This document shows, one piece after another, positions 1 through 64,000 of a stretch of DNA of 64,000 nucleotides (position 1 is its first letter; each line of letters begins with the position of its first letter). The notes beneath the pieces were generated by a model. The model was not told the DNA's origin. It saw only the letters and a program-made list of their open reading frames with translations, and ran no database searches. A program made the translations under genes and the position numbers. Source of the DNA: Verrucomicrobiia bacterium (GTDB lineage Bacteria; Verrucomicrobiota; Verrucomicrobiia; Limisphaerales; JAEYXS01); contig DASWYF010000035.1 in NCBI GenBank assembly GCA_036405135.1, positions 1-64,000 of the forward strand, given 5' to 3'.

Positions 1-2
1 TG

Positions 3-2123
3 GCGGCCAGCACGCAGGCGCAGGTGCTGTTCACGGACACGGCCCGCAACAACACGGTGGCCAACCCCCTCCTCAAGGGCATCAGCCGCACCGATGATGG
101 TGGTCTGGACCCGCGTCCGGCAACCGGCAGCCCGGCATTGACGACCAGCCGCATTCCCTCAGATTCGTTCTACACGCTGGCGAACTACAAAGGCGCGTTC
201 AGCGGCGTCAACTGGGCGGCTGACTGGACCGCGCTCGGCGCAGAACGCATCATGAGCGGCAGTGGTGCAGGCGCTCCGCAATCTATCACGATCCCGGTTC
301 GCGGTCCCAGCTCATCCCAAGATCCCCAGGTGGAAGCCTTGGTTGCGGGCGTGGACTTCACGGCCATCATCACCGTCGGTGACACGGCAGCTAACAGCCC
401 CGGCTGGCGCTATGTCGGTCTCGGTGATGGTCTCGGTGCTTACGACAATACCAACGGCACCTTCACGGCGCTGGTGAACCATGAGATCAACGAGACGCTG
501 GGCATCACCCGCGCGCACGGTGCGAAGGGCACGTTTGTCTCCAAGCTCATCATTGACAAGGCTACGCTGCAGGTTCTCAACGGTCAGGACCTCATGACGA
601 ATGTCTATACCTTCAACACGAACAGCTTCGTCTATGAACTGGGTGTCAATGTGTTGATGGGCCGCTTCTGCTCGGCGGATCTCCCGCCGGTGAGCGCCTT
701 CTACAACAGCGGCAACGGCAAGGGCACGCAGAACCGCATCTTCATGAATGGTGAAGAGTTCTCCACCCAGTCCCGCGCTTGGGCACACATCGCCTCCGGT
801 CCGGAAACGGGCAACTCCTGGCAGCTCCCGCTGCTGGGCCGCGCCTCCTGGGAAAACGTGGTGGCCAGCCCCTACATGCAGGACAAGACCATCGTGGTCG
901 GTCTGGATGACGACGGCACGACGGACTCACAGGTGTACATCTACATCGGCACGAAGCAGACCACAGGCGCGAGCGATGTGGAGAAGGCCGGTCTGATGAA
1001 CGGTCAGCTCTACGGGGTTTCCGTGGCTGGTCTGGCGCAGGAAGTCGCGGGCACCACCGAGGTGCAACGCAACTTCTCGCTCGTGAACCTGAGCGCCCTG
1101 ACTGATGTTCGGGTCGCCACCTTCAACCAACTGGAGACGGTAGGCAACGGTGCCGGTGTAACCGCGTTCATGCGCGTGGAGGATGGTTCTTGGAATCCGC
1201 TGAATCCTCGTGAGTTCTACTTCCTCACGACGGCCAGTGCCTCGCTACCGAGCCGCCTCTGGCGCCTGACGTTCAACGATATCGCCAACCCGGAAGCGGG
1301 TGGGGTGATTGAGATGATGCTTAACGGCACGGAAGGCCAGATCATGATGGACAACATGGTGGTGGATCAGGATGGCAACATCCTTATCACGGAAGACCCG
1401 GGCAACAACGCCCGTCTAGCCCGTGCCTACAAATACTATCCTGCAACCGACGGCTTAATTGCTCTCGGTCAGGCCAAACAGTCCTTGTTCAAGAGCGGTG
1501 AACCCGGCTTCATCACGCAAGATGAAGAAGTTTCCGGCGTCATCGACATGCGCGACATCCTTGGCAACGGTGCCTACTTGATCGTGAACCAGATCCACAA
1601 TGGTGCCGTGGTTGGTAACGACCCGGAACTCGTGGAAGGTGGCCAATTGCTGGTGATGTATGTAAATGGCACCACGCCCTCCATCAACAGCCAGCCGACC
1701 CCGGTGAGCGTGGGCAGCGGTACTGCCGCCACCTTCACAGTCGCCGCCTCGGCCGGTTCTACCATCCAGTGGTACAAGAACGGCGTGCCGATCGCGACCG
1801 CGACCGGCACCAGCTACAGCATCCCGTCCCCAACAACGGGTGATGCTGGTCAATACGTGGCAGTGGTCACTTCGGCCAATGGTTCCGTGGCTTCCACCAC
1901 GGTCGCCCTGACCGTCACGGACATCGCCATGTATGCCGGTGTGGCCATCGCCGGTCCGATCGGTGCCCAGTATGACGTTCAGTACACGGAGAGTTTGGAA
2001 GGCACTCCGGTCTGGACCACGCTGGAGCGCGTGACGCTGAGCACCAGCCCGATGATCTACATCGATCAGACTTCGCCGGGCGAGAACAAGCGTTTCTACC
2101 GCGCACTGGAAGTGGCTCCGTAA
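3..2123 (+). CDS. PhoX-like (DUF839) secreted protein with Ig-like domain, 5' truncated
   Basis: The reading frame is already open at base 3, so the true start lies upstream of the window. The first 70 residues look like the end of another module: a (L)DPRPATGSPAL segment followed by a GAFSGVNWAADWTAL segment, seen at the ends of secreted beta-helix or repeat proteins. Residues of about 110-540 resemble the PhoX/DUF839 phosphatase-like fold (ALVNHEINET, NGEEFSTQSRAW, DNMVVDQDGNILITEDPG). An Ig-like domain follows (IQWYKNGVPI, GDAGQYVAVV). The protein ends with a tail typical of verrucomicrobial surface proteins, finishing FYRALEVAP. Known PhoX enzymes are calcium- and iron-dependent phosphatases; whether this one has activity is not shown. 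A strong terminator follows immediately, so it is not cotranscribed with the imelysin operon. Confidence 0.75.
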   Translation, partial: AASTQAQVLFTDTARNNTVANPLLKGISRTDDGGLDPRPATGSPALTTSRIPSDSFYTLANYKGAFSGVNWAADWTALGAERIMSGSGAGAPQSITIPVRGPSSSQDPQVEALVAGVDFTAIITVGDTAANSPGWRYVGLGDGLGAYDNTNGTFTALVNHEINETLGITRAHGAKGTFVSKLIIDKATLQVLNGQDLMTNVYTFNTNSFVYELGVNVLMGRFCSADLPPVSAFYNSGNGKGTQNRIFMNGEEFSTQSRAWAHIASGPETGNSWQLPLLGRASWENVVASPYMQDKTIVVGLDDDGTTDSQVYIYIGTKQTTGASDVEKAGLMNGQLYGVSVAGLAQEVAGTTEVQRNFSLVNLSALTDVRVATFNQLETVGNGAGVTAFMRVEDGSWNPLNPREFYFLTTASASLPSRLWRLTFNDIANPEAGGVIEMMLNGTEGQIMMDNMVVDQDGNILITEDPGNNARLARAYKYYPATDGLIALGQAKQSLFKSGEPGFITQDEEVSGVIDMRDILGNGAYLIVNQIHNGAVVGNDPELVEGGQLLVMYVNGTTPSINSQPTPVSVGSGTAATFTVAASAGSTIQWYKNGVPIATATGTSYSIPSPTTGDAGQYVAVVTSANGSVASTTVALTVTDIAMYAGVAIAGPIGAQYDVQYTESLEGTPVWTTLERVTLSTSPMIYIDQTSPGENKRFYRALEVAP

Positions 2124-2138
2124 CAAGCAGGATTCAAG

Positions 2139-2171
2139 ACCCTGACCGGGTGACCGGTCAGGGTAGTTTTT
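2139..2171 (+). terminator. Rho-independent terminator after the PhoX-like gene
   Basis: A perfect 10-bp stem (ACCCTGACCG paired with CGGTCAGGGT) closes a 6-nt loop and is followed by AGTTTTT. It starts 15 bases after the stop codon. Confidence 0.9.
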
Positions 2172-2174
2172 CAG

Positions 2175-2202
2175 GCGGGGCTTGGGAAAACCCAAGTCCC
2201 GC
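2175..2202. other. Second hairpin in the 5' region of the imelysin operon
   Basis: A 12-bp stem with one G-T pair (GCGGGGCTTGGG with CCCAAGTCCCGC) closes an AAAA loop. It lies directly after the terminator and about 40 bases before the imelysin start. It has no good T-tract, so it may be a back-up terminator or a leader structure. A GTTAA-GT-TTAAC inverted repeat follows at 2221-2232, a possible operator. Confidence 0.5.
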
Positions 2203-2244
2203 TCTTTCGCTGGATGGACTGTTAAGTTTAACTATATTTTAGCC

Positions 2245-3423
2245 ATGAAACGGTTTGCCTGCCGTCGTCAGTTTCTCCTGTTGCTTTCTGCTGCCGCCGT
2301 CGGATCGGTTTTGCGGCCGCTGCTGGCCAATGGCACGGTGACTGTGGTGCAACGATTTTTGCGGGATTACTCGGATATTCTCCATGCTGCGTATACGGAT
2401 GCGTGGGCGGGGGCGCGGAGGATGGAGAAGGAGATCGCCACGTTTGTGGAAAAGCCTTCGGAAGCCGGGCTGGCTGCCGCCCGCAGGGCATGGGTGTCCG
2501 CCCGGGTGCCATATCTCCAGACAGAGGTGGCACGTTTTTATGATGGGCCGATCGAAGAGGTGGAAGGATTTATCAATGCCTGGCCGATCGATGAGAATTA
2601 CATCGATTATACGGTCGAAGATGCCAATGCCGGCATTATCAACAATCCCAAGAATTTCCCCGAACTGACTTTGGAGACATTGGCCGGTTTTAATGAGAAG
2701 GAAGGTGAGAAGAACATCAGTACTGGGTGGCATGCGATCGAGTTTTTGCTGTGGGGACAGGATTTGAGCGATGACGGACCGGGCGGTCGTTCGTATCTGG
2801 ATTACGTGCCTGCTGCATTGGGGGAGCGCAGACATGCGGTGCGGCGCGGCGAGTATCTCCGTCTGGCCACATCGCTTTTGATCCAGCATTTGAAGCAGGT
2901 GGCAGATGAATGGGCACCAGGGAAGGAATCCAATTACCGGGGACATTTTCTGGCGGGCACGCCGCATGAATCGCTTGAGAAAGTCATCCGGGGCATGGGT
3001 GCTTTCAGCGGTGCGGAACTGGGCGGGGAACGCACCATGGTGGCCTACACGACGAAGGAGCAGGAGGATGAGCATTCCTGTTTCAGCGACACGACGCATC
3101 AGGACATGCATTATGACCAGGTGGGGATCATGAATGTCTGCACCGGGATTTACCGCCGGCCGGACAAGACTGAGATACGCGGCACCGGTTTGCTGGACGT
3201 GATCCGTGAACGAAGCCCGATGCTGGCGGATCGTTTCGCGAAAGAGCTGGGAGAGAGCTTGGCGGCGGTGAGGGCGGTGCCTGTACCTTTTGACCGTGCG
3301 ATGAAGGGGCGTGATACTGCGCCAGGCCGGGTGGCGTTGAAGAGGGCGATCGATGCGTTGCAGGCGCAGACGCGGACGCTGGCGTCAGCGGCCAAAGAGC
3401 TGGGTATTCAATTGAATTTGTGA
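2245..3423 (+). CDS. Imelysin family (peptidase M75-like) exported protein
   Basis: The product is a periplasmic or surface imelysin of about 392 residues, a family linked to iron uptake or iron sensing (IrpA, EfeO relatives) whose ligand is not settled. The family motif GxHxxE is present as GWHAIEFLLWGQD. I chose the ATG at 2245 because it begins a proper export signal with a twin-Arg motif (CRRQFLLLL, then a hydrophobic run to about residue 28); an earlier in-frame start at 2182 would bury the signal and overlap the leader hairpin. There is no obvious Shine-Dalgarno site. The stop codon overlaps the next start (TGATG), so it is translationally coupled to the di-haem oxidoreductase. It is the first gene of a four-gene operon with a second imelysin. 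Confidence 0.9.
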   Translation: MKRFACRRQFLLLLSAAAVGSVLRPLLANGTVTVVQRFLRDYSDILHAAYTDAWAGARRMEKEIATFVEKPSEAGLAAARRAWVSARVPYLQTEVARFYDGPIEEVEGFINAWPIDENYIDYTVEDANAGIINNPKNFPELTLETLAGFNEKEGEKNISTGWHAIEFLLWGQDLSDDGPGGRSYLDYVPAALGERRHAVRRGEYLRLATSLLIQHLKQVADEWAPGKESNYRGHFLAGTPHESLEKVIRGMGAFSGAELGGERTMVAYTTKEQEDEHSCFSDTTHQDMHYDQVGIMNVCTGIYRRPDKTEIRGTGLLDVIRERSPMLADRFAKELGESLAAVRAVPVPFDRAMKGRDTAPGRVALKRAIDALQAQTRTLASAAKELGIQLNL

Positions 3424-4862
3424 TGTCGCGTGTTTGGCCGATGAAATTTTTCCCCGTTCATATCAAGCTGCCGACCGTGCTTGGGATTTTGCTGGCTGCC
3501 GGGAGCGTGGCGGGTTTGCTGGTGCATGCTTCAGATGAGGCGGCAGCGGCGGCTGATCCAAGGACATTGTCCGGTGGGGAAACTACAGTTTTCGATACGA
3601 GCCGGAATGCGTTCACTTTTGCGGCGCGTAATCTGCCAGCGGAGAGGCGGGCCCAGTTTTTCACGGGGAATTCTTTTTTTAACGAGAACTGGGTGGCGGC
3701 TCCGGCTTCTACCTCGGCACGCGATGGCTTGGGGCCGATCTTCATCGCGCGGTCGTGTTCGGCGTGCCATTTCAAGGATGGGCGGGATCGCGGGCCGCAG
3801 GCGGGAGTGCCTGCCCAGACATTGGTGGTGCGTTTGAGTCTGCCGGGGAAGGATGTCAAGACTGGTGCGCCTGTGCCGGAACCGGTGTATGGCGGGCAGT
3901 TGCAGATGCGAGCGGTGCCTGGGGTGCCGGGTGAGGCGGAGGTGCTGGTGGACTGGGAGGAGATCCCGGGAAATTATGGTGACGGCGATAATTATTCTCT
4001 CAGGCGCCCCCGTTACAGTGTCACGAACGCGGCGTATGGGGCGCTGAGCAGGGAGGCGCGTCTTTCGATGCGTGTGGCGCCGGTGGTGATCGGATTGGGA
4101 CTTTTGGAGGCTGTGACCGAAGAGACTTTGCTGGGGCTGGCGGACGAAGAGGACAGGAATAGAGATGGAATTTCGGGAAGACTCAACCGCGTGTGGGATG
4201 TGGCTGGGAACAAAAAGGTGGCCGGGCGCTTTGGGTGGAAGGCGGAGCAACCTTCGGTGCGGCAACAGGTGGCGGGTGCGTTCAACGAGGACATGGGTTT
4301 GACGACTTCCATGTTTGCCCATGAAAACCATACGGCGACGCAGACGAATCTGGCGGTGCTGCCCAGTGGCGGTTCTCCTGAGGTGAAGGATGAGATGTTG
4401 GAGGCGGTGGTGTTGTATTCGCGGACGTTGGCGGTTCCCGCCCGCCGGGAGGTGACGCATCTGGTAGTGCAACGCGGGGAATCCCTGTTTCGCAATATCG
4501 GATGTGCGGATTGTCATCAACCGGTTTTGCAGACCGGGACCCAGGTGGATTTGGCTGAACTGGCTAACCAGACAATCCAGCCGTTCACGGACCTGTTGCT
4601 GCATGATATGGGGGAGGGATTGGCGGATGGGCGGGAGGTGTTCGAGGCGTCGGGGCGTGAATGGCGGACGCCACCTTTATGGGGGATCGGTCTGGTCAAG
4701 ACGGTGAACGGGCATACGGATTTTTTGCATGACGGACGGGCGCGGAATTTGGCGGAGGCGATTTTGTGGCATGGAGGTGAGGCAGAGCACGCAAGGGAGC
4801 GTTTCCGTGTCCTGCCGAAGGAGGAGAGAGAGGCGTTGCTGCGCTTTCTAGGGTCGTTATGA
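3423..4862 (+). CDS. Di-haem c-type oxidoreductase (DHOR, putative thiol oxidoreductase/peroxidase)
   Basis: The product (about 479 aa) carries two c-type haem motifs, CSACH near residue 112 and CADCH near residue 361, separated by a long DHOR-type domain. An N-terminal hydrophobic segment (LPTVLGILLAAGSVAGLLV) is a signal peptide or anchor, so it should work in the periplasm. The family is usually called di-haem oxidoreductase or thiol oxidoreductase-like; its substrate is unknown. DHOR genes are repeatedly found beside imelysin genes in other bacteria, which supports a joint role in iron handling. The start at 3423 overlaps the previous stop codon; an ATG at 3441 (MKFFPVHIK) is an equally good alternative. 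Its own stop overlaps the next ATG. Confidence 0.9.
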   Translation: MSRVWPMKFFPVHIKLPTVLGILLAAGSVAGLLVHASDEAAAAADPRTLSGGETTVFDTSRNAFTFAARNLPAERRAQFFTGNSFFNENWVAAPASTSARDGLGPIFIARSCSACHFKDGRDRGPQAGVPAQTLVVRLSLPGKDVKTGAPVPEPVYGGQLQMRAVPGVPGEAEVLVDWEEIPGNYGDGDNYSLRRPRYSVTNAAYGALSREARLSMRVAPVVIGLGLLEAVTEETLLGLADEEDRNRDGISGRLNRVWDVAGNKKVAGRFGWKAEQPSVRQQVAGAFNEDMGLTTSMFAHENHTATQTNLAVLPSGGSPEVKDEMLEAVVLYSRTLAVPARREVTHLVVQRGESLFRNIGCADCHQPVLQTGTQVDLAELANQTIQPFTDLLLHDMGEGLADGREVFEASGREWRTPPLWGIGLVKTVNGHTDFLHDGRARNLAEAILWHGGEAEHARERFRVLPKEEREALLRFLGSL

Positions 4863-6025
4863 TGATTTCAACTATGAGAAGCTGGATTGCAGGCGTCGTA
4901 AGCGCGGGTGTTCTCGGAACCTGTTTGTGGATGGTGGTGTCGCCGGTTCCAGGCAGTGGCATGGCACAGGCTGCGCAAACGAAGGAGTTTTCCCGTCCGG
5001 CGATGTTGGAGGATATCGCCACCAAGGTTTTGGTTCCGGGTATCCGGGAGTTTCATGACAAGTGCCAGGGGTTGGAGAAATTTTCGGCCAAACTTGCGAT
5101 GGAACCATCGCCTGAAAATGTCAGGCTGGTGCAACAGGCGTGGGTGGATGCCTGTCTGGCGTGGAAGCGAATGCAATGGATCCAATTCGGGCCGGTGAAG
5201 GACCGGGCATATTGGTCTGCGCTTTGTTTCAAACCGGTTTACCCCGTCAGCATCGAAAAAGTAATCCGGGGTACGGAGCCTATCACGCAGGACTCTCTGG
5301 CGGAGCAAGGTGCGGCGGCAAAGGGGTTGTACACGTTGGAGTATCTTTTGTTCGACTTGCCGCAAGGCCAGACGGCATGGGTGGGGGAGGATGGGAAACC
5401 TGCCAGAACTGGCACACCGCGGCTGGCGGCGAAGTGGTTGTTGGAAGGCGACCAAGCAGAGCGCAGGAGAATCTATGTCCGTGAAGCCGCGCGTGAAATG
5501 ATGGAGATGCTGAAGCCGGTGCGGGCCACAGTTGATGACCCGGCTTTTATTGCCAATTATGTCAAAGGCGGTCAAACGAGCGTTGATCTGGCGGTGAACG
5601 GCTTGTTGGATGAACTGGAAAGCGGGGTGGTGAACTTGATCCGTCTGTATGTGGACCAGTTCGCGAACCGCAGTTTGCGCTACGACCAGATCGAGGGCTA
5701 TCCCAGCGGGCTTTCGGTGCGGGTGATGGAGGAGGAATTGGCGGGATTGGAGAAACTTTATCGCGGTGGTGGCGGTCTCGGATTGGATGATTACGTGAAG
5801 CATGTGAACCCCGGTCTGGCTGAGCGCATGGAGCAGCGGTTGAAAGCGGGCAAGGAGGCGTTGAAGGCATTTCGGGAGCTGCCGGTGGACCAGGCTCTGG
5901 TGAAGCGGTATGCCGCCATGGAAAAAGCTCATGACGAATTGCGCGAACTGGAGATACAGATCAAACTCGATGTGATCAGCAGCTTGGGCATCACGCTTTT
6001 ATTCAGTTCCACCGATGGCGACTGA
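4859..6025 (+). CDS. Second imelysin family exported protein
   Basis: This 388-residue protein is a divergent imelysin: the position of the GxHxxE motif reads GLYTLEYLLFDL, keeping Gly and Glu but replacing His with Tyr. This is common in the second imelysin of paired loci and suggests a different ligand or a structural role. Residues 7-30 form a signal peptide (IAGVVSAGVLGTCLWMVV). The gene starts on an ATGA overlap with the DHOR gene and its last 11 bases overlap the HTTM gene, so all four genes are almost certainly one transcript. Alternative ATGs are at 4862 and 4874; the signal peptide works with any of them. Confidence 0.87.
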   Translation: MMISTMRSWIAGVVSAGVLGTCLWMVVSPVPGSGMAQAAQTKEFSRPAMLEDIATKVLVPGIREFHDKCQGLEKFSAKLAMEPSPENVRLVQQAWVDACLAWKRMQWIQFGPVKDRAYWSALCFKPVYPVSIEKVIRGTEPITQDSLAEQGAAAKGLYTLEYLLFDLPQGQTAWVGEDGKPARTGTPRLAAKWLLEGDQAERRRIYVREAAREMMEMLKPVRATVDDPAFIANYVKGGQTSVDLAVNGLLDELESGVVNLIRLYVDQFANRSLRYDQIEGYPSGLSVRVMEEELAGLEKLYRGGGGLGLDDYVKHVNPGLAERMEQRLKAGKEALKAFRELPVDQALVKRYAAMEKAHDELRELEIQIKLDVISSLGITLLFSSTDGD

Positions 6026-7409
6026 AGCGACCATAGGCGCGTCTTCGCTCGAAGAATGCAGTCCGGCACTGGTGCGTTCGGGCTGGCTTGACGTCTGCCT
6101 GAAGCGGGTCAATGAGCCGGTTGATGGGGCATCCCTGGCAGTTTTTCGCATCCTGTTCGGTTGCGTGATGGCCTTCGCCATGGTTCGGCTGCTGGTAAAA
6201 GGATGGGTACGGGAATTGTATCTGGCTCCAGCGTTTCACTTCACTTGGGAATGGTTTCCGTGGGTCAAGGTGCTGCCTGGATGGGGTATGTACGGTTTGG
6301 TGGCAGGACTTGCATTGGCTGCGCTAGGTGTGGCTGCGGGTTGGCGTCACCGGTTTTGTGCGGCGTTGTTTTTCAGCGGGTTCACCTACCTGGAATTGAT
6401 CGATCAGACGACGTATCTGAACCACTACTATCTCGTCAGCCTGCTCAGCGGCTTGCTGATCTTTCTGCCGGCGGATGCGAAGTGGGCGTGTGCTCCCCGC
6501 AGGGAGCCCGGTGGCATGGTGCCGGTGTGGGCTGTATGGCTGCTGCGTTTTCAGGTGGGTGCGGTTTTTTTCTTTGCAGGGCTGGCCAAATTGAATGGGG
6601 ACTGGCTTTTAGAGGCGCAGCCGATGCGGATATGGCTGGCAGCACGGAGCGATCTGCCCTGGATCGGGCCGTTTCTGGCCAAGGTGTGGGTGGCGTATGC
6701 CGCGAGTTGGGCGGGTGCCTTGTATGATCTCTTCATCCCTTTCCTTTTGTTGAGGTCGCGAACGCGGCCTTTTGCCTGTGTGGCGGTGATCGTTTTCCAC
6801 GGCATGACGGCAGTATTGTTCAACATCGGCATGTTTCCGTGGATCATGATGGTGGCCGCGTTGATATTTTTTCCGCCGGAGGGATTTGGACGGTTTCTGG
6901 CGAAAGGCAAACATCCAGAGTCCACCGGCGGAAAGCGGACATCGACGAACATCCGCGGAGGACAGCTTCAACGGGCCGGGTTAATGATGTTGGGCTGTTA
7001 TGTTTTGATTCAGATCGCGCTTCCGTTACGCCCGTTTCTTTACCCGCAGCAAGGGGCCTGGGATGGCCGGGGTTTCAACTTTTCCTGGCGAGTGATGCTG
7101 GTGGAGAAGACGGGATATGTGGAGTTCTTCGCTGTGTCACCGGAGAGCCGGAGCAAGGAACGACTGCGTGTGGACCATCTCATCACGCCCCGCCAGAAGG
7201 TGATGATGGCGCAAGATCCGGACATGATCCGGCAGATGGCGTGCCGGCTGGCCAAGGATCTTTCCGCGAGCGAACGTGAGAGGGTGGAGATCCATGTGAG
7301 TTCCTATGCCACGATCAACGGGCATCCCAGTCAACGTTTGATCCGTGCGGGAATCGACCTGACCGGTCCATTGCCTGCAGACTGGATTGTGCCGTTCAAA
7401 GCGAAATGA
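6015..7409 (+). CDS. HTTM-domain multipass membrane protein (vitamin K gamma-carboxylase-like)
   Basis: The product (464 aa) has about eight hydrophobic helices and matches the HTTM (horizontally transferred transmembrane) architecture related to vitamin K-dependent gamma-glutamyl carboxylase: an opening helix with DGASLAVFRILFG, then LIDQTTYLNHYYLVSLLSGLLIFLP, and a soluble C-terminal part of roughly 120 residues. No biochemical role is established for bacterial HTTM proteins. It overlaps the imelysin gene by 11 bases, implying coupled translation and a functional link to the imelysin-DHOR proteins. A carboxylase or other modification of the secreted partners is conceivable but is only inference. 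Confidence 0.85.
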   Translation: MATEATIGASSLEECSPALVRSGWLDVCLKRVNEPVDGASLAVFRILFGCVMAFAMVRLLVKGWVRELYLAPAFHFTWEWFPWVKVLPGWGMYGLVAGLALAALGVAAGWRHRFCAALFFSGFTYLELIDQTTYLNHYYLVSLLSGLLIFLPADAKWACAPRREPGGMVPVWAVWLLRFQVGAVFFFAGLAKLNGDWLLEAQPMRIWLAARSDLPWIGPFLAKVWVAYAASWAGALYDLFIPFLLLRSRTRPFACVAVIVFHGMTAVLFNIGMFPWIMMVAALIFFPPEGFGRFLAKGKHPESTGGKRTSTNIRGGQLQRAGLMMLGCYVLIQIALPLRPFLYPQQGAWDGRGFNFSWRVMLVEKTGYVEFFAVSPESRSKERLRVDHLITPRQKVMMAQDPDMIRQMACRLAKDLSASERERVEIHVSSYATINGHPSQRLIRAGIDLTGPLPADWIVPFKAK

Positions 7410-7425
7410 TAACTATTTGTTCAAT

Positions 7426-8871
7426 ATGAAAGCCTCTTTGCCTGGAGCTTTACTGGCCTGCTGGTTATGGATGACGTTCACGCCCAATCCGATTCACTCT
7501 GCCCAAATCTTTTTGGGGCAAGGGACATTGGCAGGGGAAGTCACCACCGACAGTGTGATTTTGCAGGCACGACTGACGGGGGCGGAATCGGTGATCGACG
7601 GTGATGTGCCGGGCATGCGGGGTGTTTTGCGGTTCGAGATCGATGAGCATCCGACCTTTCCCAAGCCAATCCAAACTGCGTGGATGAATGCCCGTCCGGA
7701 CGGAGATTTCATGGTGAAGACCAGGGTCACAGGATTGAAGCCGGATACGGAGTATTATTATCGTCCAGTTTTCGGTTCCCACGAGCGACAGTCGTTGCCT
7801 GATATCGCGCGAGTTTTCCGGACGTTGGGCGGCAAGAGTTCTGAACGGCCGGTGAAGTTCGTGATGGGGAGCTGCATGAATTATGCTGTCTTTCATAGTG
7901 GAAAGGATGGCAAAGGACAGGGGGCGGCCTTGGGCGTGGAAAAGGATAACGGATATGTGGCGTTCACATCGATGTTCCGTATCAGGCCGGATTTCTATAT
8001 CGGCAACGGCGATAATGTCTATTACGACAACCCCTTGGCCACGCGGGCTAAAACGGTGCAGGATATGCGGAGGAAATGGCACGAGCAATTTGTGCAGGTG
8101 ACCATGAACCAGCTATTCGCCATCACGCCCACCTACTGGTTGAAAGATGACCATGACTACCGGTTCAATGATGCGGATTCCACGCAGGAGCAAGAGCCGT
8201 CCCACGGCTTGGGCATCCGCATTTTTCGCGAGCAGTTGCCGGTGGTGGATCCGGCGGATACAAATGCCGTCACTTACCGGACTCACAGGGTCAGCAGGCA
8301 TCTGCAACTCTGGTTTGTGGAAGGACGTGATCATCGCAGCCCGAACAAGATGCGGGATGGACCGGAGAAAAGCATCTGGGGGAAGGAGCAGAAGGAATGG
8401 CTCAAGCGCACGCTGAAGGAGAGCGATGCGACCTTCAAACTGCTTATCTCACCCACGCCGATGATCGGGCCGGATGATGCATCCAAGCGGGACAACCATG
8501 CGAATATCGGAGGGTTTCGGCATGAGGGCGAGGAGTTCTTCGAGTGGATGAAGGCGAACGACATCGGTACCAACCAGTTTTTCATCCTCTGCGGCGACCG
8601 GCACTGGCAGTATCAATCCCAGCATCCTAGCGGATACCAAGAATTTGCCTGTGGGGCGTTAAACACCCAGAATGCCCGAACGGGCCCAAAACCAGGTGCT
8701 GAAAAATCAACCGATCCCCGAGGGGAAGTTAAGCAGATGTTCACCTCACCTAAACCGGTGGGAGGCTTTTTACTGGTGGAGCAGGGGACGTTTGGCAAAC
8801 TGCAGCAGTTGCAAATCACCTTCAAAGATGAGTCAGGCACATCGCTTCATTCGATGCGGATATTGAAATAG
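7426..8871 (+). CDS. PhoD-like metallophosphatase / phosphodiesterase, exported
   Basis: The product is an alkaline phosphatase D-type enzyme of about 481 residues. Visible metal-site motifs are GSCMNY (the Cys used by PhoD for iron), GNGDNVYYDN, KDDHDYRFND and CGDRHWQYQ, in the correct order. The N-terminus (MKASLPGALLACWLWMTF up to about HSA) is a signal peptide, which supports the start at 7426 rather than an in-frame codon at 7387 inside the HTTM gene. PhoD enzymes cleave phosphate mono- or diesters outside the cytoplasm using Fe and Ca. It lies 16 bases after the HTTM gene and may be the last gene of the imelysin operon. Confidence 0.88.
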   Translation: MKASLPGALLACWLWMTFTPNPIHSAQIFLGQGTLAGEVTTDSVILQARLTGAESVIDGDVPGMRGVLRFEIDEHPTFPKPIQTAWMNARPDGDFMVKTRVTGLKPDTEYYYRPVFGSHERQSLPDIARVFRTLGGKSSERPVKFVMGSCMNYAVFHSGKDGKGQGAALGVEKDNGYVAFTSMFRIRPDFYIGNGDNVYYDNPLATRAKTVQDMRRKWHEQFVQVTMNQLFAITPTYWLKDDHDYRFNDADSTQEQEPSHGLGIRIFREQLPVVDPADTNAVTYRTHRVSRHLQLWFVEGRDHRSPNKMRDGPEKSIWGKEQKEWLKRTLKESDATFKLLISPTPMIGPDDASKRDNHANIGGFRHEGEEFFEWMKANDIGTNQFFILCGDRHWQYQSQHPSGYQEFACGALNTQNARTGPKPGAEKSTDPRGEVKQMFTSPKPVGGFLLVEQGTFGKLQQLQITFKDESGTSLHSMRILK

Positions 8872-8924
8872 CTCACTACGGTTGATGATTCGTCCATAAA
8901 AATCAGGGCTGACTGGGTTAATAA

Positions 8925-8939
8925 TTAGAATTATTCTAA
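8925..8939. promoter_or_regulatory. Per-type box upstream of the Fur/PerR regulator and suf genes
   Basis: TTAGAATTATTCTAA is a perfect 7-1-7 inverted repeat with the layout of the Bacillus PerR operator (TTATAATnATTATAA type). It sits 38 bases before the regulator start, inside an AT-rich stretch likely to hold the promoter. The site implies autoregulation and possibly control of the suf genes that follow. Confidence 0.7.
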
Positions 8940-8977
8940 ATATTGACAGGTCTGGGTAATGGAGGGAGAGTTTATCT

Positions 8978-9421
8978 ATGAGTTTGGAATCAAACGCAAG
9001 CATGAGTGGTGAGCTGAATGAAAAGCTCGCCCATAGCGGCCTGCGCCAGACGCCGCAGCGCCAGTTGGTGTATCAGGTGTTGCTGGAGGAGCGGAATCAT
9101 CCCACGGCGGAGGAAGTTTTCATTCGCGTGAAGCAAAAGACGCCGGATATCTCCATGGCGACAGTGTATAACTGTTTGGATGCCTTGGTGAAGTGCAGTG
9201 TGGTGAAGCAGGTGAACTTGGATCGCGGGGCGAGCCGTTATTGTCCTAACATGATGGACCACAGCCACTTCCATTGCGAGCAATGCGGTGGGGTGTTTGA
9301 TATCGACCTGACTAACCCCTTGGAAGCGGCGGGGGCCCGGATGCCGCGTGGGTTTCAGGTGAAGCACATGGACCTGACCTTGAAGGGCGTTTGCCCGGCG
9401 TGCGCGCAGAAGCACAATTAA
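8978..9421 (+). CDS. perR: Fur-family regulator, PerR-like
   Basis: The 147-residue protein is a Fur-family winged-helix repressor: recognition region PDISMATVYNCLDALVK, a metal-sensing region HSHFHCEQCGGVFDID, and a second CxxC (CPAC) near the C-terminus for structural zinc. PerR-type regulatory ligands appear present: His in HPTAEEVF, HSHFH, and Asp in VFDID where iron-sensing Fur usually has Glu. Together with the Per-type box upstream, this favours peroxide sensing by iron-catalysed His oxidation, known for Bacillus PerR. A purine-rich site (GGAGGGAGAG) lies eight bases before the ATG. The gene is 19 bases upstream of sufB, so it likely leads the SUF operon and links Fe-S assembly to oxidative stress. 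A zinc or iron Fur cannot be excluded. Confidence 0.88.
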   Translation: MSLESNASMSGELNEKLAHSGLRQTPQRQLVYQVLLEERNHPTAEEVFIRVKQKTPDISMATVYNCLDALVKCSVVKQVNLDRGASRYCPNMMDHSHFHCEQCGGVFDIDLTNPLEAAGARMPRGFQVKHMDLTLKGVCPACAQKHN

Positions 9422-9440
9422 TTTTTAGATTTCCGATAAG

Positions 9441-10892
9441 ATGAGCACAGCGACAGAGACAATCGAAGGATTCGTAAAGAGCGAGTATAAGTACGGCTTC
9501 GTGACGGACGTGGAGGCGGATTCCGCACCTCCCGGCCTGAGCGAGGAGATCGTGCGTTTCATTTCCGCCAAGAAGAACGAGCCGGAATGGCTCCTCGAAT
9601 GGCGTTTGAAGGCGTATCGCTACTGGGTGAACATGAAGGAGCCGCAGTGGCCGCATGTGGATTATCCGCCGGTGAACTTCCAGGACATCATCTATTACTC
9701 CTCGCCGAAGCAGGCGGGCAAGAATGCGCCGAAGAGTCTCGATGAAGTAGATCCGAAGCTGCTCGAGATGTATGCGAAGCTGGGTATTCCTCTGCGCGAG
9801 CGGGAACGGTTGGCGGGTGTGGCCGTGGACGTCGTCATGGATAGCGTCTCCGTGGGCACGACATACAAGGAAACGCTCGCGGAAAAGGGTATCATCTTCT
9901 GCTCGTTCTCAGAAGCGGTGAAGGAACATCCGGAACTGGTGAAGAAGTATCTCGGCTCCGTGGTGCCTTACACGGATAATTTTTACGCAGCACTGAACTC
10001 TGCGGTCTTCAGTGACGGCTCGTTCTGCTACATCCCGAAGGGTGTGCGTTGTCCGATGGAACTCTCCACGTATTTCCGCATCAATGCGGCGAAGACGGGA
10101 CAGTTCGAGCGCACGTTGCTCATCGCGGATGAAGGCTCGCACGTGAGTTATCTGGAAGGTTGCACGGCCCCGATGCGGGATGAGAATCAGCTTCACGCGG
10201 CTGTTGTCGAGCTGATCACGCATGACAATGCGGAGATCAAGTATTCCACGGTGCAGAACTGGTATCCGGGCGATGCGGAAGGTCGCGGCGGTATCTATAA
10301 CTTCGTGACGAAGCGCGGCATGTGCAAGGGCCGTAACTCGAAGATTTCCTGGACGCAGGTAGAGACGGGCTCCGCCATCACGTGGAAATATCCGAGCTGC
10401 ATCTTGCTCGGTGATAATTCGGTGGGCGAGTTCTACTCCGTGGCGCTCACTAACCAGAAACAACAGGCGGATACGGGCACGAAGATGGTGCACATCGGCA
10501 AGAACACGCGCAGCACGATCATCTCGAAGGGCATCTCGGCGGGTCGCGGCCAGAACAGCTATCGCGGTCTGGTGGAGATCCGTAAGAGCGCGACGAATGC
10601 GCGTAACTTCTCGCAGTGCGATTCGCTGCTGATCGGTGACAAGTGCGGCGCGCACACGTTCCCGTATATCGAGGTGAAGAACACCACGGGCAGCGTGGAG
10701 CATGAGGCGACGACCTCGAAGATCGGTGAGGACCAGATCTTTTACTGCAACCAGCGCGGCATCTCCACGCAGGACGCGGTGAACATGATCGTGAACGGCT
10801 TCTGCAAAGAAGTGTTCAAGGAACTGCCGATGGAATTCGCGGTGGAAGCGCAGAAGCTGCTGGGTGTCAGTTTGGAAGGAAGCGTTGGTTAA
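9441..10892 (+). CDS. sufB: Fe-S cluster assembly scaffold protein SufB
   Basis: The 483-residue product is SufB, part of the SufBC2D complex that assembles Fe-S clusters under stress in the cytoplasm. The family core is intact: [27 protein letters not shown], and the C-terminal [16 protein letters not shown], where Cys402 corresponds to the essential Cys405 of E. coli SufB. Length fits the family. It follows the PerR-like gene closely, but sufC is nearly 500 bases away because a GxxExxY element lies between. Transcription must pass through that element, or sufC needs its own promoter. Confidence 0.97.
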
Positions 10893-10898
10893 TTTTTA

Positions 10899-11363
10899 TT
10901 TAGCCACGGATGGAACACGGAAGAAACACAGATGATGCAGGTGCAGATTTTACATGCTGATGTGACTGAAAAGATCATTGGTGCTGCATTTGAGGTGCAT
11001 CGAGTGTTAGGTTATGGGTTTTGGAAAGTGTTTATCAGAAGGCTTTGCAGGCTGAGTTGGTGAAGGCTGGTTTTAAGGCTGAAACTGAATGTGCGTTAAA
11101 AGTTAATTATAAAGGCACTGTTGTCGGAAACTTTGCGGCGGATTTACTAGTGAATGATGTGGTGCTGGTAGAATTGAAAGTGGCGAAAAACTATAATGCT
11201 GAAGATGAAGCGCAGTTGCTGAATGAACTGAAGGCTTCCGGGATCAAGGTCGGACTCTTGATCAACTTTGGCAGAACAAAAGTAGAATTTAAGCGAATGG
11301 TGTTTTGAACGGCCATAAATAGAACACAATCCGTGTTTCATCTGTGTTCAATCTGTGGCCAAG
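10899..11363. mobile_element. GxxExxY element with 35-bp imperfect terminal inverted repeats
   Basis: The ends 10899-10933 and 11329-11363 are inverted copies matching at 28 of 35 positions, built from short runs such as GCCACGGAT, GAACACGG and AAACACAGAT. Between them lies only the frameshifted GxxExxY gene, and the gene's ATG lies within the left repeat. The element is AT-richer than its surroundings and splits the suf operon between sufB and sufC. The same end sequence frames a gene-less element at 16028-16217. I infer a small transposable unit; target-site duplication is not clear. Confidence 0.7.
10932..11308 (+). pseudogene. GxxExxY protein gene, -1 frameshift in a T run
   Basis: Translation from the ATG at 10932 gives MMQVQILHADVTEKIIGAAF, EVHRVLGYGF, the usual N-terminal half of a GxxExxY protein, and then shifts. 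The following family sequence (LESVYQKALQAEL through LVELKVAKNYNAEDEAQLLN to LLINFG) is in another frame starting at 11021. Restoring one T to the TTTT run at 11019-11022 joins them perfectly as GYGFLESVYQ. So the gene has lost one base in a homopolymer, or the assembly has an error there. GxxExxY proteins are small, widely transferred, nuclease-fold-like proteins of unknown function. Base composition differs from the flanking suf genes, consistent with insertion. Confidence 0.85.
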
Positions 11364-11389
11364 AAAATTTATCGAAATAGAAACAGCAA

Positions 11390-12160
11390 ATGAGCGAAAC
11401 GATTCTTGAGATCAAAGACCTCCAGGCGGGGGTGGAAGAGAAACAGATTTTGAAGGGCCTGAACCTGACCATCAAGGCGGGTGAAGTCCATGCGATCATG
11501 GGACCGAACGGCAGCGGCAAGAGCACGCTGGCGTCGGTGCTGGCTGGTCGCGATGGCTACGATGTCATCGGCGGTTCCTCCACGTATCTTGGCAAAGACC
11601 TGCTGGAAATGGACCCGGAAGAGCGCGCCCGCGAAGGCGTTTTCCTCGCGTTCCAATATCCCATCGAGATCCCCGGTGTGAACACCACCTACTTCCTGAA
11701 GGCGGCGGTGAATGAAGTGCGCAAGCACAAGGGCCTGCCGGAATTGGACGCGATGGAGTTCCTGAAATTCGTGAAGCAGAAGGCGAAGCTGCTCGAGCTG
11801 CGTGAGGATTTCCTCAAGCGCGCGGTGAATGAAGGCTTCTCCGGCGGTGAAAAGAAGCGCAACGAGATCTTCCAGATGGCGTGCCTTGAGCCTCGCCTCG
11901 CGATCCTCGATGAAACGGATTCCGGTCTGGATATCGATGCGTTGAAGGTGGTTTCCGAGGGCGTGAACAAGCTGAAGAACGCGAACAATGCGCAGCTCGT
12001 CATCACGCATTATCAACGTCTGCTCGATTATATCGTCCCTGACTACGTGCACGTGCTCTACAATGGGCGCATCGTGAAGTCCGGCACCAAGGAGCTCGCG
12101 CTGGAGCTGGAAGAAAAGGGCTACGACTGGATCACGAAGGGCGAACTCCAAACCGCGTAA
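11390..12160 (+). CDS. sufC: Fe-S cluster assembly ATPase SufC
   Basis: The 256-residue ABC-type ATPase has Walker A (GPNGSGKST), the SufC signature (FSGGEKKRNEIFQM), and Walker B (PRLAILDETDSGLDIDALK). It powers the SufBC2D scaffold in the cytoplasm; it has no membrane partner. It starts 27 bases after the right inverted repeat of the GxxExxY element and is followed at 16 bases by sufD. Confidence 0.97.
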   Translation: MSETILEIKDLQAGVEEKQILKGLNLTIKAGEVHAIMGPNGSGKSTLASVLAGRDGYDVIGGSSTYLGKDLLEMDPEERAREGVFLAFQYPIEIPGVNTTYFLKAAVNEVRKHKGLPELDAMEFLKFVKQKAKLLELREDFLKRAVNEGFSGGEKKRNEIFQMACLEPRLAILDETDSGLDIDALKVVSEGVNKLKNANNAQLVITHYQRLLDYIVPDYVHVLYNGRIVKSGTKELALELEEKGYDWITKGELQTA

Positions 12161-12176
12161 TTCAAGCGGCACTGAC

Positions 12177-13535
12177 ATGACGCAGACCCTGAACAAACCT
12201 ATCGCTGCCGAAGCCGACAGCCGTCTCGCCGCGTTTGACCGGCTGGAAGGCACGTTCGCCAAGCAGCAACCGGCGTGGCTTTTCCCGCTGCGCAAGGCCG
12301 GTATCTCGCAGTTCGCCGAACTGGGCTATCCCACGCTCCACGACGAGGACTGGCGCTTTACGAACGTGGCGCACGCGGCCAAGCTGCCGTTCATTCCGGC
12401 CACGGAACCGGCCTCAGCCAACGTGACGCTGGCGGACTTGAAGCAATTTCCTTTCGCGGATCAACCGGGCTCACGCTTGGTGTTCGTGGATGGTCACTAT
12501 GCAGCGGCGCTTTCGAACGTCACGGCTTTGCCCGCTGGGGTGAAGGTGGCGAGCTTGAAGCAATCGCTCGCGACGGATGCGGCGCTCATCGAGAAGCATC
12601 TCGGCCGTTATTCCGGTAATGAAGCGAATGCATTTGCGGCGTTGAACATTGCGTTCTTCACGGATGGTCTCTTCGTACATGTGCCGAAGAATGCCGTGGT
12701 GGAGCAAGCAGTGCAGGTGATCTATCTGAGCACAGCGACGGAAGCTGGTTTTGCCTCGCATGTGCGGAATCTGGTGATCGTGGAGGCGGGTGCGAAGCTG
12801 ACTTTGTTGGAAAGCTACGTGAGCTTGGCCAAGGCACCTTACGTTACAAATGCCATCACGGAACTTGTCGTGGGCGACAATGCCTGGGTGGAACACGTGA
12901 AGTTCCAGGATGAAGCGGCGGACGCGTTTCATTTCGCGGCGTTGCATGGCGTGTTCGGTCGCACGTCGAAGGCGTGGACGCACTCGCTCGCGCTCGGCAG
13001 CAAGCTGGCGCGTTACAACTTGCGCACGAAGCTGGATGGCGAAGGACTCGAAGCGATTCTCAACGGGCTTTACCTTACGCGCAACGAACAGGTGATCGAT
13101 CATCACATGATCGTGGAACACGCGAAGGCGCATTGCGCGAGCCATGAGTATTTCAACGGCATCCTCGATGATAAATCGAAGGGTGTTTTTCACGGCCGCA
13201 TCTTGGTGAAGCCGGACGCGCAGAAGACGGATGCGAAACAGACGAATCGCAATCTGCTCCTGAGCGATGACGCGACAGCGGATGCGAAGCCGCAGTTGGA
13301 GATTTACGCGGATGACGTGAAGTGCACGCACGGCGCGACGATCGGCCGGATGAATGAAGAGCAGATCTTTTATCTTCGCGCGCGTGGCATCGGTGAAAAG
13401 ACGGCGCGCCGGATGTTGATGCATGCGTTCGCGGGCGAGATCATTGATCGCGTGCAAACGGAAGCGGTCCGTGAAGAGTTGGATAAAATCGTGTGGGACC
13501 GGCTGGAAATGAACCCGCATTTGCACGATAGCTAG
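12177..13535 (+). CDS. sufD: Fe-S cluster assembly protein SufD
   Basis: The 452-residue SufD partners SufB in the SufBC2D scaffold. The N-terminal helical part contains the usual DEDWRFTNVA segment, and the C-terminal beta-helix core ends in CTHGATIGRMNEEQIFYLRARG, containing the conserved His (His360 in E. coli) involved in cluster assembly. It is a normal length and closely follows sufC. A cluster of hairpins separates it from sufE. Confidence 0.96.
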   Translation: MTQTLNKPIAAEADSRLAAFDRLEGTFAKQQPAWLFPLRKAGISQFAELGYPTLHDEDWRFTNVAHAAKLPFIPATEPASANVTLADLKQFPFADQPGSRLVFVDGHYAAALSNVTALPAGVKVASLKQSLATDAALIEKHLGRYSGNEANAFAALNIAFFTDGLFVHVPKNAVVEQAVQVIYLSTATEAGFASHVRNLVIVEAGAKLTLLESYVSLAKAPYVTNAITELVVGDNAWVEHVKFQDEAADAFHFAALHGVFGRTSKAWTHSLALGSKLARYNLRTKLDGEGLEAILNGLYLTRNEQVIDHHMIVEHAKAHCASHEYFNGILDDKSKGVFHGRILVKPDAQKTDAKQTNRNLLLSDDATADAKPQLEIYADDVKCTHGATIGRMNEEQIFYLRARGIGEKTARRMLMHAFAGEIIDRVQTEAVREELDKIVWDRLEMNPHLHDS

Positions 13536-13540
13536 AAGAG

Positions 13541-13631
13541 CCGCCGGGACGGACGGCGGTACGGCAGGCCAGAGGCCTGCGCTACGTAGTGCCCCGCGTC
13601 TCGCGGGCTGTATCGCAGGCGTCACGCCTGC
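13541..13631. repeat. String of four hairpins between sufD and sufE
   Basis: Four consecutive palindromes fill the gap: CCGCCG/CGGCGG, GCAGGCC/GGCCTGC (loop AGA), CCCGCG/CGCGGG (loop TCT) and GCAGGC/GCCTGC (loop GTCAC). None has a T-tract, so they look like a REP-type element rather than a terminator. They may stabilise or process the suf transcript. Confidence 0.65.
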
Positions 13632-13668
13632 TTGGTGAATGAGTTGGAAAACGAACGACGAAGCAAGC

Positions 13669-14097
13669 ATGTCGATCACGATTGAAGAGCTGGTGGAAAA
13701 CTTCGAGCTGCTGGGCGATTGGGAAGAGCGTTACGGCTACCTGATCGAACTGGGCAAGAAGCTCCCTGGATTGCCGGAGGCGGAGAAGGTGGAGGCGAAT
13801 CGCGTCCACGGCTGCCAGGCGATGGTGTGGATGAAGATGGTGCCGAGCACGACGAAGCCCGGCACCTTCACGGTGCTGGCGGACAGTGATGCATTCATCG
13901 TGCGCGGTCTCATCGCGGTGTTGCAATTGATCTTCAATGATCGCACGCCGGAAGAGATGCTGAAGGCGGATGCGAAGGCGCATCTGTTGAAATTAGGCTT
14001 GGACCGGCACTTGAGTCCGACGCGGAAGAATGGTTTGTTTGCGATGATGGAACGGGTCAAGACGTTGGCGCAGGAGAAGTTGGTGGCGGTGAATTGA
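13669..14097 (+). CDS. sufE: Sulphur acceptor protein SufE
   Basis: SufE takes persulphide from the cysteine desulphurase SufS and passes it to SufB. The catalytic Cys sits in VHGCQAMVWM at residue 49, matching Cys51 of the E. coli protein. The start at 13669 (MSITIEELVENFELL) fits the family; an ATG at 13639 would add ten unusual residues. Length (142 aa) is typical. The gene belongs to the same strand-uniform suf block. Confidence 0.93.
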   Translation: MSITIEELVENFELLGDWEERYGYLIELGKKLPGLPEAEKVEANRVHGCQAMVWMKMVPSTTKPGTFTVLADSDAFIVRGLIAVLQLIFNDRTPEEMLKADAKAHLLKLGLDRHLSPTRKNGLFAMMERVKTLAQEKLVAVN

Positions 14098-14163
14098 ATT
14101 TATTGAAAACTAAGCGGTTGAACTTTGCCTTGAAGTTGTAGCTGCGAACTGAGGAAAGAGTAT

Positions 14164-14730
14164 ATGAGTTACGGAGCACAAGAGACGGTGACATTGACGC
14201 GGGATGTGGATGCCGCCGTGGTGCCAGTGGGCACGAAGGTGACCTTGCAGCAGGGCGAGCAGGCTTACATCACGCAGGAGCTGGGCGGCAGCTACACCGT
14301 GGTGGTGAATGGCAACATGTTCCGCATTGATGGCAAGAATGCCGATGCGCTGGGCAAGGAAGTGAAGGAGACGACAATCCGCTCGACCACTGGCCAACCG
14401 GTGACGAAGGAGCAACTCGAGAAGCATATCTGGGATCAGCTCCGCACGTGCTACGACCCGGAAATCCCGGTGAACATCGTGGACCTCGGCCTCATCTATG
14501 ATTGCCATATCGATAATCTGGCGGATGGCGGCGCGGGCTACAAAGTGGATGTGAAAATGACGCTGACCGCGCCTGGCTGCGGTATGGGGCCGGTGCTGCA
14601 ACAGGACGTGCAGAACAAAATCCTGAGCATCGAAGATGTACAAGAAGTGAACGTGGAACTCGTCTGGGAACCGCAGTGGAATCAAGGCATGATGACGGAA
14701 GCGGCGCGCTTGCAATTGGGTTTGATGTAA
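14164..14730 (+). CDS. sufT: Fe-S assembly-associated protein SufT (DUF59/MIP18 family)
   Basis: The product (188 aa) has the SufT layout: an N-terminal region of about 80 residues followed by a DUF59 (MIP18) domain with DPEIPVNIVDLGLIYD and the conserved Cys motif TAPGCGMGPVL. SufT proteins assist Fe-S maturation, especially when demand is high. Its place between sufE and sufS supports the call. The 66-base gap before it has no clear terminator. Confidence 0.93.
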   Translation: MSYGAQETVTLTRDVDAAVVPVGTKVTLQQGEQAYITQELGGSYTVVVNGNMFRIDGKNADALGKEVKETTIRSTTGQPVTKEQLEKHIWDQLRTCYDPEIPVNIVDLGLIYDCHIDNLADGGAGYKVDVKMTLTAPGCGMGPVLQQDVQNKILSIEDVQEVNVELVWEPQWNQGMMTEAARLQLGLM

Positions 14731-14769
14731 GCGCACGCAGCTACTGTTGCTTCATGGTATATTGATGAG

Positions 14770-16032
14770 ATGAGCGCTACCGCCACATTGTCCGCACCGC
14801 AGAAACCGATCGTTCCCGATTGGGCCGCGTTGCGTGCTGATTTCCCCATCCTTAATGAGGTGGTGAACGGCCAGCCGCTCATCTACTTCGACAACGGCGC
14901 GACTAGCCAGAAGCCCAAGCAGGTGCTCGCGGCCATCCAGCGTTACTACGAGCATGAGAATGCCAATGTGCATCGGGGCATCCATGAATTGAGCAATCGT
15001 GCGACGGAAGCTTACGAGAATGCTCGTCAACGCACGGCGCAGTTCCTGAACGCCCGCGACAAGTCCGAGATCATCTTCACGCGTGGCACGACGGAAGGCA
15101 TCAACCTCGTGGCGGCGACTTGGGCGCTGGATCACCTCAAGCCGGGTGACACAATTCTCATCAGTGAGCTGGAGCATCACAGCAATCTGGTACCGTGGCA
15201 GATGGTCGCCAAGCGCACGGGTGCAAAGCTTGCTTACATCCCGGTGACTGGTGATGAAGGAACGCTCGATCTCAGCCGTCTTGATAAGATGGCTGCGGAT
15301 GGGGTGAAGATTCTTTCCATCACGCACATATCGAATTCGATGGGTGTGGTGAATCCGGTGGCGGAGATTTGCGCGAAGGCGCGGGCGCAAGGAGTGGTGA
15401 CGGTGATCGATGCGGCGCAAAGCGCGGGGCATTTACCCATCGATGTGCAGGCGATCGGGTGCGATTTCCTCGCGTTTTCGAGTCACAAGATTTGCGGTCC
15501 TACGGGCATGGGTGTGTTGTATGGGCGCAAGGAAATCCTGAAAGACCTGTCGCCTTACCAAGGCGGCGGCGAAATGATTTCGAAGGTGGAGTATTTCGAT
15601 ACGGTTTACAATGTGCCGCCGCATCGGTTTGAGGCGGGCACGCCGCACATCGCGGGAGCGGTCGGATTGCATGCGGCGTTGGATTACCTCGATGCCATCG
15701 GGCGTGAGCGCATCTTCGCACATGATCAGGAACTTGCTGAGTATGCGGCGGCGAAATTGGCAGAGTTCAAAGGCATCCGCATCTTCGGGCCGAAACAAGG
15801 GCGGGCAGGTTTGGTGAGCTTTGTGTTACCGAATGCCCATGCGCTGGACATCGCCACGATGGTGGATCAGAAGGGTGTCGCATTGAGGGCAGGGCATCAT
15901 TGCAATCAACCGTTGATGGCCAAGCTGGGTGTGCCAGCGACGTTGCGGGCGAGCTTCTACTTCTACAATACGAAGGCGGAAGTGGACCGTTTCATCGAAA
16001 TTCTGCACAAGGTGCAAAAGCTTTTTGTTTAA
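14770..16032 (+). CDS. sufS: Cysteine desulphurase SufS
   Basis: The 420-residue PLP enzyme releases sulphur from cysteine for cluster assembly. Conserved sites are visible: ELEHHSNLVPWQ, the PLP-binding Lys240 in FSSHKICGPTGMG, and catalytic Cys378 in RAGHHCNQP of the group II (SufS-type) short loop. It pairs with the SufE in the same operon. The stop codon runs straight into the inverted repeat of a mobile-like element. Confidence 0.97.
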   Translation: MSATATLSAPQKPIVPDWAALRADFPILNEVVNGQPLIYFDNGATSQKPKQVLAAIQRYYEHENANVHRGIHELSNRATEAYENARQRTAQFLNARDKSEIIFTRGTTEGINLVAATWALDHLKPGDTILISELEHHSNLVPWQMVAKRTGAKLAYIPVTGDEGTLDLSRLDKMAADGVKILSITHISNSMGVVNPVAEICAKARAQGVVTVIDAAQSAGHLPIDVQAIGCDFLAFSSHKICGPTGMGVLYGRKEILKDLSPYQGGGEMISKVEYFDTVYNVPPHRFEAGTPHIAGAVGLHAALDYLDAIGRERIFAHDQELAEYAAAKLAEFKGIRIFGPKQGRAGLVSFVLPNAHALDIATMVDQKGVALRAGHHCNQPLMAKLGVPATLRASFYFYNTKAEVDRFIEILHKVQKLFV

Positions 16033-16217
16033 CCACAGACCGGTAGCACCGGTGGCAAACACAGATGCATCAGTTTTGGACGCAATTCTGCATGAGTTGA
16101 AGGAAAGGGCGGAGGGGAAGCCCGGCACCCCTCACCCCGGCCCTCTCCCCTCCGAGGGGCGAGGGAGATGGAGCGTTGTTTCGCTATCTGTGTGCATCTG
16201 TGTTAATCTGTGGTTTA
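16028..16217. mobile_element. MITE-like element sharing ends with the GxxExxY element, with a nested palindrome
   Basis: The left end (16028-16062, with runs TTTAACCACAGA and AAACACAGATGCATC) and right end (16184-16217, with GCATCTGTGTTAATCTGTGG) are inverted to each other and resemble the ends at 10899 and 11329. The left end contains a short insertion with a CCGGTAGCACCGG palindrome. The interior holds no gene but a copy of the dispersed palindrome around CCCCTCCGAGGGG at 16130-16177. The left end begins within the sufS stop codon. Confidence 0.6.
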
Positions 16218-16230
16218 AGAATGATTTTTT

Positions 16231-16782
16231 ATGTCTGTCGTAGCTGAACAAGTGGGAGCGAACTCGCCGATGAGCGAGGTGTTGCTCGCGTATCCGGGGG
16301 CGCAACGTGCGCTCTTTCGCAAGTATCACATCGGTGGCTGCTCGAGTTGCGGTTTTCAGCCGACGGAGACGCTTGGTCAGGTCTGCGCGCGGAACAACAA
16401 CCTGAATGTGGACGAAGTGCTCGCGCACATCCGCAGCAGCCATGAGCAGGATGCGAAGGTGCTCATCTCGCCGAAGGAACTCGCCAGCCAGTTGCAGCAG
16501 AATACCGGCATCCGTTTGCTGGATATCCGTTCGCGTGAGGAATACGACGCGGTGAAGATCGAAGGCTCGCTTCTGCTTTCCCAGCCCTTGATGCAGGAGA
16601 TCCTTGGTAAATGGGGGCCGGATGCTTCGTTCGTCGTTATTGATCACATGGGCAAGACGGCTTTGGACGGCGCTGCTTATTTCCTCGGTCATGGTTGCAA
16701 GAATGTGCGGGCCTTGCGCGGTGGGATTGATGCGTGGTCGCAGGAAGTGGATGCGAGCATTCCGCAGTATCAATTGGGTTAA
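16231..16782 (+). CDS. DUF1858-rhodanese fusion protein lacking the rhodanese catalytic Cys
   Basis: Residues 10-75 resemble DUF1858 (YPGAQRALFRKYHIGGCSSCGF, ETLGQVCARNN, LNVDEVLAHI) with a CxxC pair. Residues 80-183 form a rhodanese domain (IRLLDIRSREEYDAVKIEGS, NVRALRGGIDAWSQE). Where rhodaneses carry the active-site Cys loop (CxxGxRS), this protein reads DHMGKTA, so it should not act as a sulphurtransferase through that Cys. It may bind or present sulphur or a redox partner via the CxxC instead. It sits between sufS and an IscU-like scaffold, indicating a role in sulphur or Fe-S trafficking. Confidence 0.8.
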   Translation: MSVVAEQVGANSPMSEVLLAYPGAQRALFRKYHIGGCSSCGFQPTETLGQVCARNNNLNVDEVLAHIRSSHEQDAKVLISPKELASQLQQNTGIRLLDIRSREEYDAVKIEGSLLLSQPLMQEILGKWGPDASFVVIDHMGKTALDGAAYFLGHGCKNVRALRGGIDAWSQEVDASIPQYQLG

Positions 16783-16796
16783 GAAGTTTATTTTCG

Positions 16797-17303
16797 ATGA
16801 ACGCTGATTTGGAAAAGAAGATTCGCGAGGCGCTGGCCAATCCCAAGAACGTGGGCGAGATGGCCGATGCGGATAGCATCGGCACGGTGGGCAATGCGGG
16901 TTGCGGTGAGATGCTGCGCCTGTGGGTGAAGTTCAAGGATGACAAGGGCAAGCGCGTCATCGACAAGGCGACGTTCCAATCGTTCGGCTGCGAGACGGCG
17001 ATCGCGGTCGCCAGCATGGCCACTGAACTCATCAAGGGGAAGACGGCAGAGGAAGCCCTCGCCTTGAAGACGGAAGACCTGTCCGGCGGCTTGGGACCGT
17101 TACCGCCGATGAAGATTCATTGTGCGGAGTTGGTGGAGGGCGCGTTGCGTTCCGCTTTGGAACCGACGGCGAAGGACTGTCCGCCAGCCGTTGCTGCGGC
17201 AGTGGCGGAACCTGCATCCACGGGCACGAATTTGATCGATAGCTTGGGGCAGGAGAAGAAGGCCGGTTTGAAGATCAGCTTCCTGCCTCCGGCGAAGAAG
17301 TGA
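16797..17303 (+). CDS. IscU/NifU-like Fe-S scaffold protein
   Basis: The 168-residue product carries the three scaffold cysteines in the contexts NAGCGEMLRLWVKF, SFGCETAIAVAS and IHCAELVEGAL. The Asp that normally follows the first Cys (CGD) is replaced by Glu (CGE). An alanine-rich tail of about 50 residues follows the domain. The ATG at 16797, 15 bases after the previous stop, was chosen because upstream sequence belongs to the rhodanese gene. An IscU-type scaffold at the end of a full SUF operon suggests a hybrid assembly route or a specialised carrier. Confidence 0.88.
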   Translation: MNADLEKKIREALANPKNVGEMADADSIGTVGNAGCGEMLRLWVKFKDDKGKRVIDKATFQSFGCETAIAVASMATELIKGKTAEEALALKTEDLSGGLGPLPPMKIHCAELVEGALRSALEPTAKDCPPAVAAAVAEPASTGTNLIDSLGQEKKAGLKISFLPPAKK

Positions 17304-17353
17304 CGCACGTTTTCGTGCTTTTCGATTCCACCTGCCCGAGCTAACACTGGGGC

Positions 17354-18370
17354 ATGCAATCCATTTTGACCGGTGTAAACCGTCGTTTCAGTTTCTCCGC
17401 AAGCCTGCTAGTTACCGCTGTCTCTTTCTCCACGTTTGCCAGTGCTATGGCTGCGCAATGGGCGGTCACGGAGGAGAAGAATCCTCATGGGCCGGGCAAG
17501 GTCGCGATGGTGAAGCGGGATGGTAAACAGGTTGCCGCACTGGTTTTCGGCGAGGGGCAGTTCAAACCCTATCTGCATGTCTATGGCACGCAAGGTGAGT
17601 TGCTGACCAATAGCGGGCTGGATGCTGAGGGGAAGACGGCAGGCAAGTTCCCGCATCATCGCGGCATTTACATCGGCTGGAACAAGATCACTTCAGATCT
17701 TGGCAGCGCTGATTGCTGGCACATGAAGGGTGGCAGCATGGAGATCACCAAACTTGAGCCAGCCAAGACTACGTCTGACTCCGCCACGCTAGTGGCCAAG
17801 ATCGCCTGGCGTGCGGAGAAGAAGGATGCGAGCGACAATAATTTACTCGTAAGCGAGACGCGCACGCTCGTCATCAGCCAGCCCGATGGCAAGACGACGC
17901 AGGTAGATGCGAAATTCGAGCTGCAAGCGGCGCGTGATCTGAATCTCGGCGGCGATCTGCAGCACGCCGGTATCCATTTCCGTGCGGCGGGTGAAGTGGC
18001 GGATCGCGTGAAAGAGACGAGCTACTTGTGGGAGCCAGATTTGCCGGCTGGTGGCGGTAAGATCGTGAGTGATCAATTCAAATGGTGCCGTCTGCTATTT
18101 CCAGTAGGGCCGAACTGGTACACCAGCACAGAACTGAACGCGCCCACAAATCCCATCAAGGAACTCTCCTGGCGCGATTACGGGCGGTTCGGTTTCTTCT
18201 TCGACAAGGCGATGAAGAAGGATGAGAACCTCACGGTGAACTACCGCTTCCTCATCGCGCCAGCCTCTGCGCCAGAAGCGCCGGGCAAGGAATCTGCCGA
18301 ACAGAAGGCGAAATCACGCGCGGCGAGCGATGCAGCGTATGCGGCGTACGTGAAGGCGCTAAAAAAGTAA
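17354..18370 (+). CDS. DUF6807 (PmoA-like) exported protein
   Basis: The 338-residue protein has a signal peptide (residues 1-33, ending ASAMA) and the DUF6807 signature FPHHRGIYIGWNK. Proteins annotated PmoA in this family are unrelated to methane monooxygenase in sequence role and are common in Planctomycetes and Verrucomicrobia, often near carbohydrate-degradation genes. Specific function is unknown. The C-terminus is Ala/Lys rich. It stands alone between the suf block and the amidase gene. Confidence 0.8.
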   Translation: MQSILTGVNRRFSFSASLLVTAVSFSTFASAMAAQWAVTEEKNPHGPGKVAMVKRDGKQVAALVFGEGQFKPYLHVYGTQGELLTNSGLDAEGKTAGKFPHHRGIYIGWNKITSDLGSADCWHMKGGSMEITKLEPAKTTSDSATLVAKIAWRAEKKDASDNNLLVSETRTLVISQPDGKTTQVDAKFELQAARDLNLGGDLQHAGIHFRAAGEVADRVKETSYLWEPDLPAGGGKIVSDQFKWCRLLFPVGPNWYTSTELNAPTNPIKELSWRDYGRFGFFFDKAMKKDENLTVNYRFLIAPASAPEAPGKESAEQKAKSRAASDAAYAAYVKALKK

Positions 18371-18427
18371 GCGGCTGCGGCAGCGAATACTTGAAGCATC
18401 GGCATGGCACAGGCACATTGGCACCGC

Positions 18428-19408
18428 ATGAGACAGCTATGGTTTTTGTGCTGCTCCCTGGCGCTGTTGTGGCCAGATGCCGCGCGTGCCCAAGAGGGCA
18501 AGCTGTCCACCTTCGCCCTGAACGGTTTCAAGTACGTGCAACTGGATGATTGGGCGAAGCATTACAGTTTCAATCATGTCTGGACCCGGGCGTCGAAAGA
18601 GCTGCAGATCAGCAGCAAATGGTCGAAGCTTGAGTTCGAGATCGAGAACAAGCGGATGACCTTGAACGGAGTGACTGTCTGGCTGTCGGCGCCGATTGTC
18701 TTGCGCGGGGGGGCGGCATGCATCGCCACGCTCGATCTGGACAACACCATCCATCCGGTGATGTTTCCGCCCAAGCTGAAGCCCGGGACGAAGGTGAAGA
18801 CCATCTGCATCGATCCCGGCCACGGAGGGAGGGACCCGGGTAATCAGAACAGCGGCGGGCAGGAGAAGGGTTATACCTTGCTGCTCGCCAAGGAGCTGAA
18901 ATTGCAATTGGAAGCAGCGGGTTTCAAGGTGGTGATGACGCGGACTTCCGACAAGTTTGTGGAGTTGGAATCACGCCCTTTCGTCGCGCAGAAGTTTGAT
19001 GCCGATCTTTTCGTCAGCTTGCATTTTAACGGCGTGGCGGGCGGAGGAGCGAAAGGTGCGGAAGTGTTTGCCCTGACGCCGCCGGGGGCCAGTTCTACGA
19101 ATGCCCGGGGTGAAGGTGCTACCGCAGTCCGTTTTCCCGGTAACAAGAATGATGAACTGAACAGTCTGCTGGCGTATAGCATCCAACGAACGTTGTTGAA
19201 AACTACTGGGGCAGATGATCGCGGCGTGCGCCGGGCGCGGTTCGCCGTCTTGCGTTATTCCGATATGCCTGCCGTGCTGGTCGAGGCGGGCTTCATGTCC
19301 GATCCGGGCGAGGCGAGCAAGATCCGCAGTTCCTCCCATCGGCGGACGATGGCCAAGGGCATCACCGATGGCATCAAGGAATACAAGCGCATCGTGGAAC
19401 GGCAATAA
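18428..19408 (+). CDS. N-acetylmuramoyl-L-alanine amidase (Amidase_3) with N-terminal stalk domain
   Basis: This secreted cell-wall hydrolase (about 326 aa) cleaves the amide between muramic acid and the stem peptide. Zinc ligands and catalytic Glu are visible in DPGHGGRDPGN, EKGYTLLLAKEL, SLHFNG and LVEAGFMSDPGE. The N-terminus is a signal peptide (MRQLWFLCCSLALLW, cut near ARAQ), followed by an 80-residue domain resembling copper-amine-oxidase-type N domains that often precede amidases. An ATG eight codons upstream (18404) is possible. It is followed at 21 bases by the glutamate racemase gene, giving a small cell-wall pair. Confidence 0.92.
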   Translation: MRQLWFLCCSLALLWPDAARAQEGKLSTFALNGFKYVQLDDWAKHYSFNHVWTRASKELQISSKWSKLEFEIENKRMTLNGVTVWLSAPIVLRGGAACIATLDLDNTIHPVMFPPKLKPGTKVKTICIDPGHGGRDPGNQNSGGQEKGYTLLLAKELKLQLEAAGFKVVMTRTSDKFVELESRPFVAQKFDADLFVSLHFNGVAGGGAKGAEVFALTPPGASSTNARGEGATAVRFPGNKNDELNSLLAYSIQRTLLKTTGADDRGVRRARFAVLRYSDMPAVLVEAGFMSDPGEASKIRSSSHRRTMAKGITDGIKEYKRIVERQ

Positions 19409-19429
19409 GCCCAGCCCGATCATTTTTCT

Positions 19430-20293
19430 GTGAAGCTGGACAGCAATCTTCCCATCGGCGTATTCGATTCCGGCATCGGTGGACTCACCGTGGTGCGGCA
19501 GTTGCGGCGCGTGATGCCGCGAGAGGATTTTGTTTATCTCGGGGACACGGCGCGGGTGCCTTATGGCACGAAATCGCCGGATACGGTGGTGCGCTTTGCG
19601 TGTGAGGATGCGCAATTTCTCGTGCAGGAGCAGGTGAAGGCGGTGGTGGTGGCGTGCAATACGGCTTCGGCGTGGGCGATCCCTACGTTGGAACGCAGCT
19701 TCGATGTGCCGATCTTCGGCGTGATCTTGCCGGGGGCTCGGGCGGCCTTGGAGAAAACGGAGACGGGGCGCATCGGCATCATCGGCACGACTTCCACAAT
19801 CCGCAGTCAGGCGTATGTGAAGGCGATTTTATCGCGTGATGATTCGGTGAAGGTGGTGGCGCGTTCGTGTCCGTTATTGGTGCCGCTGGTGGAGGAGGGG
19901 TGGGTGCGGCACAAGGTCACGAAGTCAGTTTTGAAGGAATATCTGGCACCGTTGCTGAAGCAGAAAGTGGATACGCTGGTGCTAGGCTGTACGCATTATC
20001 CTTTGTTGAAGCCGTTGTTGAGTGAGGTTGTGGGGAAGAATGTGCAGTTGGTGGATTCAGCAGAAGCGTGTGCTGAGCATGTGCATGAACGTTTAATGAC
20101 ACTGAAGCTGTTGGTGAAACGCCGCCGTCGGCCGGGTATCATCCAGCCGTTTGTGACGGATGAAGTGGAGCGGTTCAATGATCTGGCGGAACGGTTTCTG
20201 GGTTATCCGACAGAGCGGGCGGTATTGGTGCCGTTGGCTCCATGGGATCGGAGACGGCGGGGGGAGCATCTGAGTGATTTTCTTATGCGTTGA
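19430..20293 (+). CDS. murI: Glutamate racemase MurI
   Basis: MurI supplies D-glutamate for peptidoglycan. The two catalytic cysteines lie in VVVACNTASAW and LGCTHYPLL, and the N-terminal FDSGIGGLTV motif is intact. The start is a GTG at 19430 (MKLDSNLPIGVFDSG), the only sensible start for a 287-residue protein. It is probably cotranscribed with the amidase. A long near-perfect inverted repeat follows the stop codon. Confidence 0.95.
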   Translation: MKLDSNLPIGVFDSGIGGLTVVRQLRRVMPREDFVYLGDTARVPYGTKSPDTVVRFACEDAQFLVQEQVKAVVVACNTASAWAIPTLERSFDVPIFGVILPGARAALEKTETGRIGIIGTTSTIRSQAYVKAILSRDDSVKVVARSCPLLVPLVEEGWVRHKVTKSVLKEYLAPLLKQKVDTLVLGCTHYPLLKPLLSEVVGKNVQLVDSAEACAEHVHERLMTLKLLVKRRRRPGIIQPFVTDEVERFNDLAERFLGYPTERAVLVPLAPWDRRRRGEHLSDFLMR

Positions 20294-20296
20294 TAA

Positions 20297-20364
20297 GTAG
20301 CAGCCGACGTGAGGAGGCTCTGATTTAAGTTTTTCAGTTAGAGCCTCCTTACGTCGGCTGCTAC
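20297..20364. repeat. Palindromic repeat family A (paired inverted copies) after murI
   Basis: Two 27-base copies face each other (20297-20323 and 20338-20364), matching at 25 of 27 positions, around a 14-base T-rich loop. The core is GAGCCTCCTTACGTCGGCTG. A degraded third copy follows to about 20405. Single copies lie at 23550, 31413 and 56132. The hairpin could also end murI transcription. Confidence 0.8.
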
Positions 20365-20401
20365 GGCTAAAGAGTTCCGCCTCGTTACCTCGGCGGCTAC
20401 G

Positions 20402-21358
20402 TTAGTCTACCGTGCGCCAACGGCCGAGGAGTTGCACATCGTCCACGTAGGCCTCGATGGGGCCATGGCCGATGAGTTCGAGGGAGAGCAGATCTACTTC
20501 GCCGATGGTGATCTTGGGGAATTTGTTCAGCATGAGGTCCACGGGCTGCCAATCCGTCGTGATGGTAGGTTCATCGGGATAGAGGGAGATGACTTGCTTG
20601 GAGGAGAAGGCATTCGCTTGAAGGGTGCAGCGGAGTTTGGCGGAGCCGTTGGCGGTGCGGACCCAGAGGCGGATGCCGTTCGCGAAGTTTTGTTCAAGTT
20701 GCCAGCCGCGAATGCGGGTGGTGGTGACGGTGGTGGAGCGTTTGCCTTCGGGGATGATAAGACGGAGGGCGGCGTTGCCATTCTTCATCACTGCTCCGGT
20801 TTCCACAGGAGTGAAATGCGGTTCATCGGTGACGGTGCGCCAGCTCCAGAGTTCTTCCTCGAAGCCTTCGAGGAAGGGCCAGAAGATGCGGCTGGGTTCT
20901 TCGAGGCCGACGAGGCGCGGACGGCAGACGCGCATGGCCGTGAGGTGCTTTTGTTCAGCTTGTGCTTCCACGAAATATACCATGGGCACATCGACATTTT
21001 CCACAGGCAGGGCGATTTCCCAGCGGGCACCGCGTTTTTCCATGGCCAGCGGTTGCCAATCACGGGCGCGCCATCTGCCTGGGGCATCGGCGCTGGACCA
21101 GAGGCGGACGGATTTGGGTTCGGTGTTCGCCGGGGGATGCCAATAGACGCGGAGTTTGCCGATGAGGGCTTCGTTCGTGAGCGTGCCGGATTGGGCGGTG
21201 GTCCAGTGATTGGTGAGGGGGAGGAAATCGGGATAGGTGGCGTCGGCGAGCCAGGTGTCGGGGAGCGGCTTGGGGGCGGGTTGGGCCCAAATGCTACAAT
21301 TCATCAGCAATGCGAAAAACAAAACGGCCAGTATTCTGCATTGGTGCTTCCCAATCAT
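20402..21358 (-). CDS. Hypothetical exported protein
   Basis: The 318-residue protein starts with a signal peptide (RILAVLFFALLMNCSIWAQ). The rest looks like two beta-sandwich regions: residues 60-150 resemble an Ig-like segment with WRARDWQPLAMEKRGARWEI, and residues 165-318 resemble a carbohydrate-binding-like jellyroll (NGNAALRLIIPEGKRSTTV, WVRTANGSAKLRC, EAYVDDVQLLGRW). I do not recognise a named family. Its opposite strand is also open for a long distance, but the signal peptide and domain texture show the minus strand is the coding one. It is followed upstream by another minus-strand gene. Confidence 0.7.
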   Translation of the reverse strand: MIGKHQCRILAVLFFALLMNCSIWAQPAPKPLPDTWLADATYPDFLPLTNHWTTAQSGTLTNEALIGKLRVYWHPPANTEPKSVRLWSSADAPGRWRARDWQPLAMEKRGARWEIALPVENVDVPMVYFVEAQAEQKHLTAMRVCRPRLVGLEEPSRIFWPFLEGFEEELWSWRTVTDEPHFTPVETGAVMKNGNAALRLIIPEGKRSTTVTTTRIRGWQLEQNFANGIRLWVRTANGSAKLRCTLQANAFSSKQVISLYPDEPTITTDWQPVDLMLNKFPKITIGEVDLLSLELIGHGPIEAYVDDVQLLGRWRTVD

Positions 21359-21391
21359 GGGCAGCGAGGGTGCAAACTTGTCGTGACTGCG

Positions 21392-22147
21392 TCAATGGGA
21401 TGTTGTGTTCTGAAGTTGTGCGGTACGTTCTTTCATCACCTTTTCAGCTTCAGCAACTTCTGCGTCCGTCATTTTGATAAAAAGTTGGCGGTGAACTCTA
21501 TGGGTGAATGCTTCCCAAGTCATTTGGTCCTGCCATTGGTTGGCCTCCGTAGAGTCATTAAACACGCGAGGCTGTTTGCCAGACTTGTTCAAAGCATTCT
21601 TGAATGCAGAAAAAATAACTGTTGGGGAGTTCGAGTTAACCGGAACAAAAATCCTGCCTGGTATCACGTCGAAACCTTTTGTGTCGTTGGAAGCGGTGAG
21701 AGCAGTGTTTCCAATGGCAGATGTGAACGCGACTATGGTGGTTTCAATCTCCCGGTTGGCCAAGGATTCAATCACCATTTTGGTGTAGAGCAATATGGCG
21801 GTGATATTCCGCTCCTGATGGAGAAACGAGATGCTTCCGTTTTCACGAAGGTCTGGGACTAAGGAGCGGCGATCTTGTCCGTAAGCAAATTCGTTGAATC
21901 CAAGTGCTTGGATATCTGCTCGATTGGCTTGAAGCTTTTCTAAAACTTGGGCAGGGAGTTCCGTGCGGGAGCAATCCAATGCGTCAGACGTTCCGGGCAT
22001 CCAAAACGGCGCGCTCGGTTTTGTTGTTAATTTGTATAAAAACGCAAAAGGAAGACGCCAAAATCCGGCCATCCGATACATTTCGGACAAACTAACAGCT
22101 CGACCATTGGTCAGGTAGTAGCCCGCAGGTGGTCTCTCCGATTTCAT
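21392..22147 (-). CDS. Hypothetical protein
   Basis: The product (251 aa) has no signal peptide and no motif I recognise. It is mainly helical with a central segment ALLYTKMVIESLANREIETT-type pattern and a charged C-terminus (TDAEVAEAEKVMKERTAQ). The gene is AT-richer than its neighbours, which may point to recent acquisition. It lies 33 bases upstream of the exported protein gene on the same strand, so the two could share a transcript. Confidence 0.6.
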   Translation of the reverse strand: MKSERPPAGYYLTNGRAVSLSEMYRMAGFWRLPFAFLYKLTTKPSAPFWMPGTSDALDCSRTELPAQVLEKLQANRADIQALGFNEFAYGQDRRSLVPDLRENGSISFLHQERNITAILLYTKMVIESLANREIETTIVAFTSAIGNTALTASNDTKGFDVIPGRIFVPVNSNSPTVIFSAFKNALNKSGKQPRVFNDSTEANQWQDQMTWEAFTHRVHRQLFIKMTDAEVAEAEKVMKERTAQLQNTTSH

Positions 22148-22241
22148 AAGTTTGGTGGCGGATGTGATTCTTCACGCCTGACCAAATAGAAGGAAGCAAA
22201 ATTGTTCGCCCGGACAAATGATTTAGCCTTACTATGAAGAC

Positions 22242-22457
22242 ATGGATTCATCGTTGGAAGAGCGGTTGTTGCGGTTGGAAACGAATGTCACGCACATGGA
22301 GCACTTATGCGAACAGTTGAACCAGGTGGTGACGGAGCAGAGCAAGATCATCACGCGTCTACTGGCCGCACAGCAGCAGCTCTCGAAATCGGTGGAGAGC
22401 CAGGAACTGGAGCGCATCAAGGCGACGAATGCGAAGCCGCCGCATTACAGTGTGTGA
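22242..22457 (+). CDS. slyX: SlyX family protein
   Basis: This 71-residue protein is a short coiled coil: heptad-like spacing runs from LEERLLRLETNVTHMEHL to about residue 55. It ends in KPPHYSV, where PPHY is the C-terminal signature of SlyX proteins. SlyX is found widely but its role is unknown. It stands alone; a family B palindrome follows. Confidence 0.85.
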   Translation: MDSSLEERLLRLETNVTHMEHLCEQLNQVVTEQSKIITRLLAAQQQLSKSVESQELERIKATNAKPPHYSV

Positions 22458-22476
22458 GGAGGAAGCAGGGGAATTC

Positions 22477-22524
22477 TGGCACCCCTCATCCTCATTCCTT
22501 CTCCCCTCCGAGGGGAGAAGGACG
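22477..22524. repeat. Palindromic repeat family B
   Basis: The copy contains a 12-1-12 perfect palindrome at 22497-22521 (CCTTCTCCCCTC, C, GAGGGGAGAAGG), preceded by CACCCCTCATCC. Related copies lie at 16130, 27541, 47427 and 63746. It lies just downstream of slyX and lacks a T-tract. Confidence 0.75.
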
Positions 22525-22590
22525 AACGAGTGCCGTGCGCTTTCTAAATGCCATGGTTTACATTCCCTCAGGCTTTAACGAGTTGATCGC

Positions 22591-23553
22591 ATGAGTCTGT
22601 TTGAGGCCCAGCGCAGTTTTGATTTGAAGACGTTGCGGGCTTCGGTGCGGGAGCTGGCGACGGAGGGGATTTTTCTGGGGACGTCTTCGTGGAAGTATCC
22701 GGGATGGCTGGGGCAGTTGTATGACCGGGACCGGTATGAGACGCGGGGGAAGTTCTCGCAGGCGCGGTTCAATAAGGAGTGTTTGGAGGAGTATGCCACG
22801 GTGTTTCCGACGGTGAGTGTGGATGCGGCGTATTACAATTTTCCCACGGAGAAGTATGCGCAGGGGCTGGCGGCTTTAGTGCCGCCGGGATTTGAGTTCG
22901 GGTTCAAGGTGACGGATGACATCACGGTGAAGCGGTTTCCCAAGATCCCGCGCTTTGCGGAGAAGGGCGGGCAGTTGAATCCGTTTTTTCTGAGCCCGGA
23001 GGTGTTCGTGCGGGATTTTCTGAATCCGCTGGAGTGCATCAAGGAGAAGGTGGGCGTGCTGATCTTTGAGTTCTCGAATTTCAAGATGGAGGATTATGTG
23101 CGGGGGCGGGATTTCATCGTCCAACTGGATAATTTTCTGGGCAGTCTGCCGGTGGGGTGGCGTTATGCGGTGGAGGTGCGGAATCGCTCGTTTTTGCATC
23201 CGGATTATTTCGCGATGCTGCGGCAATACGGGATAGCGCATGTGTTCACGAGCTGGACGAAGATGCCGAAGATTTCGGATCAATGGGCGATGCCTGAGGC
23301 AATGACGGCGGATTTCGTGGTGGCGCGTCTGCTGTTACAGCCGGGGATGAGTTTTGAGGCGGCCGGGGAGTTGTTCGAGCCGTTCGAGGAAATCCGCAGT
23401 CCTTATCCGGAGGGGGTTGAGGCGGCGGCGAGGATGCTTTTGGAGATGAAGCAGAAACCGGCGCCGAAGCGGTGCTTTGTGTATATGGCGAATCGGTTAG
23501 AGGGGAATTCGTTGATGAGTTTGTTGAGGGTTTTGGAAAAGATGAGGGGTTAG
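22591..23553 (+). CDS. DUF72 domain-containing protein
   Basis: The 320-residue protein belongs to the DUF72 (YecE) TIM-barrel-like family: GTSSWKYPGWLGQLY, TVSVDAAYYNFPTE, GFEFGFKVTDDITVKRFPK and WRYAVEVRNRSFLHPDYF are in the usual order. No activity is established for the family. It has no export signal and appears to be monocistronic. A family A palindrome starts within its stop codon region. Confidence 0.9.
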   Translation: MSLFEAQRSFDLKTLRASVRELATEGIFLGTSSWKYPGWLGQLYDRDRYETRGKFSQARFNKECLEEYATVFPTVSVDAAYYNFPTEKYAQGLAALVPPGFEFGFKVTDDITVKRFPKIPRFAEKGGQLNPFFLSPEVFVRDFLNPLECIKEKVGVLIFEFSNFKMEDYVRGRDFIVQLDNFLGSLPVGWRYAVEVRNRSFLHPDYFAMLRQYGIAHVFTSWTKMPKISDQWAMPEAMTADFVVARLLLQPGMSFEAAGELFEPFEEIRSPYPEGVEAAARMLLEMKQKPAPKRCFVYMANRLEGNSLMSLLRVLEKMRG

Positions 23554-23577
23554 AGCTTCCTCCCGTCGGTTATTACT
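23550..23577. repeat. Single degraded copy of palindromic repeat family A
   Basis: TTAGAGCTTCCTCCCGTCGG resembles the family A core and overlaps the stop codon of the DUF72 gene. Only one arm is present. Confidence 0.5.
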
Positions 23578-23651
23578 TCGCGCGAAATGTCCATGCTGTG
23601 ATTGACGCGTAGACGGCTCTCCCTAATATGGCGCGCATTCCGTTGTCTGTT

Positions 23652-25655
<2,004 letters not shown>

Positions 25656-25696
25656 GGTCCGGTCCGTTGCACGGACTGGCTAATAGATAAAATTCT

Positions 25697-25735
25697 AACG
25701 GGCCGATTCGAAGGAATCGGCCCGTTTTTATTTTA
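25697..25735 (+). terminator. Rho-independent terminator after acsA
   Basis: A perfect 13-bp stem (AACGGGCCGATTC with GAATCGGCCCGTT) with a GAAG loop is followed by TTTTATTTT. Confidence 0.93.
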
Positions 25736-25764
25736 ATGACGAATGACGAAGCTCGAATGACGAA
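25735..25764. repeat. AATGACGAA short repeats
   Basis: AATGACGAA occurs at 25735, 25742 and 25756, followed by further ATGAC-like words to about 25790. It fills the gap between the acsA terminator and the convergent gene. No coding potential is seen. Confidence 0.6.
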
Positions 25765-25794
25765 GGAATGAGCAATGTCCAATGACTGAAGGGA

Positions 25795-26370
25795 TTATTT
25801 CACGATTGTCATCGCACTGATCTTCCCATTCTTTTCAAAGGTTTTGCTGTAGGAGACTTCGACTTTGGCTTTCGCGTCTTTGATGCCGGGGACGGTTATT
25901 GTGGGCACAGAGCTGTAGCCGGAGCCGCCTTCGGTGATCTCGTAGCCGATGACGGCGCCATCTTTCACGAGGGCGTTGGCTTTGGCATCTTTATGCTTCC
26001 ATGTTTCACCACGGCTTTTCACGTAGCGATAGTAGTTGGAGACTTCATCAAGGCGTTCGTTCGTGATGCCGTGTTTGCCGAGGGCTTTCATCAGCACCTC
26101 TTTGTTCTTACGCGCTTCGGCATCGGTGGGGCCGCGATCGGGACCGGCAGGGTGGACGTTGCTGAAGGCATCGCGGAAGACTTGCGGTTGAACGCCGAGA
26201 GCTCCGGCGATCAGGATAACGGGGCGGCCTTTATCGCGCGGGTCGGTGTCATAGCCGCCGGAGAACGTGACGGGGATGCGCTTCACGTCTTTGGGCAGTT
26301 CTTTGGTGTCGGCGGCGGAGAGATTCAGCACGGTGGCTGCAAGCAGGAGCGAAGACAGGAGTGTGCGCAT
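25795..26370 (-). CDS. Hypothetical exported protein
   Basis: The product (191 aa) has a signal peptide (MRTLLSSLLLAATVLNLSA). The mature part contains VTFSGGYDTDPRDKGRPVIL and a C-terminal segment ITEGGSGYSSVPTITVPG, a short motif seen in secreted verrucomicrobial proteins. I recognise no catalytic motif. It lies 20 bases downstream of the TIM-barrel gene on the same strand and is likely cotranscribed with it. Confidence 0.7.
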   Translation of the reverse strand: MRTLLSSLLLAATVLNLSAADTKELPKDVKRIPVTFSGGYDTDPRDKGRPVILIAGALGVQPQVFRDAFSNVHPAGPDRGPTDAEARKNKEVLMKALGKHGITNERLDEVSNYYRYVKSRGETWKHKDAKANALVKDGAVIGYEITEGGSGYSSVPTITVPGIKDAKAKVEVSYSKTFEKNGKISAMTIVK

Positions 26371-26390
26371 GGCGATGGGGGTGGTTGAGC

Positions 26391-27374
26391 TCAGTTGGCC
26401 TTTTTCATATCCCGCACACCCGCTTTTTCAAACGCCGGGGCGAGCTTGGCGTAGCATTGTTTCGCTGCGACGATAGGATCGTATTCCTTTTTGTTCCATA
26501 CCTGACCGCTGACTTCCACGGTCACGGGATCACGATAACCATGGCTCTTCAATAGAGTGAGATACTCGACGTAATCCGTCTTACCATCACCCGGCAAGAC
26601 GAACTGGAATTTCTCAGCGGTGCCACCATTGGTATCTTTGATGTGTACATAGCGCGTCTGCCCGATCATCAGCGCCATGGACTCGTTAAGTTTGTAGCCG
26701 CGCAGTTCAAAGTGGCTGAAATCATAGGTAAGCCTGATCCAAGGACTATTCGCCTGCTTCACGAGCCACGCAGCGTCTTCAGGTGTGTGCAAGGCACCGC
26801 CGACGTGGGCTTTGATGGCGATGACGGCTTTGGATGCTTTGCCAACTTCCGCCCATGCGTTCAAGCGTTCGGCCATGGTATCTTTAACTTCCTTCCATTG
26901 GTCAGGCTTGCCGCCGAGCGTGGTCTCGATGACCGGCATGCGTTTCGGGGCAAGAGCGTAAGCGAGTTCAGCAGCGTCTTTCAGGCGGTCGAGATTACTC
27001 TTCAAGGTATCGGGTTGAGCCAGCAAGCTGAGGTTTTCCATCATGCCGTGGAGGCGCAGGCCCAAGGAATCAATGAGCGCGGCGAGGCGTTTTCTCTCAT
27101 TCGCCGGAATGTTCTTCGGCTCGGTAGGCCAGCCCGCATTGCAGACCCATTCCACGGAATCGTATCCGATCTCCGCGCAGGTGCGCAAAGCTACATCTAC
27201 CTCCAGTGATTTCATGCCGTAGAGGCTCATGCCGAAGGGGATCATGGGCCCGCCTTTGGGAGCAGCGAAGGAGTCGGTGGTGATGCCGGTAGAGACCGCC
27301 AACGCGCCCGCTGCGCAACGGGTTAGGAAAGAGCGGCGGCTGAGTTCATTGGCGGAATTGGCGGGAAAAGACAT
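26391..27374 (-). CDS. Exported xylose-isomerase-like TIM-barrel protein (sugar phosphate isomerase/epimerase family)
   Basis: The 327-residue protein has a twin-arginine leader (ELSRRSFLTRCAAGALAVS) followed by an AP-endonuclease-2/xylose-isomerase-like barrel. Likely metal ligands lie in VIETTLGGK, IAIKAHVGGA, YVHIKDTNG and TVEVSGQVW. Such Tat-exported isomerase-like proteins are frequent in Verrucomicrobia and Planctomycetes and are thought to act on sugars; the substrate is unknown. Tat export fits a cofactor- or metal-loaded folded protein. Confidence 0.85.
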   Translation of the reverse strand: MSFPANSANELSRRSFLTRCAAGALAVSTGITTDSFAAPKGGPMIPFGMSLYGMKSLEVDVALRTCAEIGYDSVEWVCNAGWPTEPKNIPANERKRLAALIDSLGLRLHGMMENLSLLAQPDTLKSNLDRLKDAAELAYALAPKRMPVIETTLGGKPDQWKEVKDTMAERLNAWAEVGKASKAVIAIKAHVGGALHTPEDAAWLVKQANSPWIRLTYDFSHFELRGYKLNESMALMIGQTRYVHIKDTNGGTAEKFQFVLPGDGKTDYVEYLTLLKSHGYRDPVTVEVSGQVWNKKEYDPIVAAKQCYAKLAPAFEKAGVRDMKKAN

Positions 27375-27782
27375 AGGTCAATAGACACCGGGTTGTGAGC
27401 TGGGCAAATTTTGGCCTGTTGAGATGAAAACGCAAGCTTGGCCTCTGAGCCTGCTTGGAAAAGGGGTATTTCGAGGCACAGGGTCACGACCCTGCCCCCG
27501 CTTAGGTTGAAGGAAAGGCGAGGGAGGCGAAGAGTGAAGTGATCAGAGCCTCCTCTCCCCGGCCCTCTCCTCCATCTATCGATGGAAGAGAGGGAGATGG
27601 AGCGGATGGCGGCTTTCCTGAGCCGTGGGCGTTTCGGGGGCCGTGCGCGGATAGGGCCTTTTTCCAGCAGACTCTCAGGTTTTCATTGCCGCGTAGCACG
27701 GCTCCTGCTTATTTACACGGCATCTCACAACTGGATGGCCCCAGTGGGGTTATACCAAGTGGCATTATTGGAATGTGCGGCG
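27375..27782. other. Divergent intergenic region containing a family B palindrome
   Basis: This 408-base stretch separates divergent genes. It contains a family B repeat at 27541-27600 (CCCTCTCCTCCATC facing GATGGAAGAGAGGG), then a related tail to about 27660. In-frame codons of the following gene extend back through the repeat to 27582, but the sequence there is repeat-derived and not protein-like. No RNA gene is visible; promoters for both flanking genes should lie here. Confidence 0.6.
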
Positions 27783-28796
27783 ATGGGGAAGATGACTACA
27801 ACGACGCTGGATCTGGGGGCTTACGAGCCTAAGCTGCTTTCACAGGGGCTGGGTGTCTGGCGCTACCAGAAGCCGCTGCCGCTCACCACCGAAACGGGGA
27901 AGCTGCGGGTCATCGCATTGGGCGTAGGGGGAGCTTTTTCGGCGCGGATGTTTCAATCCAATTTCATCCTCATCAAGGGCAAGACGGCACTGTTCGTGGA
28001 TCTCGGTTCCAAGGCCACGTTCAAGATGAGCGAGTTCGGCCTGTCTGCCCATGCCATCAAGCATCTGCTGGTGACACATTCGCATGCGGATCATATCGGC
28101 TCACTGGAGGAACTGGCGCTGAAGCGCCGGTATGAAGCGCCGTTCATCGAGATGCCGAAAGAGCAGGGGGAGGATTTTAACACCTACTTGATGCGTTGTG
28201 CCAACGCGCGGGCAGAGGGGCGTTTCCGTCCCAAGCTGTATGTGCCGGATCATTATGCGGACATGCTGTGGGATTGGTCCTTGCGCGGTGGTTTGGCGTT
28301 TTCGGAGGTGACGGACGTGCCCGATCCGAAAGGTGAACTCCTGCTGGAGCATTATTTCGATGTGGTGACGCCGAAGCATTTGCCGGGGGAAGCGGTGGAC
28401 ACGTGGGAGTTCACGGTGAAGGGCGAGGTGAAGGAAGATGATCTCACGGTGCGCATCTTTGCGGCGAATCATATCCCGGATACGGCGGCCACAGTGGAGG
28501 AGAGCATCTACACGACGGGCCTGATCGTGGATGGGCGGGTGCTGATCTCCGGGGATACGAAGTTCGATCTGGGGATGCTGCAACGGCTCGCGCCGCAGTG
28601 CGAGGTGATCTTCCATGATTGCCAGCATTTCCTGGGTGGTGTGCATGCGAATTATCAGCAGCTCAAAACGCTGCCTGCCGAGATGAAGGCGAAGATGGTG
28701 CTGTATCATCTCTCGGATGGGATGCTGGATATCAATGTGAAGGCGGATGGGTTTGCGGGGCTGATGGAGCCCGCGCCGGTGGTGTATGATTTCTAG
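27783..28796 (+). CDS. MBL-fold metal-dependent hydrolase
   Basis: The product (337 aa from 27783) is a metallo-beta-lactamase-fold hydrolase: VTHSHADHIGSLEEL supplies the HxHxDH metal motif, with further ligands in AANHIPDTAAT, SGDTKFD and FHDCQHF. The RNase Z-like layout suggests a phosphodiesterase or similar, but the substrate is unknown. I chose MGKMTTTTLDLG at 27783 because upstream in-frame sequence is a dispersed repeat. It has no signal peptide. Confidence 0.85.
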   Translation: MGKMTTTTLDLGAYEPKLLSQGLGVWRYQKPLPLTTETGKLRVIALGVGGAFSARMFQSNFILIKGKTALFVDLGSKATFKMSEFGLSAHAIKHLLVTHSHADHIGSLEELALKRRYEAPFIEMPKEQGEDFNTYLMRCANARAEGRFRPKLYVPDHYADMLWDWSLRGGLAFSEVTDVPDPKGELLLEHYFDVVTPKHLPGEAVDTWEFTVKGEVKEDDLTVRIFAANHIPDTAATVEESIYTTGLIVDGRVLISGDTKFDLGMLQRLAPQCEVIFHDCQHFLGGVHANYQQLKTLPAEMKAKMVLYHLSDGMLDINVKADGFAGLMEPAPVVYDF

Positions 28797-28928
28797 GAGA
28801 GTTGGGTTTGTATCTTTCGGATAATGCTGCGATTTTTTGAGTAACCGAACAGGGGCGGTTCCTAAAAGAGTAGGATGGTTTTCACTTTGTGTTGAGAATC
28901 CAAAAATGGCAAAGAAAGCACCTGAGGA

Positions 28929-29567
28929 ATGTTAAAAATGTCTCTTCTAGAATGTTTGCTTCGACAGTGTGAAGAACCTCCTTCATCCTCCGATCATTGG
29001 CTGGTTTTCTATGCATGGGGTGCAGCATTCAATGTGAAGGAGATGGATGAAAAAATTCTGCAACTTGCCCAATGCATTCCCAAAAGAAACGCTGATATTA
29101 TTGCGGTGAGGTCAGCATCTGTCCTAAAGCGAAGTGAGTTTGAATCATTGCTTCCTCATGATTACCAGTTTCCAGATGGGCAGGGCGTTCCTCGGGTGTT
29201 TTTTCAAAAATTGGTTGAAATGCCAAAATTGTATCAAACATTGCATTTGCCTGAAGGTGGAAATATGCCGCCACCTCCTGAACGGATAAAACTGACCCCA
29301 AGAATTGGCCAAGCATTGACAAGTGATGAGCATGCACTAGTGGCTGATTTTATTGAATTTTGGGATGAGGCAAATCCCGAGTTTTGGTTTGGTGCGAATA
29401 CACGCTATGTTTTGTTGAAAGCGCCGTTACTTCCGGGAGCATTGTGCGTGTTCGACAGGATCCGCAATTCACCTATTTATTTTCAAGATTTGGAAGTGCA
29501 TCGGATTATTTGTATGAAAATGTGGGAAATCGGGGTGGAGATTATCGAGGAATATTACCAAAATTGA
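28929..29567 (+). CDS. Hypothetical protein, AT-rich
   Basis: The 212-residue product has no motif I recognise, no signal and no membrane segment. Its gene is clearly AT-richer than the genes on both sides, a sign of recent transfer. The first two-thirds contain an aromatic-rich segment SDHWLVFYAWGAAFNVKEMD and the end is acidic (IGVEIIEEYYQN). Start codons at 28929 and 28938 are both possible. Confidence 0.6.
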   Translation: MLKMSLLECLLRQCEEPPSSSDHWLVFYAWGAAFNVKEMDEKILQLAQCIPKRNADIIAVRSASVLKRSEFESLLPHDYQFPDGQGVPRVFFQKLVEMPKLYQTLHLPEGGNMPPPPERIKLTPRIGQALTSDEHALVADFIEFWDEANPEFWFGANTRYVLLKAPLLPGALCVFDRIRNSPIYFQDLEVHRIICMKMWEIGVEIIEEYYQN

Positions 29568-29636
29568 CCGTATTTCTGTCTGAGTTTTCTATTTGAGTTC
29601 TTTAGCATAGGGTAGAAGTAGGACATTTTACTCACC

Positions 29637-31346
29637 ATGAACCGGCGCAATTTTCTTTTTGCTACGACGGCGATGACTTTGGGCGGAGGGGTTTTGTCGG
29701 CGTCTTCGGCGCGAGCGGCGGAGGAGCGGCGGATCAATCGGAAGGGGAAATCCGAGTTGCGGGCGGAGGTGGTGATCGTGGGGGCGGGGTTGGGTGGTTG
29801 TGCGGCGGCTTTGGCGGCTTTGCGTCGTGGGCTGCGGGTGATTTTGACGGAGGAGACGGATTGGATCGGGGGGCAGTTGACGCAGCAGGCGGTGCCGCCG
29901 GATGAGAATCGCTGGATCGAGACGAATGGGGCGAATCAGAGTTATCGCGAGTTGAGGAATGCGATCCGGGATTATTATCGGCGGCATTATCCGCTGACGG
30001 ACGCGGCGAAGGGGAAGGTGGATCTGAATCCGGGGGATGGTGCGGTGTCGCGCTTGTGTCATGAACCGAAGGTGGCGTTGGCGGTATTGGAATCGTGGTT
30101 CGCGCCGTGGCAGAGCAGCGGGCAGCTTACGTTATTGTTGGAGCATAAGGCGGTGGCGGCGGAGATGGTGGGTGATGAGGTGAGGGCGGTGGAGGTGCAG
30201 AATTTGCGCTCGGGGAACAAGGTGGTTTTAAGCGCGCCGTATTTCGTGGATGCGACGGAGTTGGGGGATTTGTTGCCGTTGACGAGGACGGAGTTTGTCA
30301 CGGGTGCGGAATCGAAAGCGGAGACGGGGGAGCTGCATGCGGTGGCGAAGAATGATCCGAATAATCAGCAGGCGTTCACGATGTGTTTCGCGCTGGATTA
30401 TGTGGCGGGTCACGAATCGGTGATCGAGAAGCCGCGGGAGTATGAGTTCTGGCGGAATTACGTGCCGAAGATGTCGCCGGTGTGGCCGGGGCGTTTGCTG
30501 GATCTGACTTACACGCATCCTCGCACGATGTTGCCGAAGAAGCTGGGGTTTAATCCGGAAGGGGAGCATCCGGGGACGGTGACGAATCTGTGGAAGTATC
30601 GACGCATCGCGAACAAGGCGAATTTCCGGGCGGGCACGTATCCGGGCGATATCTGCCTGGTGAACTGGCCGCAGAATGATTATCTGCTGGGGAATCTCGT
30701 GGGGGTATCCGACAAAGAATTCAAGCAGCACGTAGAGCGGGCGAAGCAATTGAGTCTCTCGCTGGTGTATTGGTTGCAGACGGAGGTGGAGCGGCCGGAT
30801 GGCAAGCAGGGTTGGCCGGGGTTGCGTTTGCGGAAAGATATCGTGGGCACGGAGGATGGGCTGGCGAAGTATCCGTATGTGCGCGAGGCGCGGCGGATCA
30901 AAGCGGTGTTCACGGTGAAGGAGCAGCATGTGGGATTGGAGATGCGCGCGCTGGCTACGGGTGTGAAGGAAGCGGAGGCAAAGGCGGAGCAGTTCTACGA
31001 TTCAGTCGGCATTGGGGCCTATGCGATAGATCTGCATCCGACGACGCGTGGTGATAATTACATCGATTTTTTGACGGCGCCGTTTCAAGTGCCATTGGGG
31101 GCATTGCTGCCGCAGCGGGTGAAGAATCTTTTGCCGGCGAATAAGAATATCGGGACGACGCATCTGACGAATGGGTGTTATCGGTTGCATCCGGTGGAGT
31201 GGGGCATCGGCGAGGCGGTGGGTGCGCTAGCGGGGTATTGTGTGAAGAAGAAGGTGGAGCCGAAGGCGGTGCGGGAGCGACGTGAATTGCTGGCGGAGTT
31301 TCAGGGGGAACTCGGGAAGGCGGGGGTGGAGACACAGTGGAAATGA
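29637..31346 (+). CDS. Exported FAD-dependent oxidoreductase
   Basis: The 569-residue protein opens with a Tat-like leader (MNRRNFLFATTAMTLGGG) and then an FAD-binding Rossmann motif VVIVGAGLGGCAAALAALRR. It belongs to the FAD-dependent oxidoreductase group (PF12831 type) that includes proteins annotated as xanthan lyase-like: GGQLTQQAVPPDE, YFVDATELGDLLP and GTTHLTNGCYRLHPVEWGIG are visible. Substrate is unknown. The gene is GC-rich and monocistronic. Confidence 0.85.
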   Translation: MNRRNFLFATTAMTLGGGVLSASSARAAEERRINRKGKSELRAEVVIVGAGLGGCAAALAALRRGLRVILTEETDWIGGQLTQQAVPPDENRWIETNGANQSYRELRNAIRDYYRRHYPLTDAAKGKVDLNPGDGAVSRLCHEPKVALAVLESWFAPWQSSGQLTLLLEHKAVAAEMVGDEVRAVEVQNLRSGNKVVLSAPYFVDATELGDLLPLTRTEFVTGAESKAETGELHAVAKNDPNNQQAFTMCFALDYVAGHESVIEKPREYEFWRNYVPKMSPVWPGRLLDLTYTHPRTMLPKKLGFNPEGEHPGTVTNLWKYRRIANKANFRAGTYPGDICLVNWPQNDYLLGNLVGVSDKEFKQHVERAKQLSLSLVYWLQTEVERPDGKQGWPGLRLRKDIVGTEDGLAKYPYVREARRIKAVFTVKEQHVGLEMRALATGVKEAEAKAEQFYDSVGIGAYAIDLHPTTRGDNYIDFLTAPFQVPLGALLPQRVKNLLPANKNIGTTHLTNGCYRLHPVEWGIGEAVGALAGYCVKKKVEPKAVRERRELLAEFQGELGKAGVETQWK

Positions 31347-31412
31347 CCGGTTGCACCGGCTGGCCAATAACCGAACTCTGAGCTTCGAAGAATTATCGCG
31401 AGAGGGGATAAG

Positions 31413-31440
31413 TTTGAGCCTTCTCACGTCGGCTGCTACG
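31413..31440. repeat. Single copy of palindromic repeat family A
   Basis: TTGAGCCTTCTCACGTCGGC followed by TGCTACG, one arm of family A, lies 13 bases before the next gene. Confidence 0.6.
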
Positions 31441-31453
31441 AATTGAGGGAGCG

Positions 31454-32107
31454 ATGCGATTGGTGGGCATATTTATTGGGTTGGCGGTTTTGTTTCTCGT
31501 GCCGTTTTTGATTTGGGGCGAGGAGCTGACGCATTCGTTTTCTTTTCAAGGATCGGTGGAGTGGCTGCGGCAACAGGGCCAGTTCGCGTGGCTGGCGGGG
31601 TTGGTATTGCTGGCGAGTGATCTGGTGTTGCCGATTCCAGCGACGGCGGTGATGGCGGCGCTGGGGTTGATCTATGGACCTGTGATCGGTGGATTGATCG
31701 GAGCGGTGGGCTCGTTTCTTTCGGGATTCATCGCATATGGGTTGTGTCGCATGTTGGGGCGGAAGGCGGCGGTGAAGGTGGTGGGGGAAGAGGATTTGAA
31801 ACGCGGGGAAGAATTGTTCACGCGCTTGGGCGGTTGGCTGGTGGCGGTGTCGCGGTGGTTGCCATTATTTCCAGAAGTCATCGCGTGCATGGCGGGGCTG
31901 ACGCGGATGCCGGTGAAGTTGTTCGCGGTGGCGTTGTTGTGTGGATCGGTGCCGATGGCGTTCACGTATGCGGCAATCGGTCATGCAGGCGTGGAGCATC
32001 CGGGAATGGCACTGGCGTTGAGCGCGCTAGTGCCGCCGGTATTGTGGCTGGTGGTGCAAGGCTGGATCAAACGTCGTGCTTATTCCAATTCATCGCGCAG
32101 TGAGTAA
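31454..32107 (+). CDS. VTT-domain (TVP38/TMEM64, DedA-like) membrane protein
   Basis: The 217-residue membrane protein has an N-terminal helix and a VTT domain: ASDLVLPIPATAVMAALGLIYG, GSFLSGFIAYGLCRMLGRK, then SRWLPLFPEVIACMAGLTRM. VTT/DedA proteins are linked to lipid scrambling and envelope homeostasis. It has four to six membrane segments. The LemA-GIDE gene starts about 30 bases downstream, so the two may be cotranscribed. Confidence 0.88.
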   Translation: MRLVGIFIGLAVLFLVPFLIWGEELTHSFSFQGSVEWLRQQGQFAWLAGLVLLASDLVLPIPATAVMAALGLIYGPVIGGLIGAVGSFLSGFIAYGLCRMLGRKAAVKVVGEEDLKRGEELFTRLGGWLVAVSRWLPLFPEVIACMAGLTRMPVKLFAVALLCGSVPMAFTYAAIGHAGVEHPGMALALSALVPPVLWLVVQGWIKRRAYSNSSRSE

Positions 32108-32137
32108 TTGATTTGAGGAGTCGTCGGTCTTTATTCT

Positions 32138-33454
32138 GTGGGCGTGTCAAATCCGGCGGTGATCGCTCCAGTGGTGGGAACCATTCTCGGCGTAGTATTT
32201 CTGGGAATGGCGTTGCGTGCAGGCAGACGGCGTCGTCTGCTCGACGATACTCCGACGTGCAAGACCACGGGCGTCTTCATCGGCATGGTGGAGCTCAAAG
32301 GGACGGCGGAATCAGAGCAACCGCTGAGGAGTTATCTGGCAGAGCAGAGATGCGTGCATTACCAATGGAGTGTGGATGAGCATTGGTCGCGGACAGTTAC
32401 GGAGCATTACACGGACAGCAATGGGAAATCGCAAACGCGTACGAAGCATGAGAGTGGATGGAAAACGGTGGCCGATGGCGGCACGATGATTCCCTTTTAC
32501 GTGCAGGATGATTGCGGCGTGGTGCAGGTGAATCCGCAGGGAGCGGAGCTGGAAACGGTCACGATGTTTGAAGAGATGTGCGGGCGAGGCGATGCGTTGT
32601 ATTATGCCAAGGGGCCAGCATTCGCAGTTTCGGATTCCGATCATCGCCGCAGGTTTGTGGAGAAGGGCATTCCATTACATCAACCCGTTTATGTCATGGG
32701 ACAAGCTAGGGAGCGCAGTGACATCGTGGCAGCGGAGATCGCGCAGAGTGACAAGGCGTCCATGTTCATGATCTCCACGCGCAATGAGGAATCCATCAGT
32801 GGGGGCATGGCAACAGCCTTTTGGCTATGGGGCATTGGTGGGTTGATTGCGATGGCGGGTGGTTTTGGCATTGGCTTTTCGCAGAACATCAATGGAGCTG
32901 GTCCATTGCCGTTGATTGCTGGTGGTGTGCTTTACATCGCGTGCTGGTTCTTAGGCTGGGCATGGATGGTATTCAACAGCGTGGTGGGATTGCGGCAGCG
33001 GGTGAAGCAGGCGTGGTCGCAGGTGGATGTGCAATTGAAGCGGCGGCAGGATCTGATTCCCAATCTGGTATCCACCGTCAAAGGGTTGAAGGATTACGAG
33101 TCCAAGCTGCAGACGGAAGTGGCTACGATGCGGGCGCAGATGACGGCGACGCCGCCGGGTGAAGCGGGAGCAGATTTCTCGGGCATTGCGCCATTGCTGG
33201 TGGCGATCGAGGAGAATTATCCGGAACTGAAGGCGGAAGAATCGTTCCTGAACTTGCAGAAGAATTTGATTGATACAGAGCAACGGATCGCGTTGGCGCG
33301 GGGGTATTACAATGAGATAGCGTCGTTCTATAACACGCGACTGGAGGTGGTGCCGGACCGTTTCCTGGCAGCCTTGGCGGGGATGAAGCCGGAGGCACTC
33401 CTGCTCGCGGAGAGCTTTGAACGGCAGGCAGTTGAGGTGAAGTTCGCGGAGTGA
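32138..33454 (+). CDS. GIDE domain-LemA family fusion membrane protein
   Basis: The 438-residue protein joins two domains. Residues 35-190 resemble the GIDE (MULAN-type E3 ligase membrane) domain, with CKTTGVFIGMVELKGTAESE, RCVHYQWSVDEHW and VQVNPQGAELETV. Two membrane segments follow at about 225-280. Residues 285-438 are a LemA domain (LRQRVKQAWSQVDVQLKRRQ, DLIPNLVSTVKG, ARGYYNEIASFYNTRLE). An N-terminal membrane helix is also present. The start is a GTG at 32138. GIDE-LemA fusions are known in bacteria; their function is unknown. Confidence 0.85.
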   Translation: MGVSNPAVIAPVVGTILGVVFLGMALRAGRRRRLLDDTPTCKTTGVFIGMVELKGTAESEQPLRSYLAEQRCVHYQWSVDEHWSRTVTEHYTDSNGKSQTRTKHESGWKTVADGGTMIPFYVQDDCGVVQVNPQGAELETVTMFEEMCGRGDALYYAKGPAFAVSDSDHRRRFVEKGIPLHQPVYVMGQARERSDIVAAEIAQSDKASMFMISTRNEESISGGMATAFWLWGIGGLIAMAGGFGIGFSQNINGAGPLPLIAGGVLYIACWFLGWAWMVFNSVVGLRQRVKQAWSQVDVQLKRRQDLIPNLVSTVKGLKDYESKLQTEVATMRAQMTATPPGEAGADFSGIAPLLVAIEENYPELKAEESFLNLQKNLIDTEQRIALARGYYNEIASFYNTRLEVVPDRFLAALAGMKPEALLLAESFERQAVEVKFAE

Positions 33455-33563
33455 GGTTCAATTTAGGGATTTACGGCAAAGGAGGGAAAGAGTAGGAACT
33501 TTTACTCTTCCTTAACAATTTTAGGGGAACTTTTGTTCCGGTTCCGGCGTTATACAGGCATTG

Positions 33564-34865
33564 ATGAACACAATTGCAGCCAGAATTAGTGGAATAATCG
33601 CTACCGGAAGCGTTTTGTTTACGCTGAATACCCAAGCGGATTGGACGCAATTCCGCGGTCCTAATGGAAGTGGCACGGTAGCTGGAGCCAAGCCGCCGGT
33701 GGAATGGGCGGATGGCAAGAATGTGCAGTGGAAGGTGGCATTGCCGGGACCGGGGACATCCAGTCCGATTCTGGTGGGGGAGAAGATTTTCATCACCTCA
33801 TGGTCTGGTAATGGCGCTAATGGTCAGGCGGGAGCATTGAAGCGGCATCTCGTCTGTCTGGACCGTAAGACGGGCAAAGCGATTTGGAGCAAGGTGATCA
33901 ACGGTGAAGCGAATGTGGATCGTTATGATCAGATGCTCCAAGAGCACGGCTACGCGAGCCATACGCCAGTGAGTGATGGCGAGCGCGTTTATGTGTTCTT
34001 CGGCAAGGCGGGTGCGCTGGCATTTGATTTGGACGGCAAGCAGGTTTGGCAGACAAATCTGGGCACGGGTGCGAATCAGAAGAATTGGGGGTCCGCTTCC
34101 AGTCCGGTGCTCTACAAGGATTCCGTCATTATCAATGCTTCCGAAGAAAGCCACGCCATCTACGCGCTCGATAAGAAGACCGGCAAGCAATTGTGGAAGG
34201 CGGAAGGTGCGGGTTTGGAATATGTCTTCGGTACGCCGGTGCTCATGGAAACAGAAGGCAAAGCGGAGTTGATCCTCGCGTTACCGAATGAGCTTTGGGC
34301 GATCAATCCTGATACGGGCAAGCTGCGCTGGTTCGCGGATACCGGCATGTCTGGCAACGTGGCTCCGAGCGTTGTGCCGGGTAAAGGTGTGGTGTATGCC
34401 TTCGGCGGTTTCCCACAGTTGATGGCTGTGGCGGTGAAGACTGGCGGGAAGGGTGATGTCTCGCAAAGCCATGTGCTGTGGCGGAACAATAACAGCTCTT
34501 ACATCCCTACGCCGGTGCTGCATGAGGACCGGTTGTATTTCGCCAGTGATGCCGGGTTTGCGGTGTGTCTCGATGCGAAGACGGGGTCGTTGGTTTACAA
34601 AGAGCGTTTGCCCGGTGCGAGTGCCTCGGGTCGCGGCGGCAAACCTTTCTACGCCTCTGCGGTGCTGGCGAATGGTCAGGTCTATGCTGTGAGCCGGCGC
34701 AATGGCACATTCGTTTTCCCGGCCAAGCCTGAGTTCAAAGTGGTCGCACAGAACAAGCTGACGGATGACACGCAGTTCAATGCGACACCGGCCCTCGATG
34801 GCCAGACGATTTTCCTCCGCTCAGACCGTTACCTCTACTGCATCGCGTCTGCAGCGGGTGAATGA
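33564..34865 (+). CDS. PQQ-like beta-propeller repeat protein, exported
   Basis: The 433-residue protein has a signal peptide (residues 1-26, ending TQA) and then beta-propeller blades of the PQQ-repeat type: [53 protein letters not shown] and [13 protein letters not shown]. Such proteins are abundant in this phylum and resemble BamB or PQQ dehydrogenases without their catalytic residues. No cofactor site is evident. The EF-hand protein gene follows 47 bases later. Confidence 0.87.
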
Positions 34866-34912
34866 CCAAAACAATTCAATCAATCCAATCCAACCCCAAC
34901 CAAAATACGAAC

Positions 34913-35575
34913 ATGAAGAAGACAGCGATTTTAACGGCACTCGCGCTCAGCGCGACAGTGTGGACGGTTTCCGCTCAAGATCAGGGCGGTCAACGTCCTG
35001 AACGTCCCGGTGGTCCACGCCCTGAAGGTGGCCAGCAAGGCCAGCGTCCTGAAGGCGGTCAACGTCCCGGTGGTGGTCAGGGACAGGGCCAAGGCGGCTT
35101 CCGTCCTATGCCGAATCCGGTGATCACGGCATTGGATGCGAATGGTGACGGTTCGATCGATGAAGCGGAATTGAAGAACGCGACGGCGGCGCTTAAGAAG
35201 CTGGACAAGGACAATGACGGCAAACTTTCGCAGGAAGAGTTGCGTCCTGCTGGCATGGGTGGTCGCGGCGGCTTCGGTGGTCAGGGCGGACCGGGAGGAC
35301 AGGGTGGCCAAGGCGGCGGTGACTTCGTCGCGCGTTTCATGGAGAACGATAAGAATGCTGACGGCAAGCTCTCCAAGGACGAGATGCCCGAGCGCATGCA
35401 AGGCATGTTCAGCCGTATGGACACCAATTCTGACGGCTTTGTAGACAAGAAGGAGATTGAAACCTCAATGGCCCAGATGCGCGAACGCGGTGGTCAAGGT
35501 GGTCAACGTCCTCCGGGTGAAGGTGGTCAACGTCCGGAAGGTGGCAACCGTCCGCAACGTCCGCCGACGGAATGA
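34913..35575 (+). CDS. Secreted EF-hand calcium-binding protein with Gly/Gln/Pro/Arg-rich spacers
   Basis: The 220-residue protein has a signal peptide ([21 protein letters not shown]) and four EF-hand loops: [36 protein letters not shown] and [12 protein letters not shown]. The pairs are separated by low-complexity stretches rich in GGQRPEG and GQGGPGGQ, also present at both ends. It should bind calcium outside the cytoplasm. The 47 bases before the ATG contain only one G and no Shine-Dalgarno site. A strong terminator follows. Confidence 0.88.
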
Positions 35576-35595
35576 TCTTACTTAAATAAAAAAGG

Positions 35596-35625
35596 AAAGG
35601 GCAGCGTTCGCGTTGCCCTTTTTCA
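35596..35625 (+). terminator. Rho-independent terminator after the EF-hand gene
   Basis: An 11-bp stem (AAAGGGCAGCG with CGTTGCCCTTT, one G-T pair) closes a TTCG tetraloop and continues into a T-tract. Confidence 0.93.
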
Positions 35626-35642
35626 TTTCACGAAGTCTTGAG

Positions 35643-36263
35643 CTACGCTGCAGGAGCGTAATGGCAGTAGATGGAGCGGAGCAAGGCCGGGTTCTGTAAA
35701 GCCTGCTCAACTTCGTGTTTTTCTTTGAGCAAATGCCAGAGTGGTTGTTTTACTTTGGGGATTTGGCAGAAAGCCTCAGAGACTTGCTTGTCCCAGTGAG
35801 ATGCGAAGTGTTGCAGGTCATCTGGACGGATCTCTTTCCGGCATTCTACATGACGGCAGAGGCAGCCGAAGTTCTCGCGCAGGTTCAGCGTGCCGTAATC
35901 ATCCGTGAGTTCTTCGCCAGCCTGGATATCACGCACGGCGATTTCGAAGTCGTAACCGGCAGACATGCAATTCGCATTGCAGGAGTGGTTGAAGAAGCGT
36001 GAGTGGTCCCAGCACAGGATGATATCGCCCTTGGCATCGACGAAAGAGTACTTCTCCAGGATGGCCTGATACTGAGGGTCCATGGCGTTGACCCGTTCAG
36101 GCGTGAAGACCTGATCCAGATCGTCGCGCACCCACACGATGGTGCCTTTGGGGATGAAGTGAGTGGCGAAGACGCCGTGTCCTATCTCTTCGCTGACCAG
36201 CTTAAGTTGGGTGTCCGGGTGGACCACGGACGGCGATTTAAGAAAAAGCCCGTTACGAAGCAA
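35643..36263 (-). CDS. SET-domain protein (protein-lysine methyltransferase-like)
   Basis: The 206-residue protein has SET-domain hallmarks: GHGVFATHFIPKGTIVW, FNHSCNANCMSAGYDFEIAV (the NHSC motif), AGEELTDDYG, and a Cys-rich post-SET-like GCLCRHVECRKEI. SET enzymes transfer methyl groups to lysines; bacterial targets are mostly unknown. It lies downstream of the DEAD-box helicase on the same strand with about 40 bases between, so the two may be cotranscribed. Confidence 0.85.
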   Translation of the reverse strand: MLRNGLFLKSPSVVHPDTQLKLVSEEIGHGVFATHFIPKGTIVWVRDDLDQVFTPERVNAMDPQYQAILEKYSFVDAKGDIILCWDHSRFFNHSCNANCMSAGYDFEIAVRDIQAGEELTDDYGTLNLRENFGCLCRHVECRKEIRPDDLQHFASHWDKQVSEAFCQIPKVKQPLWHLLKEKHEVEQALQNPALLRSIYCHYAPAA

Positions 36264-36303
36264 CTACTTAGTGAATTTTCCTTAAAGATATAAGTATTAC
36301 TAA

Positions 36304-37527
36304 TCATTTCCGGCTCCGTCCGAAGCTGTAACCGCCAGAAATGCGGGACTGACGGAAGCGAGGAGCATTGCCACCCGTGCTCTTACCATCATCGAAAAGA
36401 GAGGTATACTTATAAGCGAAATTCTCGATCTTCTCACGTTTGATTGTCTGACCTATGAAACGCTCGATGGAAGCGACGTGATCGCGATCTTCTGCAAGCA
36501 TCAGAGTGAGGGCATCACCGGTCGTTTGGGCACGACCTGTGCGACCGATACGATGGACGTAATCCTCCGGGTGCTGGGGGACATCGTAGTTGATGACATG
36601 ACTGACGCCTTCGATATCCAAGCCGCGTGCGGCGATGTCCGTAGCGACGAGCACTTCGTATTTGCCATCGCGGAAACCTTTGAGCGCGTCTTCACGCTCG
36701 CGTTGGGTGCGATTGGAGTGAAGGACGGTGACTGCGTGGTTCTTGCGCTTGAGCAGGCTGCCGACCTGATCAGCGTTCTGCTTGGTGCGACAGAAGATGA
36801 TGACAGAATCGTAGTGCAGACGTTCCAGCAGTTCGATGAGCAGGTCTGTCTTCTGCAAGGAGTTCACCGGGTAGAGCGCGTGCTTTACGGTTTCGGCTGG
36901 GCTGCGGCGAGCGCCGATTTCGACCGTTTCCGGAGTCTTCATCGCCCATTGGATGAGCGTTTCGATCTGCGGGGGGACGGTGGCGGAGAAAAGAGAGGTT
37001 TGGCGGTTCTTCGGACAACGCTCGACGATGCGACGAACGTCAGGGAGGAAGCCCATGTCCAGCATACGATCCGCTTCATCCAGCACGAGGTGCGTGATGT
37101 GGTCGAGGCGGCAGGCACCTTCCTGCATGTGATCCAAAAGACGACCGGGAGTGGCTACGAGGATATCCACACCGGTGGAAAGAGCCTCACGCTGTTTGCC
37201 GTAGCCGACACCACCATAGATCACCGCAACGGTCAGATCGGTGAAACGGCAATAATCGCGCACTGCGGTTTCCACTTGAGAGGCCAGTTCGCGAGTCGGC
37301 TCAAGAATGAGCACGCGTGGATTCTTTTGGTGCGTATCCAGTTTGGAAAGGATGGGCAGGGCAAAGGCGGCGGTTTTGCCGGTGCCGGTCTGGGCGCTGC
37401 CGATGACGTCGCGGCCTTCGAGAATGATGGGGATGGCGCGGAGCTGGATGGCGGTCGGGTCGGTGTAACCCATGGCCTTGACTCCTTCAAGGACCGGGGC
37501 GGACAGACCAAGTTGTGCAAATGACAT
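36304..37527 (-). CDS. DEAD-box RNA helicase (RhlE-type)
   Basis: The 407-residue ATP-dependent RNA helicase has all core motifs: Q motif TAIQ, AQTGTGKT (Walker A), DEAD in VLDEADRMLDMGF, SAT in LFSATVPP, and HRIGRTGRAQ. The C-terminal tail is short and basic (RFRQSRISGGYSFGRSRK), as in RhlE-type enzymes involved in ribosome assembly or RNA decay. It is read from a start 130 bases away from the divergent redoxin-like pseudogene. Confidence 0.93.
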   Translation of the reverse strand: MSFAQLGLSAPVLEGVKAMGYTDPTAIQLRAIPIILEGRDVIGSAQTGTGKTAAFALPILSKLDTHQKNPRVLILEPTRELASQVETAVRDYCRFTDLTVAVIYGGVGYGKQREALSTGVDILVATPGRLLDHMQEGACRLDHITHLVLDEADRMLDMGFLPDVRRIVERCPKNRQTSLFSATVPPQIETLIQWAMKTPETVEIGARRSPAETVKHALYPVNSLQKTDLLIELLERLHYDSVIIFCRTKQNADQVGSLLKRKNHAVTVLHSNRTQREREDALKGFRDGKYEVLVATDIAARGLDIEGVSHVINYDVPQHPEDYVHRIGRTGRAQTTGDALTLMLAEDRDHVASIERFIGQTIKREKIENFAYKYTSLFDDGKSTGGNAPRFRQSRISGGYSFGRSRK

Positions 37528-37657
37528 GACTAAATCTTAGGTTCCGGAGGGCAGTAAACGGCCTTTCCAGCATCTGGATTGTCCAGAAATAAGGGAATGA
37601 AGGGAAGTCTTTAGTTTTAGCGGTTGCCAAGCGGACTGGTGCTTTTAGGCTTTCGGA

Positions 37658-38239
37658 ATGCGATTCACCGATCTTGGCAGGGTTTTCCTTGGGGCTGTCT
37701 GGGTGGTTTTATTGGCATCGAATCTGATAGCGGCTGAGGCGTCACCTGAATTCGTGGATACCAATGGCAAGCGGCATAGCCCTTTGACGGTGGGTGAAAA
37801 GAAAGGAGCGGTGCTCGTGTTCGTTTCGCCGTTTTGTCCTACCTCAAATGCGTTTATGCCAGAGGTGAACAAGATCGCGACCCAGTATGCGGATCGCTTT
37901 GTCTTTTATTTTGTGGAAGCGGATGCGGGCATCTCGCTGCCGGATGCGCAAAAGCATGCCTAGGTGATGGAGTTCAAGGTGCCGGTGCTGCTGGACCCGA
38001 AACAGGAACTGGCCAAGCGTGTACAGGCTAAGATGCCCCCCGAAGCCGTGGTGCTAAACGGCAAGGGGGAGGTGCTTTACCAAGGCCGTATCAATGATTT
38101 CTACGTGACACAGACGAAGAAGTTGCCGGAGCCGAAAACACATGATCTGAGGGAGGCTTTGGAGGCGGTTGCAGCGGGAAAAGCGGTCCCAAATCCCAAG
38201 ACGAAGGCGATCGGGTGCTCCATCACGATTGAAAAGTGA
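37658..38239 (+). pseudogene. Exported redoxin/thioredoxin-like gene with in-frame amber stop
   Basis: The same frame runs from 37658 to 38239 with a single TAG at 37961-37963. The part before it has a signal peptide and a redoxin active-site-like FVSPFCPTSNAFMPEVNKIA. The part after it continues the fold (VPVLLDPKQELAKRVQAKMP, PEAVVLNGKGEVLYQGRIND, TKAIGCS). Together they make a normal 193-residue redoxin-like protein of the CPxxN type. Either the gene is freshly inactivated or the stop is a sequencing error. The remainder shows no other damage. Confidence 0.8.
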
Positions 38240-38317
38240 GGAGAATATTTGTGGAATAAGGTGATTTACCTGTTGCGTCCGGGGCTTGGGATGTGAATTA
38301 TACGCGTCCGATCGCGT

Positions 38318-38395
38318 CGGAGCGTAGCTCAGCCTGGCTAGAGCACTTGCTTTGGGAGCAAGACGTCGCAGGTTCGAATCCTGTCGCTCCGACCA
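38318..38395 (+). tRNA. tRNA-Pro (anticodon TGG)
   Basis: The cloverleaf is complete: acceptor CGGAGCG with CGCTCCG, D stem GCTC/GAGC, anticodon stem CTTGC/GCAAG around TTTGGGA (anticodon TGG at 38353-38355), a 5-base variable loop, T arm GCAGG-TTCGAAT-CCTGT, and an encoded CCA end. No integration remnant flanks it. Confidence 0.96.
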
Positions 38396-38418
38396 TCTCT
38401 TCCCCTCACGGTATCATC

Positions 38419-39129
38419 ATGACTCTCAAAGCAATCCGCGCCCAATTACATGCTTACGCGAATCCACGCCGGGCAGCTTTGATGCAGGTGTTTTTCCAGA
38501 CTGCTCCCGGCGGGTATGGGGCAGGGGATAAATTCATTGGATTGACGGTGCCGCAAGTGCGTGAAGTGGTGCGATCAGGATGGGAAGTATCGCCTTCGGT
38601 GGTGCTGGGGCTGTTGAAATCACCCATCCATGAGGAACGCCTGCTGGCCTTGCTTATCTGGGTAAGGCAGTTCAGCAAAGGAGATGAAGTGCGTCGCGAA
38701 GCCATTTACCAGAGTTATCTGGAACACACGCGGTGGATCAATAATTGGGATCTCGTCGATGCGTCAGCACGGGACATCGTGGGCGCATGGCTGGCGGATA
38801 AGGACAGGGGTGTGCTTTACAAGTTGGCCAAGTCTGCGGACTTATGGGAAAGGCGTATAGCCATCATCGCCACGTTTTACTTCATACGGGAGAAGGATTC
38901 TAAGGACACGGTTGCCATTAGTGAAATGCTGCTAAGGGATGAGGAAGACCTTATTCACAAGGCCACGGGCTGGATGCTGCGTGAGACAGGGAAGCGTGAT
39001 TTGGAAGTGCTGGAAGGCTTTTTAAGGAAGCATTGCCGCACAATGCCGCGCACCATGCTCCGCTACGCGATCGAGAAGCTGCCGGAGGTGCGTCGGCGTG
39101 CGTATCTGCAGGGGAAGGTGGAGAAATAA
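38419..39129 (+). CDS. DNA alkylation repair protein, AlkD-like
   Basis: The 236-residue protein is an all-helical HEAT-like DNA glycosylase of the AlkD family, which removes alkylated bases. Characteristic segments are WINNWDLVDASARDIVG (catalytic Asp context), LWERRIAIIATFYFI (Arg context) and HKATGWMLRETGKRD (Trp context). The ATG at 38419 is 24 bases after the tRNA; an upstream in-frame extension would run through the tRNA gene and is not credible. It converges on rpsT. Confidence 0.92.
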   Translation: MTLKAIRAQLHAYANPRRAALMQVFFQTAPGGYGAGDKFIGLTVPQVREVVRSGWEVSPSVVLGLLKSPIHEERLLALLIWVRQFSKGDEVRREAIYQSYLEHTRWINNWDLVDASARDIVGAWLADKDRGVLYKLAKSADLWERRIAIIATFYFIREKDSKDTVAISEMLLRDEEDLIHKATGWMLRETGKRDLEVLEGFLRKHCRTMPRTMLRYAIEKLPEVRRRAYLQGKVEK

Positions 39130-39130
39130 A

Positions 39131-39158
39131 AAAGCGCCCGGATGGTATCCGGGCGCTT
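39131..39158 (-). terminator. Terminator of rpsT (bidirectional)
   Basis: A perfect 12-bp stem (AAGCGCCCGGAT with ATCCGGGCGCTT) closes a GGT loop. On the minus strand it is followed by TTTTTTATTT, so it mainly ends rpsT, and it could also stop alkD transcripts. Confidence 0.9.
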
Positions 39159-39179
39159 ATAGAAATCTAATGGACCAGT

Positions 39180-39461
39180 TTACTTGGCAGCGGCAGGAGC
39201 GGCGGCCTTCTTCAACTGGATGGAGAGGCGGGACTTCTTACGGTCCACGGTTTCCTTCTTGATGACGCCAGCCTTGGCGGCCTTGTCGAGAGCGGAGATG
39301 GCGACCTTCAGGGCCGATGCAGCCTCGTCTTTCTTGCCGCCTTGGAGGAGCTTCAAGTAGCTCTTTTCCAACGTCTTGACCTTGGAGATGACGGCGGTGT
39401 TACGGGACTCTTTACGGGCGCTGCTGCGCACGCGGCGTTCGGCTGACTTCGTATTCGGCAT
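39180..39461 (-). CDS. rpsT: 30S ribosomal protein S20
   Basis: The 93-residue, very basic protein shows the S20 pattern MPNTKSAERRVRSSARKESR, with NTAVISKVKTL and a long helix. It binds 16S rRNA early in 30S assembly. A C-terminal AAAPAAAK tail extends it slightly. It has its own promoter (39502-39529) and terminator. Confidence 0.97.
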   Translation of the reverse strand: MPNTKSAERRVRSSARKESRNTAVISKVKTLEKSYLKLLQGGKKDEAASALKVAISALDKAAKAGVIKKETVDRKKSRLSIQLKKAAAPAAAK

Positions 39462-39501
39462 AGCTTCTAAAAATCGTTTTCTTGCAAACTAAGAGCCGCG
39501 C

Positions 39502-39529
39502 ACTGTAACGGAACCAATAAAGTTGTCAA
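39502..39529 (-). promoter_or_regulatory. Sigma-70-type promoter of rpsT
   Basis: On the minus strand a perfect -35 TTGACA (39524-39529) is followed after 16 bases by -10 TACAGT (39502-39507). This puts the transcript start about 35 bases before the rpsT ATG. Confidence 0.75.
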
Positions 39530-39655
39530 CGGCTTGTTCAGGGATGTTTTTTTACCCATTTTAAAGGTTGGCCAGATTGGATCGCATTAAAAGCGATAGT
39601 TTTTTTCCGCCCTTTTTAGGAAAGGTGTGGTTTCGCTTGCAGGACCAGGAAATCA

Positions 39656-39687
39656 AAAACCCCGCAGGTTTGCACCTGCGGGGTTTT
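39656..39687 (-). terminator. Bidirectional terminator after the ferredoxin gene
   Basis: A 14-bp stem (AAAACCCCGCAGGT with ACCTGCGGGGTTTT) closes a 4-base loop, and on the minus strand it runs into GTTTTTGATTT. It lies 24 bases after the ferredoxin stop. Confidence 0.9.
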
Positions 39688-39710
39688 CAAATTCTCTTAA
39701 GCGGCCTTAA

Positions 39711-39944
39711 TTATTGGCCGTTATTACCGATCGCTTCCACTGGGCAGCCTTCCATGGCTTCCTTGCACTGGGCTTCCTCTTCCGGAGAGCCGGGCTGCTT
39801 GTAGACGTAGGAGTGACCGCCGTCATCGTTGCGGGTGAAGTTCTGCGGAGCGGTTTCGCGGCACAAATCGCAGTCGATGCATTGATTGTCCACGTAGTAC
39901 TTGCCCGCAATGTTTTGCGAATAGCTATTTTCTAGGTCAGCCAT
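39711..39944 (-). CDS. 4Fe-4S ferredoxin
   Basis: This 77-residue protein binds one 4Fe-4S cluster: QCIDCDLC gives CxxCxxC and EGCPVEAI supplies the fourth Cys followed by Pro. An extra Cys lies in EEEAQCKEAMEGCP. It is an electron carrier in the cytoplasm; the partner enzyme cannot be deduced from context. It is monocistronic with its own terminator. Confidence 0.93.
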   Translation of the reverse strand: MADLENSYSQNIAGKYYVDNQCIDCDLCRETAPQNFTRNDDGGHSYVYKQPGSPEEEAQCKEAMEGCPVEAIGNNGQ

Positions 39945-40203
39945 AAAAGTCGGTTTTTAAATCAAAACTTTGCTAGATATGCGGTCCCCTCGCGCGCTTG
40001 GCAAGACGATTCGTGGCACTTTTTCTGTCCTGTCAGCCTGTCCGGACGACCTTACGACTCACTTCCGAAGATAGCACACACTTGCTACCCTTCCAAACCG
40101 GTCGGTAAACTTCTTTTTCCTCATCCTTCCCATGATTAAAACTATTTCTACTACCTTGCATAAAAGCTTCCCATGACGCTCCGATTCCCTATCTTCCCGC
40201 CCC

Positions 40204-41625
40204 GTGAGTGCTAATTCTGTCCGCAAGACCAAAATCATTGCGACACTGGGTCCCGCTACCGATTCACCGGAGATGTTAGGCCGGTTGATCGATGCGGGAA
40301 TGAACATTGCCCGTTTGAACATGTCCCACGCTCCCCATGACTGGGTACGGCGTGTAGTGAAAGACATCCGTGCCGCCGCCAAGGCGCGCGGAGTGAGCGT
40401 GGGTATCCTCATGGATACCCAAGGGCCCGCCATCCGCACCGGCGATCTGCCGGTCGCCCTGGATCTCCAGCCCGGTGAAATCTTCAACTTCACCGTCCGC
40501 GGTGAACAGAGTGAAGAACACCGCTCGGTGGATGTGAACTACGAGAACTTTATCAACGATATCAGCGTAGGCGATACTGTCCTGGTGGATAACGGGGCCA
40601 TCCACATGAAAGTGCTGGCCAAGCATAACAACCATGTGAAGTGCGAAGTGCTTACCCCGGGCAAACTGGGTAGCCGTCGGCACATCAACTTGCCTGGCGT
40701 GAAAGTCAGTTTGCCAGCCATGACGAGCAAAGATTTGGCGGATATCGCCGTCGGGCTCGAGATGGGCGTTGATTACATCGCGCTCTCCTTCGTGCGCGAA
40801 TCCAAGGACATCCAGCAGCTCCGCGCTGTGGTGGAAAAAGCCAATCCGCGTCCGCTCATCGTGGCGAAGATCGAGGATCAGCAGGCCATCAAGAATATCA
40901 ACAGCATCATCGCGGAAGCGGATGCCATCATGGTGGCCCGCGGGGACCTCGGCATCGAGTGCCCTTACGAGGAGCTGCCCATCATCCAGCGCAAGATTGT
41001 GAAGACATGTCTGCGCGTTGGTCGCCCGGTCATCGTGGCCACGCACATGCTGGAAAGCATGATCTCTACGCCGCATCCGACGCGCGCCGAGATCACGGAC
41101 GTGGCGAATGCCGTCTATGAACAGGCAGACGCCATCATGCTCAGCGGTGAAACCACGGTGGGCAAGTATCCGCTCAAATGTCTCGAAGTGATGGATCGTG
41201 TGGCCAGCCGTATCGAACGCTCTGGCGGTGCGAACTTCCAGGAACGTGCCGAGTTCACCAGCCCGCGACAGAAGCTCGTGAAGAGCGCTGTGGTGATGGC
41301 GGATGAATTGCGCGCGGATGCCATCGTGATCTTCACGATCCGCGGCACCATGGCGCGTTACACCTCATGGATGCGCCCACGTCATTCCAAGATCTTCGCC
41401 GTGTGCGAATCTCAGGAGATGGCGGACCAGATGACGTTGCTCTATGGCGTTGTGCCGGTAGTGATGCCGTTCAACCACGCATCACCGGAGAAGACGATCA
41501 GCCCGGCGATTGATGCCTTGAAGAAGAGCGGTTATGTGGCCAAGGGGAACACCGTGGTGGTCGTGAGTTCCATCTCGGCTGAGGAACGCATCGTGGAAGC
41601 GATCCAGATGCGGGTGGTGGAGTAA
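40204..41625 (+). CDS. pyk: Pyruvate kinase
   Basis: The 473-residue enzyme makes pyruvate and ATP from phosphoenolpyruvate. It has the N-terminal KTKIIATLGPATDSPEML, GMNIARLNMSH, the catalytic-site stretch KIEDQQAIKNI with MVARGDLGIE, and a C-terminal allosteric-type domain. Start is GTG at 40204. The 259-base gap upstream shows no other gene. A terminator follows. Confidence 0.96.
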   Translation: MSANSVRKTKIIATLGPATDSPEMLGRLIDAGMNIARLNMSHAPHDWVRRVVKDIRAAAKARGVSVGILMDTQGPAIRTGDLPVALDLQPGEIFNFTVRGEQSEEHRSVDVNYENFINDISVGDTVLVDNGAIHMKVLAKHNNHVKCEVLTPGKLGSRRHINLPGVKVSLPAMTSKDLADIAVGLEMGVDYIALSFVRESKDIQQLRAVVEKANPRPLIVAKIEDQQAIKNINSIIAEADAIMVARGDLGIECPYEELPIIQRKIVKTCLRVGRPVIVATHMLESMISTPHPTRAEITDVANAVYEQADAIMLSGETTVGKYPLKCLEVMDRVASRIERSGGANFQERAEFTSPRQKLVKSAVVMADELRADAIVIFTIRGTMARYTSWMRPRHSKIFAVCESQEMADQMTLLYGVVPVVMPFNHASPEKTISPAIDALKKSGYVAKGNTVVVVSSISAEERIVEAIQMRVVE

Positions 41626-41645
41626 GTCTAAAAACAACTGTTACG

Positions 41646-41680
41646 AAAGAGGCTGCGCCGTTTGGTGTAGCCTCTTTTTA
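41646..41680 (+). terminator. Rho-independent terminator after pyk
   Basis: A 14-bp stem (AAAGAGGCTGCGCC with GGTGTAGCCTCTTT, two G-T pairs) with a GTTT loop runs into TTTTTAT. Confidence 0.9.
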
Positions 41681-41785
41681 TGTACGTATGAGAATAAAAC
41701 CCCGCTTAAATCCAGAACCGAACAAAAACTTTCATCTGCCCGCCTGCATCATCACTTGTTAACTAGGCTGCTACTGTCGAAAAAT

Positions 41786-41813
41786 ATGACAAACGTAGAT
41801 TTTACGATATAGT
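41786..41813 (+). promoter_or_regulatory. Candidate promoter of sucA
   Basis: ATGACA (41786-41791) and TATAGT (41808-41813) are spaced by 16 bases in an AT-rich stretch. The predicted transcript start would be within a few bases of the ATG at 41825, implying a very short leader. Confidence 0.35.
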
Positions 41814-41824
41814 GAAAGTTGGGT

Positions 41825-44620
41825 ATGAGTGAGCATCGCCTTCCGGCACATGTTTTGAACCTCGGGTATCTTGAGGAACTCCAGTCGGCACACGAACGGG
41901 ACCCTAAAACCGTGCCGCCTGAGTGGGGCGAATATTTTCAGTCCGTCTCCAATGGCAAGGTGGCCTCTTCAGCAGAACTGCGTCCATCACCCGCACCCGT
42001 CAAAGCCAAGCCCTTAGCGCAGCCAAAGCTATCTCCCGTCACCTCGAATGGTGCGGATTCTGGTGTCTGGCATGACCGCATCAATCAGCTCATCCGGTCC
42101 TATCGCGTGCGCGGCCATATCATCGCGCAGGTGCATCCCATCGGTGAGACGCCGCGTATCCCGGCGGAGTTAGACCCTTCCTATTACGGTTTTTCTGCCA
42201 GTGATTTCGATCGCGAGTTCTCCTGCGAAACCTTGGTGGATGAGAACCCGCTGACGCTTCGTAAAATTCTAGAGATTTTGCGGAATACTTATTGTCGCTC
42301 CATCGGCGTGCAATACATGCACATTGATGATCTGGATGTGCGGCAATGGTTGCAGCAGCAGATGGAGCCGTGCCAGAACCGCATCACGCTCGCGCCGGAT
42401 ATCCAGAAACGCATCTTTTCCAGACTCACCGATGCGACGATGTTCGAGGAGTTCATCCGTAAAAAGTTTCTCGGCGCGAAAAGCTTTTCACTCGAAGGCA
42501 GTGAAAGCCTGTTGCCGCTGCTCGACCTCGCCATTGAGAAGGCCGGTGGCCAGGGCGTGAAGGAGATCGTTATCGGCATGGCGCATCGTGGGCGGTTGAA
42601 CGTGCTCGCGAACATCATGGGCAAAAGTCCACGCCAGATTTTCCGCGAGTTCGCCGATGCTGATCCGCAATATTACGTGGGCGGTGGCGATGTGAAATAT
42701 CATCTCGGCCACAGCAATGATTGGCAGACGGCGGCGGGTGATACGGTTCACCTCTCGCTGTGCTTTAATCCGAGCCACCTCGAATTCGTGAACACCGTGG
42801 TGCTGGGCCGTGTGCGAGCGAAGCAAGATCGTGTGGGCGATACGGATCACACTTCATGCATGGGCTTGCTCATCCACGGTGATGCGGCATTTGCCGGTGA
42901 AGGCATCGTGCAGGAGACGCTTAATCTCAGTCAGCTTGCTGGCTACACCACTGGTGGGACGTTGCATATCGTGGTGAATAATCAGATCGGATTCACCACC
43001 ACGCCGGGTGATGCGCGTTCCTGCCTTTACGCCACGGATGTTGCGCGCATGTTGCAAGTGCCCATCTTCCATGTGAATGGTGAGGACCCGGAGGCGGTCG
43101 CGCAGTCGTTGCATGTGGCAATGGATTTCCGGAAGAAATTCAAACGCGACGTGTTCATCGACATGTATGGCTATCGCAAGCTGGGCCATAACGAAACGGA
43201 TGAACCGTCCTTCACGCAACCGGTGCTGTATCAAGCCATCGCCCAGCGCAAGCCGGTGCGTGAGGCGTATCTGGAGCAGTTGTTAAAACTCGAAGGCATC
43301 TCTGCCGAAGAAGCCGAACAGATCGCTGCTGAACGCCGTGAGAAATTGGAGAAGGAGCTGACGGAGTCTAAGAATAAAGATTACAAGCGGCCTGGCGAGA
43401 AGGCGCGTGGGGTGTGGGCGAAGAGTGCCTATCATGGTGGTGATGAAGAGACGGTGAAAGAGGTGAAGACGGGCGTGGAACAAAAGCGCCTGAGCGAGCT
43501 GCTGAAGAAGCTGACGGAACGTCCTAAGCAATTCACGCCGCATCCGAAGCTTGAGCGTATTCGCGAGACTTGGCTCAAGATGGCGGAAGGGGGAGAGCCG
43601 CTCGATTGGGCCGCCGCTGAAGCACTCGCATATGCTTCACTCGCTACGGAAGGCGTTCGTATCCGCATCTCGGGACAGGATGCGCGACGCGGCACGTTCA
43701 GTCATCGTCATGCCGTGCTGCATGATTTTCAAGGCAAGGGCATCTACACCCCGTTGCAACATCTCTCTCCAGAGCAAGCACCGTTCGAGGTCTATAACAG
43801 CCCCTTGTCCGAGGCCGGGGTGCTGGGCTTTGATTATGGTTACAGCTTGGATTACCCAGATGGCCTGGTGATCTGGGAGGCGCAGTTCGGTGATTTTGTG
43901 AATGCCGCGCAGGTGATCATTGATCAGTTCATCACCAGCGCGGAGGATAAGTGGAAGCGCCTTTCCGGCCTCGTCATGCTGCTGCCGCATGGTTACGAGG
44001 GCATGGGGCCAGAGCATTCGAGCGCGCGCTTGGAACGATTCCTCGGGCTTTGCGCGGAAGATAATATGCAGGTGGCGTATCCTTCCACACCCGCACAGTT
44101 CTTCCATTTGCTACGACGTCAGGCGTTGAGTCTGTGGCGCAAGCCTTTGGTGGTGCTGACGCCGAAGAGCATGCTGCGTCTACCAGAAGCGCGATCGACT
44201 TTGGCGGAACTTGCGGAAGGTTCTTTTCAGCGGGTCATTCCCGACACAGAGGCCAAGCAAGCCAGCCGTATTCTGCTCTGCAGCGGCAAGGTCTATCACG
44301 AACTGGTGAAGCATCGCACCGAACACAAGCGCGATGACGTGGCCATCCTGCGGCTCGAACAATTTTATCCGCTCAAACGCGATCTGCTGGAAGAGCAACT
44401 GAAAGCATTTCCGAAAGGCACACCGCTGGTCTGGGTGCAGGAGGAGCCGATCAATATGGGCGCTTACGGTTATCTGCATCTGCACTTGAGTCGCTTGCGG
44501 GATTATCCGCTCTCGGTGGCTGCGCGCGCTGAATCGGCCAGCCCGGCTTCTGGTTCCTCCACGGTTCACAAACAGGAACAGCAACTCATCATCAACTTCG
44601 CTTTTGGGCAGGCTTCCTGA
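41825..44620 (+). CDS. sucA: 2-oxoglutarate dehydrogenase E1 component
   Basis: SucA decarboxylates 2-oxoglutarate in the TCA cycle. The 931-residue ThDP enzyme has the N-terminal E2-binding-like segment LGYLEELQSAHERDP, the RVRGHIIAQVHPIG region, the ThDP site around HGDAAFAGEGIVQETLNLS with NNQIGFTT, and the C-terminal LPHGYEGMGPEHSSARLER. A TTG six bases earlier is less likely. It is followed at 22 bases by sucB in a two-gene operon; no lpd gene is nearby. Confidence 0.96.
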   Translation: MSEHRLPAHVLNLGYLEELQSAHERDPKTVPPEWGEYFQSVSNGKVASSAELRPSPAPVKAKPLAQPKLSPVTSNGADSGVWHDRINQLIRSYRVRGHIIAQVHPIGETPRIPAELDPSYYGFSASDFDREFSCETLVDENPLTLRKILEILRNTYCRSIGVQYMHIDDLDVRQWLQQQMEPCQNRITLAPDIQKRIFSRLTDATMFEEFIRKKFLGAKSFSLEGSESLLPLLDLAIEKAGGQGVKEIVIGMAHRGRLNVLANIMGKSPRQIFREFADADPQYYVGGGDVKYHLGHSNDWQTAAGDTVHLSLCFNPSHLEFVNTVVLGRVRAKQDRVGDTDHTSCMGLLIHGDAAFAGEGIVQETLNLSQLAGYTTGGTLHIVVNNQIGFTTTPGDARSCLYATDVARMLQVPIFHVNGEDPEAVAQSLHVAMDFRKKFKRDVFIDMYGYRKLGHNETDEPSFTQPVLYQAIAQRKPVREAYLEQLLKLEGISAEEAEQIAAERREKLEKELTESKNKDYKRPGEKARGVWAKSAYHGGDEETVKEVKTGVEQKRLSELLKKLTERPKQFTPHPKLERIRETWLKMAEGGEPLDWAAAEALAYASLATEGVRIRISGQDARRGTFSHRHAVLHDFQGKGIYTPLQHLSPEQAPFEVYNSPLSEAGVLGFDYGYSLDYPDGLVIWEAQFGDFVNAAQVIIDQFITSAEDKWKRLSGLVMLLPHGYEGMGPEHSSARLERFLGLCAEDNMQVAYPSTPAQFFHLLRRQALSLWRKPLVVLTPKSMLRLPEARSTLAELAEGSFQRVIPDTEAKQASRILLCSGKVYHELVKHRTEHKRDDVAILRLEQFYPLKRDLLEEQLKAFPKGTPLVWVQEEPINMGAYGYLHLHLSRLRDYPLSVAARAESASPASGSSTVHKQEQQLIINFAFGQAS

Positions 44621-44642
44621 CGTATTTTGAAAGAACACTTTT

Positions 44643-45956
44643 ATGGCCATTGAAATCAAAATCCCCTCCTTGGGCGAATCCATCACCGAGGTTCAGATCG
44701 CTTCCTGGCTGGTGAAGGAAGGCGATAGCGTGACGAAGGATCAGAATCTCGTAAGCATCGAGAGCGAGAAAGCCACGGTGGAAATCGCCGCGCCCGAGGC
44801 CGGTGTGGTCGGCAAGATTCTGAAGGGTAACGGCTCCGCCGCGAATGTCGGCGATGTGATCGGCAGCATCGAGGCAGGCGGTGAAAAACCTGCGGATACC
44901 AAAGCGGAAAAACCGGCCGAGGCGAAGGAAGAGAAAACTGCCGCGCCAGCCCCTGAGAAAAAGGCCGCGAAGAAGAGTTCTGCTGAGAAGAGCGCAACCA
45001 CTGCATCGGCTCCCGTTGAGAAACCGGCGGAGAAGAAAGAACCGGCCAAGGAAGCGGAAGCGAAAACAACTGCGTCTGAAAAACCAGCGAGCGAACCTGC
45101 CCCCAGCAAGCCCGTGAAGAATGAAGTGGCCCCGCAACCTGTCGTTGAAAACGAGGAAGAGATGACGGAAGAAGCGAGTGAGCCTGAGGTGAAAGCACCG
45201 GTTGCCAAAGAAACTGCATCGGCACCAGCGCAGAAGCCGGTGAGCAAAGATGATTCGCGTCGCGAAGAGGTAAAGCCGATGACGCCTTTGCGTCGCACGG
45301 TGGCGAAGCGTCTCGTTGAGGCACAGCACAGCATGGCGATCCTCAGCACGTTCAACGAGATCGACATGTCCAAGGTGATGGCGCTTCGCAAACAATATCA
45401 GGAGGCATTTCAGGCGAAGGCCGGGGTGAAGCTCGGTTTCATGTCCTTCTTCGTGAAGGCCGTCATCGAAGCCCTCAAGACGGTGCCGCAGCTCAATGCG
45501 GAGATTCGTGGCAATGACATTGTGTATCGTCATTACTATGACATCGGCGTGGCGATCGGTGCGGGCAAGGGGTTGGTCGTGCCGCCGATCCGTAATGCGG
45601 AGAAGTTGAGTTTTGGCGAGATCGAGAAAACCATCGCGGACCTCGGTGTGCGGGCGAAGGATAACAAATTGAAACCGCAGGAATTGGAGGGCGGCACGTT
45701 CACCATCAGCAATGGCGGTATCTATGGCTCGTTGCTCTCCACGCCCATTATCAACCCTCCGCAGAGTGGCATCCTCGGCCTGCACAGCATCCAAGAGCGC
45801 CCCGTGGCCCGCGATGGCCAAGTCGTCATCCGCCCCATGATGTACGTGGCACTGAGCTACGACCACCGCATCGTCGATGGGCGGGAGGCGGTGCAATTCC
45901 TCGTCCGCGTGAAGGATATCATCGAAGACCCGACGCGGTTGTTGTTGGAGATTTGA
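44643..45956 (+). CDS. sucB: Dihydrolipoyl succinyltransferase (E2) without a recognisable E3-binding domain
   Basis: The 437-residue E2 has one lipoyl domain (residues 1-78; Lys43 in [12 protein letters not shown]) and a catalytic domain from about residue 213 ([66 protein letters not shown]). Between them is a linker of about 130 residues, made of Lys, Ala, Pro and Glu ([25 protein letters not shown]). The small peripheral-subunit-binding domain that normally holds dihydrolipoamide dehydrogenase, with its GTGxxGRI signature, is absent. E3 must therefore be recruited some other way, or act as a free enzyme. The gene follows sucA directly. Confidence 0.93.
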
Positions 45957-45968
45957 GGTTGCTTGTTC

Positions 45969-46106
45969 TTGGAGCGCGACTGTGTGTGCGGAGCACCAGT
46001 CGCAGCGGGTGGATAGCTAAAGGAAGTCTCGAAATATTTTATAGGCGCTCGGCGTGTTTCGCGTGCTGCGGCTGATTCCGCAAGCGGAACACAGCCGCGG
46101 TCCAAA
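45969..46106. repeat. Palindromic repeat family C between sucB and the next gene
   Basis: The region opens with TTGGAGCGCGACTGTGT and ends with CACAGCCGCGGTCCAA, the same arrangement as at 49022-49129. A hairpin at 46068-46098 pairs GCGGCTG and TTCCGC with GCGGAA and CAGCCGC. No gene is visible in the 223-base gap. Confidence 0.6.
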
Positions 46107-46179
46107 GGAGGGCAATAGGTTTCATTGCCTACTAACCTTCCGCTGGCCAATCCTGGATAATTCGCCTATACACTAGCGA

Positions 46180-47406
46180 ATGCAGTCGTTGTTCCAACCG
46201 CCGGGTGGCGAGAAAACGTGGTCAGCCGTGGCTTTGCTCCTCGGTGGCGCGGTTTCCATCAGCATGGCTGCATCAGGGAACGTGCCTTCGCCCGCCATCT
46301 CTTACATCTCCGGCTTTTGGTTTTTAGCGTCCGGTTTTGGGGTGTGGCGCAATCGGCTGTGGGGATATTGGCTGGGTTTGTTGGCCACGGCGTTTGTCTC
46401 GGGGCGCCTGGCCATTCTACTCATTAGCGATCCGTTCGAGTGGTCCCGGCTCATCTTCTGCCTGTGCTTCGCGTGGTTCACGGTGGCGTTGTTCATGGAG
46501 CGTCCGCGTCGTAGCAAGGACGATCGCCCGCTTATCTCGCTGGTGCTGCTATTGAAGGAATCGCGCACGATGGATGTACATTCGCTTTCGCAGCGCTTGA
46601 GTATCGCGTGGGGTGTGCCGGTAGAGACGGCGAAGGATAAAGATGTTTCGGAGGATGAAAACGTGGCGGATAAGACGTATATCGTCGGCTCCACGCCCAT
46701 CTTCATGATCGGGCATCAGGGCGGGTTCTATCTGGTGAATAATTTTGATCGTCCGTATTTCGATGAACCGGACAAGGCGGCAGAGGATTGCGCTGAGTTA
46801 CGGCTACGGAAGGTCATCCGTGAACATCGCGCCTGGTTATCTGTGGACCTGTTACGCGTGGGTAATCTGCCGGAGCGCACGACGGCTTACCGGCAGATCG
46901 CACATCTGGTGGCCGAATTGGCGGGCGATGATTGCCTGGCGGTTTATTGCCCGGAGAGCGGGCATCTGAATCTTTTCGATAACAGCCTCATTGATGAATT
47001 GCGCAGTGAGAATCCGCTCGAGGTTTTCCAGAAACTGACGCATTTGCCGATCATCCAGGTGGATGGCGAAGACCCGGAGATGGTGGCAGCGGTGGCCGAG
47101 GCGCGGCGTCGCTGGCCGGAGTTCGTGAGTGCCTTTGGGCAACGTCAGCTAGAGCAGAGCTTTGCCATCAAGGCACCGATTACGCGCAACGGCAACACAG
47201 AGTTCATCTGGGTCAGCGTGGACAAGATTGAAGGGGACCAGATTCACGGTCGCCTCGATAATGATCCGGGGGATTTGGGCGAGCTGAAGGCCGGTGACAA
47301 GGTGACGGTGACTGTGGCCGAGCTGAACGACTGGGTTTTCAGCAAGGGCGAGGATATGACGGGGCTGTTCACCACGAAGGTGCTGATGAAGAAGCAGGGG
47401 AAGTAG
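46180..47406 (+). CDS. Membrane protein with C-terminal DUF2314-like domain
   Basis: The 408-residue protein has about four membrane helices in the first 105 residues (VALLLGGAVSISMAA, YWLGLLATAFVSGRLAILLI). A cytoplasmic part follows with a DUF4261-like region (IREHRAWLSVDLLR, LAVYCPESGHLNLFD) and a C-terminal DUF2314-like domain (TEFIWVSVDKIEGDQIHGRL, AGDKVTVTVAELNDWVF). Both domain types are of unknown function. It is monocistronic between two repeats. Confidence 0.7.
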   Translation: MQSLFQPPGGEKTWSAVALLLGGAVSISMAASGNVPSPAISYISGFWFLASGFGVWRNRLWGYWLGLLATAFVSGRLAILLISDPFEWSRLIFCLCFAWFTVALFMERPRRSKDDRPLISLVLLLKESRTMDVHSLSQRLSIAWGVPVETAKDKDVSEDENVADKTYIVGSTPIFMIGHQGGFYLVNNFDRPYFDEPDKAAEDCAELRLRKVIREHRAWLSVDLLRVGNLPERTTAYRQIAHLVAELAGDDCLAVYCPESGHLNLFDNSLIDELRSENPLEVFQKLTHLPIIQVDGEDPEMVAAVAEARRRWPEFVSAFGQRQLEQSFAIKAPITRNGNTEFIWVSVDKIEGDQIHGRLDNDPGDLGELKAGDKVTVTVAELNDWVFSKGEDMTGLFTTKVLMKKQGK

Positions 47407-47426
47407 TAGCTATTGGATTTTGCGGT

Positions 47427-47478
47427 TACCCCTCACCCCGGCCCTCTCCCTTCCGAGGGGCGAGGGAGGTGGAGCATT
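47427..47478. repeat. Palindromic repeat family B
   Basis: ACCCCTCACCCCGGCCCTCT followed by CCCTTCCGAGGGGCGAGGGA is nearly identical to the copy at 16130-16177, including the GGAGCATTGTT tail. Confidence 0.75.
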
Positions 47479-47596
47479 GTTCTGCCTTCCTTATCCATTG
47501 GTATTTCGGGCGCGATTACATGATGCGCTCATGGCTTCAAAGCCTAAACTTTGCACTTTGAAGTTTTCCTGCCTTGCTTAACCTCCCCGCACTGAA

Positions 47597-49012
47597 ATGG
47601 CCGTGAAGTTTTACAACACCTTGTCGCGCTCCCTCGAGGAGTTCGTGCCGCTTGATCCAGCCGGTAAAGCCGTGGGCATGTATTGCTGCGGGCCGACGAT
47701 CCATGACTTCGCGCACATCGGCAATTTCCGCACGTTCGTTTTCACGGATCTCTTGCGGCGCTATCTGGAGTTCCGTGGTTATGCGGTGAAGCACGTGATG
47801 AACATCACGGACGTGGAGGACAAGATCATCAAGCGCGTGCGTGAGGCGAAGACCACCCTGCGCGAATACACGGGCAAGTATGAGGCGGCTTTCCTCGAAG
47901 ACCTGAAGACGCTGGCGTGCAAGTCGCCTTCCGTCACACCGCGTGCTACGGAATACATTCCGCAGATCGTTTCGTTGATCGAGAAGCTCATCGCGCGGGG
48001 CATCGCTTATCAGGCGGCGGATGGTTCGGTGTATTTCAGCATCGATAAATATCGCGGGTGCGGCTGCAAGTATGGCCAGCTCGTGAATCTGAATTTTGAC
48101 GGCATGCGCGTGGGCGAACGCGTGGCGAGTGATGAGTATGAGAAGGAATCGCTCGCCGATTTCGCACTCTGGAAATCACGCGTGCCCGAGGATGGCGAAG
48201 TGTTCTGGGACAGTCCTTGGGGCCAAGGTCGTCCGGGCTGGCACATCGAGTGCAGCGCCATGAGCATGGACGTGCTGGGCACGAGCTTCGATATTCATGC
48301 GGGTGGTGAAGACCTGATGTTCCCGCATCATGAGGACGAGATCGCCCAGAGCGAAGGCGCGGGTGTGCAAGCTCCCGGCCAGAAGTTCGTGAAGTATTGG
48401 CTGCATGGCTCGCACTTGCTGGTGGAGGGCAAGAAGATGAGCAAGTCGCTCGGGAACTTCTTCACGTTGCGTGATCTGCTGGGCAAGGGATTCAACGGGC
48501 GCGAGATCCGTTATCTGATGATCAGCGCGCATTACCGCGAGCAGTTCAATTTCACGCTTGAAGGTTTGAGTGGAGCACGCACGGCACTGGCGCGTATCGA
48601 TGAGTGCTTGTTGAAATTGCGCGAGATCGCGGGCCAGACGGCTGCATCGGGTGAATCCGAACTCACTAAGCGTTTCACGGAAGCGTTGGATGAAGATCTG
48701 AACGTGGCGGCGGCTTGGGGTGCGGTGTTCGAGTGGGTGCGCGAGACGAATCGCAAACTGGCGGCGAATGAACTGAACGCAGCGCAAGCGGCAACGGAGT
48801 TGAAAGCGTGGGAGACGATCGATCAGGTGCTGGGCATCGGTGCAAAGGCGACGGATGAGGTTCCAGCGGAATTGCTCGCGCTCTTGGAAGAACGTCAGGC
48901 GGCGCGCAAGGCGAAGAATTTTAAACGCTCCGATGTCATCCGCGATGAACTCAAGGCGAAGGGCTGGGTGATCGAGGACACGCCGAAGGGGCCGCGGTTG
49001 AAGAAGATTTAG
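47597..49012 (+). CDS. cysS: Cysteinyl-tRNA synthetase
   Basis: CysS charges tRNA-Cys. The 471-residue protein has the class I HIGH-equivalent HIGNFRTFVFTDLL, zinc-site residues (CCGPTIHDF, GWHIECSAMSM, GEDLMFPHHEDE) and KMSKSLGNF. Length and order are normal. It has its own upstream gap containing a family B repeat. Confidence 0.97.
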   Translation: MAVKFYNTLSRSLEEFVPLDPAGKAVGMYCCGPTIHDFAHIGNFRTFVFTDLLRRYLEFRGYAVKHVMNITDVEDKIIKRVREAKTTLREYTGKYEAAFLEDLKTLACKSPSVTPRATEYIPQIVSLIEKLIARGIAYQAADGSVYFSIDKYRGCGCKYGQLVNLNFDGMRVGERVASDEYEKESLADFALWKSRVPEDGEVFWDSPWGQGRPGWHIECSAMSMDVLGTSFDIHAGGEDLMFPHHEDEIAQSEGAGVQAPGQKFVKYWLHGSHLLVEGKKMSKSLGNFFTLRDLLGKGFNGREIRYLMISAHYREQFNFTLEGLSGARTALARIDECLLKLREIAGQTAASGESELTKRFTEALDEDLNVAAAWGAVFEWVRETNRKLAANELNAAQAATELKAWETIDQVLGIGAKATDEVPAELLALLEERQAARKAKNFKRSDVIRDELKAKGWVIEDTPKGPRLKKI

Positions 49013-49021
49013 GCGCCTTGG

Positions 49022-49129
49022 TGGAGCGCGGAACTGTGTCCCGCAGTGGCTCGCATACGGAGGACTGCCTTGAAAATTTAGCGCGGGCTTTGCTGTTCAT
49101 GGTCCTGCGGGACACAGTCCCGCGGTCCA
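49022..49129. repeat. Palindromic repeat family C, paired inverted copies
   Basis: Two 25-base copies at 49022-49046 and 49105-49129 are inverted and match at 23 of 25 positions; the core is GAACTGTGTCCCGCAG. They enclose 58 bases without coding potential. No T-tract follows. Confidence 0.75.
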
Positions 49130-49184
49130 ATAACGCGCCAAGAACTTAGTTTCCTCGCGGGCTTTCTCTTTCTACACTGGCGGC

Positions 49185-50444
49185 ATGAACCGCCGTCATT
49201 TCTTGGGTGCTGCCATTGCTGGTGCTTTGTCGGGTGTTTCTACATTTGCGGCTGAGAAACGGGCGCCGCGTATCGTGCTGCGGTCTTCGTGGCAGACGGT
49301 GAATATCGGGGACATCGGGCATACGCCGGGTGTGCTGGCGTTATTGGAGAAGCATATCCCGGAAGCAGAAGTTTCGCTTTGGCCATCGGATGTGAAGAAT
49401 GGGGTGGAGGAGATGTTGAAGCGGCGGTTTCCGAAGTTGAAGATCGTGACGAAGGAGGATGCGTTTAAGAGTGATTTTCTGCTACATGGTTCGGGGCCTT
49501 ATCTCACGGCGTGGCGGGATGTGGAGGTGTGGAAGAAGGTGACGGGGAAACCTTACGGCGTGTATGGCATCACGATGGCGGCGGCGGGTGATCCGGGCAT
49601 GAAGATCATGCGGAACAACGGGCTGGATGAGGACACACGCGCGCTGCTGAGTGGCGCGAGTTTTGTATTCATGCGGGATAGTGCGTCTCTGCAAGTGGTG
49701 AAGCAGGGTGGGGTGACGTGTCCGATCATCGAGTTCGGGCCGGATGGGGCGTTCGCGGCGGATGTGCGGAATGATGAGACGGCGATCGCTTTCCTGAAAG
49801 CGAATGGATTGGAGGAGGGGCGTTATCTATGCTGCATCCCGAATCTGCGGAATGCGCCTTACTGGAGGGTGAAGCCGGGTTACGCCTTTGACGAGAACAA
49901 GCACAAGCGCAATGAGGAGATGAAGGAGCATGATCATGCGCCGTTGCGGGAGGCGATCATCGCCGTCGTGCGGGAAGCGGGCATGAAGGTGATGGTGTGC
50001 CCGGAAGATTCCACGCAGATGGAGGCAGGAAAGGAATTGCTCGTGGATCCCTTGCCTGCGGATGTGAAAGCGAAGGTGGTTTGGCGGGAGAAATTCTGGC
50101 TGACGGATGAGGCGATCAGCACTTACGTCCGCAGCGCCGGATTGTTCGGTAGCGAGATGCATAGCCCGATCATGTGCGTGGGGAATGGTGTGCCGGCGAT
50201 CGTGTGCCGTTTCGTAGAGCAGACGACGAAGGGGTTCATGTGGCGGGATATCGGGCTGGGGGATTGGCTGTTCGATCTGGATAAAGAAGAGGAGTTGAAG
50301 CGCGTGGCTCCGGCGGTTCTGGCGATGGCGAAAGATCCGGCGGCAGCGAAGGCGAAGGCGGCCAAGGCGCGGGAGTTTGTGCAGAAGCGGCAGCGGGAGA
50401 CGATGGGGATATTGAAGGAAATGAGTGTAAAGTTCTCAGTTTGA
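49185..50444 (+). CDS. Exported polysaccharide pyruvyl transferase-like protein
   Basis: The 419-residue protein has a Tat-like leader (MNRRHFLGAAIAGALSG) and resembles the polysaccharide pyruvyl transferase (CsaB-type) family: NIGDIGHTPGVLALLEKH, YGVYGITMAAAGDPG, MRDSASLQVVKQGGV, and a C-terminal GSEMHSPIMCVGNGVPAI. Classical members act in the cytoplasm, so the export leader is unusual and makes a different substrate likely. It is monocistronic. Confidence 0.78.
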   Translation: MNRRHFLGAAIAGALSGVSTFAAEKRAPRIVLRSSWQTVNIGDIGHTPGVLALLEKHIPEAEVSLWPSDVKNGVEEMLKRRFPKLKIVTKEDAFKSDFLLHGSGPYLTAWRDVEVWKKVTGKPYGVYGITMAAAGDPGMKIMRNNGLDEDTRALLSGASFVFMRDSASLQVVKQGGVTCPIIEFGPDGAFAADVRNDETAIAFLKANGLEEGRYLCCIPNLRNAPYWRVKPGYAFDENKHKRNEEMKEHDHAPLREAIIAVVREAGMKVMVCPEDSTQMEAGKELLVDPLPADVKAKVVWREKFWLTDEAISTYVRSAGLFGSEMHSPIMCVGNGVPAIVCRFVEQTTKGFMWRDIGLGDWLFDLDKEEELKRVAPAVLAMAKDPAAAKAKAAKAREFVQKRQRETMGILKEMSVKFSV

Positions 50445-50586
50445 AGTGTTCAGCCGATTGCATCGGAGGCGAGGATAGTCTCAGGTTTCAGGTCTAATGT
50501 TTCAGGTCAGGTGGGCGCAGTCAGTCGAGGTGTTTTAAAACCATGCGTTGCCCTAAGTGGAGGTTGGGTTATAGTGAAGGCCGTTG

Positions 50587-51435
50587 ATGCATCGTAGTAT
50601 TTGGACAATGGTTTTGTTGTTTAGCTTGGGTTACCACCTAAGCGCGCAACCTCTTGCTCCTGACCACCCCCCTAAGCTGGCTCCTGTGCCTGCGAATCTG
50701 CCTCGTCCCGCTGTGGGATTGGTGTGGGATGCGATGGTGAAAGAGATCGCGCCGAAGGATAAGGAGACGGATATCCCGTTCAGCTATGCGGTGACGAACA
50801 GGGGGACGAATCGCATTACCATCGAACGCGTGGAGACTTCGTGTGGTTGCACGGTGGCGGATCTGCCGAGCGAACCGTGGGTTTTGGAACCGGGGCAGGG
50901 CGGATTGCTCAAAGGAGAATTTGATGCGCGGAACAAGAACGGGACGTTGACGAAGACGTTGACGGTGTTCAGCAGCGCAGGGCCACAGGTGCTTAGGCTG
51001 ACGGTGAAGCTTCCGGAGATGCAGGCCGGTAAAATGCGGGATGGGGCAGAGCGGGTGACGAATCTGATGGAGGCATCGAAGAACCGGCAGGCGGTTTTTG
51101 CAGGCAAATGCGTGGCGTGTCATGTGACGCCGACGATCGGCAAGCAGGGGAAGGATCTTTACATGGCCGCGTGCGGCATCTGTCATGATGCGGAGCATCG
51201 GGCGAGCATGGTGACGGATCTGAAGACGTTGAAGTATGGCACGCCGAGGGCGTATTGGGAGCATTGGGTGCGGAATGGCAAACCGAATTCGCTGATGCCT
51301 GCGTTCGAGCAGAAGCAGGGCGGGCCGTTGAATAATGAGCAGATCAAATCGCTCGTCGATTTTCTGAGCGAGAGCAAAGATTTTCCTTCCAACGTCACTT
51401 TACCAATCTCCAATGGAGTGCCAAACAGTGAGTAA
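50587..51435 (+). CDS. DUF1573-dihaem cytochrome c fusion, exported
   Basis: The 282-residue protein has a signal peptide (about residues 1-20), a DUF1573 beta-sandwich at residues 45-145 with the characteristic VETSCGCTVADL, and a C-terminal c-type cytochrome part with two haem motifs, CVACH (175-179) and CGICH (196-200). The haem part ends SLMPAFEQKQGGPLNNEQIK, as in cytochrome c class I tails. The combination suggests a periplasmic or surface electron-transfer protein anchored by the sandwich domain; its partner is unknown. Confidence 0.85.
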   Translation: MHRSIWTMVLLFSLGYHLSAQPLAPDHPPKLAPVPANLPRPAVGLVWDAMVKEIAPKDKETDIPFSYAVTNRGTNRITIERVETSCGCTVADLPSEPWVLEPGQGGLLKGEFDARNKNGTLTKTLTVFSSAGPQVLRLTVKLPEMQAGKMRDGAERVTNLMEASKNRQAVFAGKCVACHVTPTIGKQGKDLYMAACGICHDAEHRASMVTDLKTLKYGTPRAYWEHWVRNGKPNSLMPAFEQKQGGPLNNEQIKSLVDFLSESKDFPSNVTLPISNGVPNSE

Positions 51436-51509
51436 TTGGTCGTTTCGGTCAGTTGATGTCATCTAGGACTCGCTTGACCAAGAGTCTCGAAATCGCCATT
51501 TTCCCTTCA

Positions 51510-52151
51510 ATGACGCTGCCGCCAAATCATTCGGGTCTGTTGATTGCCTTCGAAGGCATTGATGGAGCCGGAAAGACTACACAGGCTAATCGGTTGCAAA
51601 GCTACCTGAATTCCAAAGGGATACAGGTTTTACTTACGAAAGAACCCACCAATGGTAAGTGGGGGCAAGTACTGCGTGATTCTGCCGTAACCGGGCGGCT
51701 TTCCCTCCAAGAAGAAGTAGAGACCTTTATCAAGGATCGTAAAGAGCATGTTGAGACTAAGCTTCTCCCGGCTTTAGAAAAAGGATTCGTGGTGATTGTT
51801 GACCGCTACTATTTTTCCACTGCGGCGTATCAGGGAGCAAGAGGGCTAGACCCAGCCGAATTGATCGAAAAAAATGAGTTTTTTGCGCCTGAACCAGATT
51901 TGCTAATCTTACTGGATGTAGATACACGAATTGGCTTAGGGCGTATCAAATCTCGGGGGGATACGGCCAATCATTTTGAAAAAGCAGAGACTTTGGATAG
52001 GGCGCGCGAAATATTTCTAGGATTAAAAAAGCCCTATTTACTTAGGCTAGATGCGAATCTTCCGCTCGAGAAAATCACTGAGCTTATCATCTCAAAAATT
52101 GAGATGCTCCTATCCAAGAAAGACATTTCAGGAAAAGTGAAAAGCGTCTGA
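51510..52151 (+). CDS. tmk: Thymidylate kinase
   Basis: Tmk phosphorylates dTMP. The Walker A is FEGIDGAGKTTQ, DRYYFSTAAYQGARGL is the DRX site, and the lid region is in RIKSRGDTAN. The start at 51510 (MTLPPNHSG) gives a usual 213-residue protein; in-frame ATG at 51456 would add 18 residues. The gene is visibly AT-richer than its neighbours, so transfer is possible. cinA converges from the other strand. Confidence 0.92.
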   Translation: MTLPPNHSGLLIAFEGIDGAGKTTQANRLQSYLNSKGIQVLLTKEPTNGKWGQVLRDSAVTGRLSLQEEVETFIKDRKEHVETKLLPALEKGFVVIVDRYYFSTAAYQGARGLDPAELIEKNEFFAPEPDLLILLDVDTRIGLGRIKSRGDTANHFEKAETLDRAREIFLGLKKPYLLRLDANLPLEKITELIISKIEMLLSKKDISGKVKSV

Positions 52152-52180
52152 GTTAGTGGACAACGGATATACGCGGCTAC

Positions 52181-53452
52181 TTATGCATCCAAACTTAGCA
52201 GTCTCCTCCTCAACATCTCCAAGGCTTGTTGCGAGGTGATGTATTTGAACGTCTCGCGGTCGAAGGCGTTGATGGGGTTGATGACCTTCGTGCGCTCGCC
52301 GTCGGTGAGGGCGATGAAGACGGTGCCCACGGGCTTCTCCGGTGTGCCGCCAGTCGGTCCGGCGATGCCTGTGACGGCGATGGCGTAATCCGCACCCGTC
52401 TTTGCGCGCACGCCTTCCACCATGGCGCGCGCGGTGGCTTCGCTCACGGCTCCGTGCGCGGCGAGAGTTTCTGCGGGCACGCCGAGGAATTGTTGCTTCG
52501 CTTCGTTGCTGTAAGTGACCAGCCCCGCGAGCAGCACGGCGGAAGCGCCAGAGACATTCGTGAGCCGATGCGCGATGAACCCGCCCGTACAAGATTCCGC
52601 GAGCGCGAGCGTTTTCTTCCGCTCCGTGAGCATCTTCACCAGCGTGTTCTCCATGTTCTCATCGTTCTCGGCGAAGATATGGTTGCCTATCTGGCCGTAA
52701 ACGATCTCGGCCGCTTCTTGCACCGTCTCCTCCGCACCGCAACCTTCGAACACCAGCCGCACATCCACCTCACCCACGCGCGCGCAGTAGCCGATCTGGA
52801 GACCCGCTTTCGTGAGCTGCGCGAGCGCGGGCGCGATCTGTTCCTCCACCCGAGATTCACCGAGACCCACGCTGCGAAGGGTGCGACACGCGAAGACCGC
52901 TTCCAACGGAAACTCGCGATTCAAGAAAGGCACCACCTCTTCGAGGAAGACCGGGCGCAATTCACGCGGCGGACCGGGCAACATCACGATCCACGTCGCC
53001 TTGCGATCCGGCCGATAAGGATTCGGGTCGAGCTTCATCGCGAGACCGGGCGCCGTGCCGTAGCGGTTCTCCAGGACCAAGGCACCTTCCGGCACGCGGG
53101 CCTGGATGAGCGTGCTGGGCGGCATCGGCCGTTTGCGCTTCGTGAAGAAACTCTCGATCTGCGCGGCGATGCGCGGGTCTTCGTGCAAAGGCTTGCCGAG
53201 CAGTTCCGCGATGAGATCGCGCGTGAGATCATCGGAGGTCGGCCCGAGCCCGCCCGTGCAGATGATGAGATCGGCGTGACCGGCGGCTTCGCGCACGGCG
53301 TCTTGGATGGCCTTGCCTTCATCGGCGATGGACACCTGGCGCTGGACGAGATACCCGCGATCCGTGAGCTGGCGGCAGAGCCATTGCTGATGAGTATTCA
53401 GAACGCGGCCAAGCATCAGCTCGGAACCGGTATTGATGATTTCGATGTTCAC
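52181..53452 (-). CDS. cinA: CinA family protein (nicotinamide mononucleotide deamidase-like)
   Basis: The 423-residue protein has an N-terminal MoaB/MogA-like domain (TGSELMLGRVLNTHQQWL, CTGGLGPTSDDLTRD) and a C-terminal CinA amidase domain (LALAESCTGGFIAHRLT, GVPAETLAAHGAVSEATA, AVTGIAGPTGGTPEKPVG). CinA proteins deamidate NMN in pyridine nucleotide salvage, and the name also reflects competence induction in some species. It is monocistronic. Confidence 0.94.
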   Translation of the reverse strand: MNIEIINTGSELMLGRVLNTHQQWLCRQLTDRGYLVQRQVSIADEGKAIQDAVREAAGHADLIICTGGLGPTSDDLTRDLIAELLGKPLHEDPRIAAQIESFFTKRKRPMPPSTLIQARVPEGALVLENRYGTAPGLAMKLDPNPYRPDRKATWIVMLPGPPRELRPVFLEEVVPFLNREFPLEAVFACRTLRSVGLGESRVEEQIAPALAQLTKAGLQIGYCARVGEVDVRLVFEGCGAEETVQEAAEIVYGQIGNHIFAENDENMENTLVKMLTERKKTLALAESCTGGFIAHRLTNVSGASAVLLAGLVTYSNEAKQQFLGVPAETLAAHGAVSEATARAMVEGVRAKTGADYAIAVTGIAGPTGGTPEKPVGTVFIALTDGERTKVINPINAFDRETFKYITSQQALEMLRRRLLSLDA

Positions 53453-53574
53453 GTTAAGCGCAGTAAGTATATGGGAGAGTTGGGAATGGCCGCAAGAAGG
53501 CGCAAAGGGCGCAAAATAAGGGGGTTATGCCACGGATGAGATACGGATCACACGGTTAGGAATGGAAGCGGTTT

Positions 53575-54042
53575 CTAGCCGTAGGGCAAAGTTTTTTGAA
53601 AGGGGTTCAAGTCGATGACACGGAGGATGGAGATGTGGGAGCAGGTGAAGGAGGCGTCATTCTTCCAAGCTGGTCCGGCCCATTTGACGGCGAGGCGTGA
53701 CGGTTCGTCGGGTGAATGGGTGATGGAGAGGCCGAGGATCGGGTTTTGGTGGTTGAAGCCTTCGATCTTAAGGTCATCGATGTCTTCGAAAAGGATTTCG
53801 ACGGTGCCTTGTTTGCGCTCGGGACTGTCGGGCGACTTGGTGAGGTCAAAAATCAGGAAGGTTGCCCGCAAGTCTTTGGTGGCGGTGATGACGAGGGGAC
53901 GTTCCACTGTAATGGAGAGGACTTCGAAATCGTGAAAGGTGGGCCAGTGGCCGAGATGTTGGGTGAGGAGTTCGCGACCGGAGATGGAGGCGAGGGTGTC
54001 GGGCGCGATGGGCGTGGTGAAGATGTTTGTGGGAACGGTCAT
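53575..54042 (-). CDS. Hypothetical protein, weakly Imm50-like
   Basis: The 155-residue protein contains WPTFHDFEVLSITVERP and later ILFEDIDDLKIEGFNHQNP, which resembles the immunity-protein Imm50 pattern, but only weakly. No toxin gene lies next to it. It is the last gene of a three-gene minus-strand run: its ATG is three bases after the stop of the small membrane protein. Confidence 0.55.
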   Translation of the reverse strand: MTVPTNIFTTPIAPDTLASISGRELLTQHLGHWPTFHDFEVLSITVERPLVITATKDLRATFLIFDLTKSPDSPERKQGTVEILFEDIDDLKIEGFNHQNPILGLSITHSPDEPSRLAVKWAGPAWKNDASFTCSHISILRVIDLNPFQKTLPYG

Positions 54043-54045
54043 ATT

Positions 54046-54339
54046 TTATGGGGCAGGGACGTAGTAGGGATCGCGTGTTAGAATGGCGTAGAAGCAAATC
54101 AGGAGAATGAGAGATGGGAGCAGGCCCAAGGCAAAGAACAGCAACCAAGTCCGCAAATTGGATTCATTTCTAACGACTCGGATGAGCGGCAATGATGCAA
54201 AGAAAGCCAGACAACCAGTCAGGGCATACTGCCATATCGATGTCCTTGCATCTTTGACGAGGCCGATGAGTGAAAGACTTCCCACCATCAGGCCGCTAAA
54301 GCAAATGCTGGTAAGGCTGTTTTTCCACATTGGTTTCAT
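54046..54339 (-). CDS. Small hypothetical membrane protein
   Basis: The 97-residue protein has three hydrophobic segments (SLTSICFSGLMVGSLSLIG, YALTGCLAFFASLPLI, WLLFFALGLLPSLILLICFY). The start at 54339 (MKPMWKN) forms an ATGA overlap with the upstream lipoprotein gene, evidence for coupled expression. Function unknown. Confidence 0.6.
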   Translation of the reverse strand: MKPMWKNSLTSICFSGLMVGSLSLIGLVKDARTSIWQYALTGCLAFFASLPLIRVVRNESNLRTWLLFFALGLLPSLILLICFYAILTRDPYYVPAP

Positions 54340-54737
54340 TTCTTGAATCGCATCCGTCCAGCCACACTGATGCCGAGGCCGCAAATGAGTTCGTGTTCGC
54401 TGGCGTAAATCACCGGATAATATTGCTGCTTGCCAAGGCTTCCATCGGGCTTAGCGACAAGCTCTGGATCGTTGGAAGTCACCACCAATATGCTGCCATC
54501 CAGCTTCCAAGTTCCGACATGTTGCTTTGTTCCGTCGAGCTTTGTGCTGGTGAGTGTGCCATCGGGTGAGATTTCGAGCCCCCGATATCCATTGATGTCA
54601 GGCCGTTCATCCAAGGTCCATGTGCCCGTGATATGCTGGCGAATTTCAGGGTCGTTGGAGCGCTTCTCAGGCGGGGTATGTTTGCAGGCGCTGGTGAGGA
54701 AGCACAGGCACAGGATGGCTGGGAGCATTGACCTCAT
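54336..54737 (-). CDS. Hypothetical lipoprotein
   Basis: From the ATG at 54737 the 133-residue product begins with a lipoprotein signal MRSMLPAILCLCFLTSAC, with lipobox LTSAC. The body (HITGTWTLDERPDINGYRGL, GTWKLDGSILVVTSND) looks like a small beta-barrel of the lipocalin-like type. A longer reading from 54875 would run through the RAYT repeat and is rejected. It leads the three-gene run. Confidence 0.65.
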   Translation of the reverse strand: MRSMLPAILCLCFLTSACKHTPPEKRSNDPEIRQHITGTWTLDERPDINGYRGLEISPDGTLTSTKLDGTKQHVGTWKLDGSILVVTSNDPELVAKPDGSLGKQQYYPVIYASEHELICGLGISVAGRMRFKK

Positions 54738-54797
54738 ATCGGCGTTATGTTTGAGAGTTTTCCATAAATGTCTAATTAGCTCAAGAGGAAGCCGTAG

Positions 54798-54906
54798 TTT
54801 GCTGGCACCCCTCCGGGGTGCGTGGATATTTTGAAATGCTTCCGGTGGTGTCGCTCCTGATGGTAGCGAAACCACCGGCTACAAGCCGTCATCCCTCCGG
54901 GATGGG
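54798..54906 (+). repeat. RAYT-associated REP-like unit, copy 1
   Basis: The unit contains GCACCCCTCCGGGGTGC, then GGTGGTGTCGCTCCTG, ACCACCGGCTACAAGC and TCCCTCCGGGAT, forming several hairpins. It is in the same orientation as copy 3. Confidence 0.8.
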
Positions 54907-55021
54907 GCCAAAGTATCAAAGTGAGTATGGCAGCATCTTTTGATGTGCAGCCGGTATTTCGGCTATTGACCACAAACTAAGGATTTGGCTCGGATGGGTT
55001 ATTTCTATGTGGACAACTCCT

Positions 55022-55132
55022 GCTTCAAGCCGGAGGCTTTATAGCCTGTAGCCGGTTGGTTGAGCGAGGCACGAGCGACACCACCGGTTACCGATCAAAA
55101 AAGGAAATGCACCCCGGAGGGGTGCCAGCAAA
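55022..55132 (-). repeat. RAYT-associated REP-like unit, copy 2 (inverted)
   Basis: This is the same unit in reverse orientation, directly upstream of the transposase gene. It ends with GCACCCCGGAGGGGTGCCAG. It has diverged more than copies 1 and 3 in its right-hand half. Confidence 0.75.
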
Positions 55133-55141
55133 ATAACGCTT

Positions 55142-55588
55142 ATGCCATCCACTCACACCAGCCTGCATTACCACCTCATTTTTGCTACGAAAAACCGTGA
55201 GCCATTCATCGCTAAACAATGGCGGGAAAAGCTGCACGAATACCTCGGTGGCACCGTTCGTGGCTTGGGCTGCACACCTCAAGGCGTCGGCGGTGTGGCC
55301 GATCATGTCCATCTCCTCGTTGCTCTCAAACCGACGCATTGTCTTTCCGATTTCATGCGGGACCTGAAGAAGTCTTCTTCCATTTGGGTAAGCGATAGCA
55401 GCCTTGAACCCCAATTCCAATGGCAGGAGGGATATGCGGCGTTCACCGTGAGCCCCACCGCCCGGGAATCCGTGCAATCATACATCGCGAATCAAGAGAA
55501 ACACCATCAGACCAAATCGTTCCGCGAGGAATTGATCGAGGTTTTGAAACAGGCTGGGGTGGAGTTTGATGAGCAGTATTTAGATTGA
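55142..55588 (+). CDS. REP-associated tyrosine transposase (RAYT, IS200/IS605-like Y1)
   Basis: The 148-residue protein is a Y1 HUH nuclease: the HUH motif is GVADHVHLLVAL (His55 and His57), and the catalytic Tyr is probably Tyr114 in SVQSYIANQEKHH. Length and flanking palindromes identify a RAYT rather than an autonomous IS200, since no full IS ends enclose it. RAYTs cut and move REP/BIME palindromes as single strands. It is surrounded by three copies of one palindromic unit. The gene is intact. Confidence 0.9.
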   Translation: MPSTHTSLHYHLIFATKNREPFIAKQWREKLHEYLGGTVRGLGCTPQGVGGVADHVHLLVALKPTHCLSDFMRDLKKSSSIWVSDSSLEPQFQWQEGYAAFTVSPTARESVQSYIANQEKHHQTKSFREELIEVLKQAGVEFDEQYLD

Positions 55589-55591
55589 TGG

Positions 55592-55700
55592 TTTGCTGGC
55601 ACCCCTCCGGGGTGCATGGATGTTTTGAATCGGTTACCGGTGGTGTCGCTCCTGTTGGTCGCGAAACCACCGGCTACAAGCTGGTATCCCTCCGGGATAC
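55592..55700 (+). repeat. RAYT-associated REP-like unit, copy 3
   Basis: A direct copy of the unit at 54798, starting four bases after the transposase stop. Copies 1 and 3 agree across nearly their whole length. Confidence 0.8.
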
Positions 55701-55770
55701 TGTGTGAACCGAGTGCTAGGTGGTTATAGAAAGCTTTTTCGATGGGTGAACATTCTCGAGAAATTTTTCT

Positions 55771-55793
55771 AGTATGACAGTGGATGTCATACT
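55771..55793. promoter_or_regulatory. 9-5-9 inverted repeat, possible operator
   Basis: AGTATGACA and TGTCATACT are perfect inverted arms around GTGGA. There is no T-tract, so a protein-binding site is more likely than a terminator. The nearest downstream gene is the PEP mutase about 400 bases away. Confidence 0.4.
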
Positions 55794-56131
55794 GGGGTGG
55801 TTATGGTGGAGGTATGAAAAAGGGAATTGAGAGGGAGGAAGCTGGGCGTTGGCTTTCAGAAAGTAAAAAAGGGACTGAAGGCCGGGTTTCTTGAAATTTT
55901 GTCTCCATGGAGCTCACCTGGCGCACTGAAGGCTAACGCTGGTGGTTGAAAACGGGTAGAGTGGGGGCATGAAATGAAGAAGGCAGAAAAGGGCCAGAAG
56001 AGATGAAAAGGGTGAATTCTGTGTTGTTATACGTGTTATAGCGAGCGGAAGGATAACGGAGGCCGAATTTTTGTGGGAGAGTGAGGGCATGAAGACAGGC
56101 GGGAAACATATTGAGCATCAAGAGTGGGAGG

Positions 56132-56159
56132 TTAGAGCCTCTTCATGTCGGCTGCTACG
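56132..56159. repeat. Single copy of palindromic repeat family A
   Basis: TTAGAGCCTCTTCATGTCGG followed by CTGCTACG lies shortly before the phosphonate operon. Confidence 0.6.
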
Positions 56160-56196
56160 GTTCGAGGACGAGAACGAAGGGTGAAAGAGAGGATTT

Positions 56197-57891
56197 ATGG
56201 TGAATTTGTCCACAGATTTAATCTCAGGAGACCCAAAGTGCGCTGTTGCGTGCGGCGGGACACTTCCATTTAATGGCGCGCCAGTGAACAAAACGACGCA
56301 GTTTAAGCAGATATTGCAGTCGCCCCATTTGGAATTCCTTATGGAGGCGCATAATGGTCTCAGCGCCCGCATCGTGGAAGAGGCGGGCTTCAAGGGCATT
56401 TGGGCCAGCGGCCTGTCCATGTCCGCCTCGCTCGGTGTGCGGGACAATAATGAGGCGAGCTGGACGCAAGTCCTCGAAGTGGTGGAGTACATGGCGGATG
56501 CCACGAACATCCCCATTTTGCTGGATGGCGATACCGGCTTCGGCAATTTCAACAACGTGCGCCGCCTGGTGAAGAAGCTCGAGCAACGCGGTTGCGCGGC
56601 TGTTTGTATCGAAGACAAACTTTTCCCCAAGACGAACTCCTTCATCAACAGCGAGCAACAGCCGTTGGCGGACATGGATGAATTCGCCGGCAAGATCAAG
56701 GCCGTGAAAGACGCGCAGGATGATCCGGACTTCTGCCTCGTCGCCCGTCTGGAGGCGTTCATCGCTGGTTGGGGCATGGAAGAGATGTTGCGCCGCGCGG
56801 ATGCCTATCATGCCGCGGGTGCGGATGCCTTGCTCATCCATAGCAAGAAATCCACGCCGGACCAGATCCTCGCCTTTGCCAAGGCGTGGAATAATCGCTG
56901 CCCGCTCGTGATCGTGCCCACGATGTATTACAGCACGCCCGCGGAAGTCTTCGAGCAGGCGAAGATCAGCACCATCATCTGGGCGAACCACAACGTGCGC
57001 TCCGCCATCACGGCCATGCAGAACACCACGCGCACCATCTTCAAGGAGCGTTCGCTCATGAACGTGGAAGATCGCGTGGCCTCCGTGAAAGATATTTTCC
57101 GCCTGCAAAACGCGGATGAACTCGCGGAAGCGGAAGAGCGTTACCTGCCCAAGACGAGCAATTCCCTCCGCGCCATCATCCTCGCCGCCTCCCAAGGCAG
57201 CGAACTCGGCGAACTCACCAAGACGAAGCCGAAGGCGATGATCCCCATCAACGGCCAGCCGCTCCTGCACAAGCTGGTGGCGCAATTCCGCGCCGAGCAG
57301 ACGAAAGACGTTGTGGTGGTGCGCGGCTTCGCGAGCAAGGAAGTGAACGCGCCGGACGTGCGCTTCGTGGAAAACGCGGAGTATGCGCAGACGGCAGAAC
57401 TCGGCTCGCTGAACAAGGCCGCGAAAGATATCGAGGGCAACGTCGTCATCTCGTTTGGAGATATCCTGTTCCGCCGCTACATTCTGCAAAACCTGCTCGC
57501 GGATTCCGGAGACATCGTCATTGCCGTGGATTCCGCATGGCAACAACGCAAGCGCGCGGACAGCTACATCGATTACGTGACCGCCTCGCATCCTTACACG
57601 CTGAAGTATGGCGAAGAGGAAGCCGAACTGCGCGAGATGGGCCCGCACTTGAAGGCGGACCAGATCCACGGCGAATGGATCGGCCTGCTGAAAGCGAGCG
57701 CGAAGGGCGCGGAGAAGATCCGCACCGCCTTGAGCGAATTGGCGAAGCGCCCGGACTTCAACAAGCTGCGCTTCGACGATCTGTTCAAGCACCTGCTCGC
57801 GAGCGGGAATACGGTGAAGGTCGTTTACATCACGGGCCATTGGCTGGACGTGGACAGCCTGGAAGATCTCAGCGCGGCGAACGCCTTTTAA
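56197..57891 (+). CDS. aepX: Phosphoenolpyruvate mutase fused to a nucleotidyltransferase (PntC-like)
   Basis: Residues 30-310 are PEP mutase, which rearranges PEP to phosphonopyruvate: the catalytic loop [11 protein letters not shown] starts at Glu139, and [10 protein letters not shown] supplies metal-binding residues. Residues 325-564 are a sugar-nucleotidyltransferase-like domain ([48 protein letters not shown]). Such fusions are known, and stand-alone PntC transfers CMP to 2-aminoethylphosphonate; I infer the same here. The start at 56197 has a GAGAGGA site; a GTG at 56284 would trim an odd 29-residue leader. It heads a three-gene operon ending in a 2-AEP transaminase. Confidence 0.92.
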
Positions 57892-57892
57892 C

Positions 57893-59047
57893 ATGATTCA
57901 AGCGTCAGCATTCATCGAGCATGTGAAGTCACTGGGTTACACCCAGTATGCAGGCGTGCCGTGTTCGTATCTGAAGCCGTTCATCAATTACGTGATCGGC
58001 GATCAATCGCTGAATTACATCGGCGCGACGAGCGAGGGCGAGGCCGTGGGCATCACGATGGGCGCGTATCTCGGCGGTCGCAAGACGGTGACGATGTGCC
58101 AGAACTCGGGCCTCGGCAATATGGTGAACCCGCTCACCTCGCTGAACTATCCCTTCCAAGTGCCCACGCTCCTCATCACCACGTGGCGCGGTGAGCCAGG
58201 TCGCCCGGATGAACCGCAGCACGTCCTCATGGGCCAGATCACGCATCAACTACTGGAGACAATGCAGATCCCGTGGCTGCCGTTCCCCACTGAGGAATCG
58301 AAGATCGCCGACGTGATGGCGCAAGCCGAAGCGAGCATGACGGAGCGCAAGTTGCCCTTCGCCCTCGTCATGTCCGAAGGTTCCGTGGATGAGTGCGATC
58401 TGAAAGATCAACCGCAACCCGAGCGCGTGCAGACCGAGGTGAAGCAGCAGCTCAAGTTGCCGACTTCGCAACGCATGATCCGCACGGAAGCGCTCCAAGC
58501 GATTCTTGAATCGCTGCAAGGCAACGAAGCGATCATCGCCACGACCGGCAAGACGGGCCGCGAGCTATTCACCATTGCGGATCGCCCGAACCACCTTTAC
58601 GTGGTCGGCGGCATGGGCACCGCGTCGGGTATCGGTTTCGGCCTCGCCCAAGCGCAACCGAAGCTCCCCGTGGTGGTCATCGATGGCGATGGCGCGGCGC
58701 TTATGAAGCTTGGCGCACTGGCGACCATCGGCTATTATCAGCCTGCGAACTTGCTCCACATCCTCATCGATAACGAGTCGCATGATTCGACCGGCGGCCA
58801 GCGCACGGTGTCGGGCTTGGTAGACTTTGCCGCCATCGCCGCTGCCGCGAATTATCGCTACGCGACCTCCGCGGATGATCCAGCAGATGTGCGGGCGGCG
58901 GTAAAAGAATTGCGGAACAAAAACGGCCCGTCGTTGTTGCATATCAAGATACGCGCGGGTTCCCCGAAGAATCTGGGACGCCCGACGGTGAAGCCGCATG
59001 AGGTGAAAGAGCGGTTCATGAAATTTGTGACGGAATCAGCCAAGTAA
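57893..59047 (+). CDS. aepY: Phosphonopyruvate decarboxylase
   Basis: The ThDP enzyme (384 aa) converts phosphonopyruvate to phosphonoacetaldehyde, the step that pulls the mutase forward. The ThDP site is VVIDGDGAALMKLGALATIG with IDNESHDSTGG, and the N-terminal part has SEGEAVGITMGAYLGG. It starts one base after the mutase stop codon and ends seven bases before the transaminase gene. Confidence 0.94.
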   Translation: MIQASAFIEHVKSLGYTQYAGVPCSYLKPFINYVIGDQSLNYIGATSEGEAVGITMGAYLGGRKTVTMCQNSGLGNMVNPLTSLNYPFQVPTLLITTWRGEPGRPDEPQHVLMGQITHQLLETMQIPWLPFPTEESKIADVMAQAEASMTERKLPFALVMSEGSVDECDLKDQPQPERVQTEVKQQLKLPTSQRMIRTEALQAILESLQGNEAIIATTGKTGRELFTIADRPNHLYVVGGMGTASGIGFGLAQAQPKLPVVVIDGDGAALMKLGALATIGYYQPANLLHILIDNESHDSTGGQRTVSGLVDFAAIAAAANYRYATSADDPADVRAAVKELRNKNGPSLLHIKIRAGSPKNLGRPTVKPHEVKERFMKFVTESAK

Positions 59048-59053
59048 CGAACC

Positions 59054-60181
59054 ATGGCGAAGGACAAATTACTCTTCACTCCGGGACCGCTGACCACGAG
59101 TCGGACGGTGAAGGAGGCGATGTTGCGCGATGTGGGTTCGCGCGATGAAGAGTTCATTGCGATGGTGCGCGAGATCCGGCGGCAACTGCTGGAGCTGGGC
59201 GGCACGAGTCAAGAGGGTGGTTATGAGGCCGTGCTGGTGCAAGGCAGCGGCACCTTCGGCGTGGAGTCAGTGATCTCCAGCGCGATTCCGGCGAAAGGCA
59301 AGCTGCTCGCCCTCGTGAACGGTGCCTACGGCGAGCGCATCGTGCAGATCGCGATGCGCTATGGGATTTCTACTGAAGTGCTGCGCTGGTCTGAGGATGA
59401 ATCGGTAGAAGCGGAAGCCGTGAAGATCGCGCTCGAAGCCGACGCGGCCATCACACACGTGATGATCGTAGATTGCGAAACGACTACTGGCATCCTGAAC
59501 CCCACGGAGAAGGTCGGCGCGATCGTGCGCGCAGCCGATCGCACGTTCATCGTGGATGCCATGAGCAGCTTCGGCGCGGTGCCGACGGATCTGCCGGAAG
59601 GCAATATCGATTTCCTCATCTCCTCCGCGAACAAATGCATCGAAGGCGTCCCCGGCTTTTCCTTCGTGCTCGCGCGCCGGAAGAAATTGGAATCGTGCAA
59701 AGGCCAGGCTCGCACGCTGAGCCTTGATCTTTATGAGCAATGGCGCGGCTTGGAAGGCAACGGCCAGTTCCGCTTCACCCCGCCCACACACACCTTGCTC
59801 GCTTTCGCCCAAGCCTTGAAGGAACTCGCCGCCGAAGGTGGCGTGGCCGGTCGTGCGGCGCGGTATCTGAAAAATCACAACGCGCTGAAATCGGGGATGA
59901 AGAAGCTGGGCTTCGTCCCGTTCCTCGCGCCCGAGGTGCAGAGCTACATCATCACCGCGTTCCATTATCCGGCGGATAAAAAATTCATCTTCGAAGATTT
60001 TTATCGCAAGCTCTCCCAGCGCGACATGGTGATCTACCCCGGCAAGCTCGGCCACGTAGACTGCTTCCGCATGGGCAACATCGGTCGCTTGCAGGATAAG
60101 GATATTCAAGAACTACTGGTGGCGGTGGAAGCGGTGTTGAAGGAAATGAAGGTGGCACTGCCGGTGGCGAAGCCTAAGTAA
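59054..60181 (+). CDS. phnW: 2-aminoethylphosphonate:pyruvate transaminase
   Basis: The 375-residue PLP enzyme interconverts phosphonoacetaldehyde and 2-aminoethylphosphonate. The PLP Lys is Lys194 in SSANKCIEGVPGFSF, at the same number as in characterised PhnW. Other markers are LLFTPGPLTTSRTVKEAML and SRDEEFIAMVREIR. In this operon it should run in the biosynthetic direction. Gene order mutase, decarboxylase, transaminase matches 2-AEP biosynthesis loci. Confidence 0.94.
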   Translation: MAKDKLLFTPGPLTTSRTVKEAMLRDVGSRDEEFIAMVREIRRQLLELGGTSQEGGYEAVLVQGSGTFGVESVISSAIPAKGKLLALVNGAYGERIVQIAMRYGISTEVLRWSEDESVEAEAVKIALEADAAITHVMIVDCETTTGILNPTEKVGAIVRAADRTFIVDAMSSFGAVPTDLPEGNIDFLISSANKCIEGVPGFSFVLARRKKLESCKGQARTLSLDLYEQWRGLEGNGQFRFTPPTHTLLAFAQALKELAAEGGVAGRAARYLKNHNALKSGMKKLGFVPFLAPEVQSYIITAFHYPADKKFIFEDFYRKLSQRDMVIYPGKLGHVDCFRMGNIGRLQDKDIQELLVAVEAVLKEMKVALPVAKPK

Positions 60182-60225
60182 GTTCCAAGTTTTCAGTGTT
60201 CAGTTTTCAGTCTGAGGCGGCATAT

Positions 60226-61221
60226 ATGAGAATGCTTCGGGCAATTTTGGCGGTTTTGTTCACCAGCTTGATGATGGGTTGTGCGAGTCGTGATGCAGTG
60301 AATGATCCGGCGTTGGCGGCAGAACGAAAGGGAGTAGAGTTTCTCAGCAAAGACGTCCCCGCTTGGTATAAAGAAAACGGCTGTTTCTCCTGCCATAATA
60401 ACGGCGATGCCGCCCGCGCCTTGTATCTGGCTTCGCAAAAGGGCTATCGCATCCCAGCCGCCACACTTGCAGGCACCACAGCCTGGCTGCAACGTCCCCA
60501 GACGTGGGAAGATAACAAAGGCGATCCAGGCTTCAGCGATCAACGCTTGGCTGATGTGCAATTCGCGGCGGCCTTGCTAACGGCTATCGATACCGGACAT
60601 GCAGAAAATACGCATGCTCTGAAAGAGGCGGGAGGGCGAGTCATCAAGGGACAAGCTGAAGATGGTTCTTGGCCGATTGATGCGCTTGGTACGTTAGGCT
60701 CTCCGGCCACATATGGAGCTCCGTTGGCCACGCACATGGCGGTCCAGGTGCTGCGCGAAATCAATACGGAAGAGGCGCGTAAATCGACTGTTCAGGCGGA
60801 ATCGTGGCTGCGCACTTCAGTCCCGGTGAACAGCGCGCTGAACGCTGCCGCCTTGTTGCTGACGTTCAAATACTCAACGGATGAAATAACTGCGGAAAAA
60901 CGTGCCCGAAGCATCCAATTGCTACTTCGTTCACAAACAAGTGATGGCGGGTGGGGAGCCTATCCAGATTCTCCGCCCGAGATTTTTGATACCGCAATCG
61001 TCTTGTTGGCTTTGGCTCCGGATCGTAACCAATCGGACGTCGCAAAGGCAGTGGCTCGAGGACGTGCATTCTTGGCGGCGAACCAGTATGAGGACGGCAG
61101 CTGGCCAGCGACTACGCGACCTGCTGGGGGTAATAGCTATGCCCAACAACTGTCCACCACCGGGTGGGCGGTGAATGCACTGCTGCACTCTAGAAAACCG
61201 CCGCCGATTGAGTTGTGGTGA
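60226..61221 (+). CDS. Lipoprotein with CxxCH motif and prenyltransferase/squalene-cyclase-like repeats
   Basis: From the ATG at 60226 the 331-residue product is a lipoprotein (LFTSLMMGC, Cys19) with one c-type haem motif CFSCH at 53-57. The rest resembles the alpha/alpha toroid of terpene cyclases, with repeats AEDGSWPID, TSDGGWGAYP and YEDGSWPATT. The DxDD catalytic motif of squalene-hopene cyclases is not visible, so enzymatic cyclisation is unlikely. A haem-bearing toroid outside the membrane is an unusual combination. It may be cotranscribed with the phosphonate genes (about 45 bases apart). Confidence 0.8.
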   Translation: MRMLRAILAVLFTSLMMGCASRDAVNDPALAAERKGVEFLSKDVPAWYKENGCFSCHNNGDAARALYLASQKGYRIPAATLAGTTAWLQRPQTWEDNKGDPGFSDQRLADVQFAAALLTAIDTGHAENTHALKEAGGRVIKGQAEDGSWPIDALGTLGSPATYGAPLATHMAVQVLREINTEEARKSTVQAESWLRTSVPVNSALNAAALLLTFKYSTDEITAEKRARSIQLLLRSQTSDGGWGAYPDSPPEIFDTAIVLLALAPDRNQSDVAKAVARGRAFLAANQYEDGSWPATTRPAGGNSYAQQLSTTGWAVNALLHSRKPPPIELW

Positions 61222-61236
61222 TCTGTTTCAGCGAAG

Positions 61237-62397
61237 TTAAGGGGCTGGTTTGACGTCGAAAGGCAAGGAAACCGTCTCATTCTTGATCCGTTTTTCCACG
61301 CCCTCGAACAGATCTACCTCGAACGGCTTGCCGATGTTATTTCCCGCGAGATCTTCAATGGTCGTTTGCACCTGAATGTGGTAATTGCCGACGGCCCATG
61401 ACTTCTCCGGAATGAACACCCAGCGTTGCTCGTGATTCTCCAACGTGATGTTTCCGACAACGAGTTTCTTCTCCGCACCCACCACATGCATCATGCGTTG
61501 TGAGAGAGCGTGATCCATCGATTTAGGGAATTCCACAACCAACGGTTGAGCTGTGCCGGCAGCAGGCGCTTTGATCTTCCACGCCTTGGGATCAGGCGGA
61601 GTGCGGTCCGGTGCGCTTACTTTGAATTCTTTGCGGAACGTCGCCTTTAGCGGCGCACCTTTGCCGTCCTGCCATTCTTTGTCGATGACGAGCGTGTAAG
61701 TCTTGCCCGTCTCGAGTGCGGGGCCGATGTCCTCCAGCGGCTTCACCTCGCGTTTGATCCGACCTGGATCAATGAAAAGCGTGAGGCGCGTCATCTCCGG
61801 ATTCCATAACTCCTCATCGATCTCCAAGAAGGGCAGTTCGACCGGTTTGCCCGCGCTGTTGAGCAGCTTGATGTGATCGTAAATATGCCCGCCATTCATT
61901 GGCGCGGAGAAGTGCAGATAGAATTTTAGGAGATTCTCCGGCAACACATCGGCGCTCGGATACACTTGAGAGACGACCGTGGTCGGCGTCAGTTTCAAGG
62001 CCGCCACGGTCTGTGTAGCTGTAACGAGCGCAGCCTTGCCTGTGTAGCCCGGTAACTTCGCGGGGTTCAGCGTCGCCCGATATTTCAGCCCCGCGGTGAG
62101 CGGATATTCCGGCGTGAAAATCACCGTGCCGTCTTTGACCTGATAACGCCCGAGCATAGGCGGCAATTCCATGCTGCTCACCAGGTCGCCCGTTTCCACC
62201 GCCACGGGAAAAGCCTTACGCCAGTCTGCATCCGTCCACTTGGCATCGAGATGTTTTGTGTCCACGCCTTGCAGCACCACCACATCTTTCTCCGCCTGTT
62301 TCTGCCAAGTGATGTTCTGCGCATGGCAACTCAGGGAGAAAAAAAGACTGGCTGCCGCGAGGGCGACAGCCAGTCCGTTGAAACTTTCTTTACGCAT
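61237..62397 (-). CDS. Hypothetical exported protein with Ig-like domains
   Basis: The 386-residue protein has a signal peptide (SFNGLAVALAAASLFFSLSC). Its body contains bacterial Ig-like (SbsA-type) segments: GTVIFTPEYPLTAGLKYRAT, LKFYLHFSAPMNGGHIYDHI, PLVVEFPKSMDHALSQRMMH and IQVQTTIEDLAGNNIGKP. No catalytic motif is visible. It begins three bases after the beta-propeller gene upstream, so the two form an operon. Function unknown. Confidence 0.75.
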   Translation of the reverse strand: MRKESFNGLAVALAAASLFFSLSCHAQNITWQKQAEKDVVVLQGVDTKHLDAKWTDADWRKAFPVAVETGDLVSSMELPPMLGRYQVKDGTVIFTPEYPLTAGLKYRATLNPAKLPGYTGKAALVTATQTVAALKLTPTTVVSQVYPSADVLPENLLKFYLHFSAPMNGGHIYDHIKLLNSAGKPVELPFLEIDEELWNPEMTRLTLFIDPGRIKREVKPLEDIGPALETGKTYTLVIDKEWQDGKGAPLKATFRKEFKVSAPDRTPPDPKAWKIKAPAAGTAQPLVVEFPKSMDHALSQRMMHVVGAEKKLVVGNITLENHEQRWVFIPEKSWAVGNYHIQVQTTIEDLAGNNIGKPFEVDLFEGVEKRIKNETVSLPFDVKPAP

Positions 62398-62400
62398 CGC

Positions 62401-63522
62401 TTAAGGCAGCGGCAGGGATTCCAAGTTCAGCGGAGCCGTCGCGCCTTCGCCATTGCGGCGCACCACCAGCGCGGTCTTGTCATCCAGGCGATCGAGCTGA
62501 TCTACGCCCGTCCAGCTATCGATGGTTTGATAGGTCACGCCCTCTTTATCTGCGACCTTGGCTGTGATGCTACCCGCGCCTTCGATCTGCGTGGTATCGA
62601 TTTTCATGATGCCACGGCTGCTATTGGCCATGAGCAGGTAATCTTTGCCGTCCTTCTGATACACGATCATGTCCAGTGGGCGATTGCGATTACCCAGTTC
62701 CGCGATGGTCTTGCCCTTGATCTTCGCGCCGGGCGTCAAATCCTTAAGCGGGAACTGAACCAGTGGCGTGCAGGTGTAAGCAGCGAGAAGCTGCTGTTCC
62801 TTGCCGACCTTGAAGGGGATGAACGTGCGGATCGGAGAGCGCGTCTCGAATTTGCCATGCGCACCATGATAGATCTCCACGCTAGTTCCATTTGCCACCG
62901 TCTTGAACGGGAACGGAATGGCGCGGAGCGTTGAAGCGAACTCTTCGTTCGAGAGACCCGCGATGAGCACGCGGTCTTCGAGGAACGCGATGTCCGTGAT
63001 GCTTTCCGAGCGCGGATTGCTCTTACGATTGCCTTCACCTACCACGCCGTCTACCGGTGCATCGGGCAACTGCGCCTTGGCATGCTTCACATTATCCAGC
63101 GAGACAGTCTCGAGCTTGCCCGATTTGTCCACGCGGATGAGCACCGGTGTGGCATCGGCACTGCGGCCACGGTTCACGGCGATGTAGGCATTGCGAGAGA
63201 CCGGATTCACGGCCATGTCCGTGATGGCGATCTGGTCGGCACTGGTACCGAGCAGGGCGGCGATCTTTTGATTGATGCCTTCCACCTTCAAAGCTCCGGC
63301 CGAACCTGCCTTCGCATCGCCCGTATCGAGTGCGAAGACAGCGGCAGACTTGGAATCAGCCACGAAGAGGATGCCTTCCGGGCCGAACGCGAGCTGGCTT
63401 ACGGATTTGATCTCTGGTTTTCCAGCTTTCATGCCTTCCGTCCAATTGGCGGCGGAAGCGGTAGTGGCGGCGAGGCCGAGGGCACAGACCGCGGCGAGGG
63501 TACTACGGTTCAGTAATGTCAT
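62401..63522 (-). CDS. Hypothetical exported beta-propeller-like protein
   Basis: The 373-residue protein has a signal peptide (STLAAVCALGLAATTASA) and propeller-like repeats (LAFGPEGILFVADSKSAAVF, ITDMAVNPVSRNAYIAVNRG, ITDIAFLEDRVLIAGL). It lacks recognised catalytic residues. It is the first gene of a two-gene minus-strand operon with the Ig-like protein, suggesting a secreted pair that may act together. Confidence 0.75.
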   Translation of the reverse strand: MTLLNRSTLAAVCALGLAATTASAANWTEGMKAGKPEIKSVSQLAFGPEGILFVADSKSAAVFALDTGDAKAGSAGALKVEGINQKIAALLGTSADQIAITDMAVNPVSRNAYIAVNRGRSADATPVLIRVDKSGKLETVSLDNVKHAKAQLPDAPVDGVVGEGNRKSNPRSESITDIAFLEDRVLIAGLSNEEFASTLRAIPFPFKTVANGTSVEIYHGAHGKFETRSPIRTFIPFKVGKEQQLLAAYTCTPLVQFPLKDLTPGAKIKGKTIAELGNRNRPLDMIVYQKDGKDYLLMANSSRGIMKIDTTQIEGAGSITAKVADKEGVTYQTIDSWTGVDQLDRLDDKTALVVRRNGEGATAPLNLESLPLP

Positions 63523-64000
63523 GATAGATGCCTTTCGCTAGACTTGGTGGAACAGTGCCGTAATCGTTGGTCAATTGCCCGGTTCTGTCAACCTCCAGAA
63601 GCCAATACAACGTGCTGCCGGATTCCAGCCGGCAGTAAGGGCACATGAACACGTAAAGCAGCCCCAAAAGTTCATGAGCTCTCAGCGACTGTAAATTTCG
63701 CCCGCCCGTGACTGCCAGATTCAGCCAGCAGGCGACAAATGTTCTCCCTCTCCTCTTAATGAGGAGAGGGCAGGGGTGAGGAGTGAGAGCGCCAAAGGGT
63801 TTTCAAATTGGCGGCAGCGTAAGATAAACCAGTGCCCGTCTTCTTACTGCCGGCCCCGACACTTGTGTCGGGCACGGGGCGACCGGCTTCGTCGTGCGCA
63901 CTTTATCCCGCATGGCTGTGAGATTTCCCCACTATAAAAATTCTTTGCGAAAAAGTTCTTCTGCGGCTGGACATTTCTGAGGGTGCGGATGAGATTCGCG
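63523..64000. other. Intergenic region with several palindromes at the window end
   Basis: No gene is visible in these 478 bases. Features are a hairpin CTGCCGG/CCGGCAG at 63615-63635, a family B hairpin CCCTCTCCTC/GAGGAGAGGG at 63746-63770, CCCGACAC/GTGTCGGG at 63855-63872, and CCGGCAGTAAG (63629) repeated in inverse near 63844. The operon to the left needs a promoter here. Confidence 0.55.

Follow-up and report, generated by a model that had tools for sequence, protein, structure and literature searches.

Inverted arrays of subfamily-specific repeats around GxxExxY genes suggest a REPIN-RAYT-like partnership built on a predicted nuclease

Why should a small GxxExxY gene with inverted ends stand between two core genes of the suf operon, and what are those ends for? 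The question was raised by the window, a stretch of 64,000 nucleotides (contig DASWYF010000035.1) from the genome of a Verrucomicrobiia bacterium, in which the gene was originally predicted to form, together with its ends, a mobile unit inserted between sufB and sufC. GxxExxY and S23 are common protein families with no accepted function, and the link to repeat arrays described here provides a concrete candidate substrate for each of them.

The element occupies the gap between sufB (positions 9441-10892, plus strand; an ORF of 483 aa with 96-98% identity in congeners) and sufC (11390-12160, plus strand; an ORF of 256 aa). Read in reverse complement, its right end (11329-11363; CTTGGCCACAGATTGAACACAGATGAAACACGGAT) is identical to its left end (10899-10933; TTTAGCCACGGATGGAACACGGAAGAAACACAGAT) at 28 of 35 positions, which bears out the 35-bp inverted ends of the original prediction, since 60 random placements of the same geometry in the window gave a best match of 22 and a median of about 18. 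A chance origin of the ends is ruled out by these placements together with the control ORFs considered below. The ends are not simple terminal repeats: each consists of three tandem CACRGAW-type units at a spacing of approximately 11 nt, which on the plus strand of the left array follow TTTAG and read CACGGAT-GGAA-CACGGAA-GAAA-CACAGAT, and which on the minus strand of the right array read CACAGAT-TGAA-CACAGAT-GAAA-CACGGAT. The idea that the gene's ATG lies within the left end stands only in part, as the first ATG (10932-10934) overlaps just the inner edge of the array. No Rfam match was obtained in the interval 8800-13600.

The bracketed gene was assigned to GxxExxY by its profile scores (TIGR04256, 103.2 bits against a cut-off of 35; PF13366 PDDEXK_3, 98.8 bits against a cut-off of 22) and its conserved residues, although the copy in the window is frameshifted. 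Translation and comparison with the intact relatives L172, whose protein has 124 aa, and L061 place the N-terminal part in its original frame (10935-11018, plus strand), with the start at ATGATG (10932-10937; MQVQILHADVTEKIIGAAFEVHRVLGYGF) and a length of about 29 codons. The remaining 95 aa (11021-11308, plus strand; LESVYQKAL...), which score 103 and 99 bits against TIGR04256 and PF13366, lie in another frame, with a one-base loss near 11012-11020. GxxExxY relatives at the sufB-sufC site are intact, unlike this copy. Given the frameshift and a poorer match between the two arrays than is seen in those intact relatives, the copy in the window is, judging from its sequence, probably dead.

At the level of the family, structural modelling indicates that GxxExxY is a PD-(D/E)XK nuclease with a restriction-endonuclease-like fold. 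Among 64 GxxExxY proteins E31, Y34, D70 and N111 are invariant and K82 is present in at least 90%, the PD-(D/E)XK catalytic set E31, D70 and K82 being conserved in the family. The predicted structure (pLDDT 94) had as top matches SSO0001, which we take to be a Cas4-type nuclease, and other restriction-endonuclease-like folds (Z 8.8), with Holliday-junction resolvases also among its structural matches; a sequence search for a solved close homologue gave no significant match. A search of 50,697 phage records found no GxxExxY, and among 72,556 plasmids 8 carried it; its assignment to a defence system was discarded, as PADLOC returned no match. In the open-access literature found, no partner sequence had been assigned to the family, and an earlier description elsewhere is possible.

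Inverted ends are a general property of GxxExxY genes in the order to which this genome belongs, Verrucomicrobia subdivision 3. The sample comprised 72 GxxExxY genes with enough flanking sequence, taken from this genome and from relatives of the same order, mostly one genome per family and mostly drafts, in which the genes of the context were called as simple ORFs. The left flank was aligned to the reverse-complemented right flank, and a score of at least 15, a threshold chosen by eye and checked by two nulls (swapped loci and other ORFs), was reached by 61 of the 72 genes as compared with 18 of 600 swapped-locus pairs. None of 153 control ORFs had inverted ends once the window gene itself, which had been picked up as an ORF, was set aside, so that the predicted tie between end sequences and GxxExxY genes extends across the lineage. 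Several of the pattern and threshold choices were made post hoc, on data already seen. The S23 genes (PF05635) also carry inverted ends (30 of 36), with an array period of 7 nt and its multiple 14, as against 8-11 nt at GxxExxY genes. These S23 or four-helix genes (L037-L042 in this genome, and L143-L171) show a GxxExxY-like architecture with heptamer arrays, and their elements are packed tightly into operons of core genes, among them metK-ahcY (L037) and sdhA-sdhB (L040). Three GxxExxY loci (L046, L104 and L107, from G027 and G025) bear a complete inverted CCGCGAAATACGCGAAATACGC-type doublet on each side, rather than a single arm.

Within this genome the array sequence differs from element to element, and what it follows is the protein. 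Similarity between arrays grows with protein identity (Mantel p of about 0.001), arrays being shared by 75% of the pairs at 80% protein identity or more and by at most 2% of the pairs below 50%. Part of this sharing is simple co-inheritance at orthologous sites, as flanking genes are common to 22 of the 95 pairs at 60% identity or above. Ends of the type CCACGGAT(G/T)(A/G)AACACGGAT are found at genes of the window's subfamily in Planctomycetes, Spartobacteria and one Proteobacteria MAG, whose proteins are 60-70% identical; these copies lie outside sufB-sufC and their arrays are nearly unchanged. At orthologous sites, both arms may change together, for instance CGCTAAT (L053) against CGCAGAT (L071).

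The array family of the window is dispersed through this genome, with 54 copies at up to three mismatches and 1 for the reversed pattern. Among 30 array loci examined here, 29 are solo and the window element is the sole pair; 25 of the 30 do not overlap any ORF of at least 80 aa. Solo arrays in the window include one just past a cysteine desulfurase-like ORF at 14770-16032 (array at 16185-16212, minus strand) and a degenerate one at 53531-53556 (plus strand). When arrays were counted by searching a strict pattern in 58 genomes, with the reversed pattern as a control that gave 0 in all 58, this genome had 39, G004 235, G024 75, G019 40, G020 31, G025 27, G028 10, G052 7 and G009 6, the remaining ones having 0-2. 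The subfamily gene is carried by five of these genomes (at least 61% identity, the next best being 51%), and their counts are 39, 235, 27, 10 and 7, whereas 49 of the 53 genomes without that gene have 0-2. The gene is thus associated with array-rich genomes (Fisher p = 2.7e-5, from five positive genomes, mostly drafts), and a rank test in which the gene copies' own ends were subtracted, by estimate, gave p = 4.6e-5. Cross-controls with a second array family gave weak associations (Fisher 0.20 and 0.29), and a parallel tendency links this second family to the gene of its own subfamily, in two genomes only. Four genomes (G009, G019, G020 and G024) are array-rich without the window-subfamily gene, and CGCGAAATA arrays occur without a matching gene in G000 and G017. 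No GxxExxY gene at all was detected in G024, with its 75 arrays, or in G017, with 34 CGCGAAATA arrays; in these genomes either the gene has been lost or another protein maintains the arrays. The S23-type array is likewise dispersed, with 85 copies in this genome.

In relatives, the same ends are also paired without the gene. A set of 33 gene-less doublets of 51-135 bp was collected from G004, G019 and G052, those of G004 and G019 having the layout of an inward-facing inverted pair, TTTTAGCCACGGATGAAACACGGAT... spacer ...ATCCGTGTTTCATCCGTGGCTAAAA. From copy to copy neither the spacers nor the flanks are related (spacer pair scores of at most 10, with a median of 5).

These features fit best with the idea, which we hold on balance to be probable, of a gene-repeat partnership that resembles REPIN-RAYT and is built on a PD-(D/E)XK nuclease instead of an HUH transposase. 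A GxxExxY nuclease gene with inverted arrays of the repeat specific to its subfamily on both sides would encode an enzyme, mostly vertically inherited and single-copy, that recognises these arrays and has contributed to the dispersal of inverted doublets, its own gene staying for long at one operon site. Spreading would proceed through binding and cutting of the arrays by the nuclease, and it is from the features above that we infer that GxxExxY cuts them. In REPIN-RAYT systems the gene is typically flanked by its repeat, as it is here. These systems, described in Pseudomonas and enterobacteria (PMC8049555, PMC3116915), share with the window system inverted doublets with diverse spacers and singlets, as well as a vertically inherited gene, repeats that are more numerous where the gene is present, and near-absence of the gene from plasmids, from which RAYTs are reported to be absent (PMC8049555). 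Likewise, the window-subfamily gene is vertically inherited and is the single copy of its subfamily. The differences lie in the enzyme, an HUH/Y1 tyrosine transposase there and a PD-(D/E)XK nuclease here, and in the repeat, since a REP is self-palindromic whereas each arm here is made of about three tandem direct units with a period of 8-11 nt and, by inspection, is not self-complementary. Since neither the enzyme nor the internal make-up of its repeat is that of REPIN-RAYT, the system is not a member of that family, though it apparently works alike.

The history of the suf site bears on the main alternative, a conventional transposon, newly arrived in the suf operon, whose terminal inverted repeats would enclose GxxExxY as transposase or cargo and whose MITEs would be the gene-less doublets. 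GxxExxY fills the sufB-sufC gap in G025, G028 and G052 and in additional MAGs of Verrucomicrobia subdivision 3; G012 has a gene-less pair there, and G003, G019 and G024 have other small genes that look like PIN or toxin-antitoxin genes. Neither of the congeners G001 and G002 has anything in the gap, so that the empty site expected in close relatives is indeed present within the genus. Across the order the gap (L084, L077, L095, L091 and L086) is one into which small genes have repeatedly been inserted, and the insert at L095 carries a single CACGGAT array. GxxExxY divergence, however, tracks SufC divergence (r = 0.78 over 36 pairs from ten sufB-sufC copies), which rules out a fresh insertion into the operon and marks the window copy as an old resident. 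By this comparison of sequences, the copy appears to be old, vertically inherited and now decaying here, and the element has probably been lost in G001 and G002. No target duplication is recognisable against these two congeners, where the intergenic DNA has diverged or been replaced. Short element-free gaps were also found in one or both congeners at the sites of further elements that this genome carries (L001, L004, metK-ahcY, L038 and sdhA-sdhB), through gain or loss, and the L004 site holds a different insert in G002.

A transposon would account for the empty sites at sufB-sufC, metK-ahcY, sdhA-sdhB, L001 and L004, and for the recurrence of the unit of gene and ends in differing contexts and in several phyla; a gene unit with inverted ends, short gene-less versions and presence or absence among congeners are what is known from MITEs and transposons with terminal inverted repeats. 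It sits poorly with the SufC-congruent divergence and with the lack of a recognisable target duplication, and it differs from such elements in that the doublets share their arms only, unlike ordinary MITEs, whose interiors are shared, in that the ends vary among elements of one genome, and in that there is no DDE transposase. We therefore regard it as unlikely. As to the claim of a mobile unit, the link with GxxExxY, the empty sites and the gene-less pairs speak for it, while recent insertion and a fixed terminal repeat have to be given up, the ends being subfamily-specific tandem arrays that are also dispersed as gene-less solo copies and doublets.

Less probable still is an element acting at the RNA level, like the intervening sequences of 23S rRNA, in which the arrays would form a stem in the mRNA, RNase III would excise the gene and pairing would be under selection. 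Its appeal comes from the S23 genes, which have the same architecture and are the genes of the 23S rRNA intervening sequences (PMC4990558), and from the direction of the elements, which are co-directional with transcription: relative to both neighbours, 28 GxxExxY elements run in the same direction and 4 in the opposite one after removal of orthologues, and 20 versus 0 do so for S23. The intervening sequences that encode S23p also have inverted termini around one small ORF, with a length of 400-500 nt (PMC4990558), and the S23 genes of the genomes studied here have the architecture of the window element. The window element, however, is intergenic, within a protein operon (sufB-sufC) and not a 23S rRNA helix, encodes GxxExxY, and has arms that bear no mark of selection for RNA pairing in the two comparisons that follow. 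Two arms of the same doublet are no closer to each other (82%) than are arms taken from separate doublets (84%), and for this reason each arm looks like an independent rendering of a consensus that is recognised, and not like a copy kept by base-pairing. In agreement with this comparison, sense-strand mismatches between the two arms are not biased towards G-U (56 vs 60 at GxxExxY and 18 vs 31 at S23), a negative test that speaks against selection for an RNA stem. In addition, many arrays are solo. A reading of the arrays as host regulatory or nucleoid-binding sites, with GxxExxY regulating nearby genes and having no role in copying, is the least probable of all, for while arrays have been kept in place as SufC fell to about 75% identity and their operon positions and orientation bias would suit it, the counts range from 0 to 235 among related families, most gene-less genomes have few or none, and the nuclease residues are conserved.

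If the partnership of nuclease and arrays is true, it would explain one class of tandem repeats scattered between genes and would mean that repeat populations of the REPIN kind have two or more origins, with enzymes that are unrelated. A wider proposal, possible but to be held with some doubt, is that GxxExxY and S23, two unrelated small families, each maintain and spread tandem-array doublets with a code of their own and form an enzyme-repeat class apart from RAYTs. The 23S rRNA intervening sequences would then be a special case of this class, as might the heptamer STRRs. The heptamer STRRs of cyanobacteria and the TAACTGA repeat of Beggiatoaceae (PMC4679880) are also dispersed intergenic arrays of short tandem units, and S23 ends share the 7-nt period, whereas GxxExxY arrays differ by their period of 8-11 nt and their inverted pairing; S23 or four-helix genes are not mentioned in the TAACTGA paper (PMC4679880). 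The S23 protein at L143 (1501-1818) matches phrog_3206, the Avd of diversity-generating retroelements (E 1.9e-5). A reverse-transcription model suggested by this S23-Avd similarity was discarded, as this genome lacks RVT_1 and only 14 of 40 genomes searched have it. At another locus of this genome (L030, approximately 1290-1460), a long tandem array of the GTTCGAT heptamer lies beside a CACGGAT-type array.
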